In this document: piece by piece, positions 1-64,000 of the stretch
Position numbering within the stretch: position 1 is the first letter of the stretch
How the letters are laid out: every line of letters begins with the position of its first letter
IMG/VR virus record: IMGVR_UViG_3300010354_000046
Location: 1-64,000 of that record
Length of the DNA: 64,000 bases
From: a virus
Reading direction: 5' to 3' (one strand)
Notes under the pieces: model-generated
Seen by the model: only the letters and a program-made list of their open reading frames with translations
What the model was told of the DNA's origin: nothing
Databases searched by the model: none
Made by a program: the position numbers and the translations under genes

Positions 1-1049
1 CAGAAGAAAGCGTTAAGCACAACCCCATAATCCATATGACGGACTCGGGTTTCTTCTGTTCCTTGATTGTTCTTAAGTACAATAAGGTCATCAAACTGAT
101 GATGCCAAATAGGATAAAATACAGTAGCACTTGCATTGCGGATACCTCCTTGTGAGCATGAGCGCAAATCACCAAACCATTTCTTTAGAAAAGGGATCAT
201 GCCGGTGTGCATTATCTCACCTCCCCTAATAGGGGATCCCAACGGGCGTAGGCGTCCAATTTCTAAGCCAATGCCAGCACGTTTGCTAGCATACTTGGCC
301 ATCATTTCGCCACTAGCAAAAATACTATCCAAGTCATCATCACTGCGAATGAGTACGCACGAACTGAATTGTTTAGTAGGGGTACCGAGACCAGCAAGGA
401 CAGGAGTAGCAAGAGTAAATAGACCGTCACTGGCTGCATTGTAGTATTCCTTTATGTAACGCATACGTGCGCTGTTAGGTTCTTCTTTGTGAAATACTGT
501 TGCGGCTGCAACCATGTAGCGAACCTGCGGAGTTTCATAAATTTCTTTTGTACTACGATTTTTTACTAGGTACTTTTCAATTAATTGTTCAATGGCAGCG
601 TAGCTGTACTGCTCGTCTTTTTCGTGGTCGAGCATGTCATTCATCTTATTCCAGTCGTCTTCTGTATACCAGTCAAGTAGTTCACTAGTATAAAGACCTG
701 TTGCCACATTCTTTTTAACAATGTCATATAGGTGTGGTACTTCATAATCGCCGTATACATCTTTACGCAACATGCTTACTCTTTGTTTGCCAGCAACATA
801 CTGATAGTTTGTATGACCTACATCTGGATTATTTTCTACGTCAATAAGATCAACAATTGCACGTAGAGTTATTTCATCAATTTCTTTGGTGGTGATTCCG
901 TCGTAAAAGTGTGGCTGACTTTTAATTTCGATCATGCTCTGGCTGACATCGGCAATACCCTTACAAACCTTAGCGATTTGCAATTGCCATTTTTCAATTG
1001 TCAGCGGTTCTCTGTTTCCGTTTCTTTTTATAACTGTGATTTTGCTCAT
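1..1049 (-). CDS. nrdA: Ribonucleoside-diphosphate reductase alpha subunit, class Ia (partial, C-terminus outside window)
   Basis: Reduces ribonucleoside diphosphates to deoxyribonucleotides for phage DNA synthesis, together with a beta subunit not seen here. I translated the minus strand from the ATG at 1047-1049; it stays open to the window edge, giving about 349 residues of a usual 750 or so. The N-terminus looks like an ATP cone (VIKRNGNREPLTIEKW). The block ATPVLAGLGTPTKQFSSCVL carries the active-site cysteine (about residue 231, equivalent to E. coli Cys225), followed by the GIGLEIGRLRPLGSPI stretch typical of NrdA. A sigma70-type promoter lies about 160 bases upstream. Only the catalytic C-terminal half is missing, by truncation of the window. 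Confidence 0.96.
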   Translation of the reverse strand, partial: MSKITVIKRNGNREPLTIEKWQLQIAKVCKGIADVSQSMIEIKSQPHFYDGITTKEIDEITLRAIVDLIDVENNPDVGHTNYQYVAGKQRVSMLRKDVYGDYEVPHLYDIVKKNVATGLYTSELLDWYTEDDWNKMNDMLDHEKDEQYSYAAIEQLIEKYLVKNRSTKEIYETPQVRYMVAAATVFHKEEPNSARMRYIKEYYNAASDGLFTLATPVLAGLGTPTKQFSSCVLIRSDDDLDSIFASGEMMAKYASKRAGIGLEIGRLRPLGSPIRGGEIMHTGMIPFLKKWFGDLRSCSQGGIRNASATVFYPIWHHQFDDLIVLKNNQGTEETRVRHMDYGVVLNAFF

Positions 1050-1209
1050 ATTTTGTTCCGCTTTTGTGATGAATATTATTATTTTATCGAAATTAGAGAG
1101 TATTTAGTGACTACTTGAAAGCCTTCAATTCCTATTGAAATTCAACAATCTAGGTAGGTTTTTAACTGATCTCACGTGTTTGATAATCTATATCACAAAA
1201 GTAAACAGA

Positions 1210-1238
1210 ATTATATACGTGTATTTTTGCAAAGTCAA
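1210..1238 (-). promoter_or_regulatory. sigma70-type promoter for nrdA
   Basis: On the minus strand, -35 TTGACT (1233-1238) and -10 TATAAT (1210-1215) are separated by exactly 17 bp and face nrdA. A TAAATA late-type element (1101-1108) also lies between this promoter and the gene, so both early and late expression are possible. The rest of 1050-1254 shows no gene. Confidence 0.7.
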
Positions 1239-1254
1239 TTGTCTCGGTATAAAA

Positions 1255-2940
1255 TTATATTATAATTGAATATGAGTAGCTAAGATTTCCGCTGTCGCCG
1301 GATAAAGTATTTCGATATAAAATAGCCAACGACGATGGAACTTGTCCTGGTAATGCGGTATACGCCACACCAGTTTGGTCTAATAGCTGGGCACTAAAAA
1401 CCAATTGTAAAGATTTGTCTGCCGTGTCAACTCCGGCAAAATTATATTCGTCACTTAGTTGTATATTGGTATTGTAAGAAGGACTTGAGCCTAGGTTTAA
1501 GGCAACAGAAATAACGCCTTGTCGTGTAAAATTATTGTTTGTGCTTTGATAGACGTAGTCGATCAAGTATATAGAACTTCCACCTGTTACACCGGAAGCA
1601 TCAGTATTTAAAGGTAGTCTAAAAGCTAATGTATTACTAGTCACGTTGGCCAAGCCAATTCTACGCGGTGCTGATATTTTATATTCACCTCGGCCAGCTA
1701 GCTCAGGAATATAAACAGTTGTCAGGTTTCCTGCGGCTAATGCACTAGGGCGTGATGACATTAGATTGGTTACAGTATTTCCAGTTGAACTAAAATAAAT
1801 TTGTGGGTACTGGGTGAATGTTATATTGCCACCGTTTTGTCCAGAGTCTCCAACACGAGGGTTTTCGACAAAGTTACCAGAACCTAATCCAATATAGATA
1901 GCATGCTGTCTTACATTCTCTGCTACTAAACCAACGATGGTATTATTCCTAGGGCCGTATTGCTGACCAATACTACTACCATCGGCACCAAAGCCAAAGA
2001 CAAAACCCTGTCTTAAATTATTAAACTTGCAGTTTTCAAATACATTGGCATAAATGTCATGCAACGCATATACACCAAAACTAAATCCTGAAATTGTTAC
2101 ATCGTTGAAAAAGTTTCGAACAGAGCTAACTGCTGCCGAAAATGCTGTCAACTTGATACCAATACTGTTGGCATTATATGATCCGGTAAACTGACCCGAA
2201 ATATAAACATTTTCTAATCGGCATTCAGAAGCTGAATTCATTAAGATTCCTGTCTGGTCGCTGTTTTGTACCCAGATAGAAAAATATTTGATAAAAATAC
2301 CAGTGGGCTGTGTAGAGGAACTATTATTCCATGCTGCTGGGTAGCCGTTATGAACAAATTGTATTGCTGGACCAGTAGCTGTGCATAGCAACGATGTGCC
2401 GCCTAGGCTATCACCAATGAGTCTAGCATAACTAGGAAGTGTAATAGTGTTTGTAATCTTATAACGACCGGCAGGGACTTCAAGTGTTACTCTTGATTTT
2501 TGTGAAGCAACACTGGTTCCATATGCTGGGGATGCTTGATCTAAGAATAGCTCGTTAATTGCTCTTTGAAATGCTGCCGTATCATCAGTAACGCCGTCGC
2601 CAACTGCACCAAAGTCTTTTAAATTTACACGATCATCTAAACGTTCTTGTAACGTTCTTATCACCGGGCTGTTTGCAGTAGCACCGGTTTGAACTTCGGT
2701 TGGTCGGTAGACATAGTCTAATAAATCAAGAAAATTTCCTGATCCCGAAATGTCGTTCTGGGTTAGAATCTTAGTGTTACCAACTCCCGGCGAACCTTCC
2801 GCAACACTTCCATTACCAATATATAGTTCTTGAGTATCAACTGCCCAGGCCATTTCTCCGCTGGCCAGTTGAGGAATGCCTGAGCCGCTATTGGCTTTTC
2901 CTCTACGGATTTGTATTCTTGAGATTTGAACGACAGCCAT
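1255..2940 (-). CDS. Tailspike/tail fiber with pectate-lyase-type beta-helix
   Basis: Probable receptor-binding or surface-polysaccharide-degrading tail protein of 561 residues. The first 55 or so residues (SRIQIRRGKANSGSGIPQL, then ELYIGNG) resemble the short virion-attachment domain seen at the start of many T4-like fibers. Around residues 105-125 the sequence NLKDFGAVGDGVTDDTAAFQ is the entry motif of the pectate-lyase-3 family right-handed beta-helix, followed by Asn/Gly/Ser-rich coil repeats and a C-terminal beta-rich domain ending in the beta strand LSYSYSIII. The gene stands alone behind a late-type promoter. Whether it cleaves glycans cannot be read from the sequence. Confidence 0.85.
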   Translation of the reverse strand: MAVVQISRIQIRRGKANSGSGIPQLASGEMAWAVDTQELYIGNGSVAEGSPGVGNTKILTQNDISGSGNFLDLLDYVYRPTEVQTGATANSPVIRTLQERLDDRVNLKDFGAVGDGVTDDTAAFQRAINELFLDQASPAYGTSVASQKSRVTLEVPAGRYKITNTITLPSYARLIGDSLGGTSLLCTATGPAIQFVHNGYPAAWNNSSSTQPTGIFIKYFSIWVQNSDQTGILMNSASECRLENVYISGQFTGSYNANSIGIKLTAFSAAVSSVRNFFNDVTISGFSFGVYALHDIYANVFENCKFNNLRQGFVFGFGADGSSIGQQYGPRNNTIVGLVAENVRQHAIYIGLGSGNFVENPRVGDSGQNGGNITFTQYPQIYFSSTGNTVTNLMSSRPSALAAGNLTTVYIPELAGRGEYKISAPRRIGLANVTSNTLAFRLPLNTDASGVTGGSSIYLIDYVYQSTNNNFTRQGVISVALNLGSSPSYNTNIQLSDEYNFAGVDTADKSLQLVFSAQLLDQTGVAYTALPGQVPSSLAILYRNTLSGDSGNLSYSYSIII

Positions 2941-2960
2941 CTAAATATCCTTGTTATATG

Positions 2961-2970
2961 GATATTTATC
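2961..2970 (-). promoter_or_regulatory. T4-like late promoter (GATAAATATC)
   Basis: On the minus strand GATAAATATC lies about 20 bases before the tailspike start. It matches the TAAATA core of T4 late promoters (TATAAATA), recognised in T4 by gp55. Confidence 0.6.
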
Positions 2971-3685
2971 AGTTCTCTCGGTAGTATTGTTCCACCCTAT
3001 TCCACCACTGGGTTTCCCAGTATCCAAAGCGATCTGGCGTAAGGATAAATTCTTGGTATTTTGGTTCTCCCCATGTTAATGGGGTTATTTCTGGGGGTTT
3101 TACACACATTAGCACCACACCTTTACGTATTTTTGTACCATGTATTTCATTGTGTGCTAACGCATAGGCTGTTAATTGTAAGTAGTAATCTTCTATATAT
3201 TCTTCTTTTTTAGGCTTGTTAGTCTGCTTGTAGTCTAGTATGCTTTCTTCATTTAAATGAAGCCCGCAGCCATCAGTAGTTCCCGCATATAATCCGGGAT
3301 AATACAACGGAACCTCTACTCCCCACACTTCATTAACATTTTTTAATCCATGTTCAATGATACATTGTGCCATTTTATGGCTCTGATGGCTGTAAGGGTT
3401 TGTTCCTGGTTGTGCAACAACACCAGTTTTAACATAGTCTTCAAGGAACTTGTGCATACGTGTTCCTCGGCCTGCTGCCTCTGTTACAATTTCTTGTGCT
3501 TTAACTTCGCCCACTCGTTTCTTCCATTCCAGTAGGGCTTTTACCTTTTCATAAGGTTTGGTTTTATCAAGGATAGTTGTAACGCTGGGAACTTTGCTGC
3601 CGTCTGGGGTAGCATATAATCTTTTGCCGTCTACGCTTTCTCGATTAATCGGTGTGTAGTCAAATTTTTCGGTTAATAAAGTCAT
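2969..3685 (-). CDS. PD-(D/E)XK exonuclease (RecB/MGME1-like)
   Basis: Probable DNA exonuclease of the Cas4/RecB nuclease superfamily, as found in many T4-like marine phages; 238 residues. The expected motifs are present: VPSVTTIL near residue 32, the acidic residues Glu124 and Asp138 (GTTDG), the PD-(D/E)XK core LDYKQ (Asp151, Lys153), and the downstream YYLQLTAYALAHNE helix characteristic of RecB-like nucleases. It sits between the tailspike and late virion genes but has its own consensus sigma70 promoter, which fits early expression in recombination or host DNA breakdown. I see no iron-sulfur cysteine cluster. Confidence 0.85.
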   Translation of the reverse strand: MTLLTEKFDYTPINRESVDGKRLYATPDGSKVPSVTTILDKTKPYEKVKALLEWKKRVGEVKAQEIVTEAAGRGTRMHKFLEDYVKTGVVAQPGTNPYSHQSHKMAQCIIEHGLKNVNEVWGVEVPLYYPGLYAGTTDGCGLHLNEESILDYKQTNKPKKEEYIEDYYLQLTAYALAHNEIHGTKIRKGVVLMCVKPPEITPLTWGEPKYQEFILTPDRFGYWETQWWNRVEQYYREN

Positions 3686-3691
3686 GACTTT

Positions 3692-3720
3692 AGTGTACTA
3701 AAAAACAATAACAAAGTCAA
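3692..3720 (-). promoter_or_regulatory. sigma70-type promoter for the exonuclease
   Basis: Minus strand -35 TTGACT (3715-3720) and -10 TACACT (3692-3697), 17-bp spacer, directly upstream of the exonuclease start. Confidence 0.65.
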
Positions 3721-3723
3721 GGA

Positions 3724-4050
3724 TTATTTCCCTAATTTAGTAGCACGTTTAGCCATCTTACTAACTTCGCTAGGGCCTGCACTTTGACCCTGTGGAAGTT
3801 CTTGGCTGGTGGTATTCTTCATTACTATGCCGTGACCGTCAAAACGATCTACTAGATCTTTTAGGATTTGGTCACTAGGTTTTTGACTATCCCAAAGTTG
3901 CTTAAATGTTTTGTAACTGATATTTAAGCCGGACGACCTCATCTTGCGCTGAAGTTCTAACCAAGTATGTTGTCCGTTTGAGTTATGTTCTTCGTCTGAA
4001 GACTGTAGAGTCCTTAGTAGTAAAACTAAAGGCTCTACAGATTCATTTAC
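3724..4050 (-). CDS. -1 frame extension of the upstream virion-type protein (or separate 72-aa protein from 3942)
   Basis: This frame is open for 108 codons from the slippery A-run to 3724, but no ATG, GTG or TTG occurs before the ATG at 3940-3942, which has no convincing ribosome-binding site. A -1 slip on A AAA AAG just before the upstream stop would append these 108 residues to the 326-residue protein, giving about 434. The extension (SVEPLVLLLRTLQSSDEEHN, then LELQRKMRSSGLNISYKTF) looks like a folded, protein-coding helical domain rather than random sequence. Alternatives are a 72-residue protein starting at 3942, or a one-base assembly error in the nine-A run. Function unknown. Confidence 0.6.
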   Translation of the reverse strand, partial: VNESVEPLVLLLRTLQSSDEEHNSNGQHTWLELQRKMRSSGLNISYKTFKQLWDSQKPSDQILKDLVDRFDGHGIVMKNTTSQELPQGQSAGPSEVSKMAKRATKLGK

Positions 4051-4056
4051 TTTTTT
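4003..4056 (-). promoter_or_regulatory. Candidate programmed -1 ribosomal frameshift signal
   Basis: On the minus strand the heptamer A AAA AAG (4056-4050) in a nine-A run is followed by the stop TAA, a 9-base spacer, and a hairpin. The outer stem is a perfect 8-bp CTGTAGAG/CTCTACAG (4040-4033 with 4010-4003); an inner CCTTTAG/CTAAGG stem adds about 6 pairs. Slippery site, spacer length and stem-loop together match classical -1 frameshift elements such as dnaX. Confidence 0.6.
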
Positions 4057-5027
4057 TTTGAATTAAGTAGCATTGAAAGTTTACGACTGTAATCGATACT
4101 CTCACGCTTTTCTCTGCCTACTTCTGCGGCTGCTGGTGGAAGTTCTCCTTCACCACCAACTGGCATTTCTGGTTCTCCTGCTGGAGCGCCCATGTCAACA
4201 CCGCCGATGCCTGCTGAAGCACCCATTGTCGGTGCTTCACCGCCTGATACAACTGATAGAGCGCCTGATAAGCCTTGGCGGCTTGATTCTAAACTTGCAT
4301 ATAATGATTCTAGTGCAGGCTTAACAGCTTCTTGATATGCTTGAGCTACGTCGCTGCCTGATGTTTCTCTTATAGAGTCTAATAATTCTAATAGCTGTTC
4401 AGCCTTCATTGCGGCTACATCTTCTAGCCAGCCTGTGACACGGTCGACCATGTCTTTAGTTGCCATGATAATCTCAGCTTTTTGTTCTTCGCCTTCTAAT
4501 AAAATCCAGCTGGCTACTGATTCATTTAAGTCGTAACGTAATTTTAATTCAGCCTTTAATTCTGCATTGTCCGACTCACCCAATTTAATACGACTAAGCG
4601 CACTTCTAATCCAAGCGTCTGGAACAGAGTGCTGTTTAGCACGAGCTACCATAAATGGTGCTGTAGGGTGGCGACTTTCTGTTTTAGATTCTTTTTTCTT
4701 CATATCTTTTTTATCTTCATGTTTTTCTTCTTCACACTCGCATGGCTTGCAGTCGCACGTTGGACACTTTCCTTCTTCGCGTTCCATAATTTCTTGATTG
4801 ATACAATCAAGGAATAAACGAGTTTTTTGGTATTCAGGGCTCTCTAGAACAGAATCAAAACTTTCTGAAAGTTCTAATTGGCTTAATTTTGTACGTAACT
4901 TGTTACGTGCATCTTCAAGCTGTACATCTGAAAACTGCTCTAAATTAATTTTATAACCAAACTTGTTTGCAAGGCTTTCGTTGAGCTGTTTGCTAGTCAC
5001 TGGTTTTGAAAATTCTCTAATTTGCAT
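4047..5027 (-). CDS. Putative virion or prohead-associated protein, unknown
   Basis: 326 residues of unrecognised function. The N-terminus MQIREFSKPV resembles the short leaders on other late genes here. A Cys-rich patch (CPTCDCKPCECEEE, around residues 92-105) could bind a metal and is followed by a charged KKDMKKKES stretch. The middle is helical (residues 150-250), then comes a Gly/Ala/Pro-rich low-complexity segment and a C-terminus ending in three lysines at the slippery A-run. It follows a TATAAATA late promoter, which suggests a structural or scaffolding role, but this is inference from context only. Confidence 0.75.
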   Translation of the reverse strand: MQIREFSKPVTSKQLNESLANKFGYKINLEQFSDVQLEDARNKLRTKLSQLELSESFDSVLESPEYQKTRLFLDCINQEIMEREEGKCPTCDCKPCECEEEKHEDKKDMKKKESKTESRHPTAPFMVARAKQHSVPDAWIRSALSRIKLGESDNAELKAELKLRYDLNESVASWILLEGEEQKAEIIMATKDMVDRVTGWLEDVAAMKAEQLLELLDSIRETSGSDVAQAYQEAVKPALESLYASLESSRQGLSGALSVVSGGEAPTMGASAGIGGVDMGAPAGEPEMPVGGEGELPPAAAEVGREKRESIDYSRKLSMLLNSKKK

Positions 5028-5054
5028 GATTCTTTTCCTAGAAATCTTATTACG

Positions 5055-5062
5055 TATTTATA
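5055..5062 (-). promoter_or_regulatory. T4-like late promoter (TATAAATA)
   Basis: Exact TATAAATA on the minus strand, about 28 bases before the 5027 start; the closest match to the T4 late consensus in the left half of the window. It overlaps the end of the upstream gene. Confidence 0.7.
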
Positions 5063-5513
5063 CAAATGTCCACTTAAACATTCTACTAATTTCATCCTTG
5101 TAGGCTCCAGCTCTGGCTGTGCTTTCCTCAAATTTGTTTAACAGTATCAAGTACCTTTCAAAATCCTTGGTTATTTTTAAGTTATTTTGATATATTGTAC
5201 GGTCCATATGGTTAGCCCAATATTGATTGTCTAACATTTTGATTTGATTATATTTGTTCAAGTTTATTTTATAGTAGGCCTTGGCTGCTAACAATGCACA
5301 ACTTTTTAAAAAGAACTCGCCGACGACATCCTTGTTGGATGCATTATACAATGTCCATTTTCCAGCTTTATTCTTTTTAATCAAATACCCTTTGTAATAA
5401 AGTGTATCTTTGGAAATAACACGGATTTCTAGATGTTCATCGAGTGTATGACTCAATTCTAACGCTAGATCGTCTAAGCTGGGTTTTTTAAATTTCTTGG
5501 GCTTCATTGGCAA
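5058..5513 (-). CDS. Hypothetical phage protein
   Basis: 151 residues, not recognised. The N-terminus is Lys/Pro-rich (MPMKPKKFKKPSLDDL). The middle LYYKGYLIKKNKAGKWTLYN resembles a small beta sheet, and the C-terminal half is helical with possible coiled-coil character (DFERYLILLNKFEESTARAG). It overlaps the upstream 69-residue gene by 26 bases, so the two are probably translationally coupled in the late operon running from 7437 to 3724. Confidence 0.7.
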   Translation of the reverse strand: MPMKPKKFKKPSLDDLALELSHTLDEHLEIRVISKDTLYYKGYLIKKNKAGKWTLYNASNKDVVGEFFLKSCALLAAKAYYKINLNKYNQIKMLDNQYWANHMDRTIYQNNLKITKDFERYLILLNKFEESTARAGAYKDEISRMFKWTFV

Positions 5514-5697
5514 CTACCTTAGGATTACTATCTCCTATCTTAGTTACCAAACTTTTACGAATGAGAGCCTGAATCCTGAACTGCTCTTGCTCGTTAAGAT
5601 TGGCTAACAGTACCGGCGTCTTAAGTTTTTCAAGAAGTGCTTTTTCCTCGTTGGTCGTCCATATTTCAAAAGCACTGATTAACTCGTTAATTTTCAT
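5488..5697 (-). CDS. Small late-operon protein with MKINELI leader
   Basis: 69 residues, mainly helical, unrecognised. It begins MKINELISAFE, one of the recurrent leaders of the type MKIxELI seen on late genes in this window. Its start overlaps the stop of the upstream gene (ATGA-type junction) and its end overlaps the next gene, so it is embedded in a coupled operon. A role as an internal head or chaperone-like protein is speculation. Confidence 0.65.
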   Translation of the reverse strand: MKINELISAFEIWTTNEEKALLEKLKTPVLLANLNEQEQFRIQALIRKSLVTKIGDSNPKVVANEAQEI

Positions 5698-6740
5698 TTT
5701 AAACCTGCAATGCGTAGCATGTCGTTAAGTTCTGCTATCAAAGGATCTTTACGCGGTGTACGGCCTTCTGGAGTAGCTACACCTGTTTGTTGAGCAGCAT
5801 AGTTATTACCTAGCTTGTCTAACTCGGTAGCCTGACCTACTAGGTCTTTTCGTTGTTTTTGTAGTGATGGCTCGTAAGCAATGAGATCAGTTATAGCTTT
5901 TTGTTCTTCTGGAGGACGTTGCTGAAACTCTGGTTTTTGCATTTCTGCTTTGAGTTCTGTAATAAATTCTAAGAACCATTCTAGCAGTTCATCCAAACTG
6001 TAGAGCAGGCTTCCGTACATGTTACTCATTGTAGCTCTGACATCAAGAGTGCCGTCAGGTTTGGCAACTACTATTTTGTCAATTTCAGCGGCATACTTGG
6101 GATCTACTTCAGCCATCATGTCGGCTTTGAGTTTTTGAGCGTCAATAGAAACATCCTCTGCTGCGCCTTCTTCACTCATTGATCCAGATTGACTAGAAGT
6201 TACTGGAGTTCCTGGTTTAAGTGAATCGCCTGCTCCAGGAGCAAGGCTAGCTGTTTTTCCATCTGGGCCTGGCAATACTGCATCGCCTGTTGTTTTTAGT
6301 TCAGTGCCGTCAGTCTTTTTAATAGTTACTTGTTTGCCATCCGGACTAACATTACTAACTGTACCAATAGGTGTAGTTTCATCTAGTTCATCGCCTACAT
6401 TCATTGGCTCTAGGTCATCTTCTCCGTGAAAGTATGAAGTTAACGCATTTGCAAAGTTGTCAACATATTTAGGGTTAACACGGCCATCTAGAAAACTAAC
6501 AGCTTTTTTGTAAACGGAATTATAGTCGCCACTGTCGTCGTCCATAGGTGCATCTTCACTGTTCATCCAGTGGCCATATAAACGATCAATAGCACCTTCT
6601 TTAACTTGCTGTTTCTTCTGCTCGCCAGGTGCAACTGGGCCTTGTGGTTTAACAGGCTCAATATATGACTTTGGTTTTGATGCATACTTCTTTGCTCTGA
6701 AGCCTTTTTTGTGTTCGCCAACTACTTGTTTAACTTTCAT
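5694..6740 (-). CDS. Putative internal or structural virion protein
   Basis: 348 residues, unrecognised family. It starts MKVKQVVGEHKKGFRAKKYA, a basic leader whose QVVGE segment could be a prohead-protease site. Next is an acidic region (EDAPMDDDSGDYNSVYKKA), a beta-like Gly-rich segment (KQVTIKKTDGTEL) of the kind found in virion proteins, and a helical C-terminus with predicted coiled-coil character (residues 230-310). It overlaps the nucleotidyltransferase gene upstream by 11 bases. Context supports a late, head-associated product. Confidence 0.7.
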   Translation of the reverse strand: MKVKQVVGEHKKGFRAKKYASKPKSYIEPVKPQGPVAPGEQKKQQVKEGAIDRLYGHWMNSEDAPMDDDSGDYNSVYKKAVSFLDGRVNPKYVDNFANALTSYFHGEDDLEPMNVGDELDETTPIGTVSNVSPDGKQVTIKKTDGTELKTTGDAVLPGPDGKTASLAPGAGDSLKPGTPVTSSQSGSMSEEGAAEDVSIDAQKLKADMMAEVDPKYAAEIDKIVVAKPDGTLDVRATMSNMYGSLLYSLDELLEWFLEFITELKAEMQKPEFQQRPPEEQKAITDLIAYEPSLQKQRKDLVGQATELDKLGNNYAAQQTGVATPEGRTPRKDPLIAELNDMLRIAGLK

Positions 6741-7437
6741 TTTGTTCTCCGAGGCTCAGTGCCGCACTTTGTAATCTATTAATATGACGTCTTAATCTAT
6801 CTATTTGTCCTCTAGCTCTTAGTAATTTAAATGCTAAATTTTCTACACTAGCTTCGCCACCAGCTGATAAGCCTGCTTGACGCAAACGTCTAATGTCGGA
6901 CATTGTTTCCTTAGCAGTATTTAATTGATTTGAACGCAGGGCTTGATTTATTCTACTGGCATAATTTCTAGCCTTGCGTTTAATTTCGCTGTGTGCAGGA
7001 TAACTAGTAATCTTTTTTGGTTCGCTTAACCACTGATCATTTAGTATGCTATAAATGCCCGCACTAAAATGTTTTTGTTTGCTATCTTGTACATACAACT
7101 CAACATCAATTCCGTATATCTTTATATCGTGTGTAAAGTTGTAGTGATTCTTTTTGGCGTCGTATAGTTCTGCACGCTCTAGGCTGTCAATATCTGCTAC
7201 TAGATGTAGATCTATATCACTGCTGTCGCTATAGTTATAGCCAGCGTTACTTCCGCTGATAGTGATATCTCTCAGGTTAAGTTTGTTTACATTTAGAAAG
7301 TCTGCAAAGTTTTTTGCAATAATCAGTAGTTTGGCACGTACTTCTGGTGTTAGTTTATTATTTTGCCAAAGTTTAGGATTCAGTTCATCGTTGACAGTAA
7401 TAGGCTCAGGTGCTTCTGTAAAATCTTTTATGAACAT
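6730..7437 (-). CDS. Nucleotidyltransferase-fold protein with head-leader-like N-terminus
   Basis: 235 residues. GSNAGYNYSDSSDIDLHLV (about residues 63-81) is the GS...DxD signature of the nucleotidyltransferase (Pol beta) superfamily: the helix-capping Gly-Ser followed by the metal-binding Asp-x-Asp. The third carboxylate may be in IDVELYVQD. The C-terminal 90 residues are helical and Arg-rich. The first eight residues MFIKDFTE followed by Ala resemble a T4 capsid-targeting leader with a prohead-protease site. Substrate unknown; relatives include nucleotide second-messenger synthases and tRNA-modifying enzymes, but none is assigned. Confidence 0.75.
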   Translation of the reverse strand: MFIKDFTEAPEPITVNDELNPKLWQNNKLTPEVRAKLLIIAKNFADFLNVNKLNLRDITISGSNAGYNYSDSSDIDLHLVADIDSLERAELYDAKKNHYNFTHDIKIYGIDVELYVQDSKQKHFSAGIYSILNDQWLSEPKKITSYPAHSEIKRKARNYASRINQALRSNQLNTAKETMSDIRRLRQAGLSAGGEASVENLAFKLLRARGQIDRLRRHINRLQSAALSLGEQNES

Positions 7438-7445
7438 ACACAGCC

Positions 7446-7856
7446 TTATAGTCCTACAAATCTCAATAGTGTTTTAACATCAACATGGCCAATCCAGCCA
7501 GCGCCTGCGGCAAAAGCTAGGCCCATCATTATGTACAGAGTAAACTTGTGCTTTTGTCTTTCTAATTCATTAAGTTTACCAGCTAACTCATTATGTTGTG
7601 CAGTACCTTCGGCATGTAATTTGTTAGCATGTTCGTAAAAATTGCTTCTACTTGAACGGTATTCATCTAACATACACTCTAACTTGGCATCTAACTGATC
7701 ACGTGTACGATCTAAACAGTCGTGCATTTCTTTAACATCTACTTTAAGGTCTCCAACCTTTTCATCGATGTTATCTACTTTGGTTTCTAATACGCTTACA
7801 CGCTCAGGTAATGTTGCCAGTTGTGGCAACGCTTCTTTAGTTGCTATTCGAGCCAT
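7446..7856 (-). CDS. Coiled-coil protein with C-terminal membrane segment (XhlA-like)
   Basis: 136 residues from the ATG at 7854-7856; I prefer this to the ATG at 8006 because a late promoter (7945-7952) lies just ahead of it. Residues 15-105 form a heptad-rich coiled coil (VSVLETKVDNIDEKVGDLKV), followed by one hydrophobic helix, KFTLYIMMGLAFAAGAGWIG. This architecture resembles hemolysin XhlA and other phage membrane proteins in lysis modules, but could also be a tail-tube or baseplate membrane anchor. Confidence 0.65.
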   Translation of the reverse strand: MARIATKEALPQLATLPERVSVLETKVDNIDEKVGDLKVDVKEMHDCLDRTRDQLDAKLECMLDEYRSSRSNFYEHANKLHAEGTAQHNELAGKLNELERQKHKFTLYIMMGLAFAAGAGWIGHVDVKTLLRFVGL

Positions 7857-7944
7857 AATAGGCCGTTCTCCTATGATTAAGTCAGGGTCCTTTACGGGAC
7901 ATGTGCCTAATATGAGATGCCTATCGTCTTGTGCCTTTGTTGTA

Positions 7945-7952
7945 TATTTATT
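7945..7952 (-). promoter_or_regulatory. T4-like late promoter (AATAAATA)
   Basis: AATAAATA on the minus strand at the end of the preceding gene, about 90 bases before the coiled-coil protein start. Confidence 0.5.
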
Positions 7953-8352
7953 ACTTTTGATGAAAAACAATATTGGGCCTATCTTGCTTGGTATTGAATA
8001 CAGCAAACTTCTGCTGCATCATTTCACTTAGGTTAGCAATATAAGGAACAAGATGAAAATCATCTTTTAAACTGCCAACTGGGTCACCGTCTTTTTCATA
8101 CAAGTAATCTCGTTCTGTGCTCCAGTCAAATCTCCATACACGGATAACTTCGTCTGTATCAAATCCTATTAATCGTCCCCTAAGTTCAATCATCTCAGGC
8201 TTGTGTACAAACGAAATATTAGACCGTATGCCTAGGGTTTGCAGTACAGTTTGGAAGTTTTGTTCTCTCCATCGAGCTTCTTCCTTACCTTCTTCAAACC
8301 TGTGCTGGCCGGTGTTGGTAATGTCAACTAACGTGTATAATTTGTATTGCAT
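7951..8352 (-). CDS. Conserved phage hypothetical protein (MQYKLYTLVDITNTGQ)
   Basis: 133 residues. From memory, the N-terminal MQYKLYTLVDITNTGQHRFE and the central LRGRLIGFDTDEVIRVWRFDW block recur in unannotated proteins of T4-like phages; no function is known to me. It is an alpha/beta protein without membrane segments. A GTTAAATA element lies immediately upstream, so close to the ATG that the late transcript may be nearly leaderless. Confidence 0.7.
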   Translation of the reverse strand: MQYKLYTLVDITNTGQHRFEEGKEEARWREQNFQTVLQTLGIRSNISFVHKPEMIELRGRLIGFDTDEVIRVWRFDWSTERDYLYEKDGDPVGSLKDDFHLVPYIANLSEMMQQKFAVFNTKQDRPNIVFHQK

Positions 8353-8370
8353 GACATATTTAACAGTCGT

Positions 8371-8396
8371 AAAAAAGCCTGCTGTAAAAGCAGGCT
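8371..8396 (-). terminator. Rho-independent terminator after the 8429-8863 gene
   Basis: Minus strand AGCCTGCT, a 5-base loop, AGCAGGCT, then a run of six T residues. It ends the single-gene transcript of the upstream virion-type protein. Confidence 0.85.
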
Positions 8397-8428
8397 TAGT
8401 CTTCCCATCCCGTTGAGAAGTTTAAAGA

Positions 8429-8863
8429 TTAACCGTGGAATGGAGCAACGAAACCAGTTGGAACTGTTACTGTTGCGGCAACACCACCGTTACCAGCAGC
8501 AATAGCTGTTTCAAAAATTCCATAGTTAGCAGTTGGTTGTAAACCGCCGGAAGGAATAGCTGTACGGCTTGTTTCGCTGTCACCAACGTACTGTGTATCT
8601 GTTGCAATGATTGCGTGGAAGTAATCGTCAGTGTCGTTTACTGGTGTGAATACTGCCCAAACTTCAGCTGTTTGCTGTAGAGCACGAACACTCTTGCTGA
8701 ACAAGCTGTCTGCATCTGCGTGGCTTACGAATACGTCAGCGATAGCAACTTTAATAACTGTAAGTTGACGTGTACCAAACTGTGTGCTTGGCTTTGTTTT
8801 TAGGTAGTTTGCTGCAACGTTTACTAGGTTGTTGGTCAAACTTGGATCGATTACTGATGGCAT
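8429..8863 (-). CDS. Putative abundant virion protein, single-gene transcription unit
   Basis: 144 residues, not matched to a named family. It is Thr/Ala-rich and beta-like (LTVIKVAIADVFVSHADADS), with no Cys and few charged runs, and a C-terminus rich in Gly and small residues, as expected of a capsid decoration or similar structural protein. It has its own late promoter, a stable 5-prime hairpin, a strong GAGGAG ribosome-binding site and its own terminator, which together suggest very high late expression. The exact structural role is unknown. Confidence 0.7.
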   Translation of the reverse strand: MPSVIDPSLTNNLVNVAANYLKTKPSTQFGTRQLTVIKVAIADVFVSHADADSLFSKSVRALQQTAEVWAVFTPVNDTDDYFHAIIATDTQYVGDSETSRTAIPSGGLQPTANYGIFETAIAAGNGGVAATVTVPTGFVAPFHG

Positions 8864-8886
8864 AATATTTTCTCCTCATATGCTTT

Positions 8887-8920
8887 AGCTCACACTCTGT
8901 GAGCTTTGTATATGTATTTA
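8887..8920 (-). promoter_or_regulatory. Late promoter plus 5-prime stem-loop leader
   Basis: Minus strand CTAAATACATA (8911-8921) is followed by the perfect 8-bp hairpin AGCTCACA-GAG-TGTGAGCT (8887-8905) near the predicted transcript start, then GAGGAG before the ATG. A hairpin at the 5-prime end could stabilise the mRNA, as known for T4 gene 32 transcripts. Confidence 0.65.
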
Positions 8921-8942
8921 GTTCGGAGGAAAAAAATTGGGT

Positions 8943-9797
8943 TCAAAGGGCTATTTTTGCCCTAATAGATTTAAACCAGTCCGTAGTACCTTCTTTTAAA
9001 TGTGGGTACTTTTTAGCCATGTCTGCACGGAATTGCTCTAAACGTGGGCTATTGATGCCGCCAACTGCGGCTATGATGCTTTCTACATTACCCAAGTCAT
9101 CAGCAGTACGCCCTTTACCTAGAGCAATTTCTGCTACTTTATCTATATCGCGTGTGATAACTTCACCTGTTTCGCGCTTTTGTAGTGCGCCGCCAAAGCC
9201 GTTGTATTGGAATGTGCGTGGAGGATAACCTGGAATAGTGTTAATAATACTACTCATAGCATACTGCTGATCCTGCCCAGAATAAGGAGTACCTTTAACA
9301 CTATAGTCGTGCTCATGATGTCGTCCAATTTCGTGAGCATGTTCCATAGTCATTAAATCAATTTGAAAGTAAGCAGGCAGTGGGCCGTTGGGTGTATCTA
9401 TGTTTTCACCCATAGGAAAGCCAATGTGTACATTCTTACCTATGCTGGTTGCAGGGAAACGCTTGCCCATGACTGCTAATAACGCTTTACGCACGGCTGC
9501 ATCGTCTAGACTAGGATCTAGTTTCATACCCTTCTTTAACAACGTTGTATCCAAGAAAACATCTACATCGCCACTGTCAACTTTGGTGGTGCCTTTCTTA
9601 GCAAATCTATGCTCAGGATCAAACGACCCGGCGCCGCCTGCACGCCAAAAGCCAGCATCTCCTAGTTTAGCTAGCATGGGCTGTAGTGCTTGCTTAACCT
9701 GCAAGAACTGTTCGCGTGTAAGCCTAACTAACACACCCTCTGTAGGATTATCCTTAATACCTACAATGCCTAGCTTTTTTAGTGCATTGCCACTCAT
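8943..9797 (-). CDS. Second nucleotidyltransferase-like protein
   Basis: 284 residues. GGAGSFDPEHRFA followed by KVDSGDVDVFLD (about residues 54-82) fits the GS...DxD metal-binding pattern of nucleotidyltransferase-fold enzymes, and YFQIDLM could supply the third acidic residue. A His-rich stretch, HAHEIGRHHEHDY, follows. The C-terminal 60 residues form a small helical domain (NVESIIAAVGGINSPRLE). It overlaps the upstream 83-residue gene by four bases (ATGA), so the pair is coupled. Substrate unknown; it shares no obvious sequence with the other nucleotidyltransferase at 6730-7437 outside the motif. Confidence 0.6.
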   Translation of the reverse strand: MSGNALKKLGIVGIKDNPTEGVLVRLTREQFLQVKQALQPMLAKLGDAGFWRAGGAGSFDPEHRFAKKGTTKVDSGDVDVFLDTTLLKKGMKLDPSLDDAAVRKALLAVMGKRFPATSIGKNVHIGFPMGENIDTPNGPLPAYFQIDLMTMEHAHEIGRHHEHDYSVKGTPYSGQDQQYAMSSIINTIPGYPPRTFQYNGFGGALQKRETGEVITRDIDKVAEIALGKGRTADDLGNVESIIAAVGGINSPRLEQFRADMAKKYPHLKEGTTDWFKSIRAKIAL

Positions 9798-10045
9798 TCT
9801 CTATTTTCCTGTATTCTCTTTACACCACGTTTGAACTTGCTAGGATCATTACTTTTTATGCTGTTGATAAACCGACGCTCTAGTTCGGCAGCTGTTTCGA
9901 TATCATAGTTTTCTCTAATCAATTTAATTAGGTTAACTGCACTTTCGATAATATTGGTGCCGCGACTTTCCACTATGAGATCCGTATTGCGGCTCAAGCC
10001 AATATCGCTTAATTCTTGTAGTATTGATCTAGTACTTTTACGCAT
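9794..10045 (-). CDS. Small helical late protein coupled to the nucleotidyltransferase-like gene
   Basis: 83 residues, almost entirely helical and charged (IRENYDIETAAELERRFINS). LIVESRG around residue 27 fits the (I/L)xE cleavage preference of a T4-type prohead protease, so it might be a head-core or internal protein. It ends in the four-base overlap with the next gene and follows a CATAAATA late promoter. A partner or immunity-like role for the nucleotidyltransferase is possible but unsupported. Confidence 0.6.
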   Translation of the reverse strand: MRKSTRSILQELSDIGLSRNTDLIVESRGTNIIESAVNLIKLIRENYDIETAAELERRFINSIKSNDPSKFKRGVKRIQENRE

Positions 10046-10063
10046 ATGGTTTGCTTTATATTA

Positions 10064-10071
10064 TATTTATG
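10064..10071 (-). promoter_or_regulatory. T4-like late promoter (CATAAATA)
   Basis: CATAAATA on the minus strand 20-odd bases before the 10045 start. It begins the minus-strand late operon and lies back to back with the plus-strand promoter at 10107. Confidence 0.6.
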
Positions 10072-10106
10072 GTATATTACAGTCTTTTAAAATTTAGTCA
10101 AACACA

Positions 10107-10136
10107 TTGATTTTTTGTGCGGTCGCACAATATACT
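10107..10136 (+). promoter_or_regulatory. sigma70-type promoter with a palindromic operator-like spacer
   Basis: -35 TTGATT (10107-10112) and -10 TATACT (10131-10136), 18-bp spacer. The spacer holds the inverted repeat TTGTGCG-GT-CGCACAA (10115-10130), placed where a repressor would block RNA polymerase. A CTAAATAC late-type element (10140-10147) follows at once. Confidence 0.5.
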
Positions 10137-10194
10137 AGACTAAATACTCAGTAGAAACCATGAGTATCTACACACATACAGAGGATATCACACA

Positions 10195-10374
10195 ATGAAA
10201 ACCATATCAAACCTGATGTTAGGTATAATGGAACGCCTAGCAGAAATGTTTCCCGATAGTTCCTATCAAAGTCGCTTAGACGCATATCTAAGCACCAAAG
10301 GCATTACCGATGCCGCACAACTCGAAAATTATATACGCGAGTACAACTATTCCCACAAGGAGTCTTATCTATGA
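10195..10374 (+). CDS. Small DUF3563-like protein
   Basis: 59 residues, found by direct translation. After MKTISNLMLGIMERLAEMFP the segment SRLDAYLSTKGITDAAQLEN resembles the proteobacterial DUF3563 pattern (xLDAYLxxAxDxxxLExR). It is the first gene of a four-gene plus-strand island and overlaps the next gene by four bases (ATGA at 10371-10374). Likely captured from a host; function unknown. Confidence 0.6.
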   Translation: MKTISNLMLGIMERLAEMFPDSSYQSRLDAYLSTKGITDAAQLENYIREYNYSHKESYL

Positions 10375-10490
10375 AATCATTTTTAAAAACACTATTTGCC
10401 ATTTGCGAAAGTATGGGTAAGGCCCGTGCTGCCACCTACTATACTAGACAAGGTGACTATGAAGCGGCTAAAAAAGTAATGCAAGATTAA
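10371..10490 (+). CDS. Small DUF1127-like basic protein
   Basis: 39 residues (MKSFLKTLFAICESMGKARA). The ending RAATYYTRQGDYEAAKKVMQ resembles the short DUF1127-type and related host peptides that commonly neighbour DUF3563 genes in proteobacteria. It is translationally coupled to the upstream gene. In bacteria DUF1127-type proteins have been linked to RNA turnover and phosphate or stress responses; whether that holds here is inference. Confidence 0.5.
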   Translation: MKSFLKTLFAICESMGKARAATYYTRQGDYEAAKKVMQD

Positions 10491-10500
10491 TCATAAATTA

Positions 10501-10529
10501 TTGTATCTTTTTAGAAAAAGATATATAAT
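10501..10529 (+). promoter_or_regulatory. Possible sigma70-type promoter overlapping a palindrome
   Basis: TTGTAT (10501-10506), 17-bp spacer, TATAAT (10524-10529). The spacer and -35 edge carry the perfect inverted repeat TATCTTTTT-AG-AAAAAGATA (10504-10523). The weak -35 makes this less certain than other promoters here. Confidence 0.45.
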
Positions 10530-10555
10530 ACACATATACACACAGGAGAACTAAT

Positions 10556-10840
10556 ATGTTTTTTACACCAGACTTTTTTATTGATTCATTTCAAGACACA
10601 AAACGTGTCATTACAAATCAAGTATTCAAAGATCCTACGCTAAACAAAGCAGCCAATGACTATATCAATGCACAAACAGCATTTGCTAAAATGTTGTCGC
10701 ACAATGCTATTGATCTTACCAAATACAGCGTAGAATCTATTTCAAAGGTTTTATTTCCACAACCCGTGGAAGTAACTAAAGCAGCCAGGGCTAAGGCTGC
10801 TAAACAAGCCCAAACAGACACTGACACACAAGGAGAATAA
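10556..10840 (+). CDS. Hypothetical protein, helical, phasin-like look
   Basis: 94 residues. The N-terminal hydrophobic-aromatic stretch MFFTPDFFIDSF is followed by amphipathic helix (LNKAANDYINAQTAFAKMLS) and an Ala/Lys-rich tail (AARAKAAKQAQ) ending in TDTDTQGE. The composition resembles phasin-type granule-associated proteins, but I cannot assign the family. It has a good ribosome-binding site (CAGGAG) and is followed two bases later by the next gene. Confidence 0.65.
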   Translation: MFFTPDFFIDSFQDTKRVITNQVFKDPTLNKAANDYINAQTAFAKMLSHNAIDLTKYSVESISKVLFPQPVEVTKAARAKAAKQAQTDTDTQGE

Positions 10841-10841
10841 T

Positions 10842-11108
10842 ATGTCTGAATTTACACCAAAACTACCAGAAGTTAAATTTAACAAGAACGGCTACGAAAT
10901 TCGTACAGATATACTAGCTATGGCTAAGGATCTTGTTCAAAGCGAGTACAGCGTTAAGTTTCAAGGTTGGGAACTTACCGCCAAGCGTGATGAGAAGACA
11001 GGACAACTTGTTTCTACAGTTGAAATGCCACAATTCCCAGGCCTAGACAAAGTTTTAGAAACAGCTGAAAAAATGTACGCTTTTGTTAATACTGGCGCTA
11101 AGAAATAA
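10842..11108 (+). CDS. Hypothetical small protein, island partner
   Basis: 88 residues, probably alpha/beta (KFQGWELTAKRDEKTGQLVS). Unrecognised. It follows the 94-residue gene with a two-base gap and its own AAGGAG site, and is followed by a plus-strand terminator, so it ends the small plus-strand island. Its N-terminus shares the FTP motif of its neighbour (MFFTP, MSEFTP), which may be chance. Confidence 0.65.
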   Translation: MSEFTPKLPEVKFNKNGYEIRTDILAMAKDLVQSEYSVKFQGWELTAKRDEKTGQLVSTVEMPQFPGLDKVLETAEKMYAFVNTGAKK

Positions 11109-11161
11109 TAGTATTGGCTAAATGCCCTATTAATCAGTTATAAACTTTATTATATATTAGG

Positions 11162-11189
11162 ACGGGCCCTACGGGGCTCGTTCGTTTTT
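11162..11189 (+). terminator. Rho-independent terminator of the plus-strand island
   Basis: ACGGGCCC-TACG-GGGCTCGT stem (one G-U pair) followed by TCGTTTTT. It separates the island from the convergent minus-strand metallopeptidase gene. Confidence 0.8.
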
Positions 11190-11589
11190 ATGCTATTGAT
11201 TCTTTCTCGAATAGCTCAGGGTGTAGTTTACCCCATTTACGCATAATAACTGCGGCTTCTGCGTTAGCTTCGTTTTCGATAGGACTGCCGTCCTTGCCGC
11301 TGTCTGACTCAATACGTCCATCCAAGTCTTGTTTGAAATGAACTAGCTCATGTGCTAGTGTACGGCACACATCCATGATGTGGCGATTCTTTACAGTAAT
11401 ACTAATGTGTTCGCCACCGTAGCCGCCAAAGCTCTTATGCTCAACACTACGTTTAGTGTCAAACATAAAGTCAAATTTAGGAAGGCTGTTTAAATCTAAA
11501 TGCTTGGCAGCAAATTCAATAAACTCTAGCAGGATACCAAACGTATCCTTTTTGCTCATTCCTTCTAATAATATCTCAGTAATTTTCAT
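11188..11589 (-). CDS. Zinc metallopeptidase with capsid-targeting-like leader
   Basis: 133 residues using the ATG at 11587-11589. HELVHFKQ (about residues 80-87) is a HExxH zinc site with the catalytic Glu, and the downstream ENEANAEA offers the third ligand, as in gluzincin or SprT-type peptidases. The N-terminus MKITEILLE followed by Gly matches the form of T4 internal-protein leaders cut after (L/I)xE. The prediction is a head-packaged, co-injected protease; the packaging part is inference. Upstream is a structural protein gene 13 bases away. Confidence 0.8.
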   Translation of the reverse strand: MKITEILLEGMSKKDTFGILLEFIEFAAKHLDLNSLPKFDFMFDTKRSVEHKSFGGYGGEHISITVKNRHIMDVCRTLAHELVHFKQDLDGRIESDSGKDGSPIENEANAEAAVIMRKWGKLHPELFEKESIA

Positions 11590-11602
11590 AATAATACTTA
11601 TC

Positions 11603-12934
11603 TTAATATATCTCTCGCCACTGCCAACCAACTCCTACGTTGGTACTTTGTGAGCCTATGTTAGTTGCTACTACTACATAAATCTCACTATCGGTGCTAT
11701 CATAGTTCTGCACGATATAATTCTTTTTAGCTTCACTAGGCAAGTTACTTGCTGGGGCACCTCCTGCTTTTTGACTGCCCTGTGTGCTAGCACCAACAAA
11801 TCCGTTGTCCATTTCATCGCCGCCTGTGAATGCTGTGCAGGTAGCGTTATATTGTACACCACTGTCATCATCAACGTCAACCCAAGTTGATCCTGTTAGT
11901 GCGGCCTGATTGGGCAGTTTGATCAAGCGCCATTTAATACTGTCACCGTCGCTGAATACCTTTAGGTTTCCAGAACGAACTATCATACGGTTAGCATAGG
12001 TCCTAAACGCTGTCTTTAATCTTATGGCCATTATGGTCAATGTTGCACCAGAGGCTATGGTTCTTAGGCTAGGGCTGATCACTGACCAGTCTTGTCCTGC
12101 TTCTACATAACCGCCTTCTGATACTACAGTAGAGCAGATTTGATCAAAGTATGCTCCTGTGGTAGTGCCTGTGTTTACAATCTCACAGCGTACAGGCAAG
12201 TTTGGTGTGCTCATATAAACTGTGGTCAAATTGTTTGAGTGATAGAACATATGGCAGGGAATAAAAGCACCGTCGTGTACAAATCCCACTGTAACAGCAC
12301 CTACACCTAGCCATTGAAACTCTATAAAGCTCAACTGTGTTTTGGTAATGTCTAGGTTAAACAGACTACCGCCTTGTCCATTACAAGTGTCAATGTTCCA
12401 GTTGGCCTGTGTTACACGATTTTCTACAGGTGCGCCTGATGTGTATGTTCTTATGACCCAACTCAGTGTTCCGTCGCCTGCTTGTTCAAAGTAGATACCA
12501 TTGTTGTCATCAAAGTAACCTGTACGTTTAGTTACGTTAGCAGTAGCCGCATAGTAGCAGAAACTTGAAAGTATCTGCTGGCTCTTGCCTGGCATGTAGT
12601 GATGATAGAACTTAGTCTGGTGGACAACACGACTGCTAGAGTTGTTGCTAGTTGTCAGTCTAGCACAGGCTTTGTTTGCCTGAAACGCCACGGTGCCACC
12701 ATTTAATGTATAGTCGATAAAGTTAGGATCTAATCCGTATAAGTGTTTGTAGTCGCCTAGGGTAAAAGGACTGCTCATACGTATACGACCAAACGCATCC
12801 GACTGTCCTACTTTGAGTGTAGTACGAAGAACAGGTTGCCCTAGAGCATTGTACTCCATGGCATGATGTAGATCGCTTAGGTTAGGTTCCCAAGGATGTT
12901 GATAGTTAGTGCTGTTTGGTAATAGGACTGGCAT
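11603..12934 (-). CDS. Large conserved virion protein (capsid or baseplate structural)
   Basis: 443 residues. The pattern HPWEPNLSDLHHAMEYNALG, then FGRIRMSSPFTL, QTKFYHHYMPGKSQQI and ICSTVVSEGGY, is one I recognise from structural proteins of large unclassified phages that are usually annotated only as virion proteins. It is beta-rich, with no signal or membrane segment. It belongs to a four-gene minus-strand late operon starting at 13532, and its short spacing to the 78-residue gene upstream (3 bases) suggests coupling. Confidence 0.75.
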   Translation of the reverse strand: MPVLLPNSTNYQHPWEPNLSDLHHAMEYNALGQPVLRTTLKVGQSDAFGRIRMSSPFTLGDYKHLYGLDPNFIDYTLNGGTVAFQANKACARLTTSNNSSSRVVHQTKFYHHYMPGKSQQILSSFCYYAATANVTKRTGYFDDNNGIYFEQAGDGTLSWVIRTYTSGAPVENRVTQANWNIDTCNGQGGSLFNLDITKTQLSFIEFQWLGVGAVTVGFVHDGAFIPCHMFYHSNNLTTVYMSTPNLPVRCEIVNTGTTTGAYFDQICSTVVSEGGYVEAGQDWSVISPSLRTIASGATLTIMAIRLKTAFRTYANRMIVRSGNLKVFSDGDSIKWRLIKLPNQAALTGSTWVDVDDDSGVQYNATCTAFTGGDEMDNGFVGASTQGSQKAGGAPASNLPSEAKKNYIVQNYDSTDSEIYVVVATNIGSQSTNVGVGWQWREIY

Positions 12935-12937
12935 ATA

Positions 12938-13174
12938 TTAGGCCCAAGGTCTTCCTATTCTGAGTCCGCCTACATTAGGATTATCTACTACATCTCTAGT
13001 GTCGTTATCTCCAACAGCATAACGTGTTGGTAGTTGTGTAGCATCTGCACTTGTATCTACATAGCGGCCTGGTTGTATGACATTTTGTGCTGCACGATCA
13101 TTGCCAGCTAATGTTAGTTTAGCATCTTGTCTAGCACGTTTAGTAGATAATGTTGAAATACCGTTAGCTGCCAT
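12938..13174 (-). CDS. Small conserved structural-operon protein
   Basis: 78 residues: MAANGISTLSTKRARQDAKL, then a Thr/Asp-rich middle and the ending NPNVGGLRIGRPW. Similar small proteins precede the large structural gene in other large phages as I recall them. No domain recognised; a head-assembly or adaptor role is plausible from position only. It lies one base after the upstream gene. Confidence 0.65.
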   Translation of the reverse strand: MAANGISTLSTKRARQDAKLTLAGNDRAAQNVIQPGRYVDTSADATQLPTRYAVGDNDTRDVVDNPNVGGLRIGRPWA

Positions 13175-13175
13175 A

Positions 13176-13532
13176 TTATTCTCCCTTAGCTAAGAAGTTA
13201 GGGTACATGCTAATGCTGTTTGATTTAATATCTGCTGGGTGTTTGGGGTTGTTAACGCCGCCGCCGGCTGCTGTAGTAACAGCATCTATATCTGCATACT
13301 TTTCATTAGGACTATTTGAGAACGGACTTAGTTCGCCTTCGTCGCTGGCCAAGTCTACTATTTGTTTAAATCTGCGAATGTCATCTCCGGCACACCCTGG
13401 CTCGTCTGCGACTTCTGGAGTATCTGCAATAGGTGTAGATCCTATAGCGATTGATACAGTAGGAGCAGATTCTCCCCCTTCTACGGTGTCAATTAGGTCT
13501 AAAATACTCCTAATAATTTCATTAGCTCTCAT
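13176..13532 (-). CDS. Late protein with MRANEIIRSILDL leader
   Basis: 118 residues from the ATG at 13530-13532, chosen because a late promoter (13552-13559) sits about 20 bases upstream and AGGA precedes this start; the longer form from 13598 would run through the promoter. The leader MRANEIIRSILDLIDTVE followed by Gly fits a prohead-protease site (TVE then G). The rest is Pro/Asp-rich and likely flexible, ending MYPNFLAKGE. First gene of the structural operon. Confidence 0.65.
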   Translation of the reverse strand: MRANEIIRSILDLIDTVEGGESAPTVSIAIGSTPIADTPEVADEPGCAGDDIRRFKQIVDLASDEGELSPFSNSPNEKYADIDAVTTAAGGGVNNPKHPADIKSNSISMYPNFLAKGE

Positions 13533-13551
13533 AATAATTCCTGGTATGCTA

Positions 13552-13568
13552 TATTTAGTGTTAAATAA
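13552..13568. promoter_or_regulatory. Back-to-back late-type promoters between structural operon and ALA synthase
   Basis: ACTAAATA on the minus strand (13552-13559) faces the structural operon, and TTAAATAA on the plus strand (13561-13568) faces the 5-aminolevulinate synthase gene seven bases later. The plus-strand one would leave almost no leader, so it is the weaker call. Confidence 0.5.
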
Positions 13569-13574
13569 CAGACT

Positions 13575-14774
13575 ATGATTGACAAACAACCCTTCCAAGA
13601 TTTAATAAACGAACTCAAATCCAACGGAAAATATCGTGTGTTTAACGATATTGTACGCGAAAGCGGCAAATTTCCACAGGCTATATGGTATGGCCCGTAT
13701 GCAATTAAGAACATCGTTAATTGGTGCTCTAACGATTACTTAGGAATGGGTCAGCACAAAGTTGTCATAGACGCAATGCACACGGCTCTGGACCATACAG
13801 GAACAGGATCGGGTGGAACTAGAAATATCGGTGGTACGAGCCATTACCATGTAGCCTTGGAACACGAACTAGCTACACTACATAAAAAAGAAAAAGCACT
13901 ATTATTCAGTAGTGCTTATGTAGCTAATGAGTGGACACTTATTGCACTTAGCAAAATCATACCTAATATACATTTTGTAAGTGATAGCAAAAATCATAAC
14001 AGTTTGATAGTAGGTATGAATCATAGTCGTGCTCCAAAGAGTGTGTTCAAACACAACGATATGACCATGTTAGAAGAAATGTTGCAGGCAGTTAAGTCTG
14101 CTGGAGACATACCTTGTATTGTATTTGAAAGTGTTTACTCAATGGACGGAGATGTTGGGCACATTAAAGACATTTGCGACTTAGCTGACAAATATAATGC
14201 CATAACATATATTGACGAAGTACATGCTGTTGGTTTATATGGCCTCCGGGGCGGTGGCAAAGTAGAAGAACTTGGGCTAGAAAATAGAATTGATATAATC
14301 AATGGTACGCTTGGGAAAGCATACGGAACTCAGGGCGGGTATATTGCAAGCGATAGCATTGTAGTCGATGCTATTAGAAGTATTGCAGCCGGATTTATCT
14401 TTACTACCAGCATGAGTCCTGTAACTTGTGCAGGAGCAATGGCTGCTGTCAAGTATCTTAAAGAGCACAACGAACTAAGAGAGTTGCATCAAGACAGAGC
14501 TAAGAAATTAAAATCCGAACTTACCCGTGCAGGTCTACCAGTAATGGATTGCAGTACTACACACATTGTTCCTGTTCTCGTAGGGGAAGCAAAACGTTGT
14601 AAACGAATGAGTGACGAATTGCTTAATGAGTTTGGCATCTATGTGCAGCCTATTAATTATCCAACAGTTGATGTTGGTACTGAAAGATTACGCTTTGCCC
14701 CAACTCCGTTTCATGACGACGGGATGATTGAAGACTTAGTTAACGCACTAAAATTTGTTTTTAGTAAAGACTGA
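13575..14774 (+). CDS. hemA: 5-aminolevulinate synthase (C4/Shemin pathway)
   Basis: PLP-dependent condensation of glycine and succinyl-CoA to 5-aminolevulinate, the first step of heme synthesis in Alphaproteobacteria and mitochondria. The 399 residues are full length for bacterial ALAS. Diagnostic blocks: [34 protein letters not shown] (active-site His142), [19 protein letters not shown] (Asp214, His217), and the Schiff-base lysine in NGTLGKAYG (Lys248), then [11 protein letters not shown]. The VYSMDGD and GFIFTTS blocks favour ALAS over the related AONS (BioF) and KBL enzymes. It lies alone on the plus strand among late minus-strand genes, an apparent auxiliary metabolic gene. No other heme gene is visible in this window. 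Confidence 0.92.
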
Positions 14775-14988
14775 TTAACTGTGTTACACCAAAAACTAAT
14801 GCTGCTCGCATTTGTTGATTAGTAGCTTCGCTATCTAGTTTATCAGTAGCAATTAAGTCTGCCAAAAGTTCTTTTGCTTCGCTTGGGCTTAATTGTCCTG
14901 CTCCCACTGCTTCGTGAATTTGTAGTGCATAACGGGCACGTTCAGCTGCCCATGGTTCACCTGCATTTGTAATTTCAAATAAGTTCAT
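14761..14988 (-). CDS. Small helical protein
   Basis: 75 residues ([20 protein letters not shown]), helical, Ala/Leu-rich, unrecognised. Its end overlaps the 3-prime end of the convergent ALA synthase gene by 14 bases. [11 protein letters not shown] is a weak version of the leader on neighbouring late genes. The single base between it and the upstream lipoprotein gene suggests an operon. Confidence 0.6.
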
Positions 14989-15372
14989 TTAGAATCTCCC
15001 TTGGACAGAACCTGCTAGTATGTCAGCTTGTTGTTTGAGCAGTTTAAGTTTCAAATCACAATAAAGAGGACTAACTGGTCCTTTCTTTAGACGTTCTTGA
15101 TACTCTTGTATTGTTGAAATAATAGTTGCATTTAGTTTACTAATATCTCTTGTAGGCTTCGTCTTTGAATAGATATCAAACCATTCAATACTTTTAGCTA
15201 ATTCATTTAACTGTGCAACTTGATCAGCTTTACAATCAAAATGTCTAGTCTGCTGTTGTATATCAGTAATTACTTTGGCTTGGTTAACATCCCAACGGCT
15301 GGGCATCCATTCCATAACAGTACTGCAACCTGTTAGCATGACTAACGATAAAACTACTAGAATTTTTTTCAT
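14989..15372 (-). CDS. Lipoprotein (possible outer spanin)
   Basis: 127 residues. MKKILVVLSLVMLTGCSTVM is a lipoprotein signal peptide with the lipobox LTGC (Cys16). The mature part is helical with two further cysteines and no second membrane segment. Size, lipid anchor and location near cell-wall enzymes suggest an outer-membrane spanin or other envelope protein; there is no embedded inner-spanin frame that I can see. Overlaps the upstream deaminase gene by four bases. Confidence 0.7.
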   Translation of the reverse strand: MKKILVVLSLVMLTGCSTVMEWMPSRWDVNQAKVITDIQQQTRHFDCKADQVAQLNELAKSIEWFDIYSKTKPTRDISKLNATIISTIQEYQERLKKGPVSPLYCDLKLKLLKQQADILAGSVQGRF

Positions 15373-16025
15373 TTTTTCTTCCCGCTTTTCATGTTAGCCA
15401 TCCAATGTGCTAGTTGTCCTCTACGACCGCCTTGCTTGGCTATCTTACGCAGAGAACTTATGCTGCCCTTAGTTGGTACATTATATCTTTTACTGTCACC
15501 TTTGTCCTGTGGATTACGTCCATCGGCAAAGTTTTCATTTAAGAATGTGTCGGCAAATTTGCCACACATTTCTCTTATGGAACTGTTAGCAGTTTCCATA
15601 ATGTTATATTCTCTTTGTTCTTCGTGTTGTGTAGGATCCATAAAGCCTGCATAGACTTTTTTAATTCCGCATTGATTGATTAAATCTGTGCAACTTTCTC
15701 CATATCGTTCGTCCATGTGTTCACTACAAGGACTGCATGTTGTAATGCAAATACTGCCTTCTGGAATGTTTCCATACTTTTTAGTATAGTTGTCTATGGC
15801 AACACGTTCTGCATGTCTACGTGTATTGTTAGGACCTGGTAAGTTTATTCCTGGAACAAAGTTGTTGTCGGGATCTAATATACCGGCAGCTACCATACCA
15901 AATTTTTCTTTATCAGTCTTTTGTCCGTTAACTATTAAATTACACAACTTATGCAAATAAGTGTCTAACTTTTCGTAACTGTGTATTTCGTCCTCCGACG
16001 ATTCTAATAGTTCATTGACTTTCAT
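15369..16025 (-). CDS. RibD/CDA-superfamily deaminase with head-leader and basic tail
   Basis: 218 residues from the ATG at 16023-16025. RRHAERVAI (HAE zinc and proton-shuttle motif) and TTCSPCSEHM followed by GESC give a cytidine-deaminase-superfamily zinc site whose second cysteine pair is widely spaced, as in RibD. The following GIKKVYAGFMDPT matches the RibD segment GVxRVxxxxxDP. The N-terminus MKVNELLE followed by Ser resembles a capsid-targeting leader. The C-terminal 50 residues form a basic module ending LRKIAKQGGRRGQLAHWMAN, which I recall on other phage virion proteins. Substrate unknown. Confidence 0.75.
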   Translation of the reverse strand: MKVNELLESSEDEIHSYEKLDTYLHKLCNLIVNGQKTDKEKFGMVAAGILDPDNNFVPGINLPGPNNTRRHAERVAIDNYTKKYGNIPEGSICITTCSPCSEHMDERYGESCTDLINQCGIKKVYAGFMDPTQHEEQREYNIMETANSSIREMCGKFADTFLNENFADGRNPQDKGDSKRYNVPTKGSISSLRKIAKQGGRRGQLAHWMANMKSGKKK

Positions 16026-16161
16026 GATCTTCGTAATAAGGTAGTCCGGACACACCGCAGCCGTATCTAGCTAGCCCTTCGATAAAATCGTTACACAGGG
16101 CTATAAGGATTCCTAGGACGATCCCATTCTCCTTCTTGTTCTGGATAAACTGGATATTCAT
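16012..16161 (-). CDS. Small hydrophobic protein (tentative)
   Basis: 49 codons found by direct translation (MNIQFIQNKKENGIVLGILI, then FIEGLARYGCGVSG). It overlaps the deaminase start by 14 bases and would fill the gap 16026-16176. The ribosome-binding site is weak and a competing 28-codon frame covers part of the same bases, so only one of the two is likely real. Confidence 0.35.
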   Translation of the reverse strand: MNIQFIQNKKENGIVLGILIALCNDFIEGLARYGCGVSGLPYYEDHESQ

Positions 16162-16177
16162 TATTTCTTTCGCTCAT
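16091..16177 (-). CDS. 28-residue peptide coupled to the nuclease gene (tentative)
   Basis: MSERNNEYPVYPEQEGEWDR..., starting in a TAATG overlap with the stop of the upstream nuclease gene. The start position is good for coupling, but the peptide is short and shares bases with the 49-codon frame. Confidence 0.35.
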   Translation of the reverse strand: MSERNNEYPVYPEQEGEWDRPRNPYSPV

Positions 16178-16611
16178 TATTGACACCAACTTTGCTTTGC
16201 TTCGCCAAAGTACTCTCTAGCAAACCCATTGCGAATTAATTCGGCACGTAGACTAACACCATTTAAAATGATATCTCCCAATACACGACCACCGAACTTA
16301 TCCCATCCGTAGAGAATGACTTGATGTTTTTGTGTAGTTGCAACTGCATTTTTAGTGAAAGCGGTTGCGGCTTGGCCTCGCTGATCTTCGCTAGGGCACT
16401 GGGCACGGAATCCTTTTTCAGGTGTGTCAACTCCGTAAACTCGAACCGCGAGTTCGGGCTTAAGGGGTGCTGGTAGAAAGGGGGCAGCAATTACAACAGT
16501 ATCGCCGTCGTTGACACGTACGATCTTTGCATCATATGTTACCCCTTGTGGTGTTTTTTGTGCAAAAGCCAATGCTGGAAGCAAGGCCAGTAAAACTAAT
16601 AGTTTTTTCAT
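16177..16611 (-). CDS. Secreted thermonuclease (staphylococcal nuclease family)
   Basis: 144 residues. Signal peptide MKKLLVLLALLPALAFA with cleavage before Gln18, so exported to the periplasm. The SNase fold is intact: VNDGDTV (Asp37, calcium), RVYGVDTPE (Arg57 and Glu65, matching the catalytic Arg35 and Glu43 of the staphylococcal enzyme), and WDKFGGRVLGDI (Arg109, matching Arg87), ending in the family helix ELIRNGFAREY. It probably degrades nucleic acid in the periplasm or at lysis, perhaps affecting competing DNA. A late-type promoter and GGAG site precede it. Confidence 0.92.
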   Translation of the reverse strand: MKKLLVLLALLPALAFAQKTPQGVTYDAKIVRVNDGDTVVIAAPFLPAPLKPELAVRVYGVDTPEKGFRAQCPSEDQRGQAATAFTKNAVATTQKHQVILYGWDKFGGRVLGDIILNGVSLRAELIRNGFAREYFGEAKQSWCQ

Positions 16612-16631
16612 GTAACTAACTCCGTTCAGAG

Positions 16632-16639
16632 TATTTACC
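16632..16639 (-). promoter_or_regulatory. T4-like late promoter (GGTAAATA)
   Basis: GGTAAATA on the minus strand between the DUF454 gene and the nuclease gene, about 20 bases before the nuclease start and followed by a GGAG site. Confidence 0.5.
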
Positions 16640-16640
16640 T

Positions 16641-17060
16641 TTAAAAGCTATTATTAAACCAACCTACTTTCTTACCATCAGCTATACGCTGATCGTATGC
16701 TTCTACTGAGCTTGGGAATCTCCAAGCCCAGATAGCAACCAGCGCCATAAAAATACCTGTATAGATTACACCGCGTAGAGGAACGCCTCCACCAATCATT
16801 AGCATTAAACTAACACTCATACTAGCCAGCATGAAAAATTTTAATTTTAGCGGGAACACACGTTTTTGATTCCAGTTTGTAATAAATGGTCCAAATGTTT
16901 TATGGTTCATAATCCAAGAATGCATGCGTGGACTGCTCTTTGCAAAGCAATAGGCTGCAAATACAACAAAAGGGCTATAAGGAAGCCCTGGAGTTATTAA
17001 ACCTATGTAAGCCATTCCAAGGCTGGCAAAACCTAAAATTTTCCAAAAAAAGTTTTTCAT
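16641..17060 (-). CDS. DUF454 (YbaN-like) inner-membrane protein
   Basis: 139 residues from the ATG at 17058-17060, which overlaps the stop of the radical SAM gene (TAATG). Pattern matches DUF454: LGMAYIGLITPGLPYSPFVV in the first membrane segment, AAYCFAKSSPRMHSWIMNH, then two more hydrophobic segments (FFMLASMSVSLMLMIGG and GVIYTGIFMALVAIWAW). Normally a host housekeeping membrane protein of unknown function, so this is a likely host acquisition. Confidence 0.85.
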   Translation of the reverse strand: MKNFFWKILGFASLGMAYIGLITPGLPYSPFVVFAAYCFAKSSPRMHSWIMNHKTFGPFITNWNQKRVFPLKLKFFMLASMSVSLMLMIGGGVPLRGVIYTGIFMALVAIWAWRFPSSVEAYDQRIADGKKVGWFNNSF

Positions 17061-17941
17061 TATAATCCCCAACTATTTTCACTTTTCTTGGCTAGCAAAT
17101 CAAACCCGTTCTTACATAAAATGTAAGGACATACTTTTGGTTTAGTGTCTATCTCGATACGACTTTCAAATACGTTACCAATGCTGCCATGAGCATGGCA
17201 CCATCCTCGATAAGCATATCCAAAATAATCAATTACTATTTGGTCTATACCAGCCCAGCACAAGTGTCCTTTGTAGTTATTATATAGTCTTTTTTCTACC
17301 CATTGTATTTGGGTTTCGACAGGGTCTTCTTTTGGAGGATGTATGTTATTAACTCTTGTGTAATAATCCCACTGATCTTTGTTATAATCAAAGAATTTGT
17401 TGTTGCCCTTTTCGTGATTAGCATACAATGCTTTAAATTGTATAGGCTCGTGCTTGAATAATTCGTACATATTTACAGCATCTTGCCAACGTGATTGTTT
17501 TGGGTGTGCGTTGATTATAATAGAGTATTCAATTCCGCTATTTTTAACAATCGATACAACCTGTTTAAAATGTTCAGGACTACAATATTCTGGATGGTAA
17601 GCAATAAACACACCTACTAGGTTTTTAACAGCTTTGTTCCACCAATCTAAACTTTGACTAGCATTTGTAGTCAATACATACCTGAATCGGTTGTTTGGAT
17701 TAGCTATTGCATCGCGAACTGGGTCGCAATTTGTAGGCTCGCCGCCTTGGAATTCTATGACGATTAAGTCGTGAGATACTGATTCGGATAAATTGGTTAT
17801 CGCTGTAAGAAATTTCTCGTGAGATAAGAAAGGATTACTGCCATCGTGGTAATTATGATGGCAGTAATCGCACTTGTAATCGCATTGATTACCTATTTGC
17901 CATTGTACGGCCAGTTTAGTTAGACTAGGAACTGTAGCCAC
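17060..17941 (-). CDS. Radical SAM enzyme
   Basis: 293 residues. CDYKCDYC (Cys20, Cys24, Cys27) is the CX3CX2C site for the [4Fe-4S] cluster that cleaves S-adenosylmethionine; IEFQGGEPT is the GGEP SAM-binding motif. The C-terminal cysteines (LCWAG, GWCHAHGSIGN, VCPYILC) suggest an auxiliary-cluster domain of the SPASM/Twitch kind, implying action on a peptide or protein. It overlaps the HNH gene upstream by 22 bases and the DUF454 gene downstream by one, so the three are one operon. Substrate unknown; no obvious precursor peptide is adjacent. Confidence 0.9.
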   Translation of the reverse strand: MATVPSLTKLAVQWQIGNQCDYKCDYCHHNYHDGSNPFLSHEKFLTAITNLSESVSHDLIVIEFQGGEPTNCDPVRDAIANPNNRFRYVLTTNASQSLDWWNKAVKNLVGVFIAYHPEYCSPEHFKQVVSIVKNSGIEYSIIINAHPKQSRWQDAVNMYELFKHEPIQFKALYANHEKGNNKFFDYNKDQWDYYTRVNNIHPPKEDPVETQIQWVEKRLYNNYKGHLCWAGIDQIVIDYFGYAYRGWCHAHGSIGNVFESRIEIDTKPKVCPYILCKNGFDLLAKKSENSWGL

Positions 17942-18432
17942 TCGTCATACCTGACTTGTAGGCCTTGTTGTTTGCGCTTGTTAACTAATTCAAAATAGTC
18001 TGGTTTGTAAGGCTTGAACTTAGGCCGTATTTTCTTGTTATTGCCTTTACTTGCATTGCAAGGGCCACAAGCCGTAACACAGTTTTCAAATGTAGTCTTA
18101 CCACCGTGACTGGTAGGCAGCACGTGATCGAGAGTACATTCTTTCTTTTGCAGATCTGTGTTACAATATGCACAATGGTAATTGTCTCGTAGGAATACAT
18201 TACTCTTACTAAATCTTACAGATGTTTTTGGTTTCATGTATTCACGTAGCATCATAACGCTAGGAACTTGCGTTTCCCACTTGGCTGAATGCACAACCCA
18301 ACCTTCGTGATAAAGCAGTACATCGGCTTTGTCCAAAACCATGTACTTGATGGCGTCTTCCCACGTTAATGTACTGAGTGGCATGTAACTTACAGGCATG
18401 CCGTCTGCATTGAGCAGTAGAGTAGCTGACAC
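17920..18432 (-). CDS. HNH endonuclease
   Basis: 170 residues. The HNH core is intact: CAYCNTDLQ, LDHVLPTSHGG (the Asp-His catalytic pair), then NCVTACGPCNASKGN; the two CxxC pairs bind structural zinc. The N-terminal 70 residues (LLNADGMPVSYMPLSTLTWE) match the host-type McrA-like HNH proteins rather than homing enzymes. The start is preceded by a consensus sigma70 promoter. It heads the operon with the radical SAM gene. Role could be DNA processing or attack on host or rival DNA. Confidence 0.88.
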   Translation of the reverse strand: MSATLLLNADGMPVSYMPLSTLTWEDAIKYMVLDKADVLLYHEGWVVHSAKWETQVPSVMMLREYMKPKTSVRFSKSNVFLRDNYHCAYCNTDLQKKECTLDHVLPTSHGGKTTFENCVTACGPCNASKGNNKKIRPKFKPYKPDYFELVNKRKQQGLQVRYDEWLQFLV

Positions 18433-18482
18433 TTCGAACCTCTTTTAGTTGTGTTTACAGACCCAACCATTGGAAAGTGTAT

Positions 18483-18511
18483 AGTATACACTCAATATAT
18501 ACTTATGTCAA
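18483..18511 (-). promoter_or_regulatory. sigma70-type promoter for HNH-radical SAM operon
   Basis: Minus strand TTGACA (18506-18511), 17-bp spacer, TATACT (18483-18488), about 50 bases before the HNH start. Confidence 0.7.
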
Positions 18512-18514
18512 TTC

Positions 18515-19063
18515 TTATGCGAAGAAACTTTGGGCAAATTCCAAACCAGATTTGTCCAAACTGGAAGTCCACTGATCGTTGTTATCTGTCCCAAAAACTG
18601 AATCAGCATCTGCTTTGGCTAGGCACCATGCAGTTTCTTGTTTCCAAGGATGCTCACCTTTGATTTCGCCTTCTAATTGATTTTGGCCCCATCCACAAAG
18701 TCCTAACATTAGACGCCATTTTCTTGGCAAATCTCCCATAGCCATTCTTGGCAGTATTTCATCCGAACTACTTAAAGAAAGCTCGTCGTTGATCTTGATC
18801 ATATTTTTGCTAACCCAATCATTGGTGTGTATAAACGTTAAACTTTTAACATTAACTGGGCCACCAAGGTAAACAAATCCAGGTATATCTATCTTGTATC
18901 CTAGCTGTTCACCAAACTCTGTAAGAGTCATTTGACTGCGTTTGTTTAGTACAAAACCTACGCTGCCGTGGGGATAGTTCTCTGTAACTAAGATTACAGT
19001 TTTTTGCCAGAAGTTGCCTTTAACTGCTGGAGGCGCTATTAATAATTTTCCTACTAAACTCAT
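18515..19063 (-). CDS. YqgE/AlgH (DUF179) family protein
   Basis: 182 residues. Family blocks are clear: GKLLIAPPAV, TVILVTENYPHGSVGFVLNK, YLGGPV, LTFIHTND, LMLGLCGWGQNQLEGEI. Bacterial members are about the same length, so this is a complete host-derived copy. AlgH was linked to alginate regulation in Pseudomonas, but the biochemical role of the family is not settled. It is followed by the minus-strand cell-wall hydrolases upstream (19078-20526) but has its own TAAATA element. Confidence 0.9.
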   Translation of the reverse strand: MSLVGKLLIAPPAVKGNFWQKTVILVTENYPHGSVGFVLNKRSQMTLTEFGEQLGYKIDIPGFVYLGGPVNVKSLTFIHTNDWVSKNMIKINDELSLSSSDEILPRMAMGDLPRKWRLMLGLCGWGQNQLEGEIKGEHPWKQETAWCLAKADADSVFGTDNNDQWTSSLDKSGLEFAQSFFA

Positions 19064-19068
19064 GAAGA

Positions 19069-19076
19069 TATTTAGT
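19069..19076 (-). promoter_or_regulatory. Late-type TAAATA element before YqgE
   Basis: ACTAAATA on the minus strand, only six bases before the ATG. If used as in T4, transcription would start about at the start codon, giving a leaderless message, so use is uncertain. Confidence 0.4.
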
Positions 19077-19077
19077 G

Positions 19078-19755
19078 TTATGCTACGCTGTTGATTGTAT
19101 TTTTTACATCAGCAACTGTGAAGTATGATTTACCTTTACTCTTGCCGAATAACGGATTTTGAGCCCAGATGGCATGTTTGCTTAAACCAGTACGACCAAG
19201 TTCGCCGCCGCCTCGCTGACCTAAAATAGTTTTATCTGGAGCGTTAGCATAGGCAGGTAAGAAGGTCAGCATGTATATTTCTCCGCGCTTCATTCCTGGT
19301 TTTACTCCAGCTTTTTTATAAAATAGATGTACTAAATCTAATTGCTCTACAGCACTCATTTGCAGTATTGCAGGCAATGTTGTGCCAAGCCCACGTGCAG
19401 TTTTATCCGTAAAACCAATCAGGCCGCCAGCGATACGATTTCTCGACTTTGGATTATGATTACTTTCTGTTTTAATAATTGCACGTAGGTCATTAGGATC
19501 AATTCCCAACGAGTTTGCCACTTTAACTAACTTTTTGTTATAGTCTGTTTCACCACCAATATTTGAAACTTTGGGTTTTGTTGGCGCAGGTTTATTACTA
19601 GTAGCAGGTTTATTACTAGTAGCAGGTTTATTACTAGTAGCAGGCGGAGTAGGACTACCTTTATCCCATGTTGTGCCTTTTAGCAGCGAAGGAGGTAAGC
19701 CCTTAACAATGTCGTTTAAGGTTTTTTCAGGGTCTATAAATTCTTTTAATCTCAT
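19078..19755 (-). CDS. Lytic transglycosylase (SLT-type), linker-tethered
   Basis: 225 residues. The C-terminal domain carries the SLT motifs: RAIIKTESNHNPKSRN with the catalytic Glu, then GGLIGFTDKTARGLG, which cleaves peptidoglycan glycan strands. The N-terminus MRLKEFIDPEKT and the box SLLKGTTWDK resemble those of the neighbouring M23 gene, followed by a flexible linker of three TSNKPA repeats. The likely role is local cell-wall opening during infection (virion-borne) or at lysis; the leader favours a virion component. No signal peptide. Confidence 0.85.
   Translation of the reverse strand: MRLKEFIDPEKTLNDIVKGLPPSLLKGTTWDKGSPTPPATSNKPATSNKPATSNKPAPTKPKVSNIGGETDYNKKLVKVANSLGIDPNDLRAIIKTESNHNPKSRNRIAGGLIGFTDKTARGLGTTLPAILQMSAVEQLDLVHLFYKKAGVKPGMKRGEIYMLTFLPAYANAPDKTILGQRGGGELGRTGLSKHAIWAQNPLFGKSKGKSYFTVADVKNTINSVA
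19587..19640 (-). repeat. Three tandem 18-bp repeats encoding the TSNKPA linker
   Basis: CAGGTTTATTACTAGTAG (plus-strand orientation) occurs three times without a mismatch. It is in frame and codes the linker repeats of the transglycosylase, so the copy number can vary without a frameshift. Confidence 0.95.
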
Positions 19756-19756
19756 A

Positions 19757-20269
19757 TTATGCTACCGGGTTAACTGGTTTACCTGCAACGTGTTTTTCCC
19801 AGTGTAGGTGCGGGCCTGTACTGTATCCTGAACTACCAGTAAATGCTATGATATCACCTTGCTTTACAGTCTGTCCCGGCTTTACATTAATCCTAGATAA
19901 ATGATAAAATTTGTGTACTACACCATTGGCATTGAGTATTACATAAACTCCTGCACTTCCTCCGTTAGGGCCTGCTGATGATACAATAGCATTCTCAGGT
20001 GCCTTAACAGGAGTGCCAACAGGGGTTGCAAAATCAACACCTAAATGATTATGTGGGCGACCTACATCAGTTCTCCATCCAAAGGGTGAACTAATGCGAG
20101 CATTAACAGGCATAATCATTTTACCAGATGGTGTAAATTTGCCTGGGCGCGACGCTGGTTTATTGTTACTGCGTGTTGGAGCATTAGGATTTTTTAAATT
20201 CTTATCCCAGGATGTGCCTTTCAGCAGTCGATCTAGCATGTCAGAACTAACAAATTCTAGTAATCTCAT
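19757..20269 (-). CDS. M23 family peptidoglycan endopeptidase
   Basis: 170 residues from the ATG at 20267-20269. LysM-free M23/LytM domain: ISSPFGWRTDVGRPHNHLGVD holds the first zinc His and Asp, and GPHLHWE the HxH ligand pair. It cuts cross-links in peptidoglycan. N-terminal MRLLEFVSSDM and the box RLLKGTSWDK parallel the neighbouring transglycosylase, suggesting a shared targeting element; the linker is Asn/Pro/Ser-rich. The start overlaps the stop of the 85-residue gene (TGATG). Genes for the two wall enzymes are adjacent and probably co-expressed. Confidence 0.9.
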   Translation of the reverse strand: MRLLEFVSSDMLDRLLKGTSWDKNLKNPNAPTRSNNKPASRPGKFTPSGKMIMPVNARISSPFGWRTDVGRPHNHLGVDFATPVGTPVKAPENAIVSSAGPNGGSAGVYVILNANGVVHKFYHLSRINVKPGQTVKQGDIIAFTGSSGYSTGPHLHWEKHVAGKPVNPVA

Positions 20270-20526
20270 CACTGACCCTTGCGTGTTCCGTAATCAGGAA
20301 GTGGGCCACCGTACTTCCTACCTTTGATACGTTTGCCGCCTACTGTAACTCTTACTTTTCTGTTTCCAGAAGTAATTAGATGGCTCTTTTCGCCATCGCG
20401 GGCACGTAGCCCTTGACTCTTACAAGATGCCAGCTGACTAGCACCTAACTCTTTATCAGGTTTACTACTAGTACATAAAGCTCTGCTGGCTTTGCCTTCT
20501 TCTGATATGATTTCATGGATCTTCAT
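20269..20526 (-). CDS. Small conserved protein with MKIHEIISE leader
   Basis: 85 residues. The leader MKIHEIISE followed by Glu-Gly looks like a capsid-targeting sequence cut after IxE. The remainder is basic with two cysteines (LCTSSKPDKELGASQLASCK) and a beta-like KVRVTVGGKRIKGRKYGG end, reminiscent of small phage proteins I have seen as hypothetical. Positive charge and leader suit a DNA-associated internal head protein. A GATAAATA element lies in the end of the upstream epimerase gene. Confidence 0.65.
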   Translation of the reverse strand: MKIHEIISEEGKASRALCTSSKPDKELGASQLASCKSQGLRARDGEKSHLITSGNRKVRVTVGGKRIKGRKYGGPLPDYGTRKGQ

Positions 20527-21335
20527 AATTTATATTTATCAAGCCATTCTTCCAAACCAATCCAAGTTTGCGGACCTAGTACAGATTCTAGCTTAGAAAT
20601 GTCTGCACAGGTATATTTTTGATAGCTAGATTTGAGTATTTCGGGCATTGGAACGTATTCTATTGCAGTATTATTACGGCTGCTTATCAGTTCGGCAACT
20701 TGTTTAAAACTAGTTGTTCGACCCGTGCCAACATTATAAACACCGGACTCTTTTACTTGCTTGATAAACTCTACATGCACTCTACAAACATCTTCTACTG
20801 CAATAAAATCACGCAGATAGCTTTCGCTGTTTTCAAATAGTTTAATAGGATTCTGATTGCTAAACTGTGTAATAGGACTTGCTTGTCCTGCCTTATGATT
20901 TTCGTGATTTCCGTAGACGTTAAAATATCTGAAGCAATGTGTAGTTGCACCACCAGTATGTTCTACAATATACCTTTCAGCTAGGTACTTACTCCATGCA
21001 TACGGATTCCTTGGGTCTACCTGTGATGTTTCTGTAAACTCTGTACCTGATCCGTATAGGCTGGCAGAGCTAGCAAATTGAAAATTAACTCCAAATGTTT
21101 TGCATTCATCAAACAGTCTAACGGTAAAATCATAGTTTTGTCTTAGGATACTATCAACGTTTCTTTCAGTAGTAGAACTATTTGCTCCTAGGTGTATAAC
21201 CCAATTATAATCTATAACTCCAGGATGTTCGTCACCTGGTTCATATGTATCAACTTCCCAGTCTGTATTTTGTTTTATGTAATTAACTAGGTTCTTGCCT
21301 ATAAAGCCTTTATGGCCTGTTATCATTATTTTCAT
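20523..21335 (-). CDS. hldD: ADP-heptose 6-epimerase-like SDR (HldD/RfaD-like)
   Basis: 270 residues. N-terminal Rossmann motif TGHKGFIG (NAD(P) binding), then HLGANSSTTE, FASSASLYG and the catalytic YAWSK (YxxxK). FRYFNVYGNHENHK and the C-terminal LFENSESYLRDFI, NVGTGRTTSF match ADP-L-glycero-D-manno-heptose 6-epimerase (RfaD/HldD), the last step of ADP-heptose synthesis for LPS inner core. Slightly shorter than the usual 310 or so residues. It ends a five-gene cassette with heptose kinase and nucleotidyltransferase, which supports this assignment over a generic sugar epimerase. Confidence 0.85.
   Translation of the reverse strand: MKIMITGHKGFIGKNLVNYIKQNTDWEVDTYEPGDEHPGVIDYNWVIHLGANSSTTERNVDSILRQNYDFTVRLFDECKTFGVNFQFASSASLYGSGTEFTETSQVDPRNPYAWSKYLAERYIVEHTGGATTHCFRYFNVYGNHENHKAGQASPITQFSNQNPIKLFENSESYLRDFIAVEDVCRVHVEFIKQVKESGVYNVGTGRTTSFKQVAELISSRNNTAIEYVPMPEILKSSYQKYTCADISKLESVLGPQTWIGLEEWLDKYKL
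20533..20540 (-). promoter_or_regulatory. Late-type promoter inside the epimerase 3-prime end (GATAAATA)
   Basis: GATAAATA on the minus strand within the last codons of the epimerase gene, ahead of the 85-residue gene and the wall hydrolases; it could start a late transcript of 20526-19078 inside an otherwise early cassette. Confidence 0.5.
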
Positions 21336-22087
21336 AGTATTTCACTCAATGTAGGTGCATAGCAGCCAAAGTGTTGTACAGTTACAGAAGATGCTTCGAT
21401 AGCAAAAAATAACGCAGCATTTATACTGCCAGTGTCTAACCATTTGTAGGCGAGTGCGGCCAAGAATGTATCCCCAGCTCCAGTAACATCTACTACTTCT
21501 ACTTTTGGTGCTGGCATGTTTACTTCGTGATGAGGAATGACTGCTCCTTTATCTCCCAAAGTTACAATTAAACCTGTACAACTTGATTTTATTTTACTAA
21601 ACTCTAATTCGTTAATCTTAACCCACGCACCTTGCATACGTGCTAAGTCTGTTTTCTTTGTATCTATAAACACAGGGAGTCTAGATTGAATTAACTTTTC
21701 AATTAGTTCGTAGCTGACAACTCCCTTGTTGTAATCGCTGATAACAATAGCATCATATCCTGTTGGGTCCACATTAACTATAGGGATAGATTTTTGATCC
21801 TGATCCATACGTAGTATTTGCTGACGACTACGGCTATCGATAAGTCTAGTTTTACGACTAACACTACCGCATACTAGGTTTACTTCGCAGCCCAAGGCTT
21901 TTAAGTTGGCATAAACATTGCCAGCCATACCTTCTCGTTCTTCCTTGTGTGTGGGAACAAATATAGGTACAGGGGCTTCAGGACTTAATCTATCAACTGT
22001 TCCGTATTGATAAATGTCAACGCAATTATCCCCTATTAATAATATCTTGAATTGTTTTTGTTGTTGAGTAGTCACCAACTCTGTCAT
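21332..22087 (-). CDS. hldA: D-glycero-beta-D-manno-heptose-7-phosphate kinase (HldE kinase domain, compact)
   Basis: 251 residues of the PfkB/ribokinase family. LLIGDNCVDIYQYGTVDRLSPEAP matches the start of HldE kinase (GVDRISPEAP), GNVYANLKALG the substrate loop, SDYNKG the middle motif, and VVDVTGAGDTF the anion hole with catalytic Asp. Phosphorylates heptose-7-phosphate. About 65 residues shorter than E. coli HldE kinase, with a deletion in the lid region after VNLVCGSV. It overlaps the nucleotidyltransferase gene by 62 bases in another frame. Confidence 0.85.
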   Translation of the reverse strand: MTELVTTQQQKQFKILLIGDNCVDIYQYGTVDRLSPEAPVPIFVPTHKEEREGMAGNVYANLKALGCEVNLVCGSVSRKTRLIDSRSRQQILRMDQDQKSIPIVNVDPTGYDAIVISDYNKGVVSYELIEKLIQSRLPVFIDTKKTDLARMQGAWVKINELEFSKIKSSCTGLIVTLGDKGAVIPHHEVNMPAPKVEVVDVTGAGDTFLAALAYKWLDTGSINAALFFAIEASSVTVQHFGCYAPTLSEIL

Positions 22088-22430
22088 AATAAATCACTTT
22101 CTTGCAATATTGTTCTGCCGTAGAGCCCTTGTCATGTTTCCAGTCGCTGCCTTTGACATAAACATCTGGTTTAAAATCTTCCATTATTTGGATAAGTTCT
22201 TCAGTAGTATCAAATAACATGACAATATCAACGTCTCGTAAGCTGTGTAGCATTAGCTTTCTGTCAGCTTCATTATTAATAGGACGCTGTGAGCCTTTTA
22301 GTTCTTTGACTCTGCGATCTGTGTCAATTGCAACTAATAGCTGATCCCCTTGCTGCCGAGCATAACGTAAAAGATCTAGGTGTCCTCGATGGAGTATATC
22401 AAATGTTCCGTTGACCATTACACGTTTCAT
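22026..22430 (-). CDS. hldC: Heptose-1-phosphate nucleotidyltransferase (HldE C-domain type)
   Basis: 134 residues. VNGTFDILHRGHLDLL contains the HxGH motif (HRGH) of the cytidylyltransferase superfamily, and ELKGSQRPINNEADR and VYVKGSDWKHD match the RfaE nucleotidyltransferase domain that adenylates heptose-1-phosphate. In E. coli this is the C-terminal half of HldE; here it is a separate gene placed upstream of the kinase. Overlaps the cupin gene by four bases. Confidence 0.88.
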   Translation of the reverse strand: MKRVMVNGTFDILHRGHLDLLRYARQQGDQLLVAIDTDRRVKELKGSQRPINNEADRKLMLHSLRDVDIVMLFDTTEELIQIMEDFKPDVYVKGSDWKHDKGSTAEQYCKKVIYYDRVGDYSTTKTIQDIINRG

Positions 22431-22786
22431 TTTTGGCTATCTCCTGGTGCAACACGATAATTATCTTCTACACTATCTGGTGTACTAACTTCGACAATTA
22501 CTCCTTCTTCTAAACATTCTAACTGATGAGGCAGCAAAGGAGGATTATGCCAAGTATCGCCTTCGTTTAATTCTTTAGTGTGACGACTAGCATCCTTTGT
22601 ATCAATGTAATGCACGAGAAACTTCCCATGCAGTATACACCATGTTTCATCTTTTTCGCTGTGGAAGTGCATGCTAAATTTAGCATTGGACTTAAAATAC
22701 ATCATCTTGCCGCAATACTTGTCATTAGTTGCAAAGATGTATTCTCCTCCCCAACCTTTTTCGACTATACCTTCTAATCTTGTCAT
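22427..22786 (-). CDS. Cupin sugar-phosphate isomerase-like protein
   Basis: 119 residues from the ATG at 22784-22786. Single cupin barrel: KFSMHFHSEKDETW (metal-binding HxHxxxxE) and LLPHQLECLEEG. WGGEYIFATNDKYCGK resembles the start of mannose-6-phosphate isomerase type II domains. In the heptose cassette it might isomerise or epimerise the sugar precursor, replacing GmhA, but that is inference. Overlaps the upstream epimerase by four bases. Confidence 0.75.
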   Translation of the reverse strand: MTRLEGIVEKGWGGEYIFATNDKYCGKMMYFKSNAKFSMHFHSEKDETWCILHGKFLVHYIDTKDASRHTKELNEGDTWHNPPLLPHQLECLEEGVIVEVSTPDSVEDNYRVAPGDSQK

Positions 22787-23601
22787 TGATTTAACCATTC
22801 AAATACATTTAACCATTGTCGTTTACCAATAGTTTCTTTTAGCTTAGTTAGATCGGCACAAGTACGATTACGCATACGTTCCTTTTCTTCTTCGGGAACT
22901 GGAATAGTTTCTATCTCTACTCCTTCTTGTTCAGCAATTTCTTCTGCTATATCTAAAAAACTATGTGGCAATCCAGAACCCACATTCCAAATACCACTAC
23001 CGTTTACTGTCTTGATAAAATCTATATGTAGTCTGCAAACATCTCCTACCCATGTCCAATCTCGATAAACATGGTCGGCTGTTTCCCAGACTGTTATCTT
23101 ACCTTCCTTACGAGCCTGTTGCCTCCATTTATGTATAGCATTGGCTCTATGTCCACGCAAGTGCATCCACTTACCATAAACATTAAAATATCTAAAACCT
23201 TGTACATAGATATTTAAAGGTTGATCAAAAACCCAGCGATCAAATAGATACTTACTCCAAGCGTAAGGCGTTTGAGGCTTACAAGGAGCGTACTCACTAA
23301 AATCTTTAGTATTTCCATATACACTACTGCTACTTGCATACTGCAAGTTAACACCTTCCTTATTACAAACTTCGAATAATCTTTGACTGAAATCTAAGTT
23401 TTGAGTTAAAACTTTTTCCACATCGTTATCTGTCATATCAGCAACTGCACCTAAATGAATTACCCAATCGTATCCACGCACATCGGGAAAGTCTTCTGGG
23501 TCCCATTCCCAACCGTCAACTTCCCAATTTTCTTCTTGGTGCAACCAAGTTGTCATATTTCGGCCGATAAAGCCTTCGTGTCCAGTTACTAAAATTCTCA
23601 T
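22783..23601 (-). CDS. Second NAD-dependent sugar epimerase/dehydratase, paralog of HldD-like gene
   Basis: 272 residues from the ATG at 23599-23601. TGHEGFIGR (Rossmann), HLGAVADMTD, YASSSSVYG, YAWSK (catalytic) and FRYFNVYGKWMHLRGHRAN show the extended SDR family. It is clearly paralogous to the 20523-21335 protein (shared TGHxGFIG, YxWVIHLGA, ASSxSxYG, YAWSKYL, FRYFNVYG), but the substrate region differs, so the two probably act on different sugars. First gene of the heptose cassette, with a sigma70 promoter 20 bases upstream. Confidence 0.85.
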   Translation of the reverse strand: MRILVTGHEGFIGRNMTTWLHQEENWEVDGWEWDPEDFPDVRGYDWVIHLGAVADMTDNDVEKVLTQNLDFSQRLFEVCNKEGVNLQYASSSSVYGNTKDFSEYAPCKPQTPYAWSKYLFDRWVFDQPLNIYVQGFRYFNVYGKWMHLRGHRANAIHKWRQQARKEGKITVWETADHVYRDWTWVGDVCRLHIDFIKTVNGSGIWNVGSGLPHSFLDIAEEIAEQEGVEIETIPVPEEEKERMRNRTCADLTKLKETIGKRQWLNVFEWLNQ

Positions 23602-23619
23602 GATTTTTCTCGATAGTCT

Positions 23620-23648
23620 AGTGTAACTAAATTGCCACAAATAGTCAA
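23620..23648 (-). promoter_or_regulatory. sigma70-type promoter for the heptose cassette
   Basis: Minus strand TTGACT (23643-23648), 17-bp spacer, TACACT (23620-23625); divergent from the plus-strand promoter at 23654, with only five bases between the two -35 boxes. Confidence 0.65.
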
Positions 23649-23653
23649 AAGAT

Positions 23654-23682
23654 TTGACATCTTATCCAAAATGTAATATAAT
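23654..23682 (+). promoter_or_regulatory. sigma70-type promoter for the 23.7-31 kb operon
   Basis: TTGACA (23654-23659), 17-bp spacer, TATAAT (23677-23682): a perfect consensus promoter. It is the only strong plus-strand promoter before 31.5 kb, so it probably drives the whole overlapping small-gene array. Confidence 0.8.
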
Positions 23683-23714
23683 TAGGTATCGTTAACTCAC
23701 GAAGGCTTACCCAA

Positions 23715-24035
23715 ATGCAGGCTTACAAAGAAATTACAAAATGGAAAGATAATATACCTAACCATACTTATCTTCTTGATGGTAGCAAGATGGTTGCTTA
23801 TATACAAGCTGGTACCAAAACTCCGTATTACTTTAAGTCTCCAATCACAATTGATAAGCGCGGACGCAAGTTCGAAGAGTTAAAAAAGAATCCTTTTAAA
23901 TTGGAAATTAAAACAGAGCTAATTGAAGTTGCAGGCAGTAAAGGCAACAAGTATTTTGTTGACCCGGAAGCCAAAACTTGTACCTGCCCTGGATTTACTT
24001 TCCGCGGTAATTGCAAACATTTGGAGAATGTATGA
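23715..24035 (+). CDS. SWIM zinc-finger protein
   Basis: 106 residues. [15 protein letters not shown] at the C-terminus is the SWIM pattern (CxC...CxH), a zinc-binding DNA- or protein-interaction module. The rest is a small beta-rich domain ([20 protein letters not shown]) resembling modification-dependent small phage proteins. First gene after the consensus promoter, so expressed early; overlaps the next gene by four bases. Confidence 0.8.
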
Positions 24036-24754
24036 ACAAACTAATTACAGGACTTGCCTTTGTTTTTGGAAGTTCTTTTGCTTTGGCAAACGATATTCCG
24101 GAAAATAAACTCTCTTATTCTGTTCATAAAGCCAACTGGTGGTCTGGTAAGCCGGCACCAACTGTACTCCTGGCTCATACTTGTAGCGGAATACATCAAG
24201 GCCAAACTGATAAAATGATTGGTTATCTTCGATCCATTGGTTATAACTCTGTTGTAGTTGATAGTTTTGGGCCTCGGGGATATCAATCAATTTGTCAAAA
24301 TGGAAATTTGATCAATCCTGCTCAACGAATGAAAGAAATGGTTGATATTGCAAAGATTGTTGGACAAGCATCTTGGCATAGCGGATCTATTAACTTCCTA
24401 GGATGGAGCCACGGCGGGACAACAGCAATCTATCTCGCGGCACAGGATAAACATCCGTTTGATTCCCTGATCTCAATTTATCCGTTTTGCGGACCAATGT
24501 TGTTGTCTGTCACAGAAGTTAAACATAAAGTACTTGCCATAAACAGTCAAGGTGACAATTGGTACGGTGGTGCTAAGGATTGTGAATATATCAAAGGGTT
24601 GACTAATAAATATATTTCAAAAACTGCTACCCACGCATGGGATATTCCGTTGCCTAATCGATATTTCATGGGTCATTTCTTAGCTTATGATCGAGAGGCA
24701 GATAACGCCACAATGGAAACAATCAAGCAACACCTTTTAGATAATTCAAAATAA
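24032..24754 (+). CDS. Secreted alpha/beta hydrolase (dienelactone hydrolase type)
   Basis: 240 residues from the ATG at 24032, which overlaps the SWIM stop. [19 protein letters not shown] is a signal peptide. The alpha/beta hydrolase features are [13 protein letters not shown], the nucleophile elbow GWSHGG (Ser), [21 protein letters not shown] (acid) and MGHFLAY (His). Dienelactone-hydrolase-like proteins act on small esters or lactones; a periplasmic esterase in a phage may modify envelope components, but the substrate is unknown. Confidence 0.82.
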
Positions 24755-24756
24755 TT

Positions 24757-25476
24757 ATGTCCTTAGTATTTTTTAAAGCGGCAGACCCGCAGACACCGTT
24801 CGCACCAAATTTCAGCATTCCAGTTTATGTTGCTAATAATATAGACAGGCGACTAATAGGTTTTGCAATGCAGTATATTCGAGAAGTTGAGCGTGATATT
24901 ATCAAAAAAGAATCTCTTTTATCAGAAGTACCTAAAAGTTTTTTAGATCCTTTAGAATATACACAGCAATGGAAACAACATAATTTAATAGATGACACAC
25001 CACTGGCCTCTGATCCAGCTGACTTCAAACGGTTTCCAAAAAATCAAACTACCGAAAGACTATTTGAATCTATTAGACTTCATTACTTGCAATATCTAGA
25101 ATTACTAGGTTATCAGCGTAGGAAGGTTTATATTCATTCTTGGGCGAACGTTTTGCACAAAGGAGACTTTATCTCTCCGCATACACATGGACAGGATGCT
25201 CACGCCTATCTTGCCGGTACTATCTATGTAACAGATTCAAACGCAAATTTCATTTTAGAAAAAGAAAGCAATCAATTAAAAATTGAAACCAAAACAGGTA
25301 GAATTGCGTTTTGGCCAAGTTGCCTGTCTCACCACACAGAAGCACATGAAAAAGACCATGTACGGATCACTATATCGTTTGATATAGTAGTTCCAGAAAC
25401 TAAAGAATTACAACCGCATCGGCCTTATAGGCTATTAGATGACCCCGACACAATGCCAGGATTATACGACCAATGA
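24757..25476 (+). CDS. 2OG-Fe(II) oxygenase-like protein 1
   Basis: 239 residues. HSWANVLHKGDFISPHTHGQ and YLAGTIYV, then GRIAFWPSCLSHHTEAHEKD and VRITISFDIV fit the double-stranded beta-helix of putative 2-oxoglutarate/iron oxygenases common in T4-like phages (2OG-FeII_Oxy_5 type): His in HTHG, distal His in SHHTE, Arg in VRIT. Substrate unknown; proposed roles for phage members are protein hydroxylation or DNA/RNA repair. Follows the hydrolase by two bases. Confidence 0.78.
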   Translation: MSLVFFKAADPQTPFAPNFSIPVYVANNIDRRLIGFAMQYIREVERDIIKKESLLSEVPKSFLDPLEYTQQWKQHNLIDDTPLASDPADFKRFPKNQTTERLFESIRLHYLQYLELLGYQRRKVYIHSWANVLHKGDFISPHTHGQDAHAYLAGTIYVTDSNANFILEKESNQLKIETKTGRIAFWPSCLSHHTEAHEKDHVRITISFDIVVPETKELQPHRPYRLLDDPDTMPGLYDQ

Positions 25477-25973
25477 ACATATATTTAGACATGGATGATG
25501 TAGTAGCCGACTGGATGGGCTATGCAAGAGCATATCTCAAAGAACCAACTTGGCAGGAAGGAGAGATGCTGCCTGAACATAAATGGCGCAGTCTCAAAGA
25601 CGATCAACGTATGTACAGCAAACTTTCTTTGAAAGAAGGCGCAGTAGATTTAGTCAATTGGTGTAAAGAATACGTAAAGAAAAATCCTAATGTTGGACTA
25701 TTCTTTTTAACGGCAGTTCCTCATAACAATGACATGCCATGGAGCTTTCATGATAAAGTCGAATGGGCGCAAAAACATTTTCCTGGTATTCCAGTATTCT
25801 TTGGCCCGTATAGTCACGATAAATGGGTAAGATGCGAAAGTCCAGACGACATACTCATTGATGACAGACGCAGTAATAACGACGAATGGCGAAGACAGGG
25901 TGGTCGGGCTTTCTTGTACAAGAACTGGCCAGAGTGTAAACTATGGCTGGAAGCACACCTTGGATCTCTATGA
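25473..25973 (+). CDS. HAD-superfamily 5'-nucleotidase (deoxyribonucleotidase-like)
   Basis: 166 residues. Motif I LDMDDVVADW (nucleophile Asp and second Asp), motif II FFLTAVP, motif III Lys in HDKVEWAQKHFP, and motif IV ILIDDRRSN match mitochondrial/bacterial 5'(3')-deoxyribonucleotidases. It would dephosphorylate deoxynucleoside monophosphates and adjust phage nucleotide pools. Overlaps the gene before by four bases and the one after by four. Confidence 0.85.
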   Translation: MNIYLDMDDVVADWMGYARAYLKEPTWQEGEMLPEHKWRSLKDDQRMYSKLSLKEGAVDLVNWCKEYVKKNPNVGLFFLTAVPHNNDMPWSFHDKVEWAQKHFPGIPVFFGPYSHDKWVRCESPDDILIDDRRSNNDEWRRQGGRAFLYKNWPECKLWLEAHLGSL

Positions 25974-26233
25974 AAATTAAAAAACTAGACAAGCGTCACA
26001 CAGGGCATGGAACATATAAGTTCCTTGTAGAGTTTAATAGTAATCAGTTTGAAAAGTTTTTTGAAGCACGTAATTGGTGTTGGGAAACTTGGGGGCCTGG
26101 ATGTGAAGTGGAACATGTACACAAGGTAAATCAAGCTATACCTTGGTCGTGGCAATATAATGAATGGAATACAAGAATCTATTTGGCTACAGATAAAGAA
26201 GCCAATTGGTGGAAACTAAGATGGGGAGTTTAA
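25970..26233 (+). CDS. Small W-motif family protein 1
   Basis: 87 residues from ATG 25970 (ATGA overlap). The C-terminus YLATDKEANWWKLRWGV is the first of several small proteins here that end in a motif of the form (D/E)xxxxWFxL(K/R)W. Otherwise Trp-rich (EARNWCWETWGPG). No known function; one of the paralogous set at 25970, 27585, 27805, 28625, 28903, 29118 and 48815. Confidence 0.7.
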   Translation: MKIKKLDKRHTGHGTYKFLVEFNSNQFEKFFEARNWCWETWGPGCEVEHVHKVNQAIPWSWQYNEWNTRIYLATDKEANWWKLRWGV

Positions 26234-26620
26234 ATGATTAAAGGCATTACAGGCGGAAAATACGTTATGGTGCAGGGAGGATCGTCTAGTGATCCTTATA
26301 TCTCGCCAGGCTCAGCAGGTGCAGGTATGATGCGCTGGAATCCAAATATGAACTGCATGGAAGTCAACGACGGTAATATGTGGAAACAACTGGGCATGGC
26401 TTATGCAACCGTTACTCTAGACGCAGAAGCAGAAAGCATTTTGAATTGGGCAAAACAAGAACGTGATCGACAACGCCTTAGAGAAAAACGTATTCAAGAG
26501 AATCCTGCACTAAAGAAGGCCTATGAAGCTATACTACGTGCAGAAGAAAATTATGACCTGCTGGATAAAATTATAGGCGATGATCACAATGCTGGACCGC
26601 AGGTACAATCCTCTCCATGA
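26234..26620 (+). CDS. Conserved large-phage protein, NPxxxKA motif 1
   Basis: 128 residues. The start MIKGITGGKYVMVQGGSSSD and SAGMMRWN style segment (GAGMMRWNPNMNCMEVNDGN) recur in large uncultured phages as I recall them, annotated hypothetical; the N-terminal part looks like a fiber or virion display segment. The C-terminus ENPALKKAYEAILRAEEN contains a motif repeated in three other proteins of this window. Confidence 0.7.
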   Translation: MIKGITGGKYVMVQGGSSSDPYISPGSAGAGMMRWNPNMNCMEVNDGNMWKQLGMAYATVTLDAEAESILNWAKQERDRQRLREKRIQENPALKKAYEAILRAEENYDLLDKIIGDDHNAGPQVQSSP

Positions 26621-26888
26621 AATAGACAACTCTCCAGACATACGCGAGTACATGGAGAAGTTCTATTGCATCGCTGTATTGAAAGACAATTACAGTCAAG
26701 GACCTAAGCTCATCGATATAAACAGTTGGTGCTACAAGTATTTAGGAGCTAAATTTAAAGATTGGTTTTTAATTACTGGCGGTTCTAAAGGTGTTAAACT
26801 TTTAATTAAAAATCCCAAGCGGGCTACACTTTTCTTTTTACAATATGGAGATGCGATAGATGTTATTCATAAACTTAAAGCTGACTAA
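26580..26888 (+). CDS. Small protein, divergent W-motif relative
   Basis: 102 residues, starting inside the end of the preceding gene. KFKDWFLITGG, then KNPKRATLFFLQYGDAID near the end resembles the C-terminal motif of the W-motif family (aromatic-x-Leu-(K/Q)-aromatic). Function unknown. Overlaps the next gene by 29 bases. Confidence 0.6.
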   Translation: MITMLDRRYNPLHEIDNSPDIREYMEKFYCIAVLKDNYSQGPKLIDINSWCYKYLGAKFKDWFLITGGSKGVKLLIKNPKRATLFFLQYGDAIDVIHKLKAD

Positions 26889-27153
26889 TCCATTCAGCGA
26901 TAGATTTAAAAATATAAAGTGTTGGTCGGGCGCAACACCTTTTAAAAACAAGTTTTGGGAATTCCAGATATTGGCTACCAACGACTTGATTTGTTTTGAG
27001 TTTTCGTATACAATTAGACAAGACCACGCAGGTCTCCAAATAGAGTTTGGCCTTTTAGGCTACAACATTGATTTTAACCTTTACGATAATAGACATTGGG
27101 ACTATATTGGTAAAAAGTGGGAAGTCTATCATGACGAAAAAGATTTACTATGA
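26860..27153 (+). CDS. Conserved phage protein (NPFSDRFKNIKC family)
   Basis: 97 residues, compact beta-rich with many aromatics (NKFWEFQILATNDLICFEF; RQDHAGLQIEFGLLGY; YDNRHWDY). I recall the pattern NPFSDRFKNxxCxxG...RQDHAG...GLLGY from other T4-like phages, without a function. Overlaps both neighbours. Confidence 0.7.
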   Translation: MLFINLKLTNPFSDRFKNIKCWSGATPFKNKFWEFQILATNDLICFEFSYTIRQDHAGLQIEFGLLGYNIDFNLYDNRHWDYIGKKWEVYHDEKDLL

Positions 27154-27598
27154 AAAAATCGGAAGAAAGTATGTGCCCGTTTCGGAATATGACAGCGACT
27201 ATTTGGACAGCTTTCCAAAGGGTAATCATTTGGTTATGGTTTATCCCGGAGGTAGTAGTCGTAGGTTTAATATTGATCCTGCTTATGCTCCTATGATTGC
27301 CGCAGGGCGTGTAGCAGAAGACACGATTAGCCGCGCCTTGATGAAAGCCAGTGATTTGCGTCCAAAACGTGCTCCTATCACAGAAGGACAACGTAAGGCT
27401 TGGGACAATCTAGTAAAAGAAATGGGCGAGGAAGCTCGTTGCCTAGAATGGCCTAGTGCTAGAGAGGCATGCGAAGAAGCAGTTAAAGCCATGCAACTAG
27501 AAGCAGATAAACTACTAGAAAATCCTAGTGTTCGTAAAGCCTACGAACGATTCTTACTTGTAGCAGAACTCACAAAGGATCATAATGGAACACGTTAA
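27131..27598 (+). CDS. Conserved large-phage protein, NPxxxKA motif 2
   Basis: 155 residues from the ATG at 27131. KKIYYEKIGRKYVPVSEYDS, then MVYPGGSSRRFNIDPAYAPM and RVAEDTISRALMKAS form a pattern I recognise from large uncultured phages; no function assigned. The C-terminus ENPSVRKAYERFLLVAEL repeats the NPxxxKA motif shared with the 26234, 30081 and 58682 proteins. Helical central region. Confidence 0.75.
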   Translation: MTKKIYYEKIGRKYVPVSEYDSDYLDSFPKGNHLVMVYPGGSSRRFNIDPAYAPMIAAGRVAEDTISRALMKASDLRPKRAPITEGQRKAWDNLVKEMGEEARCLEWPSAREACEEAVKAMQLEADKLLENPSVRKAYERFLLVAELTKDHNGTR

Positions 27599-27812
27599 AG
27601 TTGGCATGTTCAACTTGCCTGGACTTAGATTTGAAAAAGGACAGATCCCTGCGGAACTCTACGAGGAAATGTCTGTATGGGCCAAAGAGAATCATTGCGG
27701 ATACGCAATGAATGAATGGTTGTGGAGTTTTAAAACAGAAGCACAACGAGATTGGTTCATACTTCGTTGGATGGACACTATTCCTAAGCCGGCAAAGGAC
27801 GAAGATGCATGA
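27585..27812 (+). CDS. Small W-motif family protein 2
   Basis: 75 residues. Near the end, FKTEAQRDWFILRWMDTIP is the W-motif (WFILRW), with a short extra tail (PKPAKDEDA). The rest (YEEMSVWAKENHCGYAMNEW) is helical. Overlaps both neighbours, in a chain of coupled small genes. Confidence 0.65.
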   Translation: MEHVKVGMFNLPGLRFEKGQIPAELYEEMSVWAKENHCGYAMNEWLWSFKTEAQRDWFILRWMDTIPKPAKDEDA

Positions 27813-28197
27813 TTGGCAAAAACAATTTGTTGCTACGATAGCTGGTATGGATCCAAAAGAATTAAAGATTACTAGGTCTGGTAGAAATTTAGGCAAGAGT
27901 ATGCTCAGCCAACAGGCTATCGATCGTTTAATTAGAGATCTCAATAGACAGCCGATTGAAGACCTAGTACTAAGCGAAGGTCGAGTATATGGTGCTAGGT
28001 ACTACTGTGTCGAGCCCGTAGGAGGTAGTTGGCTGGATATAGAAACTTGGTGTGTGAATACGTTTGGTTCTTGCGGTGACAGCATGTGGGGCGACGAAAA
28101 GGCTCCTGAGCCAGCACAACGTTGGTACATGAATAATCGTAAGTTTTGGTTCCGCGATGTCAAAGATCGGGATTGGTTTATTTTAAAGTGGAGATAA
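27805..28197 (+). CDS. Small protein with terminase-like P-loop and W-motif end
   Basis: 130 residues from the ATG at 27805, inside the end of the preceding gene. KITRSGRNLGKSMLSQQAID resembles the Walker A-like start of phage terminases (RxxGKS), but no Walker B or nuclease part follows, so it cannot be a terminase. The central YGARYYCVEPVGGSW block and the end FRDVKDRDWFILKWR place it in the W-motif family. Nucleotide binding is untested. Confidence 0.65.
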   Translation: MHDWQKQFVATIAGMDPKELKITRSGRNLGKSMLSQQAIDRLIRDLNRQPIEDLVLSEGRVYGARYYCVEPVGGSWLDIETWCVNTFGSCGDSMWGDEKAPEPAQRWYMNNRKFWFRDVKDRDWFILKWR

Positions 28198-28198
28198 C

Positions 28199-28423
28199 AT
28201 GATTACAGGTATGCGTTGGTTTGCCGGAAACCATTGTGTTGGCATTGTTCAAATTGTACAAGAACATCAAGTAGAAGAATATCGTCAAACTGGTATGGCG
28301 GATTTTAAGTATTACATTGGTGTTGGGCAAGGACAAAATGAAAAGGCAGATGCAGAGCACATAGCTGACTGGGGCATTCCTTTCGATGTGGCCGCTGGTA
28401 ATACATTGTTTAGAATATTGTAA
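28199..28423 (+). CDS. Small conserved phage protein
   Basis: 74 residues: MRWFAGNHCVGIVQIVQEHQ, FKYYIGVGQGQ, IADWGIPFDVAAGNTLF. Compact alpha/beta, hypothetical. Its stop overlaps the next start (TAATG), supporting coupling. Confidence 0.65.
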   Translation: MITGMRWFAGNHCVGIVQIVQEHQVEEYRQTGMADFKYYIGVGQGQNEKADAEHIADWGIPFDVAAGNTLFRIL

Positions 28424-28650
28424 TGGAATACTCAATTATAACTGACGGTGCAGACTGTTATCCGTGGACAGAGTGTTATGCATGGCTACCAGTTAAAACT
28501 ATTAGCGGCAAATATGTTTGGAGGACTAAGCTGTTCAAACGTAAAGTTTGGGTAGTTTGGGGTCGGGCAAACTTTCACATGGAGCCGGAAGTGCAGTACG
28601 CTACAGCATTTGATTTAATAACATATGAAAAAGAAGCGCCTATTAACTGA
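28423..28650 (+). CDS. Small conserved phage protein
   Basis: 75 residues, Trp-rich and beta-like (YVWRTKLFKRKVWVVWGRAN; FHMEPEVQYATAFDLI). From memory this pattern is found in other large phages without a function. Overlaps the next gene by 26 bases. Confidence 0.65.
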   Translation: MEYSIITDGADCYPWTECYAWLPVKTISGKYVWRTKLFKRKVWVVWGRANFHMEPEVQYATAFDLITYEKEAPIN

Positions 28651-28915
28651 TAAGTCCGGAGACTTGCAAGAACAGATACTTGCCGAGAAAGCGCAGGAAC
28701 TGGCCAGTGAAATGGACGCACAGATACTCCGAGAGATGCTGACTGATCTAGGCTGGCACGAAGTTGTACTGAATCCAATGTCTTGGGAAGAAGGATACCA
28801 TGTTGATACGTGGGCAGAGACTAACGTCAAAGGGCGCATGTGGACACACGGACTTGTATGGCTATTCGAAGAAGGTAAAGATGCTAACTGGTTTAAATTA
28901 CGATGGCTATCATAG
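28625..28915 (+). CDS. Small W-motif family protein 3
   Basis: 96 residues. The N-terminal half is a charged helix (QEQILAEKAQELASEMDAQI); the C-terminal half ends LFEEGKDANWFKLRWLS, the clearest copy of the W-motif. The RW codons (CGATGG) contain the ATG of the next gene, so translation of the two is tightly linked. Confidence 0.7.
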   Translation: MKKKRLLTDKSGDLQEQILAEKAQELASEMDAQILREMLTDLGWHEVVLNPMSWEEGYHVDTWAETNVKGRMWTHGLVWLFEEGKDANWFKLRWLS

Positions 28916-29121
28916 TTGATCTTAAACATAAAGGGCCTGTCGAAGTGATGGAAATCGTTAGGGAACTACGACAACAAGGTCTTGTTCAAGGTAAAGATTT
29001 TGATTTTGCCTACCATCCCCCTGAAGAAGATTGGATGAACGGAGTACAAACGGCACGTTATACAAAGTTTACATTTTATGAAGAAAGGTGGGGTACTTGG
29101 TTTACCCTTAAATGGTCATGA
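28903..29121 (+). CDS. Small W-motif family protein 4
   Basis: 72 residues: an N-terminal alpha/beta half (VDLKHKGPVEVMEIVRELRQ) and the ending KFTFYEERWGTWFTLKWS. Starts in the RW codons of the previous gene and its own stop shares ATGA with the next start. Confidence 0.7.
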   Translation: MAIIVDLKHKGPVEVMEIVRELRQQGLVQGKDFDFAYHPPEEDWMNGVQTARYTKFTFYEERWGTWFTLKWS

Positions 29122-29342
29122 CTATTAAGATTGTTTCTATGAACGATTGCCTAGATGAAATACAAAAGGCATCAATATATGTGCGAGATAAGTATTCTAT
29201 TCCTAATGATCAAATTATAACTCCTCATTTTGAAAAAGAGTTTGATGTAAAGATATTTTACAATCATGAATTGTTCTTGGGAGGTTGTGTTGCCTTTAAA
29301 AGTGAAGCGCACTACAACTTATTTTTATTGAAATGGTCATGA
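29118..29342 (+). CDS. Small W-motif family protein 5
   Basis: 74 residues from the ATG at 29118. The ending GCVAFKSEAHYNLFLLKWS is the W-motif with Phe/Leu in place of the first Trp, matching the 48815 protein most closely (ACVAFRRDRNRMLFLLTWS). Stop shares ATGA with the next gene. Confidence 0.7.
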   Translation: MTIKIVSMNDCLDEIQKASIYVRDKYSIPNDQIITPHFEKEFDVKIFYNHELFLGGCVAFKSEAHYNLFLLKWS

Positions 29343-30109
29343 ATAATTTTTGCGTGTTTGGAGATAGCTATGCTTATCGCAACGACGATAATCCAAACAC
29401 ATGGGTAGCCTTTACTGCCAAACAGTTTAGCCATGAGCCTAGAATAGTTGCTGTGCCCGGCTGCGGCCAAGATTGGATATTTGGACAGCTATATCATTAC
29501 AGGCACGTAATTACACCAAAAGATAAAGTTGTTGTGATTCTAACAGAGCCTGGGCGCAGATGGTTATTTAAAGACAAACCTGAACATTCAAATATCTATG
29601 TTGCTAACTACAAAGATGTTTTGACATCCGATGAAAGTCGTGTGCTAGAATCATACGTCAAATACGTACAAAATGATAATTTAGACAACCTAGCAATGAT
29701 CAATAGATTAGGCTGGTTGGATAGTTTGGCCAATAGATGTTGGTGGCACAAGCCTCTAATCATTAAAGCCTTTGACTTGGATATAAATGAAAACGAATAT
29801 CCACATTTGTGTTTTGCCCAAGGAACACTATCGTCTATTAGTAAGAACGAAGTATGCGGAGACTTTCAATCCGTTATTCAAGGCAAGGATTTTAGATATA
29901 ACCATTTGTGTCTAACCAATCACAAGGTACTGGCATCAAAATTAGTTGATTACTTTGCCACCGGTCTTGCTCCTGACTTGACTACGGAATTTAATTCTAA
30001 TATAATAACCAAAGACTTCTATAAAGATTCCAATTTTATACAAAAGGAATTACACCCAGAAGCATTTAAGAGGTGGGCCGATGCCGCGCTATTACAACTA
30101 TCAATATGA
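29339..30109 (+). CDS. SGNH/GDSL hydrolase-like protein
   Basis: 256 residues. FCVFGDSYAYR is the block I GDS motif with the nucleophile Ser; AVPGCGQDW resembles block II (Gly), and YNHLCLTNHKVLA near residue 195 could carry the catalytic His in place of the usual DxxH. An esterase acting on envelope glycans or acyl groups is possible, but the missing Asp leaves activity doubtful. Overlaps the next gene by 29 bases. Confidence 0.6.
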   Translation: MNNFCVFGDSYAYRNDDNPNTWVAFTAKQFSHEPRIVAVPGCGQDWIFGQLYHYRHVITPKDKVVVILTEPGRRWLFKDKPEHSNIYVANYKDVLTSDESRVLESYVKYVQNDNLDNLAMINRLGWLDSLANRCWWHKPLIIKAFDLDINENEYPHLCFAQGTLSSISKNEVCGDFQSVIQGKDFRYNHLCLTNHKVLASKLVDYFATGLAPDLTTEFNSNIITKDFYKDSNFIQKELHPEAFKRWADAALLQLSI

Positions 30110-30482
30110 TTACAGTAAGACTGTAAGTGCTCAGGAAGAAACTGATCAGTTTCTAAAAAAGTATCAAGCCGAAGCAGGATTGAGCAAGAACAAACTTTAT
30201 GCTAGACGCAAGCCTATTCGTTATCAAGATTGGTTAATTGACGGTGGCATTCCTTTTGATCAAGAAATTGAACGAGAGCCTTTGGTAGAGATTTACATGC
30301 CACAAGATCAGTTTAGAGATCTAGTTGAACGTGATCGATGGTACGGGCAACTAGAAGGCGAAGCTAGATATTACAAGGAACGCTACATGCAGGAAGTAGA
30401 AGACGATAAGGTCAGACATCGTAATCCTGCTGTTAAAAAGGCTTGGGATCAATATAAAATGCTGTTAGAATTATCGAGATAA
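30081..30482 (+). CDS. Conserved phage protein, NPxxxKA motif 3
   Basis: 133 residues. Charged and helical after a Tyr-rich start (MPRYYNYQYDYSKT). The ending HRNPAVKKAWDQYKMLLELS is a third copy of the NPxxxKA motif. Function unknown; the same tail on otherwise unrelated proteins suggests a docking or assembly helix. Confidence 0.7.
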   Translation: MPRYYNYQYDYSKTVSAQEETDQFLKKYQAEAGLSKNKLYARRKPIRYQDWLIDGGIPFDQEIEREPLVEIYMPQDQFRDLVERDRWYGQLEGEARYYKERYMQEVEDDKVRHRNPAVKKAWDQYKMLLELSR

Positions 30483-30489
30483 CTATTGT

Positions 30490-31185
30490 ATGATTACAGT
30501 ACAATGGATGCCCGTCTTTACAGAACAATTAAGTTATGATCCTAACATAACTTATTTTGAACCCGAGCCAGCTTTTCGATATCTCACTAACCAAAGAGAC
30601 AAAACAGACTTTTTGCGTTGCCCGGGACTATCAAACTATCTACGCAATACATTTGTTATTCGCAGTCCTTATGACTTGAACATTAATGTAACTAAAGAAT
30701 GGGATGTGCAAACAGATAGATTTGGGCAAGGGTTCTTTAACGAGAATATCAGTGTAAGGAATCCGCAGACACACAAGGATCCTTTAATCATACAAACATT
30801 TCCCAAATACTTGTTTATTACAGAACACAATAAACCAGTAACTGTTAGTGTCATACCTTGGATGTTCAAAGCCAATCCTTATGGCCTAGTGCCTGGCAGC
30901 TTTGATATTACACAATGGATTAGGCCTGTTAATTTAGCTATGGAAGTGTACACTCCTGGCGTAATCGAATTCAAACGCGGTGAAGTATTGTATGCTGTTC
31001 GATTTGAAACAGACGACACGATTCGGTTGGATCGCGGTGAGTTCACAGAAGATATTAAACAGACAATGGCCAGTTGTTTGAATGTACAAAACTATGCTCC
31101 TGGTATGAATTTAAAATCTTTATATTCGGCAGGACAACACTATATCAATCTAATGAAAAGGAAAATATTCCGTGTCATTAGGTAG
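30490..31185 (+). CDS. Conserved hypothetical protein (DUF6065-like)
   Basis: 231 residues. VSVIPWMFKANPYGLVPGSF and NLAMEVYTPGVIEFKRGEVL with FETDDTIRL are reminiscent of the DUF6065-like phage proteins, as is the 59431-60129 protein, but I could not align them with confidence. Beta-rich, no signal. Overlaps the next gene's GTG start by 14 bases. Confidence 0.6.
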   Translation: MITVQWMPVFTEQLSYDPNITYFEPEPAFRYLTNQRDKTDFLRCPGLSNYLRNTFVIRSPYDLNINVTKEWDVQTDRFGQGFFNENISVRNPQTHKDPLIIQTFPKYLFITEHNKPVTVSVIPWMFKANPYGLVPGSFDITQWIRPVNLAMEVYTPGVIEFKRGEVLYAVRFETDDTIRLDRGEFTEDIKQTMASCLNVQNYAPGMNLKSLYSAGQHYINLMKRKIFRVIR

Positions 31186-31522
31186 AGCCAGCACAGCTTA
31201 TATCGAACGTGCAATTATGAGTTTTGGATTAAAACCGTTTGGAGGACAAAAGGTGAAAGTCGTAAATGATTTGGCAAGAGAACGTCATTTGGTACACCAT
31301 TTACGATTGGGCGATGTAGAAGATCCTGATATCTATGCGGCTGCACCAATTTGGGATTGGCAACAATCTGCACACGGTAAATGGGTAATGGAAAATGGTT
31401 TTGATCCAACTTATTCTATAACAACAGACCATTTGACTATGGGATACATTGTTGCAATTCACGCACATTTTACACCAAAACAGTGGACTGAGTACCTATT
31501 CAGATTTGACTTACCCAAGTAA
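31172..31522 (+). CDS. Conserved phage protein, GTG start
   Basis: 116 residues from a GTG at 31172 with an AGGA site nine bases upstream; an ATG at 31217 is the alternative. ARERHLVHHLRLGDVEDPDI, AAPIWDWQQSAHGKWVMENG, and IVAIHAHFTPKQWTEYLFRF. No known domain. The last codons (TTT GAC TTA) carry the -35 box of the next promoter. Confidence 0.65.
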   Translation: MSLGRASTAYIERAIMSFGLKPFGGQKVKVVNDLARERHLVHHLRLGDVEDPDIYAAAPIWDWQQSAHGKWVMENGFDPTYSITTDHLTMGYIVAIHAHFTPKQWTEYLFRFDLPK

Positions 31523-31534
31523 CTGTGTTATACT
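31506..31534 (+). promoter_or_regulatory. Gene-end-embedded sigma70 promoter
   Basis: TTGACT (31506-31511) lies in the coding sequence of the gene ending at 31522; 17-bp spacer; TATACT (31529-31534). Drives the 31564-33197 genes. Confidence 0.7.
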
Positions 31535-31563
31535 AGTATACACTAATTATACTAGGAGCTGAT

Positions 31564-31980
31564 ATGGCTATTTGGAAAATTACCAATCATCACAAAAAGA
31601 ATGCTGTCGAGCGACAGTTCTGGACTAAAGACGGTAAAGTTATTATTCGCGAAGAAGGGTTCCGTTGGGGAGTTTGGAGTTGCGACAGTGAAGAACAGCC
31701 CGACATCGATTTGAACAATCCAGACGGCTACGAGTTAATGGCCACTGACTACGATTGGGAAATGGAAGAAATGATTGATGGCTGCTGGGCAGAGTCTACA
31801 GCTGGCAACGACGAAACTACCGACGAAGATCTTGAAGAATTCGAAACTGCTTGGGAAGAAGATAGTTATGCGGCAGTAGAAGAATTGGGCTGGATCAATG
31901 ACGACACAGAACATTGGATCCACGGACCGTTGCAACTGACCAACGAAGATACTGGCGAAGAATTCACAGGAGAGGATTAA
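31564..31980 (+). CDS. Very acidic small protein
   Basis: 138 residues, strongly acidic (DGCWAESTAGNDETTDEDLE; FETAWEEDSYAAVEELGWIN). The N-terminus MAIWKITNHHKKNAVERQFW is basic, the rest resembles DNA-mimic or anti-restriction proteins only in charge. The next gene is similar in character and may be a paralog; both follow an early promoter. Stop overlaps next start (TAATG). Confidence 0.65.
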   Translation: MAIWKITNHHKKNAVERQFWTKDGKVIIREEGFRWGVWSCDSEEQPDIDLNNPDGYELMATDYDWEMEEMIDGCWAESTAGNDETTDEDLEEFETAWEEDSYAAVEELGWINDDTEHWIHGPLQLTNEDTGEEFTGED

Positions 31981-32480
31981 TGGAAAAGCTATACCGTATT
32001 ACTCCTCTTGAAAAGAAGTCAGTTGAATACTTTGTTGATGTATTCGAACGTTTACCAGACGGTACTATTCGAGGCTTCGATGTTACAGAAGTTTGGCGTT
32101 GGGGCTACGGCTTTAGAGAAGAAGACGATCCAGTTTGGAAGTTTGAAGCAGAAGGTAATAACGGTGTACATTGCCGACCAGAAGTAGGTTGGGGTTGTGA
32201 ACTAGACGATCTTATTGCAGTCTATGTAAATTTTAGTGATGGGTTTACTGATGAAGAACGTGCAGATATCGAAGCACTTTGCCGAGGCGAAAAAGAAGAC
32301 GAAGATGGACGTTGGGGTACTGCTTGGATCTACGACGGTGACCATAATTGGGAAATCGAGGACGACCATGTGCGTATAATCGGGCCAGTAAAAATTGATC
32401 TAGTAGACGCTAATGGTTATGGAGATACGGCTATCCTGGAAGAAAATGTAGCACCCTATGTAGATGAGGACGACAAATGA
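31980..32480 (+). CDS. Acidic phage protein, likely paralog of the previous gene
   Basis: 166 residues from the ATG at 31980. YRITPLEKKSVEYFVDVFER, VWRWGYGFREEDDPVWKFEA, DGFTDEERADIEALCRGEKE and WIYDGDHNWEIEDDHVRIIG. Both this and the previous protein combine a Trp-rich beta start, a (D/E)E-rich middle and a GDHNWEIED or DDTEHWIHG segment before IGPV/GPLQL. Function unknown. Confidence 0.65.
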   Translation: MEKLYRITPLEKKSVEYFVDVFERLPDGTIRGFDVTEVWRWGYGFREEDDPVWKFEAEGNNGVHCRPEVGWGCELDDLIAVYVNFSDGFTDEERADIEALCRGEKEDEDGRWGTAWIYDGDHNWEIEDDHVRIIGPVKIDLVDANGYGDTAILEENVAPYVDEDDK

Positions 32481-32812
32481 AATGGTTTGACAAATGGTTT
32501 TATCGGCAGGCCAAAAAGGCTTGGGCAAACAAAGATCGATTTGATGAAGAAGAAGCAGTTCAACTGAAAGAAAGGGTAAACAGAAAAATGTCAGGATTAC
32601 AAATTGGCACCGCAATGGTAGAACGGGGCGCAGTCGAAGGGCAAGATCGCATTAGTTTTGAATTGACCAGTGCCGTAGGCGGACGTATTTTAAATGTGCG
32701 TCGTTACGATGAACGCAAGGATCAACACACCACTCAAACTTATGTTATTCCCACTGGCGAAGATGTAGGCGCTAGGGTAGCTAAGATTATCAATTTGGAA
32801 CTGATTAAATAA
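32477..32812 (+). CDS. Conserved phage hypothetical protein
   Basis: 111 residues. Basic helical start (MKWFDKWFYRQAKKAWANKD) then a beta domain (GRILNVRRYDERKDQHTTQT; YVIPTGEDVGARVAKIINLE). Overlaps the preceding stop by four bases. I recall similar proteins in large phages without function. Confidence 0.65.
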   Translation: MKWFDKWFYRQAKKAWANKDRFDEEEAVQLKERVNRKMSGLQIGTAMVERGAVEGQDRISFELTSAVGGRILNVRRYDERKDQHTTQTYVIPTGEDVGARVAKIINLELIK

Positions 32813-32831
32813 TTATTTAGGAACTAACATC

Positions 32832-33197
32832 ATGGAAGTCTTGTTTTGGGATACTCTTATTGTAGGCGCATGCATTTGGGTTGGCTGGCATCTGCGTGGT
32901 ATTGTGCTGATGAAAAACATACTGAGCGATCCAGATCGTATGATCAAATTGATTGAAGAAGTCAAGCGCATTAACAATGAAGAACCTTCCAAATCTTCTG
33001 AAGGTGCCCGGCGCATACGCATAGAAAAACACGGTGAAGAACTCTATTTGTTTGCTGAAGACAATGATGAATTCCTAGCACAGGCGCCCACTCTTCAAGA
33101 AGCACTGGATCGAATTGAAAAGCGTTTTCCTGGGGATAACTTTAAAGGCATCATTCGTAAGGAAGATGCAGAGAAATGGGGAATCTCTGTCAAATAA
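32832..33197 (+). CDS. Membrane-anchored small protein
   Basis: 121 residues. N-terminal hydrophobic helix LFWDTLIVGACIWVGWHLRG (one membrane segment), then a charged helix and a small alpha/beta domain (HGEELYLFAEDNDEFLAQAP; TLQEALDRIEKRFPGDNFKG). Probably inner-membrane with the soluble domain in the cytoplasm. Function unknown. Confidence 0.65.
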   Translation: MEVLFWDTLIVGACIWVGWHLRGIVLMKNILSDPDRMIKLIEEVKRINNEEPSKSSEGARRIRIEKHGEELYLFAEDNDEFLAQAPTLQEALDRIEKRFPGDNFKGIIRKEDAEKWGISVK

Positions 33198-33211
33198 GTT
33201 TGCCAATAGTG

Positions 33212-33240
33212 TTGACCTCAGGGTCAGCGTTTGCTATACT
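33212..33240 (+). promoter_or_regulatory. sigma70-type promoter
   Basis: TTGACC (33212-33217), 17-bp spacer, TATACT (33235-33240), ahead of the winged-helix gene, which also has GAGGAA before its ATG. Confidence 0.7.
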
Positions 33241-33288
33241 GTGAATATGTTAGCTAATCACTAACACACACTTATAAGAGGAAAAAAT

Positions 33289-33561
33289 ATGATTAAGCAA
33301 TTTAACCCAGAGACAAAGACTTTCAAGTTGTTCAACGCATTGTACAATGGCGAAGCGGTTACTCCTGCTCAGGCAGAAAAGCGTTTTGGTATCAAGAATA
33401 TCAGCGCAGAAGTTAGCCGCATCCGTCAAAACGGTTATGCAGTTTATGCCAACAACCGTAAGGCAGGTAACGGTGTACAGGTTACTGAATATGTAATTGG
33501 CAAGCCAAGCCGCAAGCTGGTTGCCGCAGGTTACAAGGCAATGTCTTTGGGTCTTGTCTAA
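33289..33561 (+). CDS. Winged-helix DNA-binding protein
   Basis: 90 residues. KLFNALYNGEAVTPAQAEKR, FGIKNISAEVSRIRQNGYAV and the wing-like NNRKAGNGVQVTEYVIGKPS fit a short phage helix-turn-helix/winged-helix protein in which the recognition helix is around residues 38-50. It forms its own unit: consensus-like promoter upstream, terminator downstream. A transcriptional regulator of early genes is plausible. Confidence 0.75.
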   Translation: MIKQFNPETKTFKLFNALYNGEAVTPAQAEKRFGIKNISAEVSRIRQNGYAVYANNRKAGNGVQVTEYVIGKPSRKLVAAGYKAMSLGLV

Positions 33562-33580
33562 TAAGACTAACACTCAACCA

Positions 33581-33609
33581 AAAAGCTCAGCTGTTGCTGG
33601 GCTTTTTTT
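33581..33609 (+). terminator. Rho-independent terminator
   Basis: AAAAGCTCAGC-TGTT-GCTGGGCTTTT (one G-U pair) with a run of seven T residues; ends the winged-helix transcript. Confidence 0.9.
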
Positions 33610-33620
33610 ATACATATACA

Positions 33621-33926
33621 ATGCATCAAATAACAGATACAATCGTAGACATTTATCGTTGGGCGGAAAGGGATTACCGTGAATGGCCTTTTAGGTTTGG
33701 CATTGAAGTTTTTGCTTGGGCTATCAGCATTGGCAATAGTCTTGTTATGGCTCTTACCGTACCTAATCCCCCTCTTATTGTTCTTTATCCTATTTGGATT
33801 GTTGGCTGTGCTATGTACGGCTGGGCTAGTTGGACTCGCGGTAGCTTTGGTATGTTGGCCAATTATATTCTATTGGTTACTATTGATAGTGTAGGACTGG
33901 CACGTATGATTGCTGAACGACTATGA
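33621..33926 (+). CDS. Polytopic membrane protein
   Basis: 101 residues from the ATG at 33621. About three membrane segments: FRFGIEVFAWAISIGNSLVM, PPLIVLYPIWIVGCAMYGWA, GMLANYILLVTIDSVGLARM. Preceded by an acidic cytoplasmic start (DTIVDIYRWAERDYREWPF). No family name; possibly early inner-membrane takeover or superinfection exclusion, by analogy only. Overlaps the next gene by four bases. Confidence 0.65.
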   Translation: MHQITDTIVDIYRWAERDYREWPFRFGIEVFAWAISIGNSLVMALTVPNPPLIVLYPIWIVGCAMYGWASWTRGSFGMLANYILLVTIDSVGLARMIAERL

Positions 33927-34552
33927 GCAACTGTAGACAGTTTGAACGCACGCCAGGGTATCTCATTGACAAGCTATCACCTGCACAACTGCATCCTATT
34001 TGGCGTGAAGTCCGAGACATACAGGCCAGCAATTTTTCTGCGGCCAAGAACAATGACTATCTAACTGGCAACATTCAACATCAATATCAGTTGACCTGTG
34101 GTGAATACGTGGAACATCTGCTGGCGCCCAGGGTCAATGAATATGTACAGACCTTTGGTTATCAGCACAAACTACAGCACTTGGCCGAACCCCGGCCCTT
34201 GAAGATAGCCGATAGAGATCTTTGGGTAAACTTTCAACAACGCTATGAGTTCAATCCACCGCATCACCATTCGGGTATTTTTAGCTTTGTAATTTGGCTA
34301 CAAATACCCTATACCACAGAGGCGGAATTGGCCGCAGGTCCTGGGCACGAGGGGTTTGAGCCGCAGAACGGACAGTTTGTATTTTTGTATGTGGACAGCC
34401 TAGGTCAGATACGGCCTGAACGTTTGGCCGTTGATCGCGCCTGGGAAGGATCAATCTGTGTATTTCCCGCAGAACTTACACACTATGTTAACCCATTTTA
34501 CTCCAGTGATGATTATCGCATAACTGTAGCAGGAAATTTAAAATATGTATAA
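33923..34552 (+). CDS. 2OG-Fe(II) oxygenase-like protein 2
   Basis: 209 residues. YEFNPPHHHSGIFSFVIWLQ and WEGSICVFPAELTHYVNPFY then YRITVAGNLKYV fit the putative phage 2OG-Fe(II) oxygenase family: proximal His in HHHSG, distal His in LTHYV, Arg in YRIT. The metal Asp/Glu partner is less clear (Ser-Gly follows the His), so it may bind substrate without catalysis. Substrate unknown. Confidence 0.72.
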   Translation: MSNCRQFERTPGYLIDKLSPAQLHPIWREVRDIQASNFSAAKNNDYLTGNIQHQYQLTCGEYVEHLLAPRVNEYVQTFGYQHKLQHLAEPRPLKIADRDLWVNFQQRYEFNPPHHHSGIFSFVIWLQIPYTTEAELAAGPGHEGFEPQNGQFVFLYVDSLGQIRPERLAVDRAWEGSICVFPAELTHYVNPFYSSDDYRITVAGNLKYV

Positions 34553-34718
34553 AAAACCCGAAATTTACACCGCCAGAACAGGACCTGAGTTTCTAGTTCT
34601 AGAACACTATGATCTAGAAGGAGACCCTTGGGTTCGTTACCGCAATCAACAGACCAAACAAGAGTACACATGCAGACTAGAAGCATTCTTACAGCGATTT
34701 TCGCCCTTAGCTGCCTAA
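34545..34718 (+). CDS. Small conserved phage protein
   Basis: 57 residues found by direct translation: MYKKPEIYTARTGPEFLVLE, HYDLEGDPWVRYRNQQTKQE, YTCRLEAFLQRFSPLAA. The ATG overlaps the last codons of the preceding gene, and it overlaps the lipoprotein start by 49 bases. From memory, the pattern PEIYTxRT...LEHYDLEGDPWV occurs in other large phages. Confidence 0.6.
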   Translation: MYKKPEIYTARTGPEFLVLEHYDLEGDPWVRYRNQQTKQEYTCRLEAFLQRFSPLAA

Positions 34719-34894
34719 CAGGCTGCGGCACCTACTCTGTGGCCAGTGGTGCAGTTTGGCTTGCAACAGAACGCACAGCCACTGATTGGGTCATGTCGGG
34801 CTTAACTGGTGCAGACTGTCGTACACAGCACCTAGTCCAGGATAAATATGTCTGCGAACAGCCTGTGGTCTATAACCAATCAGGCATTGACTAA
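34670..34894 (+). CDS. Small lipoprotein
   Basis: 74 residues from the ATG at 34670. MQTRSILTAIFALSCLTGCG is a lipoprotein signal with the lipobox LTGC. The mature part has two more cysteines (GADCRTQHL, KYVCEQP) that may form a disulfide. Possibly a spanin, exclusion lipoprotein or envelope factor. Confidence 0.7.
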   Translation: MQTRSILTAIFALSCLTGCGTYSVASGAVWLATERTATDWVMSGLTGADCRTQHLVQDKYVCEQPVVYNQSGID

Positions 34895-34898
34895 ATAC
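34891..34898 (+). promoter_or_regulatory. T4-like late promoter (CTAAATAC)
   Basis: CTAAATAC 19 bases before the 34917 start, followed by a TAGGAGATAT ribosome-binding region. Confidence 0.55.
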
Positions 34899-34916
34899 AG
34901 TATAGGAGATATCAAT

Positions 34917-35252
34917 ATGACTATGACTTGGGGAATCGTTGCACGTAGTCGCAGCACTGGCATACAGATTCGTAAACCCTTGGCGGAACCCTACACTGAT
35001 CCAGGGTCTGCTCAGGCAGCTGCTGATGCTTGGACCCTAGAGCTCAACACTGAGCAGAAGTTTGGCCTGAACGATTGGCTAGCACGTTACGATGCTGCGT
35101 CAGGCGGACCCACAGAAAACAACATCAATCCCGCAATGGCCCAGCATCCTGCACATGCCCAACCTGATCAGCCTGCCCAAGTGAATCACGCGGCCTATCG
35201 CAGTGAGCAACCGGGAGCCCAGGGCTATACCGGTATGAACGGCAGACTCTAA
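34917..35252 (+). CDS. Small conserved protein, paralog pair member 1
   Basis: 111 residues from the ATG at 34917, chosen because a late promoter and AGGAG precede it. The first 50 residues (GIVARSRSTGIQIRKPLAEP; AAADAWTLELNTEQKFGLND; WLARYD) parallel the whole next protein. The C-terminal half is Gln/Pro/Ala-rich and probably disordered. Function unknown. Confidence 0.65.
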   Translation: MTMTWGIVARSRSTGIQIRKPLAEPYTDPGSAQAAADAWTLELNTEQKFGLNDWLARYDAASGGPTENNINPAMAQHPAHAQPDQPAQVNHAAYRSEQPGAQGYTGMNGRL

Positions 35253-35465
35253 ATGGAATACATAGTTCAAGCTCGCAGTCCCAGCCTGGGCTATACCATC
35301 AGAGAACTACAGTTGGAAAGCCCAGCTATCCAACGCAGAGATTTGGCCCTACAGTTTGCTGAGAGTTTTGCTGCTAGACTGAACCAGCAGCGACACATGA
35401 ATCAATCAGACTGGATCGCTGAAATCGATCAGATAGATCCTCTTTATCACGCACGTACACTCTAA
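35253..35465 (+). CDS. Small conserved protein, paralog pair member 2
   Basis: 70 residues. YIVQARSPSLGYTIRELQLE, LALQFAESFAARLNQQRHMN, QSDWIAEIDQID: same layout as the first half of the preceding protein (R-S-x-S/T-G-x-x-I-R, A-x-x-x-x-x-L-N, DW-x-A), so a gene duplication is likely. Starts directly after the previous stop. Confidence 0.65.
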   Translation: MEYIVQARSPSLGYTIRELQLESPAIQRRDLALQFAESFAARLNQQRHMNQSDWIAEIDQIDPLYHARTL

Positions 35466-35825
35466 ATGCAGGCGCCAGAGCAACTCCTACGCTATGGCCC
35501 TCAAGAGCCTCAGATACAGGGCACCAGACCACGTTGGCGCATCACAGCAGCACACATCCTAGTACAGGATAGGCGCATGGCCCTACAGATACTAGAGTGG
35601 TTGGCAGAAACAGTTCCCGAAAATCAACACGCCTGCTTTGAAAACCTAGCGGCCATGTACAGTGAATGTGGCAGCTGTCTCACACACGGCGTTATTGGTC
35701 TAGTAGAACCCGGGCAAACAGACCCCGAATTTGAACGAGCACTATGCAGGCTAAGACCCGGAGAATGGTCGAAAGAACCTGTTGAAACCTCCTGGGGATG
35801 GCACGTGGTAGCACGTATCGAATAA
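35466..35825 (+). CDS. Parvulin-type peptidyl-prolyl isomerase
   Basis: 119 residues. Parvulin motifs are present: AAHILVQDRRMALQ (conserved His), FENLAAMYSECGSC, HGVIGLVEPGQTDPEFERAL, and WSKEPVETSWGWHVVARIE (conserved WGWHV end). It would catalyse cis-trans isomerisation of proline peptide bonds. It lacks a signal sequence, so it acts in the cytoplasm or in the virion, perhaps helping fold virion proteins. The CGSC pair in place of the usual small residues is unusual. Confidence 0.85.
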   Translation: MQAPEQLLRYGPQEPQIQGTRPRWRITAAHILVQDRRMALQILEWLAETVPENQHACFENLAAMYSECGSCLTHGVIGLVEPGQTDPEFERALCRLRPGEWSKEPVETSWGWHVVARIE

Positions 35826-35916
35826 GCCGCGAAGCGGTAGCGCCAGCGCAAAAATTTATAAGAGTCGATACAGCCGCTGCCACAAAGGAGCAGCAGCCGT
35901 ATCTCCAGACGTGGGA

Positions 35917-35924
35917 TTAAATAC
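35917..35924 (+). promoter_or_regulatory. T4-like late promoter (TTAAATAC)
   Basis: TTAAATAC 22 bases before the 35946 start, followed by TAGGAGCC as ribosome-binding site. Confidence 0.55.
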
Positions 35925-35945
35925 TGTATACTAGGAGCCGCAACT

Positions 35946-36158
35946 ATGACCCACAAAGAACGTGTAGATTGGATATTGGATATCATGGGTCAAGTAAACC
36001 CCTACAAGCGTCAAGAAGCTAATCGTAAAGGTGAGTTCTACATATACAACATGGGCTATCTCGCCAGCTTTTTAGCTAGTAAAATGGAAGAAGATCCATT
36101 TATAGCACGTGAGTTCTTTCGTCATGCACAAGAGCAAACGAAAGGCAAGTTACGATAA
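35946..36158 (+). CDS. Small conserved phage protein
   Basis: 70 residues, helical: THKERVDWILDIMGQVNPYK, then YIYNMGYLASFLASKMEEDP. Single-gene late unit. No function recognised. Confidence 0.65.
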   Translation: MTHKERVDWILDIMGQVNPYKRQEANRKGEFYIYNMGYLASFLASKMEEDPFIAREFFRHAQEQTKGKLR

Positions 36159-36189
36159 CGACACGGAGACCCCGCTGTGACTACTAGCA

Positions 36190-36393
36190 CTATACACTAG
36201 TTAGATACTGATCATACTTGAGTAAAAGCCAAGTAACAGCTGAACTGGGTTCACAATCAATACGCCAAATCCAATAGTGATTGTCCACTACTATATAACG
36301 CCCACAGCTCATAGTAATTGAGTGCTGTTGACAATATAGATAGATCTCATCCATGGACGGATCATCTGATTCCAAAGTAACTACTAGTCTCAT
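36190..36393 (-). CDS. Small protein, divergent W-motif relative
   Basis: 67 residues from the ATG at 36391-36393; the longer form from 36414 starts inside a TAAATA element. MRLVVTLESDDPSMDEIYLY, SCGRYIVVDNHYWIWRIDCE, ending SSAVTWLLLKYDQYL, which resembles the W-motif (WFxL(K/R)W). Isolated on the minus strand beside the iteron region. Confidence 0.55.
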   Translation of the reverse strand: MRLVVTLESDDPSMDEIYLYCQQHSITMSCGRYIVVDNHYWIWRIDCEPSSAVTWLLLKYDQYLTSV

Positions 36394-36449
36394 AGTATAG
36401 TTATTTACTGCCATGTGCTGCTATTGGAGCGACTAGAAACAACTACTGA

Positions 36450-36467
36450 GATTGCTTGCAAGCAATC
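36450..36467. promoter_or_regulatory. Perfect 18-bp palindrome in the gene-free region
   Basis: GATTGCTTGCAAGCAATC is its own reverse complement with no loop, as expected for a dimeric DNA-binding protein site. Confidence 0.6.
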
Positions 36468-36615
36468 AACTATATGTGTGTGACTTTTATATAGTATACA
36501 GAGACCCCGCTGTGCAGGTCTAGCAGTTTGAGCATATTAGTACGTATATAGGGGAGGCCCCGCTGTGGGCAACCAGGGTTCGGGCACAATGCGTGGAGAT
36601 TGGAGTAGGATAGCG

Positions 36616-36635
36616 GAATTGTAGAGAATTGTAGA
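36616..36635 (+). repeat. Tandem 10-bp repeat GAATTGTAGA x2
   Basis: Two exact copies of GAATTGTAGA, followed by a purine-rich GAAATGTGGGAG tract. One-helical-turn spacing. Confidence 0.7.
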
Positions 36636-36756
36636 GAAATGTGGGAGAAGTGGGAGTAACCATTTTAACTATGCCCATTTTGACCTCGACTCTGCTATTC
36701 TAGGACCACCGTGCCTGGGCACCGTGCGGCCTGATTGTGGCTCACAACCTAGAAAC

Positions 36757-36796
36757 CGTCACACAATTTCACACTTTTTCACACTTTTCAGCACTT
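36757..36796 (+). repeat. Four 10-bp iterons (TTTCACACTT type)
   Basis: CGTCACACAA, TTTCACACTT, TTTCACACTT, TTCAGCACTT in direct tandem, each 10 bp. Together with 36450-36467 and 36616-36635 this marks the 550-bp gene-free stretch 36394-36941 as a regulatory or replication-origin candidate. I see no gene in that stretch. Confidence 0.65.
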
Positions 36797-36941
36797 TTGT
36801 CAGATCTGGCCTTGCGTGTAGACATCACTATGCATGGTGCCATGATCTAGTTTGCACTTTTCTACACTCAATACAGTATATACTCTACTACAGTAGTCAC
36901 ACGGTATCCAACTATTCTAACCACTAGATAGGCTCGAACCG

Positions 36942-36949
36942 TTAAATAC
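36942..36949 (+). promoter_or_regulatory. T4-like late promoter (TTAAATAC)
   Basis: TTAAATAC at the right border of the gene-free stretch, facing the 66-codon gene. Confidence 0.5.
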
Positions 36950-36973
36950 TATATGGACATCAGTAATAATAAC

Positions 36974-37153
36974 ATGATTACACTGGCTCACGTTCGTGTA
37001 GCCAACAGTGAAGTCAACATCTATATCAGTTATTGTGTAGCCAGTCAGAATGTTCATATATTCAAATATAATGACTGTGCCTGTGACTATGGTGTATTCG
37101 ATAATCAGGCGGATGCTTGTGAATTTATAGCAGAAAAGTTACCTAAATATTAA
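36974..37153 (+). CDS. Small hypothetical protein
   Basis: 59 residues from the ATG at 36974; the ATG at 36953 lies at or before the transcript start predicted from the late promoter. ITLAHVRVANSEVNIYISYC, then NDCACDYGVFDNQADACEFI: a small beta/alpha protein with four cysteines that may bind metal. Function unknown. Confidence 0.55.
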   Translation: MITLAHVRVANSEVNIYISYCVASQNVHIFKYNDCACDYGVFDNQADACEFIAEKLPKY

Positions 37154-37162
37154 GAGGACCCA

Positions 37163-37237
37163 ATGGGGCGTTTAGAATCAGTTGTGGCGGTATTAATCAT
37201 CATTGTATCGGCCATAATCATTATACCATTTATATAG
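37163..37237 (+). CDS. 24-residue membrane micropeptide
   Basis: MGRLESVVAVLIIIVSAIII then PFI, a single hydrophobic helix, with AAGAGG as ribos-binding site eight bases upstream. Similar single-helix peptides occur at 39165 and 45390. Confidence 0.5.
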   Translation: MGRLESVVAVLIIIVSAIIIIPFI

Positions 37238-37239
37238 GC

Positions 37240-37386
37240 GGGGGCGGGGTATTATAATAAAAATACCCAAACCAATATGATTAGTTAGTGCCCGCTAACT
37301 TAAAATAACTCGTGCAGCCTCGCCGTCCATCCCCAGAATGCCTGTTCGAACGCACGGTACCGTTTGTGGGGTATTTCTTATTATGT
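37240..37386 (-). ncRNA. Candidate small RNA from a divergent minus-strand promoter
   Basis: A consensus minus-strand promoter (37391-37419) faces this 145-base stretch, which has no reading frame longer than 11 codons. It contains a palindrome ACGGTACCGT, a stem AGTTAG/CTAACT around 37287-37304 and a final stem GGGTATT/AATACCC (37247-37268). No T-tract follows, so the 3-prime end is uncertain. Confidence 0.4.
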
Positions 37387-37390
37387 GACT

Positions 37391-37419
37391 ATTATACTGT
37401 CTTTTGGGGTCGCTGTCAA
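37391..37419 (-). promoter_or_regulatory. sigma70 promoter, divergent, minus strand
   Basis: Minus strand TTGACA (37414-37419), 17-bp spacer, TATAAT (37391-37396): perfect hexamers facing a gene-free stretch. Confidence 0.75.
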
Positions 37420-37455
37420 CCGAAAGCATAAAGACCCTTCGTTGTGTCGGGGTTC

Positions 37456-37484
37456 TTGACATTTTGGGCCGTTTACAGTATAAT
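37456..37484 (+). promoter_or_regulatory. sigma70 promoter, first of the early array
   Basis: TTGACA (37456-37461), 17-bp spacer, TATAAT (37479-37484): perfect consensus. Then GGGAGC before the ATG at 37506. Confidence 0.85.
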
Positions 37485-37505
37485 AGCATTTTAAGGGAGC
37501 ACAAT

Positions 37506-37634
37506 ATGTCAGAAGCAAAAGCCGCATTGTATGCAAAGCTCGCAAGTTTGCAAGCACTAACAGACTTAGACGACGACCTCATGCAAGACGCTATTAGTGC
37601 GCTCGCACAAGCCATAGAAGACCATGTAGCGTAA
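37506..37634 (+). CDS. 42-residue helical early protein
   Basis: MSEAKAALYAKLASLQALTD then DLDDDLMQDAISALAQAIED; acidic helical hairpin with a heptad pattern, no known family. Start chosen at 37506 behind GGGAGC and the consensus promoter. First gene of the early array. Confidence 0.65.
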   Translation: MSEAKAALYAKLASLQALTDLDDDLMQDAISALAQAIEDHVA

Positions 37635-37654
37635 ACGCAACGGTCGAGTGCGGC

Positions 37655-37697
37655 CAAAGACCCTTCGGTTGACTGGGTCTTTGTTTTGTGCTATAAT
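37655..37697 (+). promoter_or_regulatory. Hairpin-nested early promoter (PeSL-like) 1
   Basis: Perfect 9-bp stem CAAAGACCC/GGGTCTTTG (37655-37663, 37675-37683) with an 11-base loop containing the -35 TTGACT (37669-37674); -10 TATAAT (37692-37697); 17-bp spacer. Stem plus following T-rich bases could also terminate the upstream gene. Confidence 0.85.
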
Positions 37698-37728
37698 ATA
37701 TGCATAAGTTAAGGAATTGGAGCGAACA

Positions 37729-38055
37729 ATGGCCCGTAACCGCAAGATCCGTAGTGATTGCAATTATATCATCTATGAGGCAGTATCTGCTACGGGTGAA
37801 AACTACATTGGCTTGACACGTAAGTCCGAGTCCACTGTCCGCAAGTCGGTGCTAGAGCGTTGGCGTAAGCATCGGAGCCGTGCTCGTAACGAGAACCGCT
37901 TGTGGGCCCTGTATGTCTACTTGAAGACTGGCGGCTTGGACCTCGCTTGGGAACATCGCGTTCTAGAGATCGTACGTGGCCGCCGGGAAGCCTACGCCCG
38001 TGAACGTGAGATTGTCAAGGCTTTGGCACCATCGCTGAACGATCAGTACCTATAA
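37729..38055 (+). CDS. GIY-YIG nuclease-domain protein
   Basis: 108 residues from the ATG at 37729. YIIYEAVSATGENYIGLTRK holds the GIY and YIG elements (IYE...YIG), then RWRKHRSRARNE (Arg motif), and REAYAREREIVKAL with the catalytic-type Glu near the C-terminus, ending LN. A compact GIY-YIG domain without an added DNA-binding part, as in small homing-type or host-DNA-degrading phage enzymes. Confidence 0.75.
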   Translation: MARNRKIRSDCNYIIYEAVSATGENYIGLTRKSESTVRKSVLERWRKHRSRARNENRLWALYVYLKTGGLDLAWEHRVLEIVRGRREAYAREREIVKALAPSLNDQYL

Positions 38056-38092
38056 CCTTTCGGTTGACATGGGTACTGATTCCTGCTATAAT
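38044..38092 (+). promoter_or_regulatory. Hairpin-nested early promoter 2
   Basis: CAGTACC (38044-38050, in the end of the GIY-YIG gene) pairs with GGTACTG (38072-38078) around the -35 TTGACA (38064-38069); -10 TATAAT (38087-38092); 17-bp spacer. Confidence 0.75.
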
Positions 38093-38124
38093 TAAGGCTA
38101 CAGTAAACGAACAAGGAGCGAAAC

Positions 38125-38850
38125 ATGTTCAAATTGCTTTCCACAGCTAATCCCAAAATCCAAAAGGGCACGGCTCACGGCTATCTGTCGTTCATCCTGC
38201 ATCTTGCACCTGCTGACTTGTCGGGCAAGGAAGTCTGCCCTAAGCGGACCAAGGGTTGCACGGACGCCTGCTTGAATACGGCAGGGCGTGGCGGTATGTT
38301 CAAACGTGGTGAAACTACCAACGTGATCCAAAAGGCACGTATTCGCAAGACCCGTTACTTCTTTGAGAACCGTGACGCTTTCATGGCAGATTTGGTTGAG
38401 GACATCATGCGGGCTGTGAACTTTGCACGCCGCAAGGGTTTGACGCCCGTGTTCCGCTTAAATGGTACATCGGACTTGAGCTGGGAGAAGTACCCAGTTC
38501 CCAACCATGGCAAGAACATCTTTGACGCTTTCAGTACACTACAGTTCTACGACTACACCAAGGTCCTGGGCCGTAAGACAAAGGACATCCCCAACTACCA
38601 CTTGACATTCAGTGCCGCAGAGGACAATCAAGAGGATGTGGTTAACGCTATGATCCAGGGCATGAATGTTGCAATGGTATTTGATCGGCTCCCAGAGACT
38701 TACATGGGCAAGCCCGTGTTCAATGCAGATGAAACGGATCTGCGCTTTTTGGATCCCAAAGGTGTTATACTTGGGCTCAAAGCCAAGGGTCGTGCTAAGA
38801 AGGACACTTCGGGCTTCGTGCGCCGTGTGATTGACATCAAGCCCGTTTGA
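38125..38850 (+). CDS. Gp88-like protein (PF17338 type)
   Basis: 241 residues. GYLSFILHLAPADLSGKEVC, KGCTDACLNTAGRGG, FRLNGTSDLSWEKY, LQFYDYTKVLGRK, YHLTFSAAED and KGVILGLKAKGRAKKDTSGF are the conserved blocks of the gene product 88 family found in many phages (first noted in mycobacteriophages). The cysteines suggest a metal site. Function of the family is unknown; early expression implies host interaction. Its last codons carry the -35 box of the next promoter. Confidence 0.88.
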   Translation: MFKLLSTANPKIQKGTAHGYLSFILHLAPADLSGKEVCPKRTKGCTDACLNTAGRGGMFKRGETTNVIQKARIRKTRYFFENRDAFMADLVEDIMRAVNFARRKGLTPVFRLNGTSDLSWEKYPVPNHGKNIFDAFSTLQFYDYTKVLGRKTKDIPNYHLTFSAAEDNQEDVVNAMIQGMNVAMVFDRLPETYMGKPVFNADETDLRFLDPKGVILGLKAKGRAKKDTSGFVRRVIDIKPV

Positions 38851-38859
38851 TGCTATACT
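38831..38859 (+). promoter_or_regulatory. Gene-end-embedded early promoter
   Basis: TTGACA (38831-38836) is coded within the last codons of the Gp88-like gene (Ile-Asp-Ile); 17-bp spacer; TATACT (38854-38859). Confidence 0.8.
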
Positions 38860-38883
38860 ATAGGCTACAGTAAAGGAGCGACA

Positions 38884-39165
38884 ATGAAACAAGACTATAC
38901 CATGTATATCTACAAGACAGATCGTCGTAAAAAGAGCGGCGAGCGTCTTGTCAGCACTACCGTTTGGCGCGATCGTGACCCGGACAGCATGCGTCGCGAG
39001 TGCAACGAACTCTATGATCTGTACCCTGCGACCAAAGGCTACCGGTTTGAGTACGTGCCTACAATGAAGACGGTCAAGAACTTGATGACAGGTCAAGACA
39101 TTCAGATCCCGCATGATACACCTAGATCGTGCGACCCTAGTTCAGAACTCTATTGGAGCATGTGA
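38884..39165 (+). CDS. Conserved early phage protein
   Basis: 93 residues. YTMYIYKTDRRKKSGERLVS, CNELYDLYPATKGYRFEYVP, MKTVKNLMTGQDIQIPHDTP. The segment GYRFEYVPTMKTVKNLMTG is one I recall in hypothetical proteins of large phages. Small alpha/beta protein. AAAGGAGCG ribosome-binding site. Confidence 0.7.
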   Translation: MKQDYTMYIYKTDRRKKSGERLVSTTVWRDRDPDSMRRECNELYDLYPATKGYRFEYVPTMKTVKNLMTGQDIQIPHDTPRSCDPSSELYWSM

Positions 39166-39257
39166 TGTGGGAGTTTATTCGATTTTTACAGGTAACCGCC
39201 ATAGTGGCGCTGGGATGGATCATTGCTCTTGTAGCATATCTCCTTAGCCTGTTGTAA
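39165..39257 (+). CDS. 30-residue membrane micropeptide
   Basis: MWEFIRFLQVTAIVALGWII then ALVAYLLSLL: one membrane helix. Start overlaps the preceding stop (TGATG), so it is coupled to the 93-residue gene. Confidence 0.55.
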   Translation: MWEFIRFLQVTAIVALGWIIALVAYLLSLL

Positions 39258-39297
39258 TAACCTTTCGGTTGACAGGGTTATTGAAAGATGCTATACT
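39256..39297 (+). promoter_or_regulatory. Hairpin-nested early promoter 3
   Basis: AATAACC (39256-39262)/GGTTATT (39276-39282) stem; -35 TTGACA (39269-39274) in the loop; -10 TATACT (39292-39297); 17-bp spacer. Confidence 0.85.
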
Positions 39298-39299
39298 AT

Positions 39300-39426
39300 A
39301 GGCTAAGTTAAAGAAGCAAGGCGATCCTCAAATGCAAGGACCCACGCGAAAGCAAAAAGGGTCGTAGCCAAGGGATACGAAGCGAGTTTGGAGACTCGGC
39401 CTAAGCAAACCAAACTAGGAGCAATC
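39300..39426 (+). promoter_or_regulatory. Structured 5-prime leader, unidentified
   Basis: Unlike the 30-base leaders elsewhere in the array, this gene has about 125 bases between promoter and start. Stems visible: GACCC/GGGTC (about 39340-39363), TCGTA/TACGA (39362-39380) and CGAGT/ACTCG (39383-39398). An 11-codon frame starts at 39331. It matches no riboswitch consensus I can recall. Confidence 0.45.
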
Positions 39427-39702
39427 ATGGACGTCAAGCAAATCAATCAAGCCATCATGTTCGGTACTTGGACTGATGTAGAGATCTCTAGCATGATCGA
39501 CGCTATCAAGTGGGCTCGCGCCAGTATGGCCAAACGTGTCAAGGCCAGCATGGCACTGGGCGATCCTGTCAAGTTCACTAGCCAAAAGACCGGCATGACC
39601 TATGTGGGCAAGGTAGAGAAGATCGCTGTCAAATACGTGACAGTCAACACGGGTGCAGGTCGCTGGAAGGTGCCCGCTAATATGCTACAGCCTGTGGCAT
39701 AA
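39427..39702 (+). CDS. Conserved early phage protein with structured leader
   Basis: 91 residues from the ATG at 39427 (AGGAGCAATC upstream). MDVKQINQAIMFGTWTDVEI, MIDAIKWARASMAKRVKASM, then a small barrel-like segment FTSQKTGMTYVGKVEKIAVK, VTVNTGAGRWKVPANMLQPV. Seen as hypothetical in other large phages. The SH3-like C-terminus could bind nucleic acid. Confidence 0.7.
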   Translation: MDVKQINQAIMFGTWTDVEISSMIDAIKWARASMAKRVKASMALGDPVKFTSQKTGMTYVGKVEKIAVKYVTVNTGAGRWKVPANMLQPVA

Positions 39703-39711
39703 ACGCAACAC

Positions 39712-39757
39712 AACCAAAGACCCTTTGGTTGACTGGGTCTTTGGTTTGTGCTATAAT
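39712..39757 (+). promoter_or_regulatory. Hairpin-nested early promoter 4 (longest stem)
   Basis: Perfect 12-bp stem AACCAAAGACCC/GGGTCTTTGGTT (39712-39723, 39735-39746); 11-base loop holding TTGACT (39729-39734); -10 TATAAT (39752-39757); 17-bp spacer. Confidence 0.88.
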
Positions 39758-39786
39758 ACGTGTATTGTAAAACAAAGGAGCGAACT

Positions 39787-40020
39787 ATGTTACACAATAC
39801 ACTAGCAAAAGCCCGTTTACAGTTTAATAAAAAACTGGAGATGTATAAACTAATCTGTGCATTTAATGTAACAGAGACAAACAAAAAGGGTCAATTAAAA
39901 TTCCCTGTAGAGAAAAAGTGCAATTATGTCTCGGGACATATAGAACTCTCAGAGCTGCCGCGTGTGCTAGACACAGCAAAAAAGGTCTTGCGTACAAACA
40001 ACATCGTAATCGTAGAATAA
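39787..40020 (+). CDS. Small basic early protein
   Basis: 77 residues from the ATG at 39787 (AAAGGAGCG upstream). LHNTLAKARLQFNKKLEMYK, VTETNKKGQLKFPVEKKCNY, SELPRVLDTAKKVLRTNNIV. Unrecognised; AT-rich codons differ from the more GC-rich neighbours. Confidence 0.65.
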   Translation: MLHNTLAKARLQFNKKLEMYKLICAFNVTETNKKGQLKFPVEKKCNYVSGHIELSELPRVLDTAKKVLRTNNIVIVE

Positions 40021-40030
40021 GGAGCAAACA

Positions 40031-40378
40031 ATGCAAACAGTAAAATTTAACGTTGGGGGCGACGGCCTGTGGTCTAAGGTAAAAGGCTCAGTAGAGATTA
40101 CGGACATGCGTCTGGGCTATGTAGACGAATATAGGGACTTTGGAGAGCTGTGCGTGTACTTTAACACCGAACATTGGGACGTTAACGTTGACGGCTTAAT
40201 TTATACAGACAAGACCTTTAGGCAAGACTTGATACAGTTTTGCAAAGAGCATGGACTTGTGGTAGACCTGTGCTACAGCGAGCAGGGTATGCAGGGAGAC
40301 GACTATGTTAGCTTTGACGTGGGTAGGGACTTTATTGCCAGCTGGGACGCTAAGTTTGGAGTCCCCATTGCTGAATAA
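40031..40378 (+). CDS. Conserved early hypothetical protein
   Basis: 115 residues: FNVGGDGLWSKVKGSVEITD, YRDFGELCVYFNTEHWDVNV, YTDKTFRQDLIQFCKEHGLV, SEQGMQGDDYVSFDVGRDFI. Beta-rich and acidic. Ten bases after the previous gene with AAGGAGC. Confidence 0.65.
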   Translation: MQTVKFNVGGDGLWSKVKGSVEITDMRLGYVDEYRDFGELCVYFNTEHWDVNVDGLIYTDKTFRQDLIQFCKEHGLVVDLCYSEQGMQGDDYVSFDVGRDFIASWDAKFGVPIAE

Positions 40379-40592
40379 TATTTTACAGTGGGCGGGCACA
40401 GCCTGCCTGCTTACCATGTACGTATTAATGTCGTTCTTCCCGAACCTACATCCTTGGAACATTGTCTGCGGAGTACTAGGCGGAGCATGCTATCTAGCAT
40501 GGACTATCCGTGTTGCAAATAAGCCACAGATGCTGGTCAATGCTGTAGCAATAACCATAGGCGCTGTAGGGTTATATCGGGCATGGGCTTGA
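40368..40592 (+). CDS. Small membrane protein, probable TTG start
   Basis: 74 residues if it starts at TTG 40368, six bases after GGAG inside the preceding gene; no ATG fits. Three membrane segments: LQWAGTACLLTMYVLMSFFP, WNIVCGVLGGACYLAWTIRV, MLVNAVAITIGAVGLYRAWA. The Trp-Asn and ANKPQMLVN pattern resembles small transporter-like YgjV or SemiSWEET proteins but is not decisive. Its stop codon is part of the next -35 box. Confidence 0.65.
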   Translation: MLNNILQWAGTACLLTMYVLMSFFPNLHPWNIVCGVLGGACYLAWTIRVANKPQMLVNAVAITIGAVGLYRAWA

Positions 40593-40617
40593 CACAGCAG
40601 CCAAAAGGCGCTATAAT
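40589..40617 (+). promoter_or_regulatory. Early promoter with the upstream stop codon inside the -35 box
   Basis: TTGACA (40589-40594) contains the TGA stop of the membrane-protein gene; 17-bp spacer; TATAAT (40612-40617). Confidence 0.85.
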
Positions 40618-40646
40618 TAAGGCATAGTAAACAAAAGGAGCGAGCG

Positions 40647-40997
40647 ATGAGTATTACTATTTCTGGCATTGATTTTGTCAAGCCTGGCGAACTGCTCTAC
40701 TCTAATCCCCGTGCTATTGACATTCTCGTGCGTGAGATTGTGTCTAGCATGGCTGAGAGTAGCATTGACCTGATCTGCGATGCTGGGCCCACTGAGTACC
40801 CAAACAAGGCTAGCATTGAGGACTGCCTCACTGGGTGCAGTGAAATGGGTGTGGACTTCGTTGAGGACATGATCAACGAACTGCGCGACAAATTGGTAGC
40901 ACGCCTGCAAGCCGTAAAGGTCAAGCCCGTTGTCAAGGAAATCCACTTCGATGAGAAGGGTTATTCCGATGTCGTGGTTGACATTGAGCTCGTTTGA
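40647..40997 (+). CDS. Early hypothetical protein
   Basis: 116 residues: SGIDFVKPGELLYSNPRAID, MGVDFVEDMINELRDKLVAR, HFDEKGYSDVVVDIELV. Helical, acidic, unrecognised. The final Val-Val-Asp-Ile codons (GTT GAC ATT) supply the next -35 box. Confidence 0.65.
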   Translation: MSITISGIDFVKPGELLYSNPRAIDILVREIVSSMAESSIDLICDAGPTEYPNKASIEDCLTGCSEMGVDFVEDMINELRDKLVARLQAVKVKPVVKEIHFDEKGYSDVVVDIELV

Positions 40998-41006
40998 GCT
41001 TATAAT
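40978..41006 (+). promoter_or_regulatory. Gene-end-embedded early promoter
   Basis: TTGACA (40978-40983) in the last codons of the upstream gene; 17-bp spacer; TATAAT (41001-41006). Confidence 0.85.
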
Positions 41007-41035
41007 AGAGTTATTGTTTAACAAAGGAGCGAACT

Positions 41036-41305
41036 ATGTCAAACTACCCTAACATGTCCTACTGCATGTGCAACAACACTCTCATGGCCCTGCGCCAAGT
41101 AATGGACGCCATGCAAGAGGAAGGTCCTATGTTCTTGCGTGAAATCAGCAAGGACGAGTACCGCTCTTACCGGGCCCTGTTTGACGCCTGCGAGAGCTTC
41201 CTCACTCTCAGCGAAGAGCTGGAGACTATTGTAGAGGAAGAAGACTACCACGATGGACAGCCCGACGAAGCTCAGGAGTGGCATGACTTCGACCCCGACT
41301 GCTAA
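41036..41305 (+). CDS. Conserved early hypothetical protein
   Basis: 89 residues: SYCMCNNTLMALRQVMDAMQ, FLREISKDEYRSYRALFDAC, then an acidic tail with HDGQPDEAQEW. The N-terminal SYCMxxNTLxALRQVxDAM is a pattern I recall from large-phage proteins. Two cysteines (Cys-x-Cys) may bind metal. Confidence 0.65.
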   Translation: MSNYPNMSYCMCNNTLMALRQVMDAMQEEGPMFLREISKDEYRSYRALFDACESFLTLSEELETIVEEEDYHDGQPDEAQEWHDFDPDC

Positions 41306-41314
41306 GGAGTAGAC

Positions 41315-41545
41315 ATGATCACAGCAGACACACTCAAAGTCCTTACAGGGTTTGGGCCGCAAGGCCTTACTACATTGATTCGTCGTGCAGGCTACAAGGA
41401 GGACACCTTTACGGGTGCAAAGTTCCTGGGCTTGACTAACGGCGGACAGTTCTGCTACCTCTGCACCTACAAGGGCGAGTTCGAGGACACCTGTAAGGTT
41501 TTCCTTACAGTCAACAAGGACGGAACTGTAAGGGCAGAGTACTAA
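41315..41545 (+). CDS. Small early protein
   Basis: 76 residues: ADTLKVLTGFGPQGLTTLIR, FLGLTNGGQFCYLCTYKGEF, KVFLTVNKDGTVRAEY. Compact alpha/beta with Cys-x-x-Cys; unrecognised. Same transcript as the 89-residue gene. Confidence 0.65.
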   Translation: MITADTLKVLTGFGPQGLTTLIRRAGYKEDTFTGAKFLGLTNGGQFCYLCTYKGEFEDTCKVFLTVNKDGTVRAEY

Positions 41546-41585
41546 TACCCGTTCGGTTGACACGGGTATTGATTGATGTTATACT
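41544..41585 (+). promoter_or_regulatory. Hairpin-nested early promoter 5
   Basis: Perfect 8-bp stem AATACCCG/CGGGTATT (41544-41551, 41563-41570); 11-base loop with TTGACA (41557-41562); -10 TATACT (41580-41585); 17-bp spacer. The stem begins at the stop codon of the upstream gene. Confidence 0.87.
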
Positions 41586-41615
41586 ATAGGCACAGTAACA
41601 AAACAGGAGCGTGAA

Positions 41616-42071
41616 ATGGCAACTCGAAGCACTATTGCATTGGAATTCGCAGACGGTACTGTCCAGCAGGTCTACTGCCACTGGGACGGCTACATTGATC
41701 ACAACGGCAAAATTCTGTTTGAGAACTATTCGAATCCCTTTATCCTGCGCGACTTGATTGACATGGGCGACATTAGCTCGCTGGGTCCCAAAGTCGGCAC
41801 CAAGCATCCGTTTAGCCCGCATGGCGATGGCGACAAGGCTGCATACGATGCGGCACAAGAGGCAGGCTACACTACATTCTACGGACGCGACAGAGGCGAA
41901 GACGGAGTGAGTGCTAAGAAGTTCAAAGACTTCGAGGACTACAAAGCCAATCACCAATATGAGGAATATGAGTATATTCTGCGTACCGACGGGCTGTGGT
42001 ATGTGTCGCAATACGGACGCCCCTACGAGCTGCTGTCAGCAGCTCTGCAACGTCAACTGGAGGAAGCATGA
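41616..42071 (+). CDS. Conserved early phage protein (MATRSTIALEF family)
   Basis: 151 residues. MATRSTIALEFADGTVQQVY, CHWDGYIDHNGKILFENYSN, DRGEDGVSAKKFKDFEDYKA, YILRTDGLWYVSQYGRPYEL. This family is frequent in T4-like and other large phages as a hypothetical protein; I know no function. Beta-rich N-terminal domain and a variable C-terminus. Overlaps the next gene by four bases. Confidence 0.75.
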   Translation: MATRSTIALEFADGTVQQVYCHWDGYIDHNGKILFENYSNPFILRDLIDMGDISSLGPKVGTKHPFSPHGDGDKAAYDAAQEAGYTTFYGRDRGEDGVSAKKFKDFEDYKANHQYEEYEYILRTDGLWYVSQYGRPYELLSAALQRQLEEA

Positions 42072-42283
42072 AAACAGTCCGAGTAGAGACACTTCTAGTC
42101 CAGGAACTCGAAGTTCCTGATGACTGGGAACGAGAGCACGTCTACGACTTCCTTGGAGAGTATCAGAGCTTCCGTACTGCGTTCCAAGGTGTCAGCAACG
42201 AAGATCAAACAGCTAGGATCGTAGACCTTATGGTCCTAGAGGAAACGGTAACTGAACTAGGTGAGGAGGCCTACGATGAGTAA
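42068..42283 (+). CDS. Small acidic early protein
   Basis: 71 residues from the ATG at 42068: VRVETLLVQELEVPDDWERE, FLGEYQSFRTAFQGVSNEDQ, ending in an acidic helix. Unrecognised. Overlaps both neighbours, so coupled. Confidence 0.65.
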   Translation: MKTVRVETLLVQELEVPDDWEREHVYDFLGEYQSFRTAFQGVSNEDQTARIVDLMVLEETVTELGEEAYDE

Positions 42284-42452
42284 AATGAGTGAACTGGCAT
42301 ACGACATTGAGCAACTATACATTGAAGGACTCAATGTAGGGCAGATTGCCCGTGAGCTGAATTGTCCCAAAGAGATTGTTCAAGACTGGCTGGCAGATCA
42401 AAGCCTGCGAGAGTTCGAGGATCTCGACCCGTACAACACCGTCAACAGCTAA
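42276..42452 (+). CDS. Small helix-turn-helix protein
   Basis: 58 residues from the ATG at 42276. LAYDIEQLYIEGLNVGQIAR then ELNCPKEIVQDWLADQS is a helix-turn-helix of the Hin/sigma region-4 type. Last gene of a three-gene early unit; could be a small transcriptional regulator. Confidence 0.65.
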   Translation: MSKMSELAYDIEQLYIEGLNVGQIARELNCPKEIVQDWLADQSLREFEDLDPYNTVNS

Positions 42453-42517
42453 GTTTCGCGGGCCCTATCGCCTGGGTACTCTCTATAGGACCTGTACCCT
42501 GCAACCTGGGCCTGCCA

Positions 42518-42533
42518 CCGCACTCGACCGTTG
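42518..42533 (+). repeat. 16-bp element CCGCACTCGACCGTTG, inverted relative to 37638-37653
   Basis: Exact reverse complement of 37638-37653, and a near copy lies at 44992-45007 (CCGCACTCGCCTGTTG). Each is just upstream of a hairpin-nested promoter, in the gap after the preceding gene. Confidence 0.6.
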
Positions 42534-42544
42534 TATAGATGCAA

Positions 42545-42584
42545 CAACCCTTCGATTGACTTGGGTATTGAAAGATGCTATACT
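42545..42584 (+). promoter_or_regulatory. Early promoter with degenerate hairpin
   Basis: CAACCC (42545-42550) and GGGTATTG (42563-42570) form a bulged stem around TTGACT (42556-42561); -10 TATACT (42579-42584); 17-bp spacer. Confidence 0.75.
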
Positions 42585-42614
42585 ATAGGCTAAGTTAAAC
42601 AAACAGGAGCAGAC

Positions 42615-42824
42615 ATGGAACTTCAACTTCAGAACCCAATGCAAGTTAAGATTGCAGATCTGCTGTGGGTAGCCCAAACCCAGCGCGAAGTCACAGCAAT
42701 CCTTAATACCTTTGGGCACGATGCTCGTGTAGTCTATGAGCTCATGGTTGCCGCTAGTTTTGACAACATCACTGATACCCAGGACGCTGATAGGGTTATT
42801 AAGCGTTTGGTTGACAAGCAGTGA
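42615..42824 (+). CDS. Small conserved early protein
   Basis: 69 residues: IADLLWVAQTQREVTAILNT, FGHDARVVYELMVAASFDNI, TQDADRVIKRLVDKQ. Helical, seen in other phages as I recall. Its final Val-Asp-Lys codons carry the next -35 box. Confidence 0.65.
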   Translation: MELQLQNPMQVKIADLLWVAQTQREVTAILNTFGHDARVVYELMVAASFDNITDTQDADRVIKRLVDKQ

Positions 42825-42839
42825 TTTTGGTGCTATACT
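42811..42839 (+). promoter_or_regulatory. Gene-end-embedded early promoter
   Basis: TTGACA (42811-42816) within the last codons (Val-Asp-Lys-Gln) of the upstream gene; 17-bp spacer; TATACT (42834-42839). Confidence 0.82.
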
Positions 42840-42870
42840 ATAGGCTAAGTTAAACAAACAAGGAGCGCAA

Positions 42871-43128
42871 ATGAAAGAGTTGAAAGAGTTCGTGGATCGC
42901 GAGAACAAGTGGAGTGCTATCTTTGGTAGCCCTGCACTGAGCCTGCAGAGTGCGGCAGATCGCAAGAAGATCGCTAACAAGATTGATTCCTGCCTGAGCC
43001 CAGAGAACTTGACCTGCGATGGAGAGATCAGCCATGCAGAAGCCAATCGCAAGTTCCGCTTCCTCACTAAGGCCGCAGAGCAATTGATGAAGTTGGATCC
43101 CTCTGTTGAAATTCACGAATACTACTAA
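42871..43128 (+). CDS. Early hypothetical protein
   Basis: 85 residues, helical and charged: ELKEFVDRENKWSAIFGSPA, SQADRKKIANKI-like middle (AADRKKIANKIDSCLSPENL), AEANRKFRFLTKAAEQLMKL. Unrecognised. AAGGAGCG site. Confidence 0.65.
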   Translation: MKELKEFVDRENKWSAIFGSPALSLQSAADRKKIANKIDSCLSPENLTCDGEISHAEANRKFRFLTKAAEQLMKLDPSVEIHEYY

Positions 43129-43137
43129 GGAGCGAAC

Positions 43138-43719
43138 ATGCCTAATTGGTGCAACAACACAGTCACCCTGCGTCACAAAGATTCTGCGATGGTCCAGCGA
43201 GCCCAAGAGGCACTGGCCAATGGCAGACTTCTGCAGGAGTTCATTCCTTGCCCACAGGACTTGATTGATACTGTAGCAGGCTTCATGGGAGAAGACAAGC
43301 GTGAAGCACACGAAGCACAGCAGAAGCGCAACATTGAGAATCACGGCTATGCCAATTGGTATGACTGGAATGTGGCCAACTGGGGAACCAAATGGGATGT
43401 AGGCGGCGATGACGGCTTGACACAGCGTCTGGATCCTAACACGCTAGAAGCAAGTTTTGACAGCGCATGGGCTCCTCCAGTTAATGCCTACGAGAAGCTC
43501 TGTGCCCTAGGCTTTGAGATTGAAGCATACTACAATGAGCCCGGCATGGCGTTCTGTGGTAAGTGGAGTGGCGACGAAGACGACTACTCGGATGACTATT
43601 ACGAATACGGTGGTGAAACCTCTGCCACTGTGCGAGAAGCAATCGGCGAAGAGCTAGATGACTTCTGGTGTATTTCAGAGGATATGGCCAACTGGGAAGA
43701 AGAAAATGCAGAAGAATAA
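43138..43719 (+). CDS. Api92-like ferredoxin-fold protein (DUF1281/YubB type)
   Basis: 193 residues. MPNWCNNTVTLRHKDSAMVQ, LQEFIPCPQDLID, YANWYDWNVANWGTKWDVGG, FDSAWAPPVNAYEKLCALGF and FEIEAYYNEPGMAFCGKWSG match the conserved blocks of the Api92-like/YubB family found on phages and plasmids. Function of the family unknown. Acidic C-terminal tail. AAGGAGCGAAC site. Confidence 0.88.
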   Translation: MPNWCNNTVTLRHKDSAMVQRAQEALANGRLLQEFIPCPQDLIDTVAGFMGEDKREAHEAQQKRNIENHGYANWYDWNVANWGTKWDVGGDDGLTQRLDPNTLEASFDSAWAPPVNAYEKLCALGFEIEAYYNEPGMAFCGKWSGDEDDYSDDYYEYGGETSATVREAIGEELDDFWCISEDMANWEEENAEE

Positions 43720-43852
43720 CAGGACTCTTAACCAAGAGCACGAACGCAGGCAAGAAGGGCGGGTGCGCCCCAAACAGCCGGAATACGATTTCAAACCCTT
43801 GGAAGAAGTTATAGCCATTTGGGTGCGGGAAAGGTTAAATACTCCAACATGA
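43706..43852 (+). CDS. Small basic protein
   Basis: 48 residues from the ATG at 43706, inside the end of the Api92-like gene: NRTLNQEHERRQEGRVRPKQ, FKPLEEVIAIWVRERLN. Strongly basic start. Unrecognised; overlaps the next gene by four bases. Confidence 0.55.
   Translation: MQKNNRTLNQEHERRQEGRVRPKQPEYDFKPLEEVIAIWVRERLNTPT
43835..43842 (+). promoter_or_regulatory. Late-type TAAATA element
   Basis: TTAAATAC only seven bases before the 43849 start; if active, the transcript would be leaderless, so a weak call. Confidence 0.35.
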
Positions 43853-44148
43853 GTAGACTTCAACTATATGGCAGACCTTGGGTTGTCTTTGACGCCCAGA
43901 ACAAGGACCATCGTCGTTGGTTTGCTGAATTCAACAAGAACCTTTCCTGGAAGAACTGCCCTGTGCGCTTCGTGGTAAACGAGGATCACGGTGACTTGAT
44001 TACACAAATTCAACGCTCTCTAATCCAATTTTATGTGGATAAAGAGTTTGGCACTGATGCAGACCCGCATACCCGTACCAAACCGGGTGTTGTAGGAAAA
44101 CAACAGAAAAAGGTTAACCAAAAGAAGCAAAAACCGGTTGACAATTAA
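43849..44148 (+). CDS. Conserved phage protein (RPWVVFDAQNKDHRRWF)
   Basis: 99 residues. LYGRPWVVFDAQNKDHRRWF, NCPVRFVVNEDHGDLITQIQ, YVDKEFGTDADPHTRTKPGV and a Lys/Gln-rich tail. The N-terminal pattern (Y)GRPWVVF...(K/R)(D/E)HR is one I recall in large-phage proteins. The last codons (CCG GTT GAC AAT) contain the next -35 box. Confidence 0.7.
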   Translation: MSRLQLYGRPWVVFDAQNKDHRRWFAEFNKNLSWKNCPVRFVVNEDHGDLITQIQRSLIQFYVDKEFGTDADPHTRTKPGVVGKQQKKVNQKKQKPVDN

Positions 44149-44166
44149 CCAATTCGAACTTATAAT
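44138..44166 (+). promoter_or_regulatory. Gene-end-embedded early promoter
   Basis: TTGACA (44138-44143) in the codons for Val-Asp-Asn at the end of the upstream gene; 17-bp spacer; TATAAT (44161-44166). Confidence 0.83.
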
Positions 44167-44227
44167 TTAAACATGCTGAAGAATGGTTCTGAGGCATACT
44201 TTTTAAACACACAGAAAGAGGCACATT

Positions 44228-44581
44228 ATGGCTACTGATAAAACTTTTACCGTTGCAGGCGTTTCCAAGCACAAGGGCGAATACAAAGTTCGCTTCGCCA
44301 ATGATATCATGCGTATCAAGAATCTTGATAAGGCAGGTCACGAAGACATCCGTCTCTGTGAACTGGACAAGGCAATGACCAAGTTCGATGCCATCAAGGC
44401 TATTAGTACTATGGCTGAGTTCTCAGACGCGGCTGCACAGAGCTGCATCAGTGAGTATCTTGAGGACAAAGCTCCCAAAGCCAAAACAGCACCTGCGAAG
44501 GTCCCTGCGAAGGCTACACCTAAGGCCAAGGCTACTGCGCCCAAGGCCAAAGTTACCGAGGACGAAGACGCTCCTTTCTAA
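44228..44581 (+). CDS. Early protein with Lys/Ala/Pro-rich tail
   Basis: 117 residues. The first 75 (FTVAGVSKHKGEYKVRFAND, IMRIKNLDKAGHEDIRLCEL, KFDAIKAISTMAEFSD) form a small folded domain; the rest is PKAKTAPAKVPAKATPKAKA, a histone-H1-like repeat, ending DEDAPF. This layout recurs in large-phage proteins and suggests nucleic-acid binding. The acidic DAPF end resembles single-stranded-DNA-binding-protein tails. Confidence 0.7.
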   Translation: MATDKTFTVAGVSKHKGEYKVRFANDIMRIKNLDKAGHEDIRLCELDKAMTKFDAIKAISTMAEFSDAAAQSCISEYLEDKAPKAKTAPAKVPAKATPKAKATAPKAKVTEDEDAPF

Positions 44582-44585
44582 ACAC

Positions 44586-44608
44586 AGGGGGTGCAATGCC
44601 CCCTTTCC
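44586..44608 (+). terminator. Possible weak terminator
   Basis: AGGGGG-TGCAATG-CCCCCT stem-loop followed by TTTCC, just after the 44581 stop; the short T-tract makes efficiency doubtful. Confidence 0.4.
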
Positions 44609-44627
44609 AATCTAACATATCTATATC

Positions 44628-44816
44628 ATGACCTGGGAACTCTACGAAGTTTGGGCTGTTGATTCTGACGGCCACGAGGATTTGATCGACACCACAAAAG
44701 ATCTTAAGGCAGCAAGGACCATGGCTAGAGCTAATCTAGACGATGATGTCGTTGAATGCATCATTTATCGTGAAAACGAAGACGGAGATTTGGAGATGGT
44801 AGAACGTGTTAGATAA
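44628..44816 (+). CDS. Small acidic early protein
   Basis: 62 residues: WELYEVWAVDSDGHEDLIDT, LKAARTMARANLDDDVVECI, YRENEDGDLEMVERV. Probable small beta-alpha-beta protein. No promoter of its own seen. It directly precedes the tRNA genes. Confidence 0.65.
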   Translation: MTWELYEVWAVDSDGHEDLIDTTKDLKAARTMARANLDDDVVECIIYRENEDGDLEMVERVR

Positions 44817-44826
44817 GTAAAAAACC

Positions 44827-44905
44827 GGGCCGTTAGCTCATGCTTGGTTAGAGCAGTGGACTCATAATCCATTGGTGCTAGGTTCGACTCCTAGACGGCC
44901 CACCA
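44827..44905 (+). tRNA. tRNA with CAT anticodon (Ile2-like, or elongator Met)
   Basis: Full cloverleaf: acceptor GGGCCGT/ACGGCCC, D arm GCTC/GAGC, anticodon loop CTCATAA, T arm CTAGG-TTCGACT-CCTAG, and an encoded CCA. G1-C72 pairing excludes initiator tRNA. The D arm and GACTCATAATC plus TTGGT variable region look most like E. coli tRNA-Ile2, whose C34 is changed to lysidine to read AUA; elongator Met is the alternative. Confidence 0.92.
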
Positions 44906-44908
44906 AAT

Positions 44909-44985
44909 CTGACTGTAGCTCAACTGGATAGAGCAACAGCCTTCTAAGCTGTAGGTCGGGGGTTCGAGTCCCTCCAGTCAGGCCA
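44909..44985 (+). tRNA. tRNA-Arg (TCT anticodon)
   Basis: Cloverleaf: acceptor CTGACTG/CAGTCAG, D arm GCTC/GAGC, anticodon stem ACAGC/GCTGT with loop CTTCTAA (TCT, reads AGA/AGG), T loop TTCGAGT, discriminator G and encoded CCA. Three bases after the first tRNA, so both are one transcript. Confidence 0.95.
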
Positions 44986-45022
44986 TTCTGCCCCGCACTC
45001 GCCTGTTGTATAAACGCAACAC

Positions 45023-45065
45023 CAATACCCATTCGGTTGACTTGGGTATTGAATTGTGCTATACT
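45023..45065 (+). promoter_or_regulatory. Hairpin-nested early promoter 6
   Basis: CAATACCC/GGGTATTG stem (45023-45030, 45044-45051), 13-base loop holding TTGACT (45037-45042); -10 TATACT (45060-45065); 17-bp spacer. Confidence 0.86.
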
Positions 45066-45097
45066 GTGTTCATAGTAAGCAATTAGGAGCGAACCAA

Positions 45098-45382
45098 ATG
45101 GCTAAACTGTTAATCCAAACCCAAGTTTATGAGAACTATGGCTACCGCTGGAAAGCCAAAGGAGGCGGCGACTATGTGGTTAAGAACTTTAAAGACTTCA
45201 ACCGTGTCACAGAGTTCGTCATGGCTCTCCGCAGCCAAGTCGAGCAGGACAACGAATTCTACCGCGAGCACATCATTGGTTGGGAAGTGGTTGCCGACGA
45301 CTACCTTACAGAGTTCGAGCGCGATCAGCTGGAGTACGAGGGCCAGATCCGCTACCCGGCCAACGAGCTGGTTGTAGAATAA
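45098..45382 (+). CDS. Early hypothetical protein
   Basis: 94 residues from the ATG at 45098 (TTAGGAGCG upstream): LLIQTQVYENYGYRWKAKGG, DYVVKNFKDFNRVTEFVMAL, EHIIGWEVVADDYLTEFERD. Beta-alpha, acidic end. The start QTQVYENYGYRWKAKGG is a pattern I recall in T4-like phages; function unknown. Confidence 0.7.
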   Translation: MAKLLIQTQVYENYGYRWKAKGGGDYVVKNFKDFNRVTEFVMALRSQVEQDNEFYREHIIGWEVVADDYLTEFERDQLEYEGQIRYPANELVVE

Positions 45383-45389
45383 GGAGTAC

Positions 45390-45494
45390 ATGATGCTTGA
45401 AATTCTTATTGCTGTATTGGTTATTGTCATCATTGGCGTGAATATTGCAACGACTGTATCGACTAGGTTTCGCCGGTGGCTCTATAGCAAATAA
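45390..45494 (+). CDS. 34-residue membrane micropeptide
   Basis: MMLEILIAVLVIVIIGVNIA then TTVSTRFRRWLYSK: a membrane helix with a basic C-terminus. AAGGAG lies 4 to 8 bases before the twin ATG codons. The stop is part of the next hairpin. Confidence 0.6.
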   Translation: MMLEILIAVLVIVIIGVNIATTVSTRFRRWLYSK

Positions 45495-45531
45495 CCTTTC
45501 GGTTGACAGGGTTACCAAAAGACGCTATAAT
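45492..45531 (+). promoter_or_regulatory. Hairpin-nested early promoter 7
   Basis: TAACC (45492-45496)/GGTTA (45510-45514) stem; TTGACA (45503-45508) in the loop; -10 TATAAT (45526-45531); 17-bp spacer. Confidence 0.8.
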
Positions 45532-45563
45532 TAAGGCTACAGTAAACAAACAAGGAGCGCAAA

Positions 45564-45803
45564 ATGGGTATGTGGACTACAGACAACCAAGATACAATGA
45601 GCCTGGTGCTCAAGGCATTCAGCGAAGCCGCTCGTGAAAACTATGGTGGTCATGCTTTTGAAGCAGGCTATCTACAGAGTGTGATAGTTAGCCTTGTGCC
45701 ACTCTTGCCCAAGCGGGCTCAGAAGGTCCTGATAGACGACATGGTTCGTGCCGCTAAGAAGCAAGAGCAAGAAGTCAGCAACAAGCAAAAGGAGACTGTA
45801 TGA
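45564..45803 (+). CDS. Small conserved early protein
   Basis: 79 residues: WTTDNQDTMSLVLKAFSEAA, AGYLQSVIVSLVPLLPKRAQ, LIDDMVRAAKKQEQEVSNKQ. All-helical. The YLQSxIVxLxxxLPKRxQ pattern recurs in large phages without function. Overlaps the next gene by four bases. Confidence 0.7.
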   Translation: MGMWTTDNQDTMSLVLKAFSEAARENYGGHAFEAGYLQSVIVSLVPLLPKRAQKVLIDDMVRAAKKQEQEVSNKQKETV

Positions 45804-46024
45804 TTAGAGAGCATATTCAGATTGATACCCGCCACGGTGGGCCTTACGATCGTGGATCGGCAGACAGCTACTACCGTCGTGGTCGTAACCCACACTTCTT
45901 CCGTGGTGACAGCTATCAATCCGAGCGTGTCACCTACAAGGACATGACTCCTGACGAGGTTGTGGCCTACAATGCAGGCTACGATGACAACGAAGAATTT
46001 GGTGACTACAAGGAGTGGTTGTGA
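45800..46024 (+). CDS. Conserved small early protein (HGGPYDRGSADSYY)
   Basis: 74 residues. RHGGPYDRGSADSYYRRGRN, PHFFRGDSYQSERVTYKDMT, EVVAYNAGYDDNEEFGDYKE. I recall this very distinctive start in many large-phage genomes; no function known. Its stop overlaps a GTG start. Confidence 0.75.
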   Translation: MIREHIQIDTRHGGPYDRGSADSYYRRGRNPHFFRGDSYQSERVTYKDMTPDEVVAYNAGYDDNEEFGDYKEWL

Positions 46025-46194
46025 TTTATCCCGAAGACATGACAGCTGAAGACATCATGGAGTTCGAGTACGAATGGGAACGCTACTGCGATTTGGCAGA
46101 TCCCTACAGCCTAGCCAGCATCAATGCTGAGCTTCAATGTGTTGCAGAAACACAACGCCAAAAGACCCTAGAGGTTGACGGGTCTTTCATTTGA
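46021..46194 (+). CDS. Small acidic protein, GTG start
   Basis: 57 residues found by direct translation from GTG 46021 (GTGA overlap): IYPEDMTAEDIMEFEYEWER, YCDLADPYSLASINAELQCV. Acidic and helical. Its 3-prime end codes through the next promoter hairpin (Leu-Glu-Val-Asp-Gly), so promoter and gene share bases. Confidence 0.6.
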   Translation: MIYPEDMTAEDIMEFEYEWERYCDLADPYSLASINAELQCVAETQRQKTLEVDGSFI

Positions 46195-46203
46195 GTATAT
46201 AAT
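46161..46203 (+). promoter_or_regulatory. Hairpin-nested early promoter 8, inside a gene
   Basis: AAAGACCC/GGGTCTTT stem (46161-46168, 46180-46187); loop with TTGAC, hexamer TTGACG (46175-46180); -10 TATAAT (46198-46203); 17-bp spacer. The whole hairpin is coding sequence of the 57-residue gene. Confidence 0.82.
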
Positions 46204-46236
46204 ACATACATATTAACACAACAGGGAGCGACCCAA

Positions 46237-46620
46237 ATGACTAAAGTAAACTATGACAAGTTCGCCAGCTTTGACCTGAACGAAGCCTGTGACCATTTTG
46301 ACAGCATGGACCAGCGGGCCTGGAAGAAGATTGGCAAGTTCATCGTTGCAGACGGTCAAGAGTACGTGGATGTCATGGAGAACCACTTTGACTTTGAAGA
46401 CACCGCAGAAGGCGAATACGCGGCCTTTGACGCAGGTGTCCGTTATGCACTAACTAAGATGAACACGGCCCTGGAAGCCGCAGGTATAGACGTACAGATC
46501 TGCGAAGTGGACCTTGTGGAGAGCATGGGCTTTATTATGGTCCGTTGCGATGATGAGCCCGAGGATTTTGTAAAACGAGCCCTAAAAAAGCCTGTCATGA
46601 TGGTTGACAGCTGGGTCTAA
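46237..46620 (+). CDS. Early hypothetical protein
   Basis: 127 residues: YDKFASFDLNEACDHFDSMD, HFDFEDTAEGEYAAFDAGVR, GIDVQICEVDLVESMGFIMV. Acidic, alpha/beta. Unrecognised. Its final codons (Met-Val-Asp-Ser-Trp-Val) contain the next -35 box. Confidence 0.65.
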   Translation: MTKVNYDKFASFDLNEACDHFDSMDQRAWKKIGKFIVADGQEYVDVMENHFDFEDTAEGEYAAFDAGVRYALTKMNTALEAAGIDVQICEVDLVESMGFIMVRCDDEPEDFVKRALKKPVMMVDSWV

Positions 46621-46632
46621 AGACTGTATAAT
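46604..46632 (+). promoter_or_regulatory. Gene-end-embedded early promoter
   Basis: TTGACA (46604-46609) in the codons for Val-Asp-Ser; 17-bp spacer; TATAAT (46627-46632). Confidence 0.85.
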
Positions 46633-46664
46633 AAACACTTCAACAACGCAAACAGGAGCGAAAC

Positions 46665-47012
46665 ATGTCTGCAAACTACACTCAAGAGCAGGTCAACGAA
46701 ATCGTACGTGAAGCACAAGAGGCAGCTCGTAAGGCTGCTCTGGACTTTTTCCAAACCCGTTTGGGCGGTCGTGACCAGTACGCCTGTGGCTTTGCCTGGG
46801 TCAACATCTACCGGGTCAAAGGCAACACCAAACTGGGCAAGATGCTCAAAGCCGCTGGTGTGCGTCAAGACTACACCAAAGCATTTCAAATTTGGAATCC
46901 CAGTGGCATGCCCGTGCAGAACGTAGACACTCTGGAAGCGGGTGCAGAAGCCGCCGCAAATGTCTTTCAAAAGTATGGCTTCGAAGCTTACGCAGGTAGC
47001 CGATTGGATTGA
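46665..47012 (+). CDS. Conserved early protein (CGFAWVNIY family)
   Basis: 115 residues: VNEIVREAQEAARKAALDFF, GGRDQYACGFAWVNIYRVKG, NTKLGKMLKAAGVRQDYTKA, FQIWNPSGMPVQNVDTLEAG. The CGFAWVNI...GNTKLGK and AFQIWNP blocks are familiar from T4-like phages. Function unknown. Its stop is part of the next -35 box. Confidence 0.72.
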   Translation: MSANYTQEQVNEIVREAQEAARKAALDFFQTRLGGRDQYACGFAWVNIYRVKGNTKLGKMLKAAGVRQDYTKAFQIWNPSGMPVQNVDTLEAGAEAAANVFQKYGFEAYAGSRLD

Positions 47013-47037
47013 CAAAAGGGCCGCAAGGCCTTATAAT
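47009..47037 (+). promoter_or_regulatory. Early promoter with the upstream stop codon inside the -35 box
   Basis: TTGACA (47009-47014) includes the TGA stop of the upstream gene; the 17-bp spacer holds GGGCCGCAAGGCC, itself a small hairpin; TATAAT (47032-47037). Confidence 0.86.
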
Positions 47038-47068
47038 AGATACTTCAACAAACAGTAAGGAGCGACAA

Positions 47069-47965
47069 ATGGGTAGACCCCTAGGCAGTAAGAACAAGGT
47101 TATGACACTGGCAGCACTCAAGCAGATTGAGTCCGACACCAAGAGCCTTGTACAGGATCCAGTTGAGAAAGACCTCAGCAAGGAAACAGACGAGCAGATT
47201 ATGGAGCGTCTGGGACAACGTTTTGAGATCCTGGAAGACATGACTCGTGCAGTCAAGAAGGGCGATGTACGTGCTATGATTGTATCGGGCCCTCCGGGTG
47301 TGGGCAAGAGCTTTGGCGTGGAGAAAGTACTAAGCAAGCACGATGTGTTCGCCGATGTTGCTGACGACAAGAAGCTGAAGAAGTACGAGATTGTCAAGGG
47401 CGCAATGAGTGCCATTGGCTTGTACTCAAAGCTCTATGAGTTCTCGGACAAGAAGTCAATCCTTGTGTTTGACGACTGTGACAGCGTATTGCTGGACGAC
47501 TTGAGCTTGAACATTCTCAAGGCAGCTCTGGACAGCAGTAAGAAGCGTACCATCCATTGGAACACTGACAGCAGGCTCCTGCGCTCAGAAGGTGTGCCCA
47601 ACAGCTTTGAGTTCAAGGGCGGTGCTATCTTTATTACCAATATCAAGTTCGACAACGTGCGCTCAAAGAAGCTGCGCGATCACTTGGAAGCATTGGAAAG
47701 CCGTTGCCACTACTTGGACTTGACTATTGACACAGAGCGTGAGAAGCTTCTACGCATCCGTCAGGTTGTACGTGATGCAGGCATGCTGGATGACTACGAG
47801 CTTAGTGATACAGCTAAGGCTGAAGTGGTAGACTTCATTGCAGACAATAGTAAGCGTATGCGTGAGCTGAGCTTGCGTATGGTGCTTAAGGTAGCAGACA
47901 TACGCCGTAGCATGCCCAACAACTGGCGTGCTGTAGTAGAGGTTACCTGTATGCGTAACCGTTAA
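47069..47965 (+). CDS. AAA+ ATPase
   Basis: 298 residues from the ATG at 47069 (AAGGAGCG upstream). SGPPGVGKSFGVEKVL is Walker A, SILVFDDCDSVL Walker B, AIFITNIKF sensor 1, and ESRCHYLDL holds a likely arginine finger. The basic N-terminus MGRPLGSKNK resembles an AT-hook. C-terminal RMRELSLRMVLKVADIRR is the lid helix bundle. Similar single AAA+ proteins are common in T4-like phages and may remodel a protein or DNA complex; partner unknown. Last gene of the early array. Confidence 0.88.
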   Translation: MGRPLGSKNKVMTLAALKQIESDTKSLVQDPVEKDLSKETDEQIMERLGQRFEILEDMTRAVKKGDVRAMIVSGPPGVGKSFGVEKVLSKHDVFADVADDKKLKKYEIVKGAMSAIGLYSKLYEFSDKKSILVFDDCDSVLLDDLSLNILKAALDSSKKRTIHWNTDSRLLRSEGVPNSFEFKGGAIFITNIKFDNVRSKKLRDHLEALESRCHYLDLTIDTEREKLLRIRQVVRDAGMLDDYELSDTAKAEVVDFIADNSKRMRELSLRMVLKVADIRRSMPNNWRAVVEVTCMRNR

Positions 47966-47971
47966 GAGTAA

Positions 47972-48069
47972 GCGGCCCGAGAGCCGCACTGGACCAGCCA
48001 ACGATTCGCTCCCGGTAACTGGTCCCCAAAAGGTCCCATAAGTCCGATTCGCTCCCGGCAAGACCTTTT
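47972..48069 (+). other. Three consecutive RNA stem-loops; two share a 14-base loop
   Basis: GCGGC/GCCGC (47972-47987); GGACCAG/CTGGTCC (47991-48025); AAAAGGTC/GACCTTTT (48028-48069). The stems of the last two are unrelated, but both loops contain CGATTCGCTCCCGG (48002-48015, 48045-48058). They lie in the 3-prime untranslated part of the AAA+ gene. Confidence 0.75.
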
Positions 48070-48071
48070 TC

Positions 48072-48101
48072 AAATCCCCGACTGGTTCGGGGATTTTTTT
48101 T
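48072..48101 (+). terminator. Strong rho-independent terminator ending the early array
   Basis: 10-bp stem AAATCCCCGA/TCGGGGATTT with loop CTGGT and eight T residues. Confidence 0.92.
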
Positions 48102-48278
48102 GATTGATGTGGAGGGGGGCCGGCATGTATTTTTATAAATTGTTGTTTTTACGCAACAGCGCATGCAAAATTCACCCATAGGTGTAAAATCACCACCCCG
48201 AATCTATAAGTACTTTTATTTTAAATTTTTCGCAGCCACGTTTTTTTACCCTGTAGACCCTCGCCGCATATATACAGT

Positions 48279-48455
48279 ATGAATGAACTGTATACGCAAA
48301 CTGAACAGATCCGTGGACGCTGGTATCGCTATGATCCGGACCGTGATATATGGTATCCCATAGACAATCAGGACTCAGCCGTAAGTGCTTGGGCATGGGT
48401 CATTGTTGTGGCATTTTTAGCGGCTCTAGCTTACTATGCTGAATACTTACGCTAA
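48279..48455 (+). CDS. 58-residue tail-anchored membrane protein
   Basis: MNELYTQTEQIRGRWYRYDP, DRDIWYPIDNQDSAVSAWAW, then VIVVAFLAALAYYAEYLR: soluble Tyr/Arg-rich part and a C-terminal membrane helix. The start is clear in the gap 48102-48546, though no strong ribosome-binding site is seen. Nothing else is visible in that gap apart from T-rich tracts. Confidence 0.55.
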   Translation: MNELYTQTEQIRGRWYRYDPDRDIWYPIDNQDSAVSAWAWVIVVAFLAALAYYAEYLR

Positions 48456-48537
48456 AACTGACCCCACCAGAACTCTAAGTACTTCTCCCAAATTTTTTGC
48501 GTACAGTTTTTTTTGGTGCTAGGACCCATTTCAACAC

Positions 48538-48545
48538 TATAAATA
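48538..48545 (+). promoter_or_regulatory. T4-like late promoter (TATAAATA)
   Basis: Exact TATAAATA. It places the transcript start near 48551, which favours the ATG at 48580 over the one at 48547. Confidence 0.65.
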
Positions 48546-48579
48546 TATGTTTACTACACTCAAAAGGAAACTTATCGCT

Positions 48580-48828
48580 ATGGCTAAACCATTTGAAGTC
48601 CGTTTTAAGAAGTCGGAGCAAGAACCCATATACGAAGGTCCTATGGCACACGAATATACTGATCCTCGTGCTTTAAGCTATATTGAACAGCGTTATCGTG
48701 AAGTACATCCGCATCCAGAGCAAAACCCATTTACGCATCCATGGTTGTTTAATCCCATGTCACCACCACGAGGCTTTGCTTGGGATCCATACTACGAGTG
48801 TTGGATCCGTGACATCAACTCCAAGTAA
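48580..48828 (+). CDS. Small conserved late protein
   Basis: 82 residues from the ATG at 48580 (AAAGGAAAC upstream). KPFEVRFKKSEQEPIYEGPM, YTDPRALSYIEQRYREVHPH, PWLFNPMSPPRGFAWDPYYE. Pro/His/Trp-rich, unrecognised. Alone on the plus strand; its end overlaps the convergent W-motif gene by 14 bases. Confidence 0.6.
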   Translation: MAKPFEVRFKKSEQEPIYEGPMAHEYTDPRALSYIEQRYREVHPHPEQNPFTHPWLFNPMSPPRGFAWDPYYECWIRDINSK

Positions 48829-49102
48829 GCAAGAATAACATACGGTTTCGATCTCTTCGAAACGCAACACAGGCTTCCCAATAACATTGGTTCTGCTGTT
48901 GACTGTAAGCCCATTCTACCCAATGTGGGCCTGTGTACTGATTAAGCCATGATTCCAGTGTATCAATACTGTTGATCCAATCTTCCTGCCAATTGGTCAT
49001 GATCTTGGGCCAGGGCACACGAGCCACATACTCAAATTCATGATACTCAGGCAAATAGTATATGTTGGGCATACAGTATTTACTGCCTGGGAAATTTGTC
49101 AT
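48815..49102 (-). CDS. Small W-motif family protein 6
   Basis: 95 residues, Trp/Tyr-rich: FEYVARVPWPKIMTNWQEDW, WLNQYTGPHWVEWAYSQQQN, ending CYWEACVAFRRDRNRMLFLL TWS. The end matches the 29118 protein (CVAF...LFLLxWS), although the two lie 19 kb apart on opposite strands. Upstream 49103-49198 is gene-free with a GC-rich hairpin GCGCAGC/GCTGCGC. Confidence 0.65.
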   Translation of the reverse strand: MTNFPGSKYCMPNIYYLPEYHEFEYVARVPWPKIMTNWQEDWINSIDTLESWLNQYTGPHWVEWAYSQQQNQCYWEACVAFRRDRNRMLFLLTWS

Positions 49103-49198
49103 TATACTAGCAGATAATTTGGCTAATTTTTGCTTAACCGGTTTTGCTTCGCGCTTGCGCTGTCGCGCAGCCTGGTTTCTAGCTGCGCTTCGCGATTC

Positions 49199-49807
49199 TT
49201 ATCTAAACTGTGGACCTGTACACCAACCCACTAGACTGTAGCGTTTGCCACGTGTTATGGGTGTAACCCTGTGTGTGATCACTGAAGGAAAGGCTATAAA
49301 TGTGCCCTGCTCTCTAGGCATTGGCTGTGGCTCCAAGCCCGTGAGTATTTCCAATTCGCCGCCTTCATAGGCCTGTGGCTGTGATAACTGTATGCTAAAA
49401 CTCAGTTTGCGATAGCTGTTGTCGCCCTGACTGGCATTGTCTATGTGCCAACCAAAAAAATCTCCCGTGTTATCATAGCAGGTAAACTGTAGAGGATCTA
49501 TATAGTCCAAATCAAAACGCCAGTCCACGCCATTGACCTGTTGTACTGCCGCAGTACAGCGTTCATAGATCCAGCGATAGTCCTCTACCGTGGGATCCAT
49601 CCAACAGACGTCTCCTCGGCGTACTGAATCCAAGTAGGCAACTTCCTGTTCTTGATGTACCTTGGCCGAGTGTCTCTTTTCTCGTGCCAGAACTAGGTCT
49701 ATAATTTGTCTACATTCTCTAGGCTGAAATACTCCGCCCAGTACTGCATAAATGTTAAATCTCTGTCGCAGTTGTTCTTGTGGTGTGCGTAGTGACCAAG
49801 CTAGCAT
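49199..49807 (-). CDS. 2OG-Fe(II) oxygenase, PKHD/prolyl-4-hydroxylase type
   Basis: 202 residues. FGWHIDNA gives the HxD pair, YRKLSFSIQLSQPQAYEGGE the core strands, and TFIAFPSVITHRVTPITRGK the distal His and 2OG-binding Arg. This is the complete HxD...H...R set, so catalysis is expected. PKHD-type hydroxylases are common in T4-like marine phages, substrate unknown. Its start overlaps the preceding gene by 53 bases, an unusually long overlap. Confidence 0.88.
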   Translation of the reverse strand: MLAWSLRTPQEQLRQRFNIYAVLGGVFQPRECRQIIDLVLAREKRHSAKVHQEQEVAYLDSVRRGDVCWMDPTVEDYRWIYERCTAAVQQVNGVDWRFDLDYIDPLQFTCYDNTGDFFGWHIDNASQGDNSYRKLSFSIQLSQPQAYEGGELEILTGLEPQPMPREQGTFIAFPSVITHRVTPITRGKRYSLVGWCTGPQFR

Positions 49808-50258
49808 TTGTGTCCTTTAGATAATAACCATAATTTACTGTGGTTTCATTGCGGCGATATTCTCTAGCACCGTTTTTCAAATGAAAGCGTCGTGCCAGTT
49901 CTGTCGGTGGGCTCAGTGTGACTATGCCCCGGATTTGATCGCCCCATTCGGCCAAGAGTCGTTGGCTGGCCTGACGTAGCAGTTCAGCACCTGCACCTGG
50001 ACTGTAACTCCAAATGGTGTAGAATACTGCTATGCTACATTGTTTGGGCATGGTTTCGAGGTCTTGTTCTGTGGAAGGAATATCACCCAACCAAGCCATA
50101 CAGGTCACTGCCAGTACACGGTCGTCCGTGTCAGTTAAGGCCATTATTTCGCTAAATTCATTTATACGCTGTTCAAGAGGAATGTGCGGTCGTACTGGAT
50201 CATCTTTGATGACTCTAGTAATAGGATGATTAATATCCTTGACACGCACAAACTCCAT
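49755..50258 (-). CDS. GNAT-like acetyltransferase-fold protein
   Basis: 167 residues. VLAVTCMAWLGDIP, then IAVFYTIWSYSPGAGAELLR, QASQRLLAEW and LARRFHLKNGAREYRR have the shape of a GNAT fold: central strand, a Gly-containing acetyl-CoA turn (SPGAGAELL) and the final FHLKNGA element. The classical QxxGxG is not exact, so activity is uncertain. Confidence 0.6.
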   Translation of the reverse strand: MEFVRVKDINHPITRVIKDDPVRPHIPLEQRINEFSEIMALTDTDDRVLAVTCMAWLGDIPSTEQDLETMPKQCSIAVFYTIWSYSPGAGAELLRQASQRLLAEWGDQIRGIVTLSPPTELARRFHLKNGAREYRRNETTVNYGYYLKDTNASLVTTHTTRTTATEI

Positions 50259-50315
50259 GATTGTTCTCCAGCATTATATACGTACTTATCCGTTCCACGG
50301 AAAAAGCCCCAAGTT

Positions 50316-50888
50316 CTAGGTTCGATACTGAGTATTGAAACTCAAAGTCATTCTGCCCTGGGCTTGGTTGTCCAGACTGTCATGTGCTAGCCAGCTGGGG
50401 AAAATGATCAAACGGCCCGGCTCAGCTAGAAACTCATGGAAATTTTCATTATAGAAAGTTGTGTGTGTACTAAGCTCAAACATGCGTAACTGTTCAATAG
50501 GACTGTGAACTCTGAGACTGCATGATCCCGGTGGTGTGTGAACGAACAAGGCTGCTGAAACTATGCTGTGTTCGTGTCTGTGCCGTTCAACTCTGTCGCC
50601 CGGATCATACCGATTGAGCCAGCTGTGATTTATATACAAGGGTCTACAGCCCACAGTCTTGGCCCACACATCAACTGCCTGTTCTAAGTCTTCACGTAGA
50701 TCCCTAAGGTCTGGATGCCCCAGTATGCCTCCAGGCCAGCCCTGGCGATTTGGGTAAGTAGTGGCTGCTAACAGTCTAACCCGTTCGTATTCCATGTGCA
50801 GGGCTAGGTCGGCTAATCGTGCAAAATCTTTATGACCTTTTAGATCATGCTGATGTATCACTGTGGGAAATAGCAGTACTTCATCCAT
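50316..50888 (-). CDS. 2OG-Fe(II) oxygenase-like protein 3
   Basis: 190 residues of the 2OG-FeII_Oxy_5 type: LFPTVIHQHDL at the start, NHSWLNRYDPGDRVERHRHE, HSIVSAALFVHTPPG, GRLIIFPSWLAHDSLDN and RMTLSFN. Metal ligands probably His in HRHEH plus distal His in LAHDS. Its start touches the stop of the helicase gene, so it is in the replication operon. Confidence 0.8.
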   Translation of the reverse strand: MDEVLLFPTVIHQHDLKGHKDFARLADLALHMEYERVRLLAATTYPNRQGWPGGILGHPDLRDLREDLEQAVDVWAKTVGCRPLYINHSWLNRYDPGDRVERHRHEHSIVSAALFVHTPPGSCSLRVHSPIEQLRMFELSTHTTFYNENFHEFLAEPGRLIIFPSWLAHDSLDNQAQGRMTLSFNTQYRT

Positions 50889-52351
50889 TAGACTTCGTCT
50901 TGGTCTAGATTGTTTAACAGTTGGCGCAGTCTCGAACTTTCAACCTGTGCCTGCACCTTAGGTGTTTCCAAACTCCAACCTTCTTTGGGTGTGGCTCGTT
51001 CCCAACCAGAGGCCGGTGCTTCACCCTGTGCAGTTGAACGATTTTTAATCTGTGTCAGTAGTTGACTGCCTGCGCTGGCTGCGCCGCTGCCATAGCTTTC
51101 TTCCTGCTCCATGTCAGTGATGCGTAGTGTATCAATGTTAAACTCTAGATCAATTTTCTGTCCAACACCACTACTACTACGTGTTTTCATTAGTTGGATT
51201 TGATAACGTCCGCGTTCACGCATGGCACGGCTGGTAAAGATACCAAACACGTTATCCGCTGTTTGAATCTTGGATAAGCCGCCTGAAATGTGACTGTGAT
51301 CAAACTCAACTTCTTCCACAGCACCTCGGTTCAACTGCGCCGCAGTGACAAACACACAGTTCTTTTCCATGGCCAAGTTACGCAGTTCTTCACTCACATA
51401 CTTGTCTTTAACAAAGAGGTTTTCTGCTGAAATCTTACGGCCCATGGGCATTAACAAGTCCAAATAGTCTACCAATAGAACGTCAACCTTACGTTCCATT
51501 TTGATTTCATACTCTTTCAAGTAAGCACGAATATCGTTGGCTGTTTTTCCCGAAGGCATATACTTGACTTGGAACTGCCCTGACTTCTTGCCAATCATCT
51601 TAACTTTCATTTCAACGTCATCTAAACTTTTGAAAATGTCACGAGTAGCAATGCCAGTTACCATAGCATCCATACGCATGGATACCAGTTCTTCGCTAAG
51701 TTCTAAGGTCAAGTAAACTACATTCATGCCTGTTAGAGCAAAGTTCAATCCCAAGTTAGCTAGGAATAACGATTTACCCGCACCCGATCCTCCAGCAAAG
51801 ATATTAAGTTCCCCTCGATTAAATCCGCCAAACAGTTTGTCGTCGACACTTTTCCAACCTGTGCTGACCTGTCCGTTTTTGTCTTTGATCTTCATTAGAC
51901 GTGCTCGGGGATCATTAAAGTAGTCAGTGCCCAAGTCACGCTGTAGACCAATCTGTACTGCTGCCTTGATTTTATCTTCCACTGGACCATACTCGCCCTT
52001 TTCCAACAAGTCAGCACTTTCTAAAATAGCACGTTCAAGTCCTTTGTGGCGTGTAAAAGTTTCAAAGTCATTGAGCAGCCAATCGAAGTGTTCTTCGCGC
52101 AGGTCAGGTGTAATCTTAAAGTCGCTGCCAGTGGCTGCATTGATAATATCTGGCGTGGGCAATACGCTGTTTTCCTCAACATACTTGTTCAAAAACTCAG
52201 CAGATACCTGTAGTCTGCGATCAAATAGTTTGTGATCAAAAATGCTTTGGCAACGTACAAACGTGGCAGCATCTGCCAACATCATTTCCAAATATAGTTT
52301 TTGTATATCGTATCCGTAATCTACATTCTGTTTCATTTGTCTAGTATACAC
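50888..52351 (-). CDS. 41: Replicative DNA helicase, DnaB family (T4 gp41-like)
   Basis: 487 residues. N-terminal helical domain, then GWKSVDDKLFGGFNRGELNI, Walker A GGSGAGKSLFLANLG, YLTLELSEE (H1a), Walker B VDVLLVDYLDLL, and VTAAQLNRG (H3). SGGLSKIQTADNVF and QLMKTRSSSGVG complete the RecA-like core. It unwinds DNA at the fork together with the primase two genes upstream. A sigma70-type promoter sits in the end of the gene before it. Confidence 0.95.
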   Translation of the reverse strand: MYTRQMKQNVDYGYDIQKLYLEMMLADAATFVRCQSIFDHKLFDRRLQVSAEFLNKYVEENSVLPTPDIINAATGSDFKITPDLREEHFDWLLNDFETFTRHKGLERAILESADLLEKGEYGPVEDKIKAAVQIGLQRDLGTDYFNDPRARLMKIKDKNGQVSTGWKSVDDKLFGGFNRGELNIFAGGSGAGKSLFLANLGLNFALTGMNVVYLTLELSEELVSMRMDAMVTGIATRDIFKSLDDVEMKVKMIGKKSGQFQVKYMPSGKTANDIRAYLKEYEIKMERKVDVLLVDYLDLLMPMGRKISAENLFVKDKYVSEELRNLAMEKNCVFVTAAQLNRGAVEEVEFDHSHISGGLSKIQTADNVFGIFTSRAMRERGRYQIQLMKTRSSSGVGQKIDLEFNIDTLRITDMEQEESYGSGAASAGSQLLTQIKNRSTAQGEAPASGWERATPKEGWSLETPKVQAQVESSRLRQLLNNLDQDEV

Positions 52352-52371
52352 TCTTTAAGTTTTAATTTCAA
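52343..52371 (-). promoter_or_regulatory. Gene-end-embedded promoter for gp41-like helicase
   Basis: Minus strand TTGAAA (52366-52371, inside the carbamoyltransferase-like gene), 17-bp spacer, TATACT (52343-52348). Confidence 0.65.
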
Positions 52372-53308
52372 TATGTTTGACAGTCTGCCATTTATAGTCC
52401 CATTCTCTATGCTTGGTGTGATACAATACTGCACCAATAGCACTACTAGGATCGCCTGGCATGGGCAAACTCCAAATGTATTTCCACATAGGTTCTACTA
52501 TGTTCCGGTTGGCCTTTGAATTCATAGCACAGCCGCCCATATAAACTAAACAATCTGCACTGGTTAGTCGCTGAGCCAAGTGCATTACATTCTCAATGTT
52601 GCGCTCGAATACTGACTGTACTGCGGCAGCTATGTCGCATTGATCTTGTAGGTTACTAATAGGATAGGGCCAATCCAACACACCTCTATGTAGATTTTTT
52701 TGTAATTTTACAGTTGGCAGTATGTAATCTAGTACATCTGTATAGTATCTATCAGGATCACCATTATCGCTCATTTTCTGGAACAAGTGTTCTTGTTTAA
52801 TTGGTTCAAGACCGACTAGTTTAGTAAATGCACTATAAAGAAGACCTAAACTATGTGGGTATCTCCTGCTCCATACTTTCTTCATTTCGCCGTGACGTCC
52901 TTCCCAGATGCTGGCACAGTCCCATTCGCCTATTGCATCTAGAACTACAATAGCACAATGATTAAATGGACTAGTATAATAACCAGCAGCGGCATGACTA
53001 CCATGATGAGGAGTATAATGTAGTTGTGCATAGTCTAGTCTTGCACGTTTGAGATAATGCTTGGGCATTACAGACATGTCAAATGCTGTTTCGTATTGTT
53101 TTGCATACAGTTGTCTAGTTTTCTTAACCCACGGATTCTCATACCAGTAGATATGATCAGGGCCGCCGCTGGTTAAAAATTGACGTATTAAATTTGAATC
53201 TAATTCATCACTAGGACAGAATTCCCAATGCTTTAGCTTTCCGCCTGGCCCGTCGAACACAGCAAGACTACTGCCGTGATTAAGAGCATTAATTCCCCAG
53301 ATATTCAT
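52355..53308 (-). CDS. Carbamoyltransferase-like protein, N-domain only (NodU/CmcH type)
   Basis: 317 residues. IWGINALNHGSSLAVFD, HHGSHAAAGYYTSPF (metal-binding His pair), VVLDAIGEWD, GGCAMNSKANRNI and PGDPSSAIGAVLYH match the Kae1/TsaD-like domain of NodU/CmcH O-carbamoyltransferases. The usual C-terminal transfer domain is absent (family about 570 residues), as in other T4-like phage versions. The domain may make carbamoyl-adenylate for a partner; target sugar or base unknown. Confidence 0.85.
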   Translation of the reverse strand: MNIWGINALNHGSSLAVFDGPGGKLKHWEFCPSDELDSNLIRQFLTSGGPDHIYWYENPWVKKTRQLYAKQYETAFDMSVMPKHYLKRARLDYAQLHYTPHHGSHAAAGYYTSPFNHCAIVVLDAIGEWDCASIWEGRHGEMKKVWSRRYPHSLGLLYSAFTKLVGLEPIKQEHLFQKMSDNGDPDRYYTDVLDYILPTVKLQKNLHRGVLDWPYPISNLQDQCDIAAAVQSVFERNIENVMHLAQRLTSADCLVYMGGCAMNSKANRNIVEPMWKYIWSLPMPGDPSSAIGAVLYHTKHREWDYKWQTVKHIEIKT

Positions 53309-53418
53309 TTGTAAATAAACGGGTCTCTTTTACGTAGCTCTTCTAATCTACGTTTGAACTCTTGGCGTTCTTTATACCAACGCCAAGGTTTAAGTAAAAA
53401 ATTAATAATTGTTTTCAT
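53305..53418 (-). CDS. 37-residue basic protein between primase and carbamoyltransferase genes
   Basis: Found by direct translation: MKTIINFLLKPWRWYKERQE, FKRRLEELRKRDPFIYK. Strongly basic amphipathic helix. ATGA overlaps at both ends couple it to the primase and carbamoyltransferase-like genes, a strong sign that it is real. Confidence 0.7.
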   Translation of the reverse strand: MKTIINFLLKPWRWYKERQEFKRRLEELRKRDPFIYK

Positions 53419-54419
53419 GTTATATCCTTAAACCATTGTTTAGCCCTTAACTGTATTTTAAGACTGTTCGATTCTGCAGACTGTTTGATCATATAAAGTA
53501 CAGTTAATTTTCCAAGTTTTTTTACAGCATCGTTAACATCTTTAACGCCCGGAGGCCATTCGGGCATACTTACACTCCAACCAAGTTCTATTGCTTGCTC
53601 GATTGTTTTAGGACCTTCGTGATCCCTGTCGGGTACCAGAATAATCTCTCGCCCTAATTGTTTAAGCAACCAATCTTGGCTTTCTTTTATCTCTGCACCT
53701 AGCAATGCACACCCGTCAATACTTAGCGCATCAAACGGTCCTTCGCAAACAATTACGAACGCCCGCTCGTTTGTCTGTTGCCTATCTAAATTGAACACGT
53801 AACCCGGTTGTTGTTCGCTAAGATAACGAGGCGTACCACCTTCATTTGTTGCTCTAGCAGTCCAGCCTACAATCTTGTTATCTTTGAAAAAAGGAATTAT
53901 AACACGATTCTTAAATCCTACTTTGTTAGTCCAATAGTAAGGATAATCATAAGGATCTAATCCTCTGTTGTTTCTTAGATAACAAAAAACATCTATAAGA
54001 CTTTGGTCAGTGTTTTCCCAACCCTGTAGTTCAATCCAACTACTCCATTGTTCTAAACTTTTTGCGTCCATAGGCAACGCTCGTTCATCAAATGTTGGAA
54101 TAATAGATCTTAACTGGACATCTGAGTTTTCATTTAGACGTAGTGCTTCTAGCCTTAGTTGATTAATAACATCATCGGGCACGTTGAGTAACCGCATGAG
54201 CTTGTTCATCTTTTGGCTAATTTGTCTACCAGGTTGCCAACTGGCTTTGAATTGGCAATTAAAGCAGTGGTAACTTACTGCATCTCCAGCGTTCAAAATC
54301 ATGCCGCCGCGACTTCTTTTATCATCGCAACAGGGTGCGTTGAAACTAATCCATCCGCTGGGGGTTTGCTTACGTTTTCCAGGTAAGTATTGCAGTAATG
54401 TATCTGAGATAAGGCTCAT
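53415..54419 (-). CDS. 61: DNA primase (T4 gp61-like)
   Basis: 334 residues. Zinc-binding domain CC...(residues 30-31) with YHCFNCQF, then NRVIIPFFKDNKIVGWTARA, TOPRIM VIVCEGPFDALSIDG (Glu) and EIILVPDRDHEG (DxD). It lays RNA primers for the lagging strand, working with the gp41-like helicase. Start preceded by a sigma70-type promoter embedded in the upstream structural gene. Confidence 0.93.
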   Translation of the reverse strand: MSLISDTLLQYLPGKRKQTPSGWISFNAPCCDDKRSRGGMILNAGDAVSYHCFNCQFKASWQPGRQISQKMNKLMRLLNVPDDVINQLRLEALRLNENSDVQLRSIIPTFDERALPMDAKSLEQWSSWIELQGWENTDQSLIDVFCYLRNNRGLDPYDYPYYWTNKVGFKNRVIIPFFKDNKIVGWTARATNEGGTPRYLSEQQPGYVFNLDRQQTNERAFVIVCEGPFDALSIDGCALLGAEIKESQDWLLKQLGREIILVPDRDHEGPKTIEQAIELGWSVSMPEWPPGVKDVNDAVKKLGKLTVLYMIKQSAESNSLKIQLRAKQWFKDIT

Positions 54420-54424
54420 GCCTT

Positions 54425-54453
54425 ATTTTAACTGCTTACTGTTACTTTGTCAA
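54425..54453 (-). promoter_or_regulatory. Gene-end-embedded sigma70 promoter for the primase
   Basis: Minus strand TTGACA (54448-54453), coding Val-Asp-Lys near the end of the structural gene; 17-bp spacer; TAAAAT (54425-54430). Confidence 0.7.
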
Positions 54454-55516
54454 CAGACCCGGTAAGATTAGTTCCAGTAACTACATAAGTTTGGTTGCCG
54501 GCAACTGCGGTTCCAGTCCAAGTTATTTGTGTAGTCGAACTTTGGCTGTAACTGCTTGGTATAATATGACTGGAACTATCAACTTGAGCAACAGTAATAA
54601 TCAAATCATTAATTACGTCAACACCACCAAGTAAACTTCCTAGCACTTTAATTTTACTACCTACCGCATAGCCGGTGCCGCCCGATTTTATAGTTACATC
54701 ATAACTGCCATTATTTAAAGTTACCTTATAGCTAGAACCAATACCGTTTGCCAGGGGAGTCGAATAACCGACTCTAAAATATTGATATCCTTCTGTATTA
54801 ACAGTTTTATCCCAAGTACCAGTAAAGTCATCAAAAGTATAAGAATGTAAAAAATCGGCACCTTTGAATGCTTCAAGATTAATAGTGGTTTTCTTTGTTG
54901 CTTCTATCCAAACGCTGCCGGTGAATCCAGTTAGTTTAACACTAAAGCTCATAGTTTCTGTAGGTACTGCTTCATAGAACTTAGCGGGTATAGCACTACT
55001 ATGATATGTTGGGGTTCCTTTCAAATCAATTTCTGCTTGAAAGCTATCGTAGACTTTGTCGTCTCGGAATACAGGCATAGCACTACCAACTAATTCCATA
55101 GTACCTAATGCACCAAAACGACTGTCGCCATATAGTATAACATCTCTTCCATCTTTACTAGCAGTTACACTAAAAGTTAGATACTGGTCGGATAATTCTG
55201 CTAGATCTTCTTGTGGTATAGTTACACTAGCAATTCCTTTGATAGTTGGATGAGGTGTTACAGTATAAGGGCTGTTGGGCAATGCTTGCCCGCTAGCATC
55301 CATGACGTTCATTTCTATACCGGAAATAACTGGGCTAGATAACAACTCTATTCTTTTTTGGTCGGCGTTCTTAATATCAAATTCTATTGTATTGTCGACG
55401 CCATTATAGATTTTAACGATTCTTTGATACACGTTTGTATGCTCCACATTAAATCCAGCCAAATCAATTAATAGGTTAACTCTATTCGGATATAAATAAC
55501 TTGAAATTTTTTGCAT
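54428..55516 (-). CDS. Virion structural protein (beta-rich)
   Basis: 362 residues. SYLYPNRVNLLIDLAGFNVE, VYQRIVKIYNGVDNTIEFDI, KNADQKRIEL at the start form a pattern known from T4-like marine phage structural proteins (Ig-like and sandwich repeats follow: SGGTGYAVGSKIKVLG, TWTGTAVAG). Late promoter CATAAATA upstream. Probably a fiber, neck or baseplate decoration. Confidence 0.75.
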   Translation of the reverse strand: MQKISSYLYPNRVNLLIDLAGFNVEHTNVYQRIVKIYNGVDNTIEFDIKNADQKRIELLSSPVISGIEMNVMDASGQALPNSPYTVTPHPTIKGIASVTIPQEDLAELSDQYLTFSVTASKDGRDVILYGDSRFGALGTMELVGSAMPVFRDDKVYDSFQAEIDLKGTPTYHSSAIPAKFYEAVPTETMSFSVKLTGFTGSVWIEATKKTTINLEAFKGADFLHSYTFDDFTGTWDKTVNTEGYQYFRVGYSTPLANGIGSSYKVTLNNGSYDVTIKSGGTGYAVGSKIKVLGSLLGGVDVINDLIITVAQVDSSSHIIPSSYSQSSTTQITWTGTAVAGNQTYVVTGTNLTGSVDKVTVSS

Positions 55517-55536
55517 TTGGATAGACCCTCATTGTA

Positions 55537-55544
55537 TATTTATG
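55537..55544 (-). promoter_or_regulatory. T4-like late promoter (CATAAATA)
   Basis: CATAAATA on the minus strand 20 bases before the 55516 start; it overlaps the ATG of the divergent plus-strand gene. Confidence 0.6.
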
Positions 55545-55916
55545 GTTAAATTAAGAGATAACATTACACAAAATCTCCCGTTTATTTCAGTACTAAACTA
55601 CGGTGAAAATGAATACGTTGGTATTATAATCAACCAAGATCAATATGTTACCAGTTTTTACGATTTAAACGCAATCAAAACGCCCGAAGAAACTAAAATA
55701 TTTTTAGAAATAGGCGAAACCTGGTGGTGGGAAAGTAACCGACAATTTCCTATTAGTATATTTTGTAGGGACCAGATCCATCCGTTTTCCTATGCTATAA
55801 AAACATTTAATAGCAAAGATGTTAGGGTTATATTAGGACCTGTTGTTAACCTACTTAACCTTAATATAAAACGTGTAAAAAGAAAAAGTGTTCAACTAAT
55901 ACGTAGAACAAGTTAA
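55542..55916 (+). CDS. Conserved hypothetical protein, divergent
   Basis: 124 residues: ENEYVGIIINQDQYVTSFYD, GETWWWESNRQFPISIFCRD, FNSKDVRVILGPVVNLLNLN and a basic tail KRVKRKSVQLIRRTS. Alone on the plus strand inside a minus-strand block, with its end overlapping the DnaE-like gene. Similar proteins occur in T4-like phages. Confidence 0.7.
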   Translation: MVKLRDNITQNLPFISVLNYGENEYVGIIINQDQYVTSFYDLNAIKTPEETKIFLEIGETWWWESNRQFPISIFCRDQIHPFSYAIKTFNSKDVRVILGPVVNLLNLNIKRVKRKSVQLIRRTS

Positions 55917-56491
55917 CTATAACCGTAACTTATCTGTTCGCAAATTAAATTCATTTGCACAATTACAACGTGTGCATAGGCAATGGCATGTGCCTTTTTA
56001 AAATGATATTCACCAGTCTCTGGTTTGGTCCAAACTTCCTTCATGATCGTCGTCCAATCCTGACCAATCAAGTGTCTCTTGGCTGGCCGGATCATAGCGA
56101 GGACCGCAGCTAATTGTTCCACGGAAGTAGGGCAGGTCTTCCTCAGTACCGTCCCATGCCCGTTTAAATGAAATAACAGATTCACGAACTCGTCTTGTAA
56201 AAGTAAATCCCATATCGGCTCCTGGTTCATTAATTCAAGAAGATGTTTTCTATTTTTAATACCTTTATACACACCTACATTTAGAAAATCTAATTTAAAG
56301 TAACCTCTATCTTCTGCTTCTTTATAATCAAGTGTACTTATTCCTGTAAACGGATTGTACGGAATAGAAGTACAATAAATGCCAGTATTGTGCTTTTTAA
56401 AAGTACTATTTTCCTTTATAGAGGCGGCAACATGTTTAAAATGTTTTAATGCTAAATCTCTATCGGCAAAATCTATATCAATATCTGGCAT
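55913..56491 (-). CDS. Miniature DNA polymerase III alpha (DnaE)-like protein
   Basis: 192 residues. MPDIDIDFADRD matches the catalytic PDIDIDF motif of DnaE, and the C-terminal EYHFKKAHAIAYAHVVIVQM matches the FNKSHA(I/A)AYA region of DnaE; GYFKLDFLNVGV resembles the (G)xxKxDxLG palm strand, and EQLAAVLAMIRPA the ELVALNALYRP region. Most of DnaE (PHP, tau-binding, OB domains) is absent and the third catalytic Asp is in doubt, so polymerase activity is doubtful. Similar short forms exist in large T4-like phages as I recall. Confidence 0.75.
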   Translation of the reverse strand: MPDIDIDFADRDLALKHFKHVAASIKENSTFKKHNTGIYCTSIPYNPFTGISTLDYKEAEDRGYFKLDFLNVGVYKGIKNRKHLLELMNQEPIWDLLLQDEFVNLLFHLNGHGTVLRKTCPTSVEQLAAVLAMIRPAKRHLIGQDWTTIMKEVWTKPETGEYHFKKAHAIAYAHVVIVQMNLICEQISYGYS

Positions 56492-56666
56492 CTTTAGTTT
56501 CTATTCGTTTCCATTGTAACGGCCCTGGGGTTGTATGTGGAGTATACACTTCGCCAGTCTCTTTGTCAAGAAGCACCCATTTTTCTGGACATTTTGTTTT
56601 TATTGTCAAGACTACCGGTTCGGAAAGCTCAGGTACCTCGGCGCCGTCTTTTAACTTTCTAAACAT
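56478..56666 (-). CDS. Small conserved phage protein
   Basis: 62 residues: FRKLKDGAEVPELSEPVVLT, CPEKWVLLDKETGEVYTPHT. The W(V/K)LLDxETGExY strand pair resembles a small beta domain common in T4-like phages. Overlaps the DnaE-like gene by 14 bases. Confidence 0.65.
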   Translation of the reverse strand: MFRKLKDGAEVPELSEPVVLTIKTKCPEKWVLLDKETGEVYTPHTTPGPLQWKRIETKDARY

Positions 56667-56667
56667 A

Positions 56668-56871
56668 TTAATGCTTTATTTCGGATTCAAAAAGCATTAA
56701 CGGCAAATTTTCTTGTAGCATATTTGCATAATTATCTGCTTCTTCAATTGTTTCGAATCCTGTAAATTTTACATAAACAGAATTATCTTCTTCACTAACA
56801 AGAATTTCTAAACCTAACTGTAAAGCATCTAAATTAGGAGTAACGTGTATTGATTTTTCATCTGGTGTCAT
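56668..56871 (-). CDS. Small conserved phage protein
   Basis: 67 residues: LQLGLEILVSEEDNSVYVKF, TGFETIEEADNYANMLQENL. A beta-beta-alpha protein, acidic. One base before the next gene and four-base overlap with the gene before, so coupled. Confidence 0.65.
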   Translation of the reverse strand: MTPDEKSIHVTPNLDALQLGLEILVSEEDNSVYVKFTGFETIEEADNYANMLQENLPLMLFESEIKH

Positions 56872-57563
56872 ATTTTTGATTCCTTAACAACTTGCTTTAC
56901 TAGTTCAACATCTGCGGGCAGTTTTTTAAATTTACTAGTCCAGAAAGGAACATCTATAATATTACTTATTGCCGCAAGCTGTTCATCGCTGAGTTTCTGT
57001 AGTAAATCTCTACCACTTTTACTATTAAGTACGATCCATGGACTTATCTTTCCGTCCTTTATGTCGTATACTGCTCTGCTCAAGCTAACGTATAAGAAAT
57101 AATGATTCCATTGTGCATTATTGGCTTCAGCCCATGTTAACATGTGACTTATACTTCTCTGCAATGCAGTCTCAACATTTTCTGTCTTGATTAAATCTAA
57201 AGCATATTTTTCGTATAGTTCTTCTCTGCACCAATGGTCAAGTTTAACTCCGCTTGATACTACATAGTCAATAAATTTGTCTGGGTATAACGGATTTACA
57301 TTGCTAACAAAACTTCCAAATTTTACAAATGCGTTATAATACGGACTTTTACAAAATTCTTCGTAGCTTTTGTTTTCAGTTTTATTTTTGTTTACTAATT
57401 TAAAAAATCGATTAAAAGCATCGTAACCCACTACGACATGTTTTTCTGTTTTGGCTAATGCACGTCGTTTCTGTTCGCATACATGCACAAATAAAGTTTT
57501 TTCTTTACTAAATTTGGTGCCACAATATTCACACGAAAAAGGTTGTTCTGCTAGTGCCATCAT
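56868..57563 (-). CDS. Zinc-finger conserved phage protein
   Basis: 231 residues. FSCEYCGTKFSKEKTLFVHV is a single C2H2-like zinc finger (CxxC...H, then C); the rest, YEEFCKSPYYNAFVKFGSFV, SGVKLDHWCREELYEKYALD, LSRAVYDIKDGKISPWIVLN, is highly conserved in T4-like marine phages as I recall but unassigned. Position in the replication block and the finger suggest DNA binding, possibly late-gene control. Confidence 0.75.
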   Translation of the reverse strand: MMALAEQPFSCEYCGTKFSKEKTLFVHVCEQKRRALAKTEKHVVVGYDAFNRFFKLVNKNKTENKSYEEFCKSPYYNAFVKFGSFVSNVNPLYPDKFIDYVVSSGVKLDHWCREELYEKYALDLIKTENVETALQRSISHMLTWAEANNAQWNHYFLYVSLSRAVYDIKDGKISPWIVLNSKSGRDLLQKLSDEQLAAISNIIDVPFWTSKFKKLPADVELVKQVVKESKI

Positions 57564-58066
57564 TTAAGTTTCTTAGCCAGTGTTGCTTCATCTAACCCGT
57601 ATCTTCGACCTAATTCTTTTAATTCTTTATCTGTTATGAGTTCGGACAGCACTTCGATATCTTGCATCTTTCTGTTGGGATAAATTTCTGCTAAAAATTT
57701 TATTTTTTTATTTAGACTATTTTCCTTAGGTTTGAAACCAATCCATTCATGCAAGAATTGTTCTTTTTTATTGTAACTACAAGAACACAACAACATCCAT
57801 AATAGTTTAGGATGATCTTTTTGCAAAGTATTCCAGTGTTTGTTAAAACGTTCGTTGACAAACACAACAAAATGTTGTTGTTGTTCGGTAGTTGGCATAG
57901 GTTTGTTTTTTGGGCGGCCAACTACGCTAATGTATCTGTTCATTAAAAAGAGTTTACTTTTTAATTCTTTTCTCTGAGAGTCATCTAATGCATCCCATAG
58001 TTCGCTGACTCCGAGGTCAACCATGCTTATAACTTCTTTGGTAGATAGTTCAGGTGTTTTGCTCAT
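57560..58066 (-). CDS. Possible clamp-loader small subunit (T4 gp62-like)
   Basis: 168 residues from the ATG at 58064-58066. ISMVDLGVSELWDALDDSQR, HPKLLWMLLCSCSYNKKEQF, EVLSELITDKELKELGRRYG. All-helical; size and the C-terminal 'leucine-rich helix' resemble gp62, and its place among replication genes fits, but the similarity is weak and no gp44-like gene is in the window. It could be another replication accessory factor. Confidence 0.5.
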   Translation of the reverse strand: MSKTPELSTKEVISMVDLGVSELWDALDDSQRKELKSKLFLMNRYISVVGRPKNKPMPTTEQQQHFVVFVNERFNKHWNTLQKDHPKLLWMLLCSCSYNKKEQFLHEWIGFKPKENSLNKKIKFLAEIYPNRKMQDIEVLSELITDKELKELGRRYGLDEATLAKKLK

Positions 58067-58685
58067 CTTTTGGAACCAATTTGCAATCAAATGCCATAAC
58101 TGTCCTGTGACCTTCGCCCTTCCATGGATAAACAACATGGGGTAAGTAACTAGGAAATACAATAACTTTTCCGGCGGCTGGAGTAAATTTCCAGGTATCA
58201 TTCATAATAAACTTTCCAACATCTTTAACATGGGGGAGTCTAAAATTAATTTGACAGTCGCTTGGTCTGCCTGTGTTATCGAGTTCGGGCACACTTATGT
58301 AAATATTACCACTGATATTTCCCAACGGGTGGGTGTGCATTTCTTGGTAATCACCGGCGAACTGTCTAATAGTCCAGATGCTTATAATTTTAGGTTTTAC
58401 AAATTGTAATTCTTGTGCGGCACTCTGGGCAGAAACAAGATCCATGTAACCCTGGCATATTGATTCTAAGTATCTCACAAGCCAACTTGCATCGTAGTTA
58501 ATTTCATTAGGATACACTTGTATCTGTTGCCCTCCACGAATACTAATATTAGGATCACCGGAATCATTTAACTCTGGGTGCCCATGCAATTGTTCTGCCA
58601 AATTAAAAATTTTACTAAATTCTGGTGGAGCAACATCGTCCATGGCCATTATAACTGGCTGAAAATACGCAACTGCTAGTGTCAT
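58050..58685 (-). CDS. 2OG-Fe(II) oxygenase-like protein 4
   Basis: 211 residues. EMHTHPLGNISGNIYISVPE and GKVIVFPSYLPHVVYPWKGE followed by RTVMAFD fit the 2OG-FeII_Oxy_5 family of phage oxygenases: proximal His in HTHPLG, distal His in LPHVV, Arg in HRTVMAF. As in the other copies the acidic ligand is not obvious. Substrate unknown. Overlaps both neighbours. Confidence 0.82.
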   Translation of the reverse strand: MTLAVAYFQPVIMAMDDVAPPEFSKIFNLAEQLHGHPELNDSGDPNISIRGGQQIQVYPNEINYDASWLVRYLESICQGYMDLVSAQSAAQELQFVKPKIISIWTIRQFAGDYQEMHTHPLGNISGNIYISVPELDNTGRPSDCQINFRLPHVKDVGKFIMNDTWKFTPAAGKVIVFPSYLPHVVYPWKGEGHRTVMAFDCKLVPKDEQNT

Positions 58686-58921
58686 TTTACTTTATCCTTA
58701 CTTAATTTGTATATCATTATAGCACGATCAAGTGCTTTTTGTAAAGAGGGATTGGAATGTGCTTGGAACCGAATATCCTTCCACATTTCATCCATGGCTG
58801 CTTCACCTACGCTGTAATCCCATCCAATGGCTTTGCGTTCCTTTGAACCAAATTCACGAGCGTATGTTATCCCGCCCGCTCGTTCGTAGATATAAGTAGC
58901 ACCGGGTTTGAGAGTTCCCAT
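58682..58921 (-). CDS. Small protein with NPxxxKA motif 4
   Basis: 79 residues: GTLKPGATYIYERAGGITYA, REFGSKERKAIGWDYSVGEA, then HSNPSLQKALDRAIMIYKLS, the fourth copy of the recurrent motif. GATYIYERAGGxTYAREFGS is a segment familiar from other large phages. Coupled at both ends. Confidence 0.7.
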   Translation of the reverse strand: MGTLKPGATYIYERAGGITYAREFGSKERKAIGWDYSVGEAAMDEMWKDIRFQAHSNPSLQKALDRAIMIYKLSKDKVK

Positions 58922-59427
58922 TACAGTATTTTATCTAATTGAATAATTTCGCTTTGTCTTGAAATCTCTTTGACAAAATATACACAATCCGGTTTCTCTC
59001 CAAATCTAGTAGGAGTAGCAAGAAGTTGTCCGTTTTTCATCTTAGGAAAGTACCACTTGACATCATTATAAAAATTTACAATTTCAATCTTTTTAAATTC
59101 AACTCTAAAACTACTTAACGGATTGAATACTAATGCTTCAAAACCCCGATCATTTAAACTAGTTAACGGAAGTATTTCAATATCATTGGCACTACTGCTA
59201 TCTCCGACTGCAATACACCAGTCAATAGGCATAGTAACTTCGTCTTCACCTATTCGTAAAACCATTGCAGGTGCATTAAAACTTTCTAAGAATATTAATG
59301 GCATGAAAAAGAAATCAGGTTCTTTAGGATCTGAGTTGTCTAATACTGCAAATCTTGTATTTTCATCTACTTCGTCTGGAAGATTATTTAATGAAAAAGT
59401 TTCGTTGTTTAATGTTAGTATCTGCAT
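58921..59427 (-). CDS. Conserved phage protein (PDFFFMPLIFLESFNAP)
   Basis: 168 residues. FFFMPLIFLESFNAPAMVLR, VTMPIDWCIAVGDSSSANDI, LPLTSLNDRGFEALVFNPLS, WYFPKMKNGQLLATPTRFGE, CVYFVKEISRQSEI. These blocks are strongly conserved in T4-like marine phages as I recall, yet uncharacterised. Beta-rich. Part of the minus-strand block ending at 55913. Confidence 0.75.
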   Translation of the reverse strand: MQILTLNNETFSLNNLPDEVDENTRFAVLDNSDPKEPDFFFMPLIFLESFNAPAMVLRIGEDEVTMPIDWCIAVGDSSSANDIEILPLTSLNDRGFEALVFNPLSSFRVEFKKIEIVNFYNDVKWYFPKMKNGQLLATPTRFGEKPDCVYFVKEISRQSEIIQLDKIL

Positions 59428-59430
59428 ACT

Positions 59431-60129
59431 TTATGTCTTCCTATTAATTATGTTTCTTATTTTTGGATAACGCAGCTTTGGATTTAAAGAAAATTCCCAG
59501 TGAGCAAATTTTTTATCAAAAATTTCTTTGGTCATAACCATAGTTTTTAATTCCCAGGGTTCTTCTGTCAATGGTATAAGCTGGGCCATTGGCAAACCGG
59601 CCTTTACCCTTAATACTTGTTTTTGTTGCGGCATCTTTACAATGGTAGCTACATTCGAATCGTGTTGTCCTCTGAACTCGGCAACACCAGTTACCAGTGT
59701 TAATTGTTGTGGATCTTCTTGCCACCACACAGGTTGTGTCCATACCCATGGTATAGGCTCGTTACACCAGAATAACCACGGGCTATTAAATTTAATATTA
59801 ATGTAACCTGGCCATGCCCCACTAGCTTGTTCTGCCAAATCATGAGATACTACTGGTTGCATAGTGGACTGCATTCCGGTAAGAACGTCAATACCTTTCA
59901 CAGGATCAATTGTAATCTCGTGATCTGCCCATAGCGGAATAATAACGCCTTTATTATACAGATCTTTTAATCCAAAGCAATTCCTAACATTAACAACATT
60001 ATTTCCTGAAGGTAAATTATGATACCATTTAGGAATACATTTTCGTGATTCGACAACTGGAAATAAATCTATTAAATCGCCTACTGGGGCGTATGCTTCT
60101 AAGATTATTTTTTTCTTTTTAAAAAACAT
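59431..60129 (-). CDS. DUF6065-like protein
   Basis: 232 residues. FPVVESRKCIPKWYHNLPSG, VRNCFGLKDLYNKGVIIPLW, FNSPWLFWCNEPIPWVWTQP, RVKAGLPMAQLIPLTEE: the run of Trp/Pro, the C...G...(I)PLW pattern and 'PWLFWxxPPWxW' fit the DUF6065 type of phage and bacterial proteins. Function unknown. Immediately precedes UvsW on the same strand in reverse order. Confidence 0.65.
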   Translation of the reverse strand: MFFKKKKIILEAYAPVGDLIDLFPVVESRKCIPKWYHNLPSGNNVVNVRNCFGLKDLYNKGVIIPLWADHEITIDPVKGIDVLTGMQSTMQPVVSHDLAEQASGAWPGYINIKFNSPWLFWCNEPIPWVWTQPVWWQEDPQQLTLVTGVAEFRGQHDSNVATIVKMPQQKQVLRVKAGLPMAQLIPLTEEPWELKTMVMTKEIFDKKFAHWEFSLNPKLRYPKIRNIINRKT

Positions 60130-60135
60130 GTTTAG

Positions 60136-61602
60136 TTATTGCCAATCTGTCTTTTCAAGCGAGAACGGATATTTCGCATCCTTATAAAATTTCTTCCTCT
60201 GAGTAAGATGCCTCTTGGCATACTTACAGGTCGAAGTGATGTCCCATATCTGGACGAAGTCCTTGTCCTCTGCTTTTCTAATGCCTCGCCCAATTGATTG
60301 TATAACGCGGACAAAGCTCTTTCCGGGTTCCAAAAGGACCAGATTAAAAATCCGAGGAATGTTAATACCAACAGCGGCCACACCATAAGTCGCCACAGTA
60401 ATCTTTTCATTGCTAGTTGCATGTTCTTTATATTCTTCTTTACGTTTTGATCCTTTTACTTCGCCCGAAATAAAAGTTGTATCTTCTAACATTTCTGTTA
60501 GCATATTGCCTGTGTCAATCCTATTAACTAGAACTAACGTATTACCCGACTCTGCTACACCTTTAATTAATTTGCCTATATATTGCATTCGATCTTTATT
60601 AGTTACCAAATACTTTAACTCTTCTGCATAAGATTTAAATTCTGGTAGATCTACTAATTGTACTACATTTACGTGTAAATTGCTAAGAATTCCGAGCTCT
60701 TGTAACTCGTGTGCTTTGATGCCGCCTACCACTGGTCCAATACTGGCAAAGATTGGTTCTGCTTCAAATGCATCCTTAGGAACAGTACCAGTCAATCCCC
60801 AGCGAATAGGACTGTTAGCTAGGTTGTGTGTTAGCAAGTTTTTCAATACATCTGCTTTGGCCATATGTACTTCGTCAACAATAACTGTTTCTACCCCGTA
60901 CAAAAACTCTGCCAAACTCAATGCCTCTTCTAAGTCCCAATTTTTAGATTTTTTGTCTAGTACATTAAGACTTTGCCAAGTGCAAATAGTGTGTGTATGA
61001 CCGATCATTTTACGATCTCCAAAATACACACCAACATCTAAACCAACATTAAGGAAATCTTCTTCGGTTTGTGTAACAAGATCCTTGTTAGGAACAATGG
61101 TTACTGTACGACCATATTTTTCAGCGCAATGGGCTAGTGTTGCAGTCATGATAGTCTTACCGGCACCTGTAGCTACTTCTTGTAATGCCTGCGTATGCTC
61201 AAAGAATCTGTTAACAATCTCTACTTGGTCGTCTCTTAGTACGATAGGTTGACCTTCGAATCTATGACCTTTAGGCCAAACTTTGCCTTGGTCGGCCCAG
61301 TATGTGGTTGTAACTTTTTCAAATGAAATTTTTGAAGATTTTCGCAAATCTTCAATTTCATCAATTTCTACATTACAAGCATCTAGTATGCCTAATACTT
61401 TTTCTAGTTGATTCAAATAGCCAACACCGCCTAAACCAAACAGGCTGACCGTGCCATCCCAGCGTCCTAATTTATACGCAGGTCTGTATCTTGCAGTCGG
61501 GTCCTCGTACTTAAAATTTGCCACAAGTTTCTTACGGACATCAAGAGAAAGTCCTTCTAGTTTAATGTTAACTTCGTCTTTTATGATTAATTTTACTGTC
61601 AT
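60136..61602 (-). CDS. uvsW: Recombination helicase UvsW-like (superfamily 2)
   Basis: 488 residues from the ATG at 61600-61602. Motifs: Q-motif region ARYRPAYKLGRWDGTVSLFG, motif I VATGAGKTIM, motif II VDEVH, motif III GLTGTVP, motif V ATYGVAAVGINIPRI, motif VI QSIGRGIRK. Like T4 UvsW it would unwind R-loops and branched DNA to switch from origin- to recombination-primed replication. The start overlaps the stop of the preceding gene. Confidence 0.93.
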   Translation of the reverse strand: MTVKLIIKDEVNIKLEGLSLDVRKKLVANFKYEDPTARYRPAYKLGRWDGTVSLFGLGGVGYLNQLEKVLGILDACNVEIDEIEDLRKSSKISFEKVTTTYWADQGKVWPKGHRFEGQPIVLRDDQVEIVNRFFEHTQALQEVATGAGKTIMTATLAHCAEKYGRTVTIVPNKDLVTQTEEDFLNVGLDVGVYFGDRKMIGHTHTICTWQSLNVLDKKSKNWDLEEALSLAEFLYGVETVIVDEVHMAKADVLKNLLTHNLANSPIRWGLTGTVPKDAFEAEPIFASIGPVVGGIKAHELQELGILSNLHVNVVQLVDLPEFKSYAEELKYLVTNKDRMQYIGKLIKGVAESGNTLVLVNRIDTGNMLTEMLEDTTFISGEVKGSKRKEEYKEHATSNEKITVATYGVAAVGINIPRIFNLVLLEPGKSFVRVIQSIGRGIRKAEDKDFVQIWDITSTCKYAKRHLTQRKKFYKDAKYPFSLEKTDWQ

Positions 61603-62768
61603 ACTAGGATTGGTTCTTTTTCTGAATAATAAATTATTAGGTCGCAAGATAAAGCATACGAACTAGTTTTGTTATTTCTTAAATTGTGGTTCAATGCAAT
61701 TATACTCATTGGTTTCCAATCAGTTTTTAGCAAAAATTTAGGAATTTTTCCATTTTGTACACCGACTATTTTTGTTTCTTTATCAACAGGGCAGTTAAAT
61801 TTCTTTTCAGAAATATGTTGATTAAATTTTCTTCCGTCTTCATTATTATCAAGTCTAAAGTATATTCCTACACCTTCAAAAATTCCGTTTTTTTCCAAAT
61901 TTTCGGTCAAATTTTGAAGGTCTTCAAAGCATTGATTTTCATTATTTCCTTCAAAAACAACTAGGCAAGGAAACCTTTTTAGCTCTACTAACGACTTGAA
62001 TATTTCTTCCAACGAATGATTATTTTTTCCTATCCAGAAAACAGATTTTTCACGCATTGCGATTTCTTCGGTTAAATTTTTAGGTGTTTCAATAGGGTCA
62101 CAAAAATATTGATAACGTATTCGCCTATCATTAATGATTGCCTGTGTTAATGGAGTTTCTAAACCTAAATCTTCTGTAATAGCATTTTGAAAATTTTTGT
62201 TGTCAATTGAGCTAATATTGTACTGACTAAAAATTTCCTCTTTTTTCCAAGATTTTATGGTATTGTAATATTCTATTAATTTTTCGTCAACTGAAAATTT
62301 ATAAGGTTTAAGAGATTCTACTAACAATACAATATTTTTTTCATCTAGGTCGGCAATGTATAATTTTCCATTAGTAACCGGTTCTAGCCCTGTAATTTTT
62401 TTCGTAATTTCTTGCATGATCTTTCGTATGCTACTGGAAAACGTAAATTCTACAATGATCTTTGCATCTTTTTCAGCATTACTAGACAAGTAAATTTTCC
62501 TGACAACTTCGATAATTCTAAAAGGCTTTGACCACAGGCCTAACTCTAAAACTTCTTCTAAATTTTTATAGTGCGTTAGAATTTTTTCCTTATTTTCTGT
62601 TAAAATTCTAACCAACAGATCTCCTTGATTAGCTGTAAGAAAATTTCCCTGCTTTAAAGAAGAATGTAGACTTGTTAAAACCTTGAAGTCGCGTGTTGTA
62701 ACTAAACTTTCCGGTGACGGCTCGCCAGAAGCTATAAAATTTGTAAAAAAATGATCGATAGTTAACAT
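61599..62768 (-). CDS. Unknown protein coupled to UvsW
   Basis: 389 residues, AT-rich, no known motif seen. LTIDHFFTNFIASGEPSPES, EVVRKIYLSSNAEKDAKIIV, KNLTEEIAMREKSVFWIGKN, FLLKTDWKPMSIIALNHNLR. Alpha/beta throughout, no membrane segment. Four-base overlap with UvsW and a common promoter upstream argue for a partner in recombination or transcription control. Could be a degenerate nuclease or helicase-associated domain; unproven. Confidence 0.65.
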   Translation of the reverse strand: MLTIDHFFTNFIASGEPSPESLVTTRDFKVLTSLHSSLKQGNFLTANQGDLLVRILTENKEKILTHYKNLEEVLELGLWSKPFRIIEVVRKIYLSSNAEKDAKIIVEFTFSSSIRKIMQEITKKITGLEPVTNGKLYIADLDEKNIVLLVESLKPYKFSVDEKLIEYYNTIKSWKKEEIFSQYNISSIDNKNFQNAITEDLGLETPLTQAIINDRRIRYQYFCDPIETPKNLTEEIAMREKSVFWIGKNNHSLEEIFKSLVELKRFPCLVVFEGNNENQCFEDLQNLTENLEKNGIFEGVGIYFRLDNNEDGRKFNQHISEKKFNCPVDKETKIVGVQNGKIPKFLLKTDWKPMSIIALNHNLRNNKTSSYALSCDLIIYYSEKEPILV

Positions 62769-62774
62769 AGCTTT

Positions 62775-62802
62775 ATTATAAATGATTTTTTATAATTGTC
62801 AA
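62775..62802 (-). promoter_or_regulatory. sigma70-type promoter for the UvsW operon
   Basis: Minus strand TTGACA (62797-62802), 16-bp spacer, TATAAT (62775-62780): the only 16-bp spacer among the strong promoters here. Confidence 0.65.
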
Positions 62803-62808
62803 CCGGTA

Positions 62809-63762
62809 TTACTCAAGACGGTATCCGAGATCAAAATGATCAAATAAGGTACTGCCTCTTTCGTGCCGTGTATGGTGTGTCCAAAAAACAGGGTTAAAAG
62901 CAGTTTTTACTAATTCTGGATTCAAACAGATATGGTCTACTAATACCTGTTCAATTTTTTCAATTCTTTTTGCATTGTTAGCAATGTACCATCGATGAAA
63001 GGATACACTTTTATAAAAATCACTTTTAATGATTGAACAATCGATATCAATATCAGCATTGGGCCACATAAATTTAGTGTTATTGCCATTGCTCCAACAA
63101 TTTTCATTAATATTTGATAAATCTTCGGCAAAATCACTAAAGTATCGATATAAGATAAATTCGCTTACTTCTTTTATGTTTGTCACATAAGGATCAAATA
63201 CACGATTAATGTCTAATGATTGTAAAAGTTTTTTGACGTTTGAAGTTTTACAGCGAAATGGAGTTGCCGGAGCCCAAAACCAGCTAGGAGTAGTGGAACC
63301 GGTAACTTTTTGACATAAATTTGCAAAATTAAAATAAATTTGCAACTCTGGAGCCATTACGTCTTGTAATTTTACAGAGCCTTGTAACGGCTTGTAAATT
63401 AAATTATTTCCTTCAGGCGATCCCCATTCGTTAAGATTGACATTTCGTAATAGAATGTCTTTGCTGTCGAGTAAAAGGTAAGATTCTTCCGAAATTTTCT
63501 CAGAGATTACAAACTTTAATACCTGTTGCCTGATATACCCTGGAAGATGGTTAATTAAAATTAAATTTTTTGCTTCTAATAATTCTAAAGTGTGATTAGT
63601 GTATAATGGTCGGAATAGGTCCTCCCATTCTTTTATTGATTTTTTAGAATTTTCGACAATAACGTAGTGTGTGTGACGACCTTGAAGGAATTTGTTGATA
63701 CTATAGGACTGTAGTCTAGCAATTTCGATATCTCGGTCGCACGTTACTGTTACAAGAGCCAT
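62809..63762 (-). CDS. Glycosyltransferase-like protein (DUF6492 type)
   Basis: 317 residues. LVTVTCDRDIEIARLQSYSI at the start and SYLLLDSKDILLRNVNLNEW (DxKD in place of DxD, the nucleotide-sugar metal site) fit the DUF6492 glycosyltransferase-like family; FHRWYIANNAKRIEKIEQVL and HICLNPELVKTAFNPVFW are the C-terminal part. It may glycosylate DNA, envelope or virion proteins. Its start touches the partial upstream gene. Confidence 0.7.
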   Translation of the reverse strand: MALVTVTCDRDIEIARLQSYSINKFLQGRHTHYVIVENSKKSIKEWEDLFRPLYTNHTLELLEAKNLILINHLPGYIRQQVLKFVISEKISEESYLLLDSKDILLRNVNLNEWGSPEGNNLIYKPLQGSVKLQDVMAPELQIYFNFANLCQKVTGSTTPSWFWAPATPFRCKTSNVKKLLQSLDINRVFDPYVTNIKEVSEFILYRYFSDFAEDLSNINENCWSNGNNTKFMWPNADIDIDCSIIKSDFYKSVSFHRWYIANNAKRIEKIEQVLVDHICLNPELVKTAFNPVFWTHHTRHERGSTLFDHFDLGYRLE

Positions 63763-64000
63763 TATAAAGAAGCATCTTCCATTCCTGCAACACGCAACTT
63801 AACAATATTAGTAATCTGCCACTGTTTCTGGTCTAAGGCTTTAGTAATACCCAACCATTTGTTGCGTAACAGAGCAAATTCGTTAATAATCTTCTCAAAA
63901 TCTACAACGTCGGCTTCGCCCTCCACAAACTTTTCACAGTCTCTGGAGGACAAAGCTCGTTGATAGTTTTCTAAGTATTTTCTAAAGTGTTGACTCTTAA
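63762..64000 (-). CDS. Partial hypothetical protein, 5-prime end outside window
   Basis: About 79 residues visible, open to the window edge: KSQHFRKYLENYQRALSSRD, CEKFVEGEADVVDFEKIINE, ITKALDQKQWQITNIVKLRV. Helical. In T4 a similar small protein near uvsW is UvsY, but I see no clear similarity, so no name is given. Confidence 0.6.
   Translation of the reverse strand, partial: KSQHFRKYLENYQRALSSRDCEKFVEGEADVVDFEKIINEFALLRNKWLGITKALDQKQWQITNIVKLRVAGMEDASL

Follow-up and report, generated by a model that had tools for sequence, protein, structure and literature searches.

INTRODUCTION

Extension of phage coat proteins by -1 frameshifting has been described for gene 10 of T3 and T7 and for Lactobacillus and Listeria phages (PMC5009743). 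In T7/T3 gene 10A/10B, as in other phage coat proteins (PMC5009743), a structural gene of a double-stranded DNA phage yields a major form and, in smaller amount, a form extended at its C-terminus; in gene 10A/10B, the -1 frameshift occurs near the stop codon and the extension makes up a small domain by itself. The locus described here, in which gene A is followed by the -1 frame B, is predicted from its sequence to be alike in these respects. However, A/B belongs to another gene family in a T4-like, Rak2-related phage, it has a run of nine A's (A9) together with a 3' hairpin, and its extension is a winged-helix-like domain that is a gene of its own in relatives.

The heptamer A_AAA_AAG followed by a 3' stem-loop is shared with the -1 sites of E. 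coli dnaX and of the IS3 family, and few -1 motifs are more efficient in E. coli than this heptamer when stimulators are present (PMC4066793). In contrast to those sites, the A/B heptamer is followed at once by a stop codon, the run is A9 and not A6, and no Shine-Dalgarno-like element could be seen. Furthermore, the frameshift in A/B would extend the product, whereas that in dnaX truncates it. Thermus thermophilus dnaX uses exactly nine A's for transcriptional slippage (PMC1088944, PMC5009743) and gives two products. The A/B site likewise has exactly nine A's and two predicted products, but most A/B members also have a covarying 3' hairpin.

A late-gene -1 frameshift with a short and a long form is also known from lambda G/GT and T4-like gp26/51, to which A/B is alike in this respect while being a different gene. 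Vladimirov et al. reportedly found frameshifting in several T4-like groups and not in T4 itself. The Rak2-like pairs GAP32_293/294 and CBB_298/299 share with the present locus A (a strong match), B (a weak profile match plus synteny) and an exonuclease after B. There, however, A and B are two genes, B has its own ribosome-binding site and start, and no slippery site is present.

RESULTS

A slippery heptamer closes gene A

We analyzed a window of 64,000 nucleotides, positions 1 to 64,000 of the 141,603-bp IMG/VR record IMGVR_UViG_3300010354_000046. The features at the end of gene A are as follows.

4047..5027, minus strand: gene A, 326 aa, a helical virion structural protein (PHROG 14154, "head and packaging")
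4051..4059, minus strand: A9 run, containing the tandem heptamers A_AAA_AAA (4059-4053) and A_AAA_AAG (4056-4050)
4050..4056, minus strand: slippery heptamer A_AAA_AAG, in the frame of gene A
4047..4049, minus strand: stop codon TAA of gene A, adjoining the heptamer
4041..4049, minus strand: 9-nt spacer between heptamer and hairpin, including the stop codon

Direct reading of the sequence showed that gene A ends in ..AAT TCA AAA AAA AAG TAA, with the G at 4050. This confirmed the sequence-only reading, in which A AAA AAG closes a nine-A run just before the stop codon of a 326-codon gene. As in -1 frameshift cassettes, a slippery heptamer of the X_XXY_YYZ form lies in frame close to the gene end, and the predicted A-B fusion would carry the junction sequence ..LLNSKKKVNESVEPL.. 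in its product. Inspection by eye of the sequence 5' of the slip site in the window found no Shine-Dalgarno-like stimulator.

No other A/T run in the entire record reaches nine. The same motif recurs in relatives, and its presence at the end of gene A is not due to chance. A conserved homopolymer of at least nine residues that is avoided elsewhere in the genome is the pattern of the Thermus dnaX type.

The frame break is kept among relatives

IMG/VR was scanned twice, once with B and once with A, which produced 131 loci and 78 distinct junctions, the window excluded. Alignment with relatives had been proposed as a check on the frame break, and the break proved to be kept: B has the same -1 offset from A in 65 of the 78 distinct related junctions, which come from more than 60 metagenomes. 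The identity of protein A among the related junctions ranges from 30 to 92%.

All listed -1 junctions carry at least nine A's followed by TAA. The run has nine A's when the heptamer ends in G or C, and ten or eleven when it ends in A; a C precedes the run and, with few exceptions, belongs to a TCA codon. Five further loci, with no B match in tblastn or one that was too short, showed the same site on direct reading. When all runs of nine or more A's on both strands of 1.29 Mb of related loci (overlaps included) were collected, 115 of the 119 had the form TCA9[GCA]TAA. The last base of the heptamer is G, C or A in the relatives, with at least eight changes on the tree, a variation of the kind that X_XXY_YYZ allows. 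On a quick tree of A plus B, in which the direction of change was not inferred, one change (support 88) suffices to account for the -1 arrangement, which fits a single origin.

A/T homopolymers are error-prone with some sequencing technologies. A sequencing or assembly error in the run, with one continuous A-B frame as the true gene, was the rival explanation named in the sequence-only reading, and this general weakness of homopolymers speaks for it, although none of our results does. The break falls at the identical base in each of the 65 distinct junctions, and in related phages A and B are separate genes, with A ending in a stop codon. Since the -1 junctions all have at least nine A's and then TAA, the error is refuted as an explanation, and we assign it virtually no probability.

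In one locus (L025:4999-5174), the end of gene A and the start of B are missing together with the slip site, through either a deletion or a chimeric contig.

B is a conserved frame that lacks a start codon of its own

3724..4050, minus strand: B, the 108-codon -1 extension and its stop codon; B homologues occur at 65 -1 junctions and at 9 loci where the gene is separate
3724..3942, minus strand: ATG open reading frame called mechanically within B, beginning at the first start codon (codon 37), which is not conserved and was rejected as a real start

The -1 frame reads GTA AAT GAA TCT .. to a stop codon at 3726-3724. It is open for 108 codons and its first ATG, GTG or TTG is the ATG at 3942, as had been claimed from the sequence alone. 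In 60 members, B aligns over its full length, from the slip site through the conserved C-terminal KMAKRATK, and some of its positions are invariant or nearly so. Compared with L002, its nearest relative, the window shows 27, 20 and 39 substitutions at codon positions 1, 2 and 3 of B, and 50, 27 and 92 at those of A; the B figures are raw and are raised by an indel close to the end.

It may be argued that B is a separate gene which is translated by termination-reinitiation from an internal start, either the ATG at 3942 or a non-canonical codon near the stop codon of A. Separate B genes do exist: in a sister clade (L026, L029, L032, L034, L039, L040 and L043-L045), B has its own ATG directly behind A, mostly after GGAG, and B is also separate in isolates. 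In the -1 clade, however, no start is conserved. In a survey of 67 loci, the open B frame lacked a start codon on its upstream side in every one (67 of 67), and the first downstream start was scattered from codon 1 to codon 107. In addition, the conserved B domain begins 5' of the ATG at 3942, and an internal start would not explain why A9 and the hairpin are conserved. Internal initiation of B was rejected by the start-codon survey, and we consider it very unlikely. As judged from these sequence patterns, B is a protein, and not a INDEPENDENTLY started one; a -1 frame that is conserved and not independently started is what a -1 frameshift cassette contains.

The structural model of B predicts a helix, a winged-helix-like core and a disordered tail that carries KMAKRATK, with a mean pLDDT of 76 and values near 90 in the core. 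Comparison of this fold with the PDB gave weak winged-helix-like matches (the MCM8 WH domain and Fur), none with E<0.1. In another locus (L046:4095-6047), the B homologue lies inside a larger open frame that runs beyond KMAKRATK; this is a third way in which the B domain is arranged.

A hairpin follows the slip site in most loci

4003..4040, minus strand: putative 3' stimulatory hairpin, indicated by fold z, structure peak, covariation and excess over synonymous recoding

The hairpin has an outer stem of 8 bp (4040-4033 with 4010-4003), a 1x1 mismatch (4032/4011), an inner stem of 7 bp (4031-4025 with 4018-4012) and a loop of 6 nt (4024-4019). The 9-base spacing and the 8-bp outer stem noted earlier were borne out, but the folded stem has 15 bp and not the 14 bp first counted. 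At 9 nt downstream of the heptamer, the hairpin of the window falls within the distance of ~5-10 nt typical of stimulatory structures. Its folding energy is -23.2 kcal/mol, compared with a mean of -9.4 for shuffled sequences (z = -5.9), and none of 200 shuffles was as low.

When 50-nt windows were slid along 67 loci, a peak of RNA structure appeared right after the slip site (mean z of -3.1 at offset 0 and -2.7 at +15), while most other positions had z between 0 and -1, about -0.4. With 200 synonymous recodings per locus, the hairpin was more stable than the recoded sequences in 49 of 64 loci, with a mean z of -3.23. In the 58 hairpins that could be aligned, 69% of the cells pair, compared with 28 to 48% in slid registers. 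The covariation score of the same 58 hairpins was 0.188, against 0.119 for shuffles, and was reached by none of 500 shuffles; kinship among the sequences can inflate this shuffle test, but neither the comparison with slid registers nor that with recodings is open to this weakness.

Not every relative has the hairpin in this position. In 15 of the 64 loci (about a quarter), no hairpin beyond coding chance was found, yet the A run is kept. In six loci (L069, L083, L084, L108, L109 and L117), the hairpin is shifted by ~12 nt, again with the A run kept. Because about a quarter of the relatives are without the hairpin and six have a displaced one, the hairpin is a usual but not an obligatory part of the recoding site. 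It is possible that the relatives without the hairpin use another stimulator, such as a pseudoknot, or none.

The six loci with the shifted hairpin have four extra codons, with the pattern VIQxI.ES, which place the hairpin ~20 nt downstream. Loci with A9 and no convincing hairpin include L004, L014, L054, L074, L077, L082, L101, L024 and L037.

A and B have separate-gene homologues in Rak2-like phages

2969..3685, minus strand: PD-(D/E)XK exonuclease, a syntenic marker that immediately follows B both here and in the Rak2-like isolates
5058..5513, minus strand: upstream syntenic gene, 151 aa, found upstream in 57 of the 65 -1 loci
5488..5697, minus strand: small upstream syntenic gene, 69 aa, with an MKINEL start, in the position of GAP32_291 and found upstream in 61 of the 65 -1 loci

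Gene A matches PHROG 14154, a family of virion structural proteins, with an E value of 4.7e-8, and 50 of 53 relatives match the same family. The AlphaFold model of A is helical (mean pLDDT of 73.5), and its BFVD matches point to proteins of RaK2 and Atu_ph07. Pfam and PDB sequence searches with A and B gave nothing useful, and tblastn of A or B directly against the isolate phages gave no matches; Rak2-like phages were reached only with the helical core of a distant member.

The isolate pairs are GAP32_293/294, CBB_298/299, XbC2_294/295, Munch 324/325 and Vibrio 2.275 025/026. In each isolate A and B are two genes, in the same order and ahead of the same exonuclease, which also follows B in all 65 of the -1 loci. 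The homology of A to GAP32_293/CBB_298 is strong (hhalign probability of 96.7%, E value of 3e-10). For B, the match to the B proteins of the isolates is weak (hhalign probability of 30%, E value of 5.5e-4), while position, size, layout and the C-terminal motif agree. This profile match, together with synteny and layout, gives a weak indication that B and the B proteins of the isolates are homologous.

The "virion structural" names of these proteins in GenBank are annotations, save for the CBB rows, which come from mass spectrometry. In the CBB virion proteome (PMC5259590), CBB_298 was detected with 10 unique peptides (35.8% coverage) and CBB_299 with 2 peptides (20.0% coverage). The presence of these peptides in virions indicates that both are virion proteins in CBB.

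The T4-like setting of the locus was also confirmed. The record encodes a portal, a gp21-type protease, a gp23-type capsid protein, a terminase, UvsX and a gp32-like SSB, and its capsid protein is ~70% identical to those of jumbo phages such as PA5oct and Vibrio 2.275. The window also contains two adjacent tRNA genes, Met-CAT and Arg-TCT, at 44827-44985.

A second -1 site lies in the tail chaperone gene

139250..140077 of the record, plus strand, outside the window: PHROG 150 gene of the gp26/51 type; 139250..140298 (L136:15250-16298) with its extension

Most of the known -1 sites in late operons of phages belong to tail assembly chaperones with short and long forms (PMC5009743, PMC10885494), and for those of T4-like phages PMC10885494 cites Vladimirov et al. 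2022, so A and B might be the chaperone pair (G/GT-like) of this phage. However, a gp26/51-type gene of PHROG 150 is present elsewhere in the record and has a -1 site of its own. Its heptamer T_TTT_TTC (L136:16059-16065) is in frame, 9 bases before the stop codon, and is found in 60 of 60 distinct relatives. A 77-codon -1 extension follows in nearly all of these 60 relatives (in one it leaves the contig end), and the structure signal at the site is strong, with a z of -3.7. The PHROG 150 site is of the tail-chaperone kind of frameshift, which is a known kind.

Since this second site occupies the PHROG 150 gene, A/B is not the chaperone; the separate locus ruled that assignment out. In addition, the short form A showed no homology to the chaperone family and matched the head or virion structural PHROG 14154. 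CBB virions contain homologues of A and B, whereas mature lambda virions contain neither G nor GT (PMC5009743). We regard a chaperone role of A/B as extremely improbable. The sequence-only reading had called a structural-gene frameshift in a T4-like operon unusual. Frameshifting itself, however, is not new to T4-like phages, and the gp26/51-type gene provides a second example in the same record.

DISCUSSION

Ribosomal and polymerase slippage at the A/B site

The comparative evidence supports the earlier proposal that the slippery heptamer, spacer and stem-loop form a programmed -1 frameshift site in a late structural gene. That frameshifting here is programmed, at the level of either the ribosome or the polymerase, is almost certain by the comparison of sequences. 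We consider it probable that the -1 frameshifting is mainly ribosomal and that it gives the 326-aa virion protein and a predicted minor A-B fusion of 434 aa.

The in-frame heptamer, the covarying 3' hairpin, the adjoining stop codon and the variable last base of the heptamer all speak for the ribosome. On the other hand, programmed transcriptional slippage could produce the same fusion. The polymerase would add one A on the nine-T template, alone or together with ribosomal slippage, so that mRNA with A10 would encode A-B in one frame and mRNA with A9 would encode A. In agreement with this, bacterial polymerases slip once a run reaches nine residues, a length that many genomes avoid (PMC1088944, PMC5009743), and a run of A9 or longer is found in every listed -1 relative, including the loci that lack the hairpin. 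The first three bases of the run are conserved even though the heptamer A_AAA_AAG has no need of them. TCA precedes the run in nearly all loci despite making up 16% of the serine codons in the record, which fits selection on the run length itself. As the conserved A9 exceeds the A6G that the heptamer requires, polymerase slippage may contribute to the frameshift.

However, the hairpin that covaries in most loci lies 3' of the run, in RNA that would still be unsynthesized at the moment of polymerase slippage. Throughout, the heptamer is immediately followed by the stop codon, and the tandem heptamers A_AAA_AAA and A_AAA_AAG also account for the longer run. Overall, transcriptional slippage appears rather unlikely as the main explanation of the site, but it is a serious rival to ribosomal slippage or may act beside it.

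A model for the production of the A-B fusion

With slippage occurring mainly on the ribosome, A and B would form one programmed recoding unit. Most ribosomes would stop at TAA and release the 326-aa virion protein. A fraction would slip by -1 on TC_AAA_AAA_AAG, with the tRNA-Lys in both the P and A sites re-pairing on AAA AAA. In most of these phages, the hairpin ~9 bases downstream would aid this slip, and the adjoining stop codon may do so too. The slipped ribosomes would continue with GTA.. and read 108 codons in all, giving the 434-aa A-B fusion.

Because B lacks a start of its own, its only way into the virion would be as a minor extension at the C-terminus of A, and slippage would set the ratio of A to A-B. 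The separate B gene in the sister clade and in the Rak2-like isolates suggests that the frameshift would replace independent expression of B. We infer a mainly ribosomal slip, and likewise the slip efficiency, the ratio of A to A-B and the entry of A-B into the head.

Possible targeting peptides at the N-termini of A and B

Separate B proteins start with MR[FY]SQITE, MRFSDLTE, MRFSEF or MRLFEV, and A starts with MQIREF (MQIRE/F). By analogy, these N-termini resemble the T4 head-targeting peptides that are cut after [I/L]xE, and a gp21-type protease is encoded in the record. Such starts were found in 8 open reading frames against 2.8 expected, a modest excess in which the observed count is lenient, shifted starts having been allowed.

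Starts of the form M[KRN][ILV]xE[FIL] occur on the minus strand of the window at 11188-11631, 14761-14988, 15369-16055, 19078-19755, 19757-20272 and 20269-20526, and one also at L136:16295-17245. The late genes with these starts, which resemble T4 capsid-targeting peptides, include a metallo-endopeptidase-like and a baseplate-hub/transglycosylase-like gene.

If the N-termini are targeting peptides, the fusion replaces that of B itself. We tentatively suggest, as a possibility that we hold to be on the doubtful side, a Gag-Pol-like packaging of B. The frameshift would supplant both the start and the targeting peptide of B, so that B would enter the prohead only as cargo fused to A, at a fixed minor ratio. 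The change from a separate B (MRFSQITE.. or MRLFEV..) to an extension would have occurred once, in the clade ancestor.

Significance of the A/B recoding site

In the open papers that we searched, we found no description of the A/B pair, its site, the clade or the switch between two genes and one unit. A/B adds a well-supported and widely conserved recoding site to those of T4-like/jumbo phages, in a structural gene and not in a tail chaperone. Separate genes in the Rak2-like isolates and the frameshift fusion in the uncultured clade offer a natural comparison. The site unites nine A's, the signature of polymerase slippage, with the heptamer and hairpin of ribosome slippage, and having both signatures at one site makes it a good test for telling the two apart. 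In no fewer than 65 distinct viral junctions, gene calling that relies on ATG, GTG or TTG overlooks B or places its start too far downstream. For the uncultured T4-like giant phages that carry the site, the conservation of its sequence suggests that selection probably keeps A9 and the hairpin so that part of A would carry an extra domain of 108 residues.
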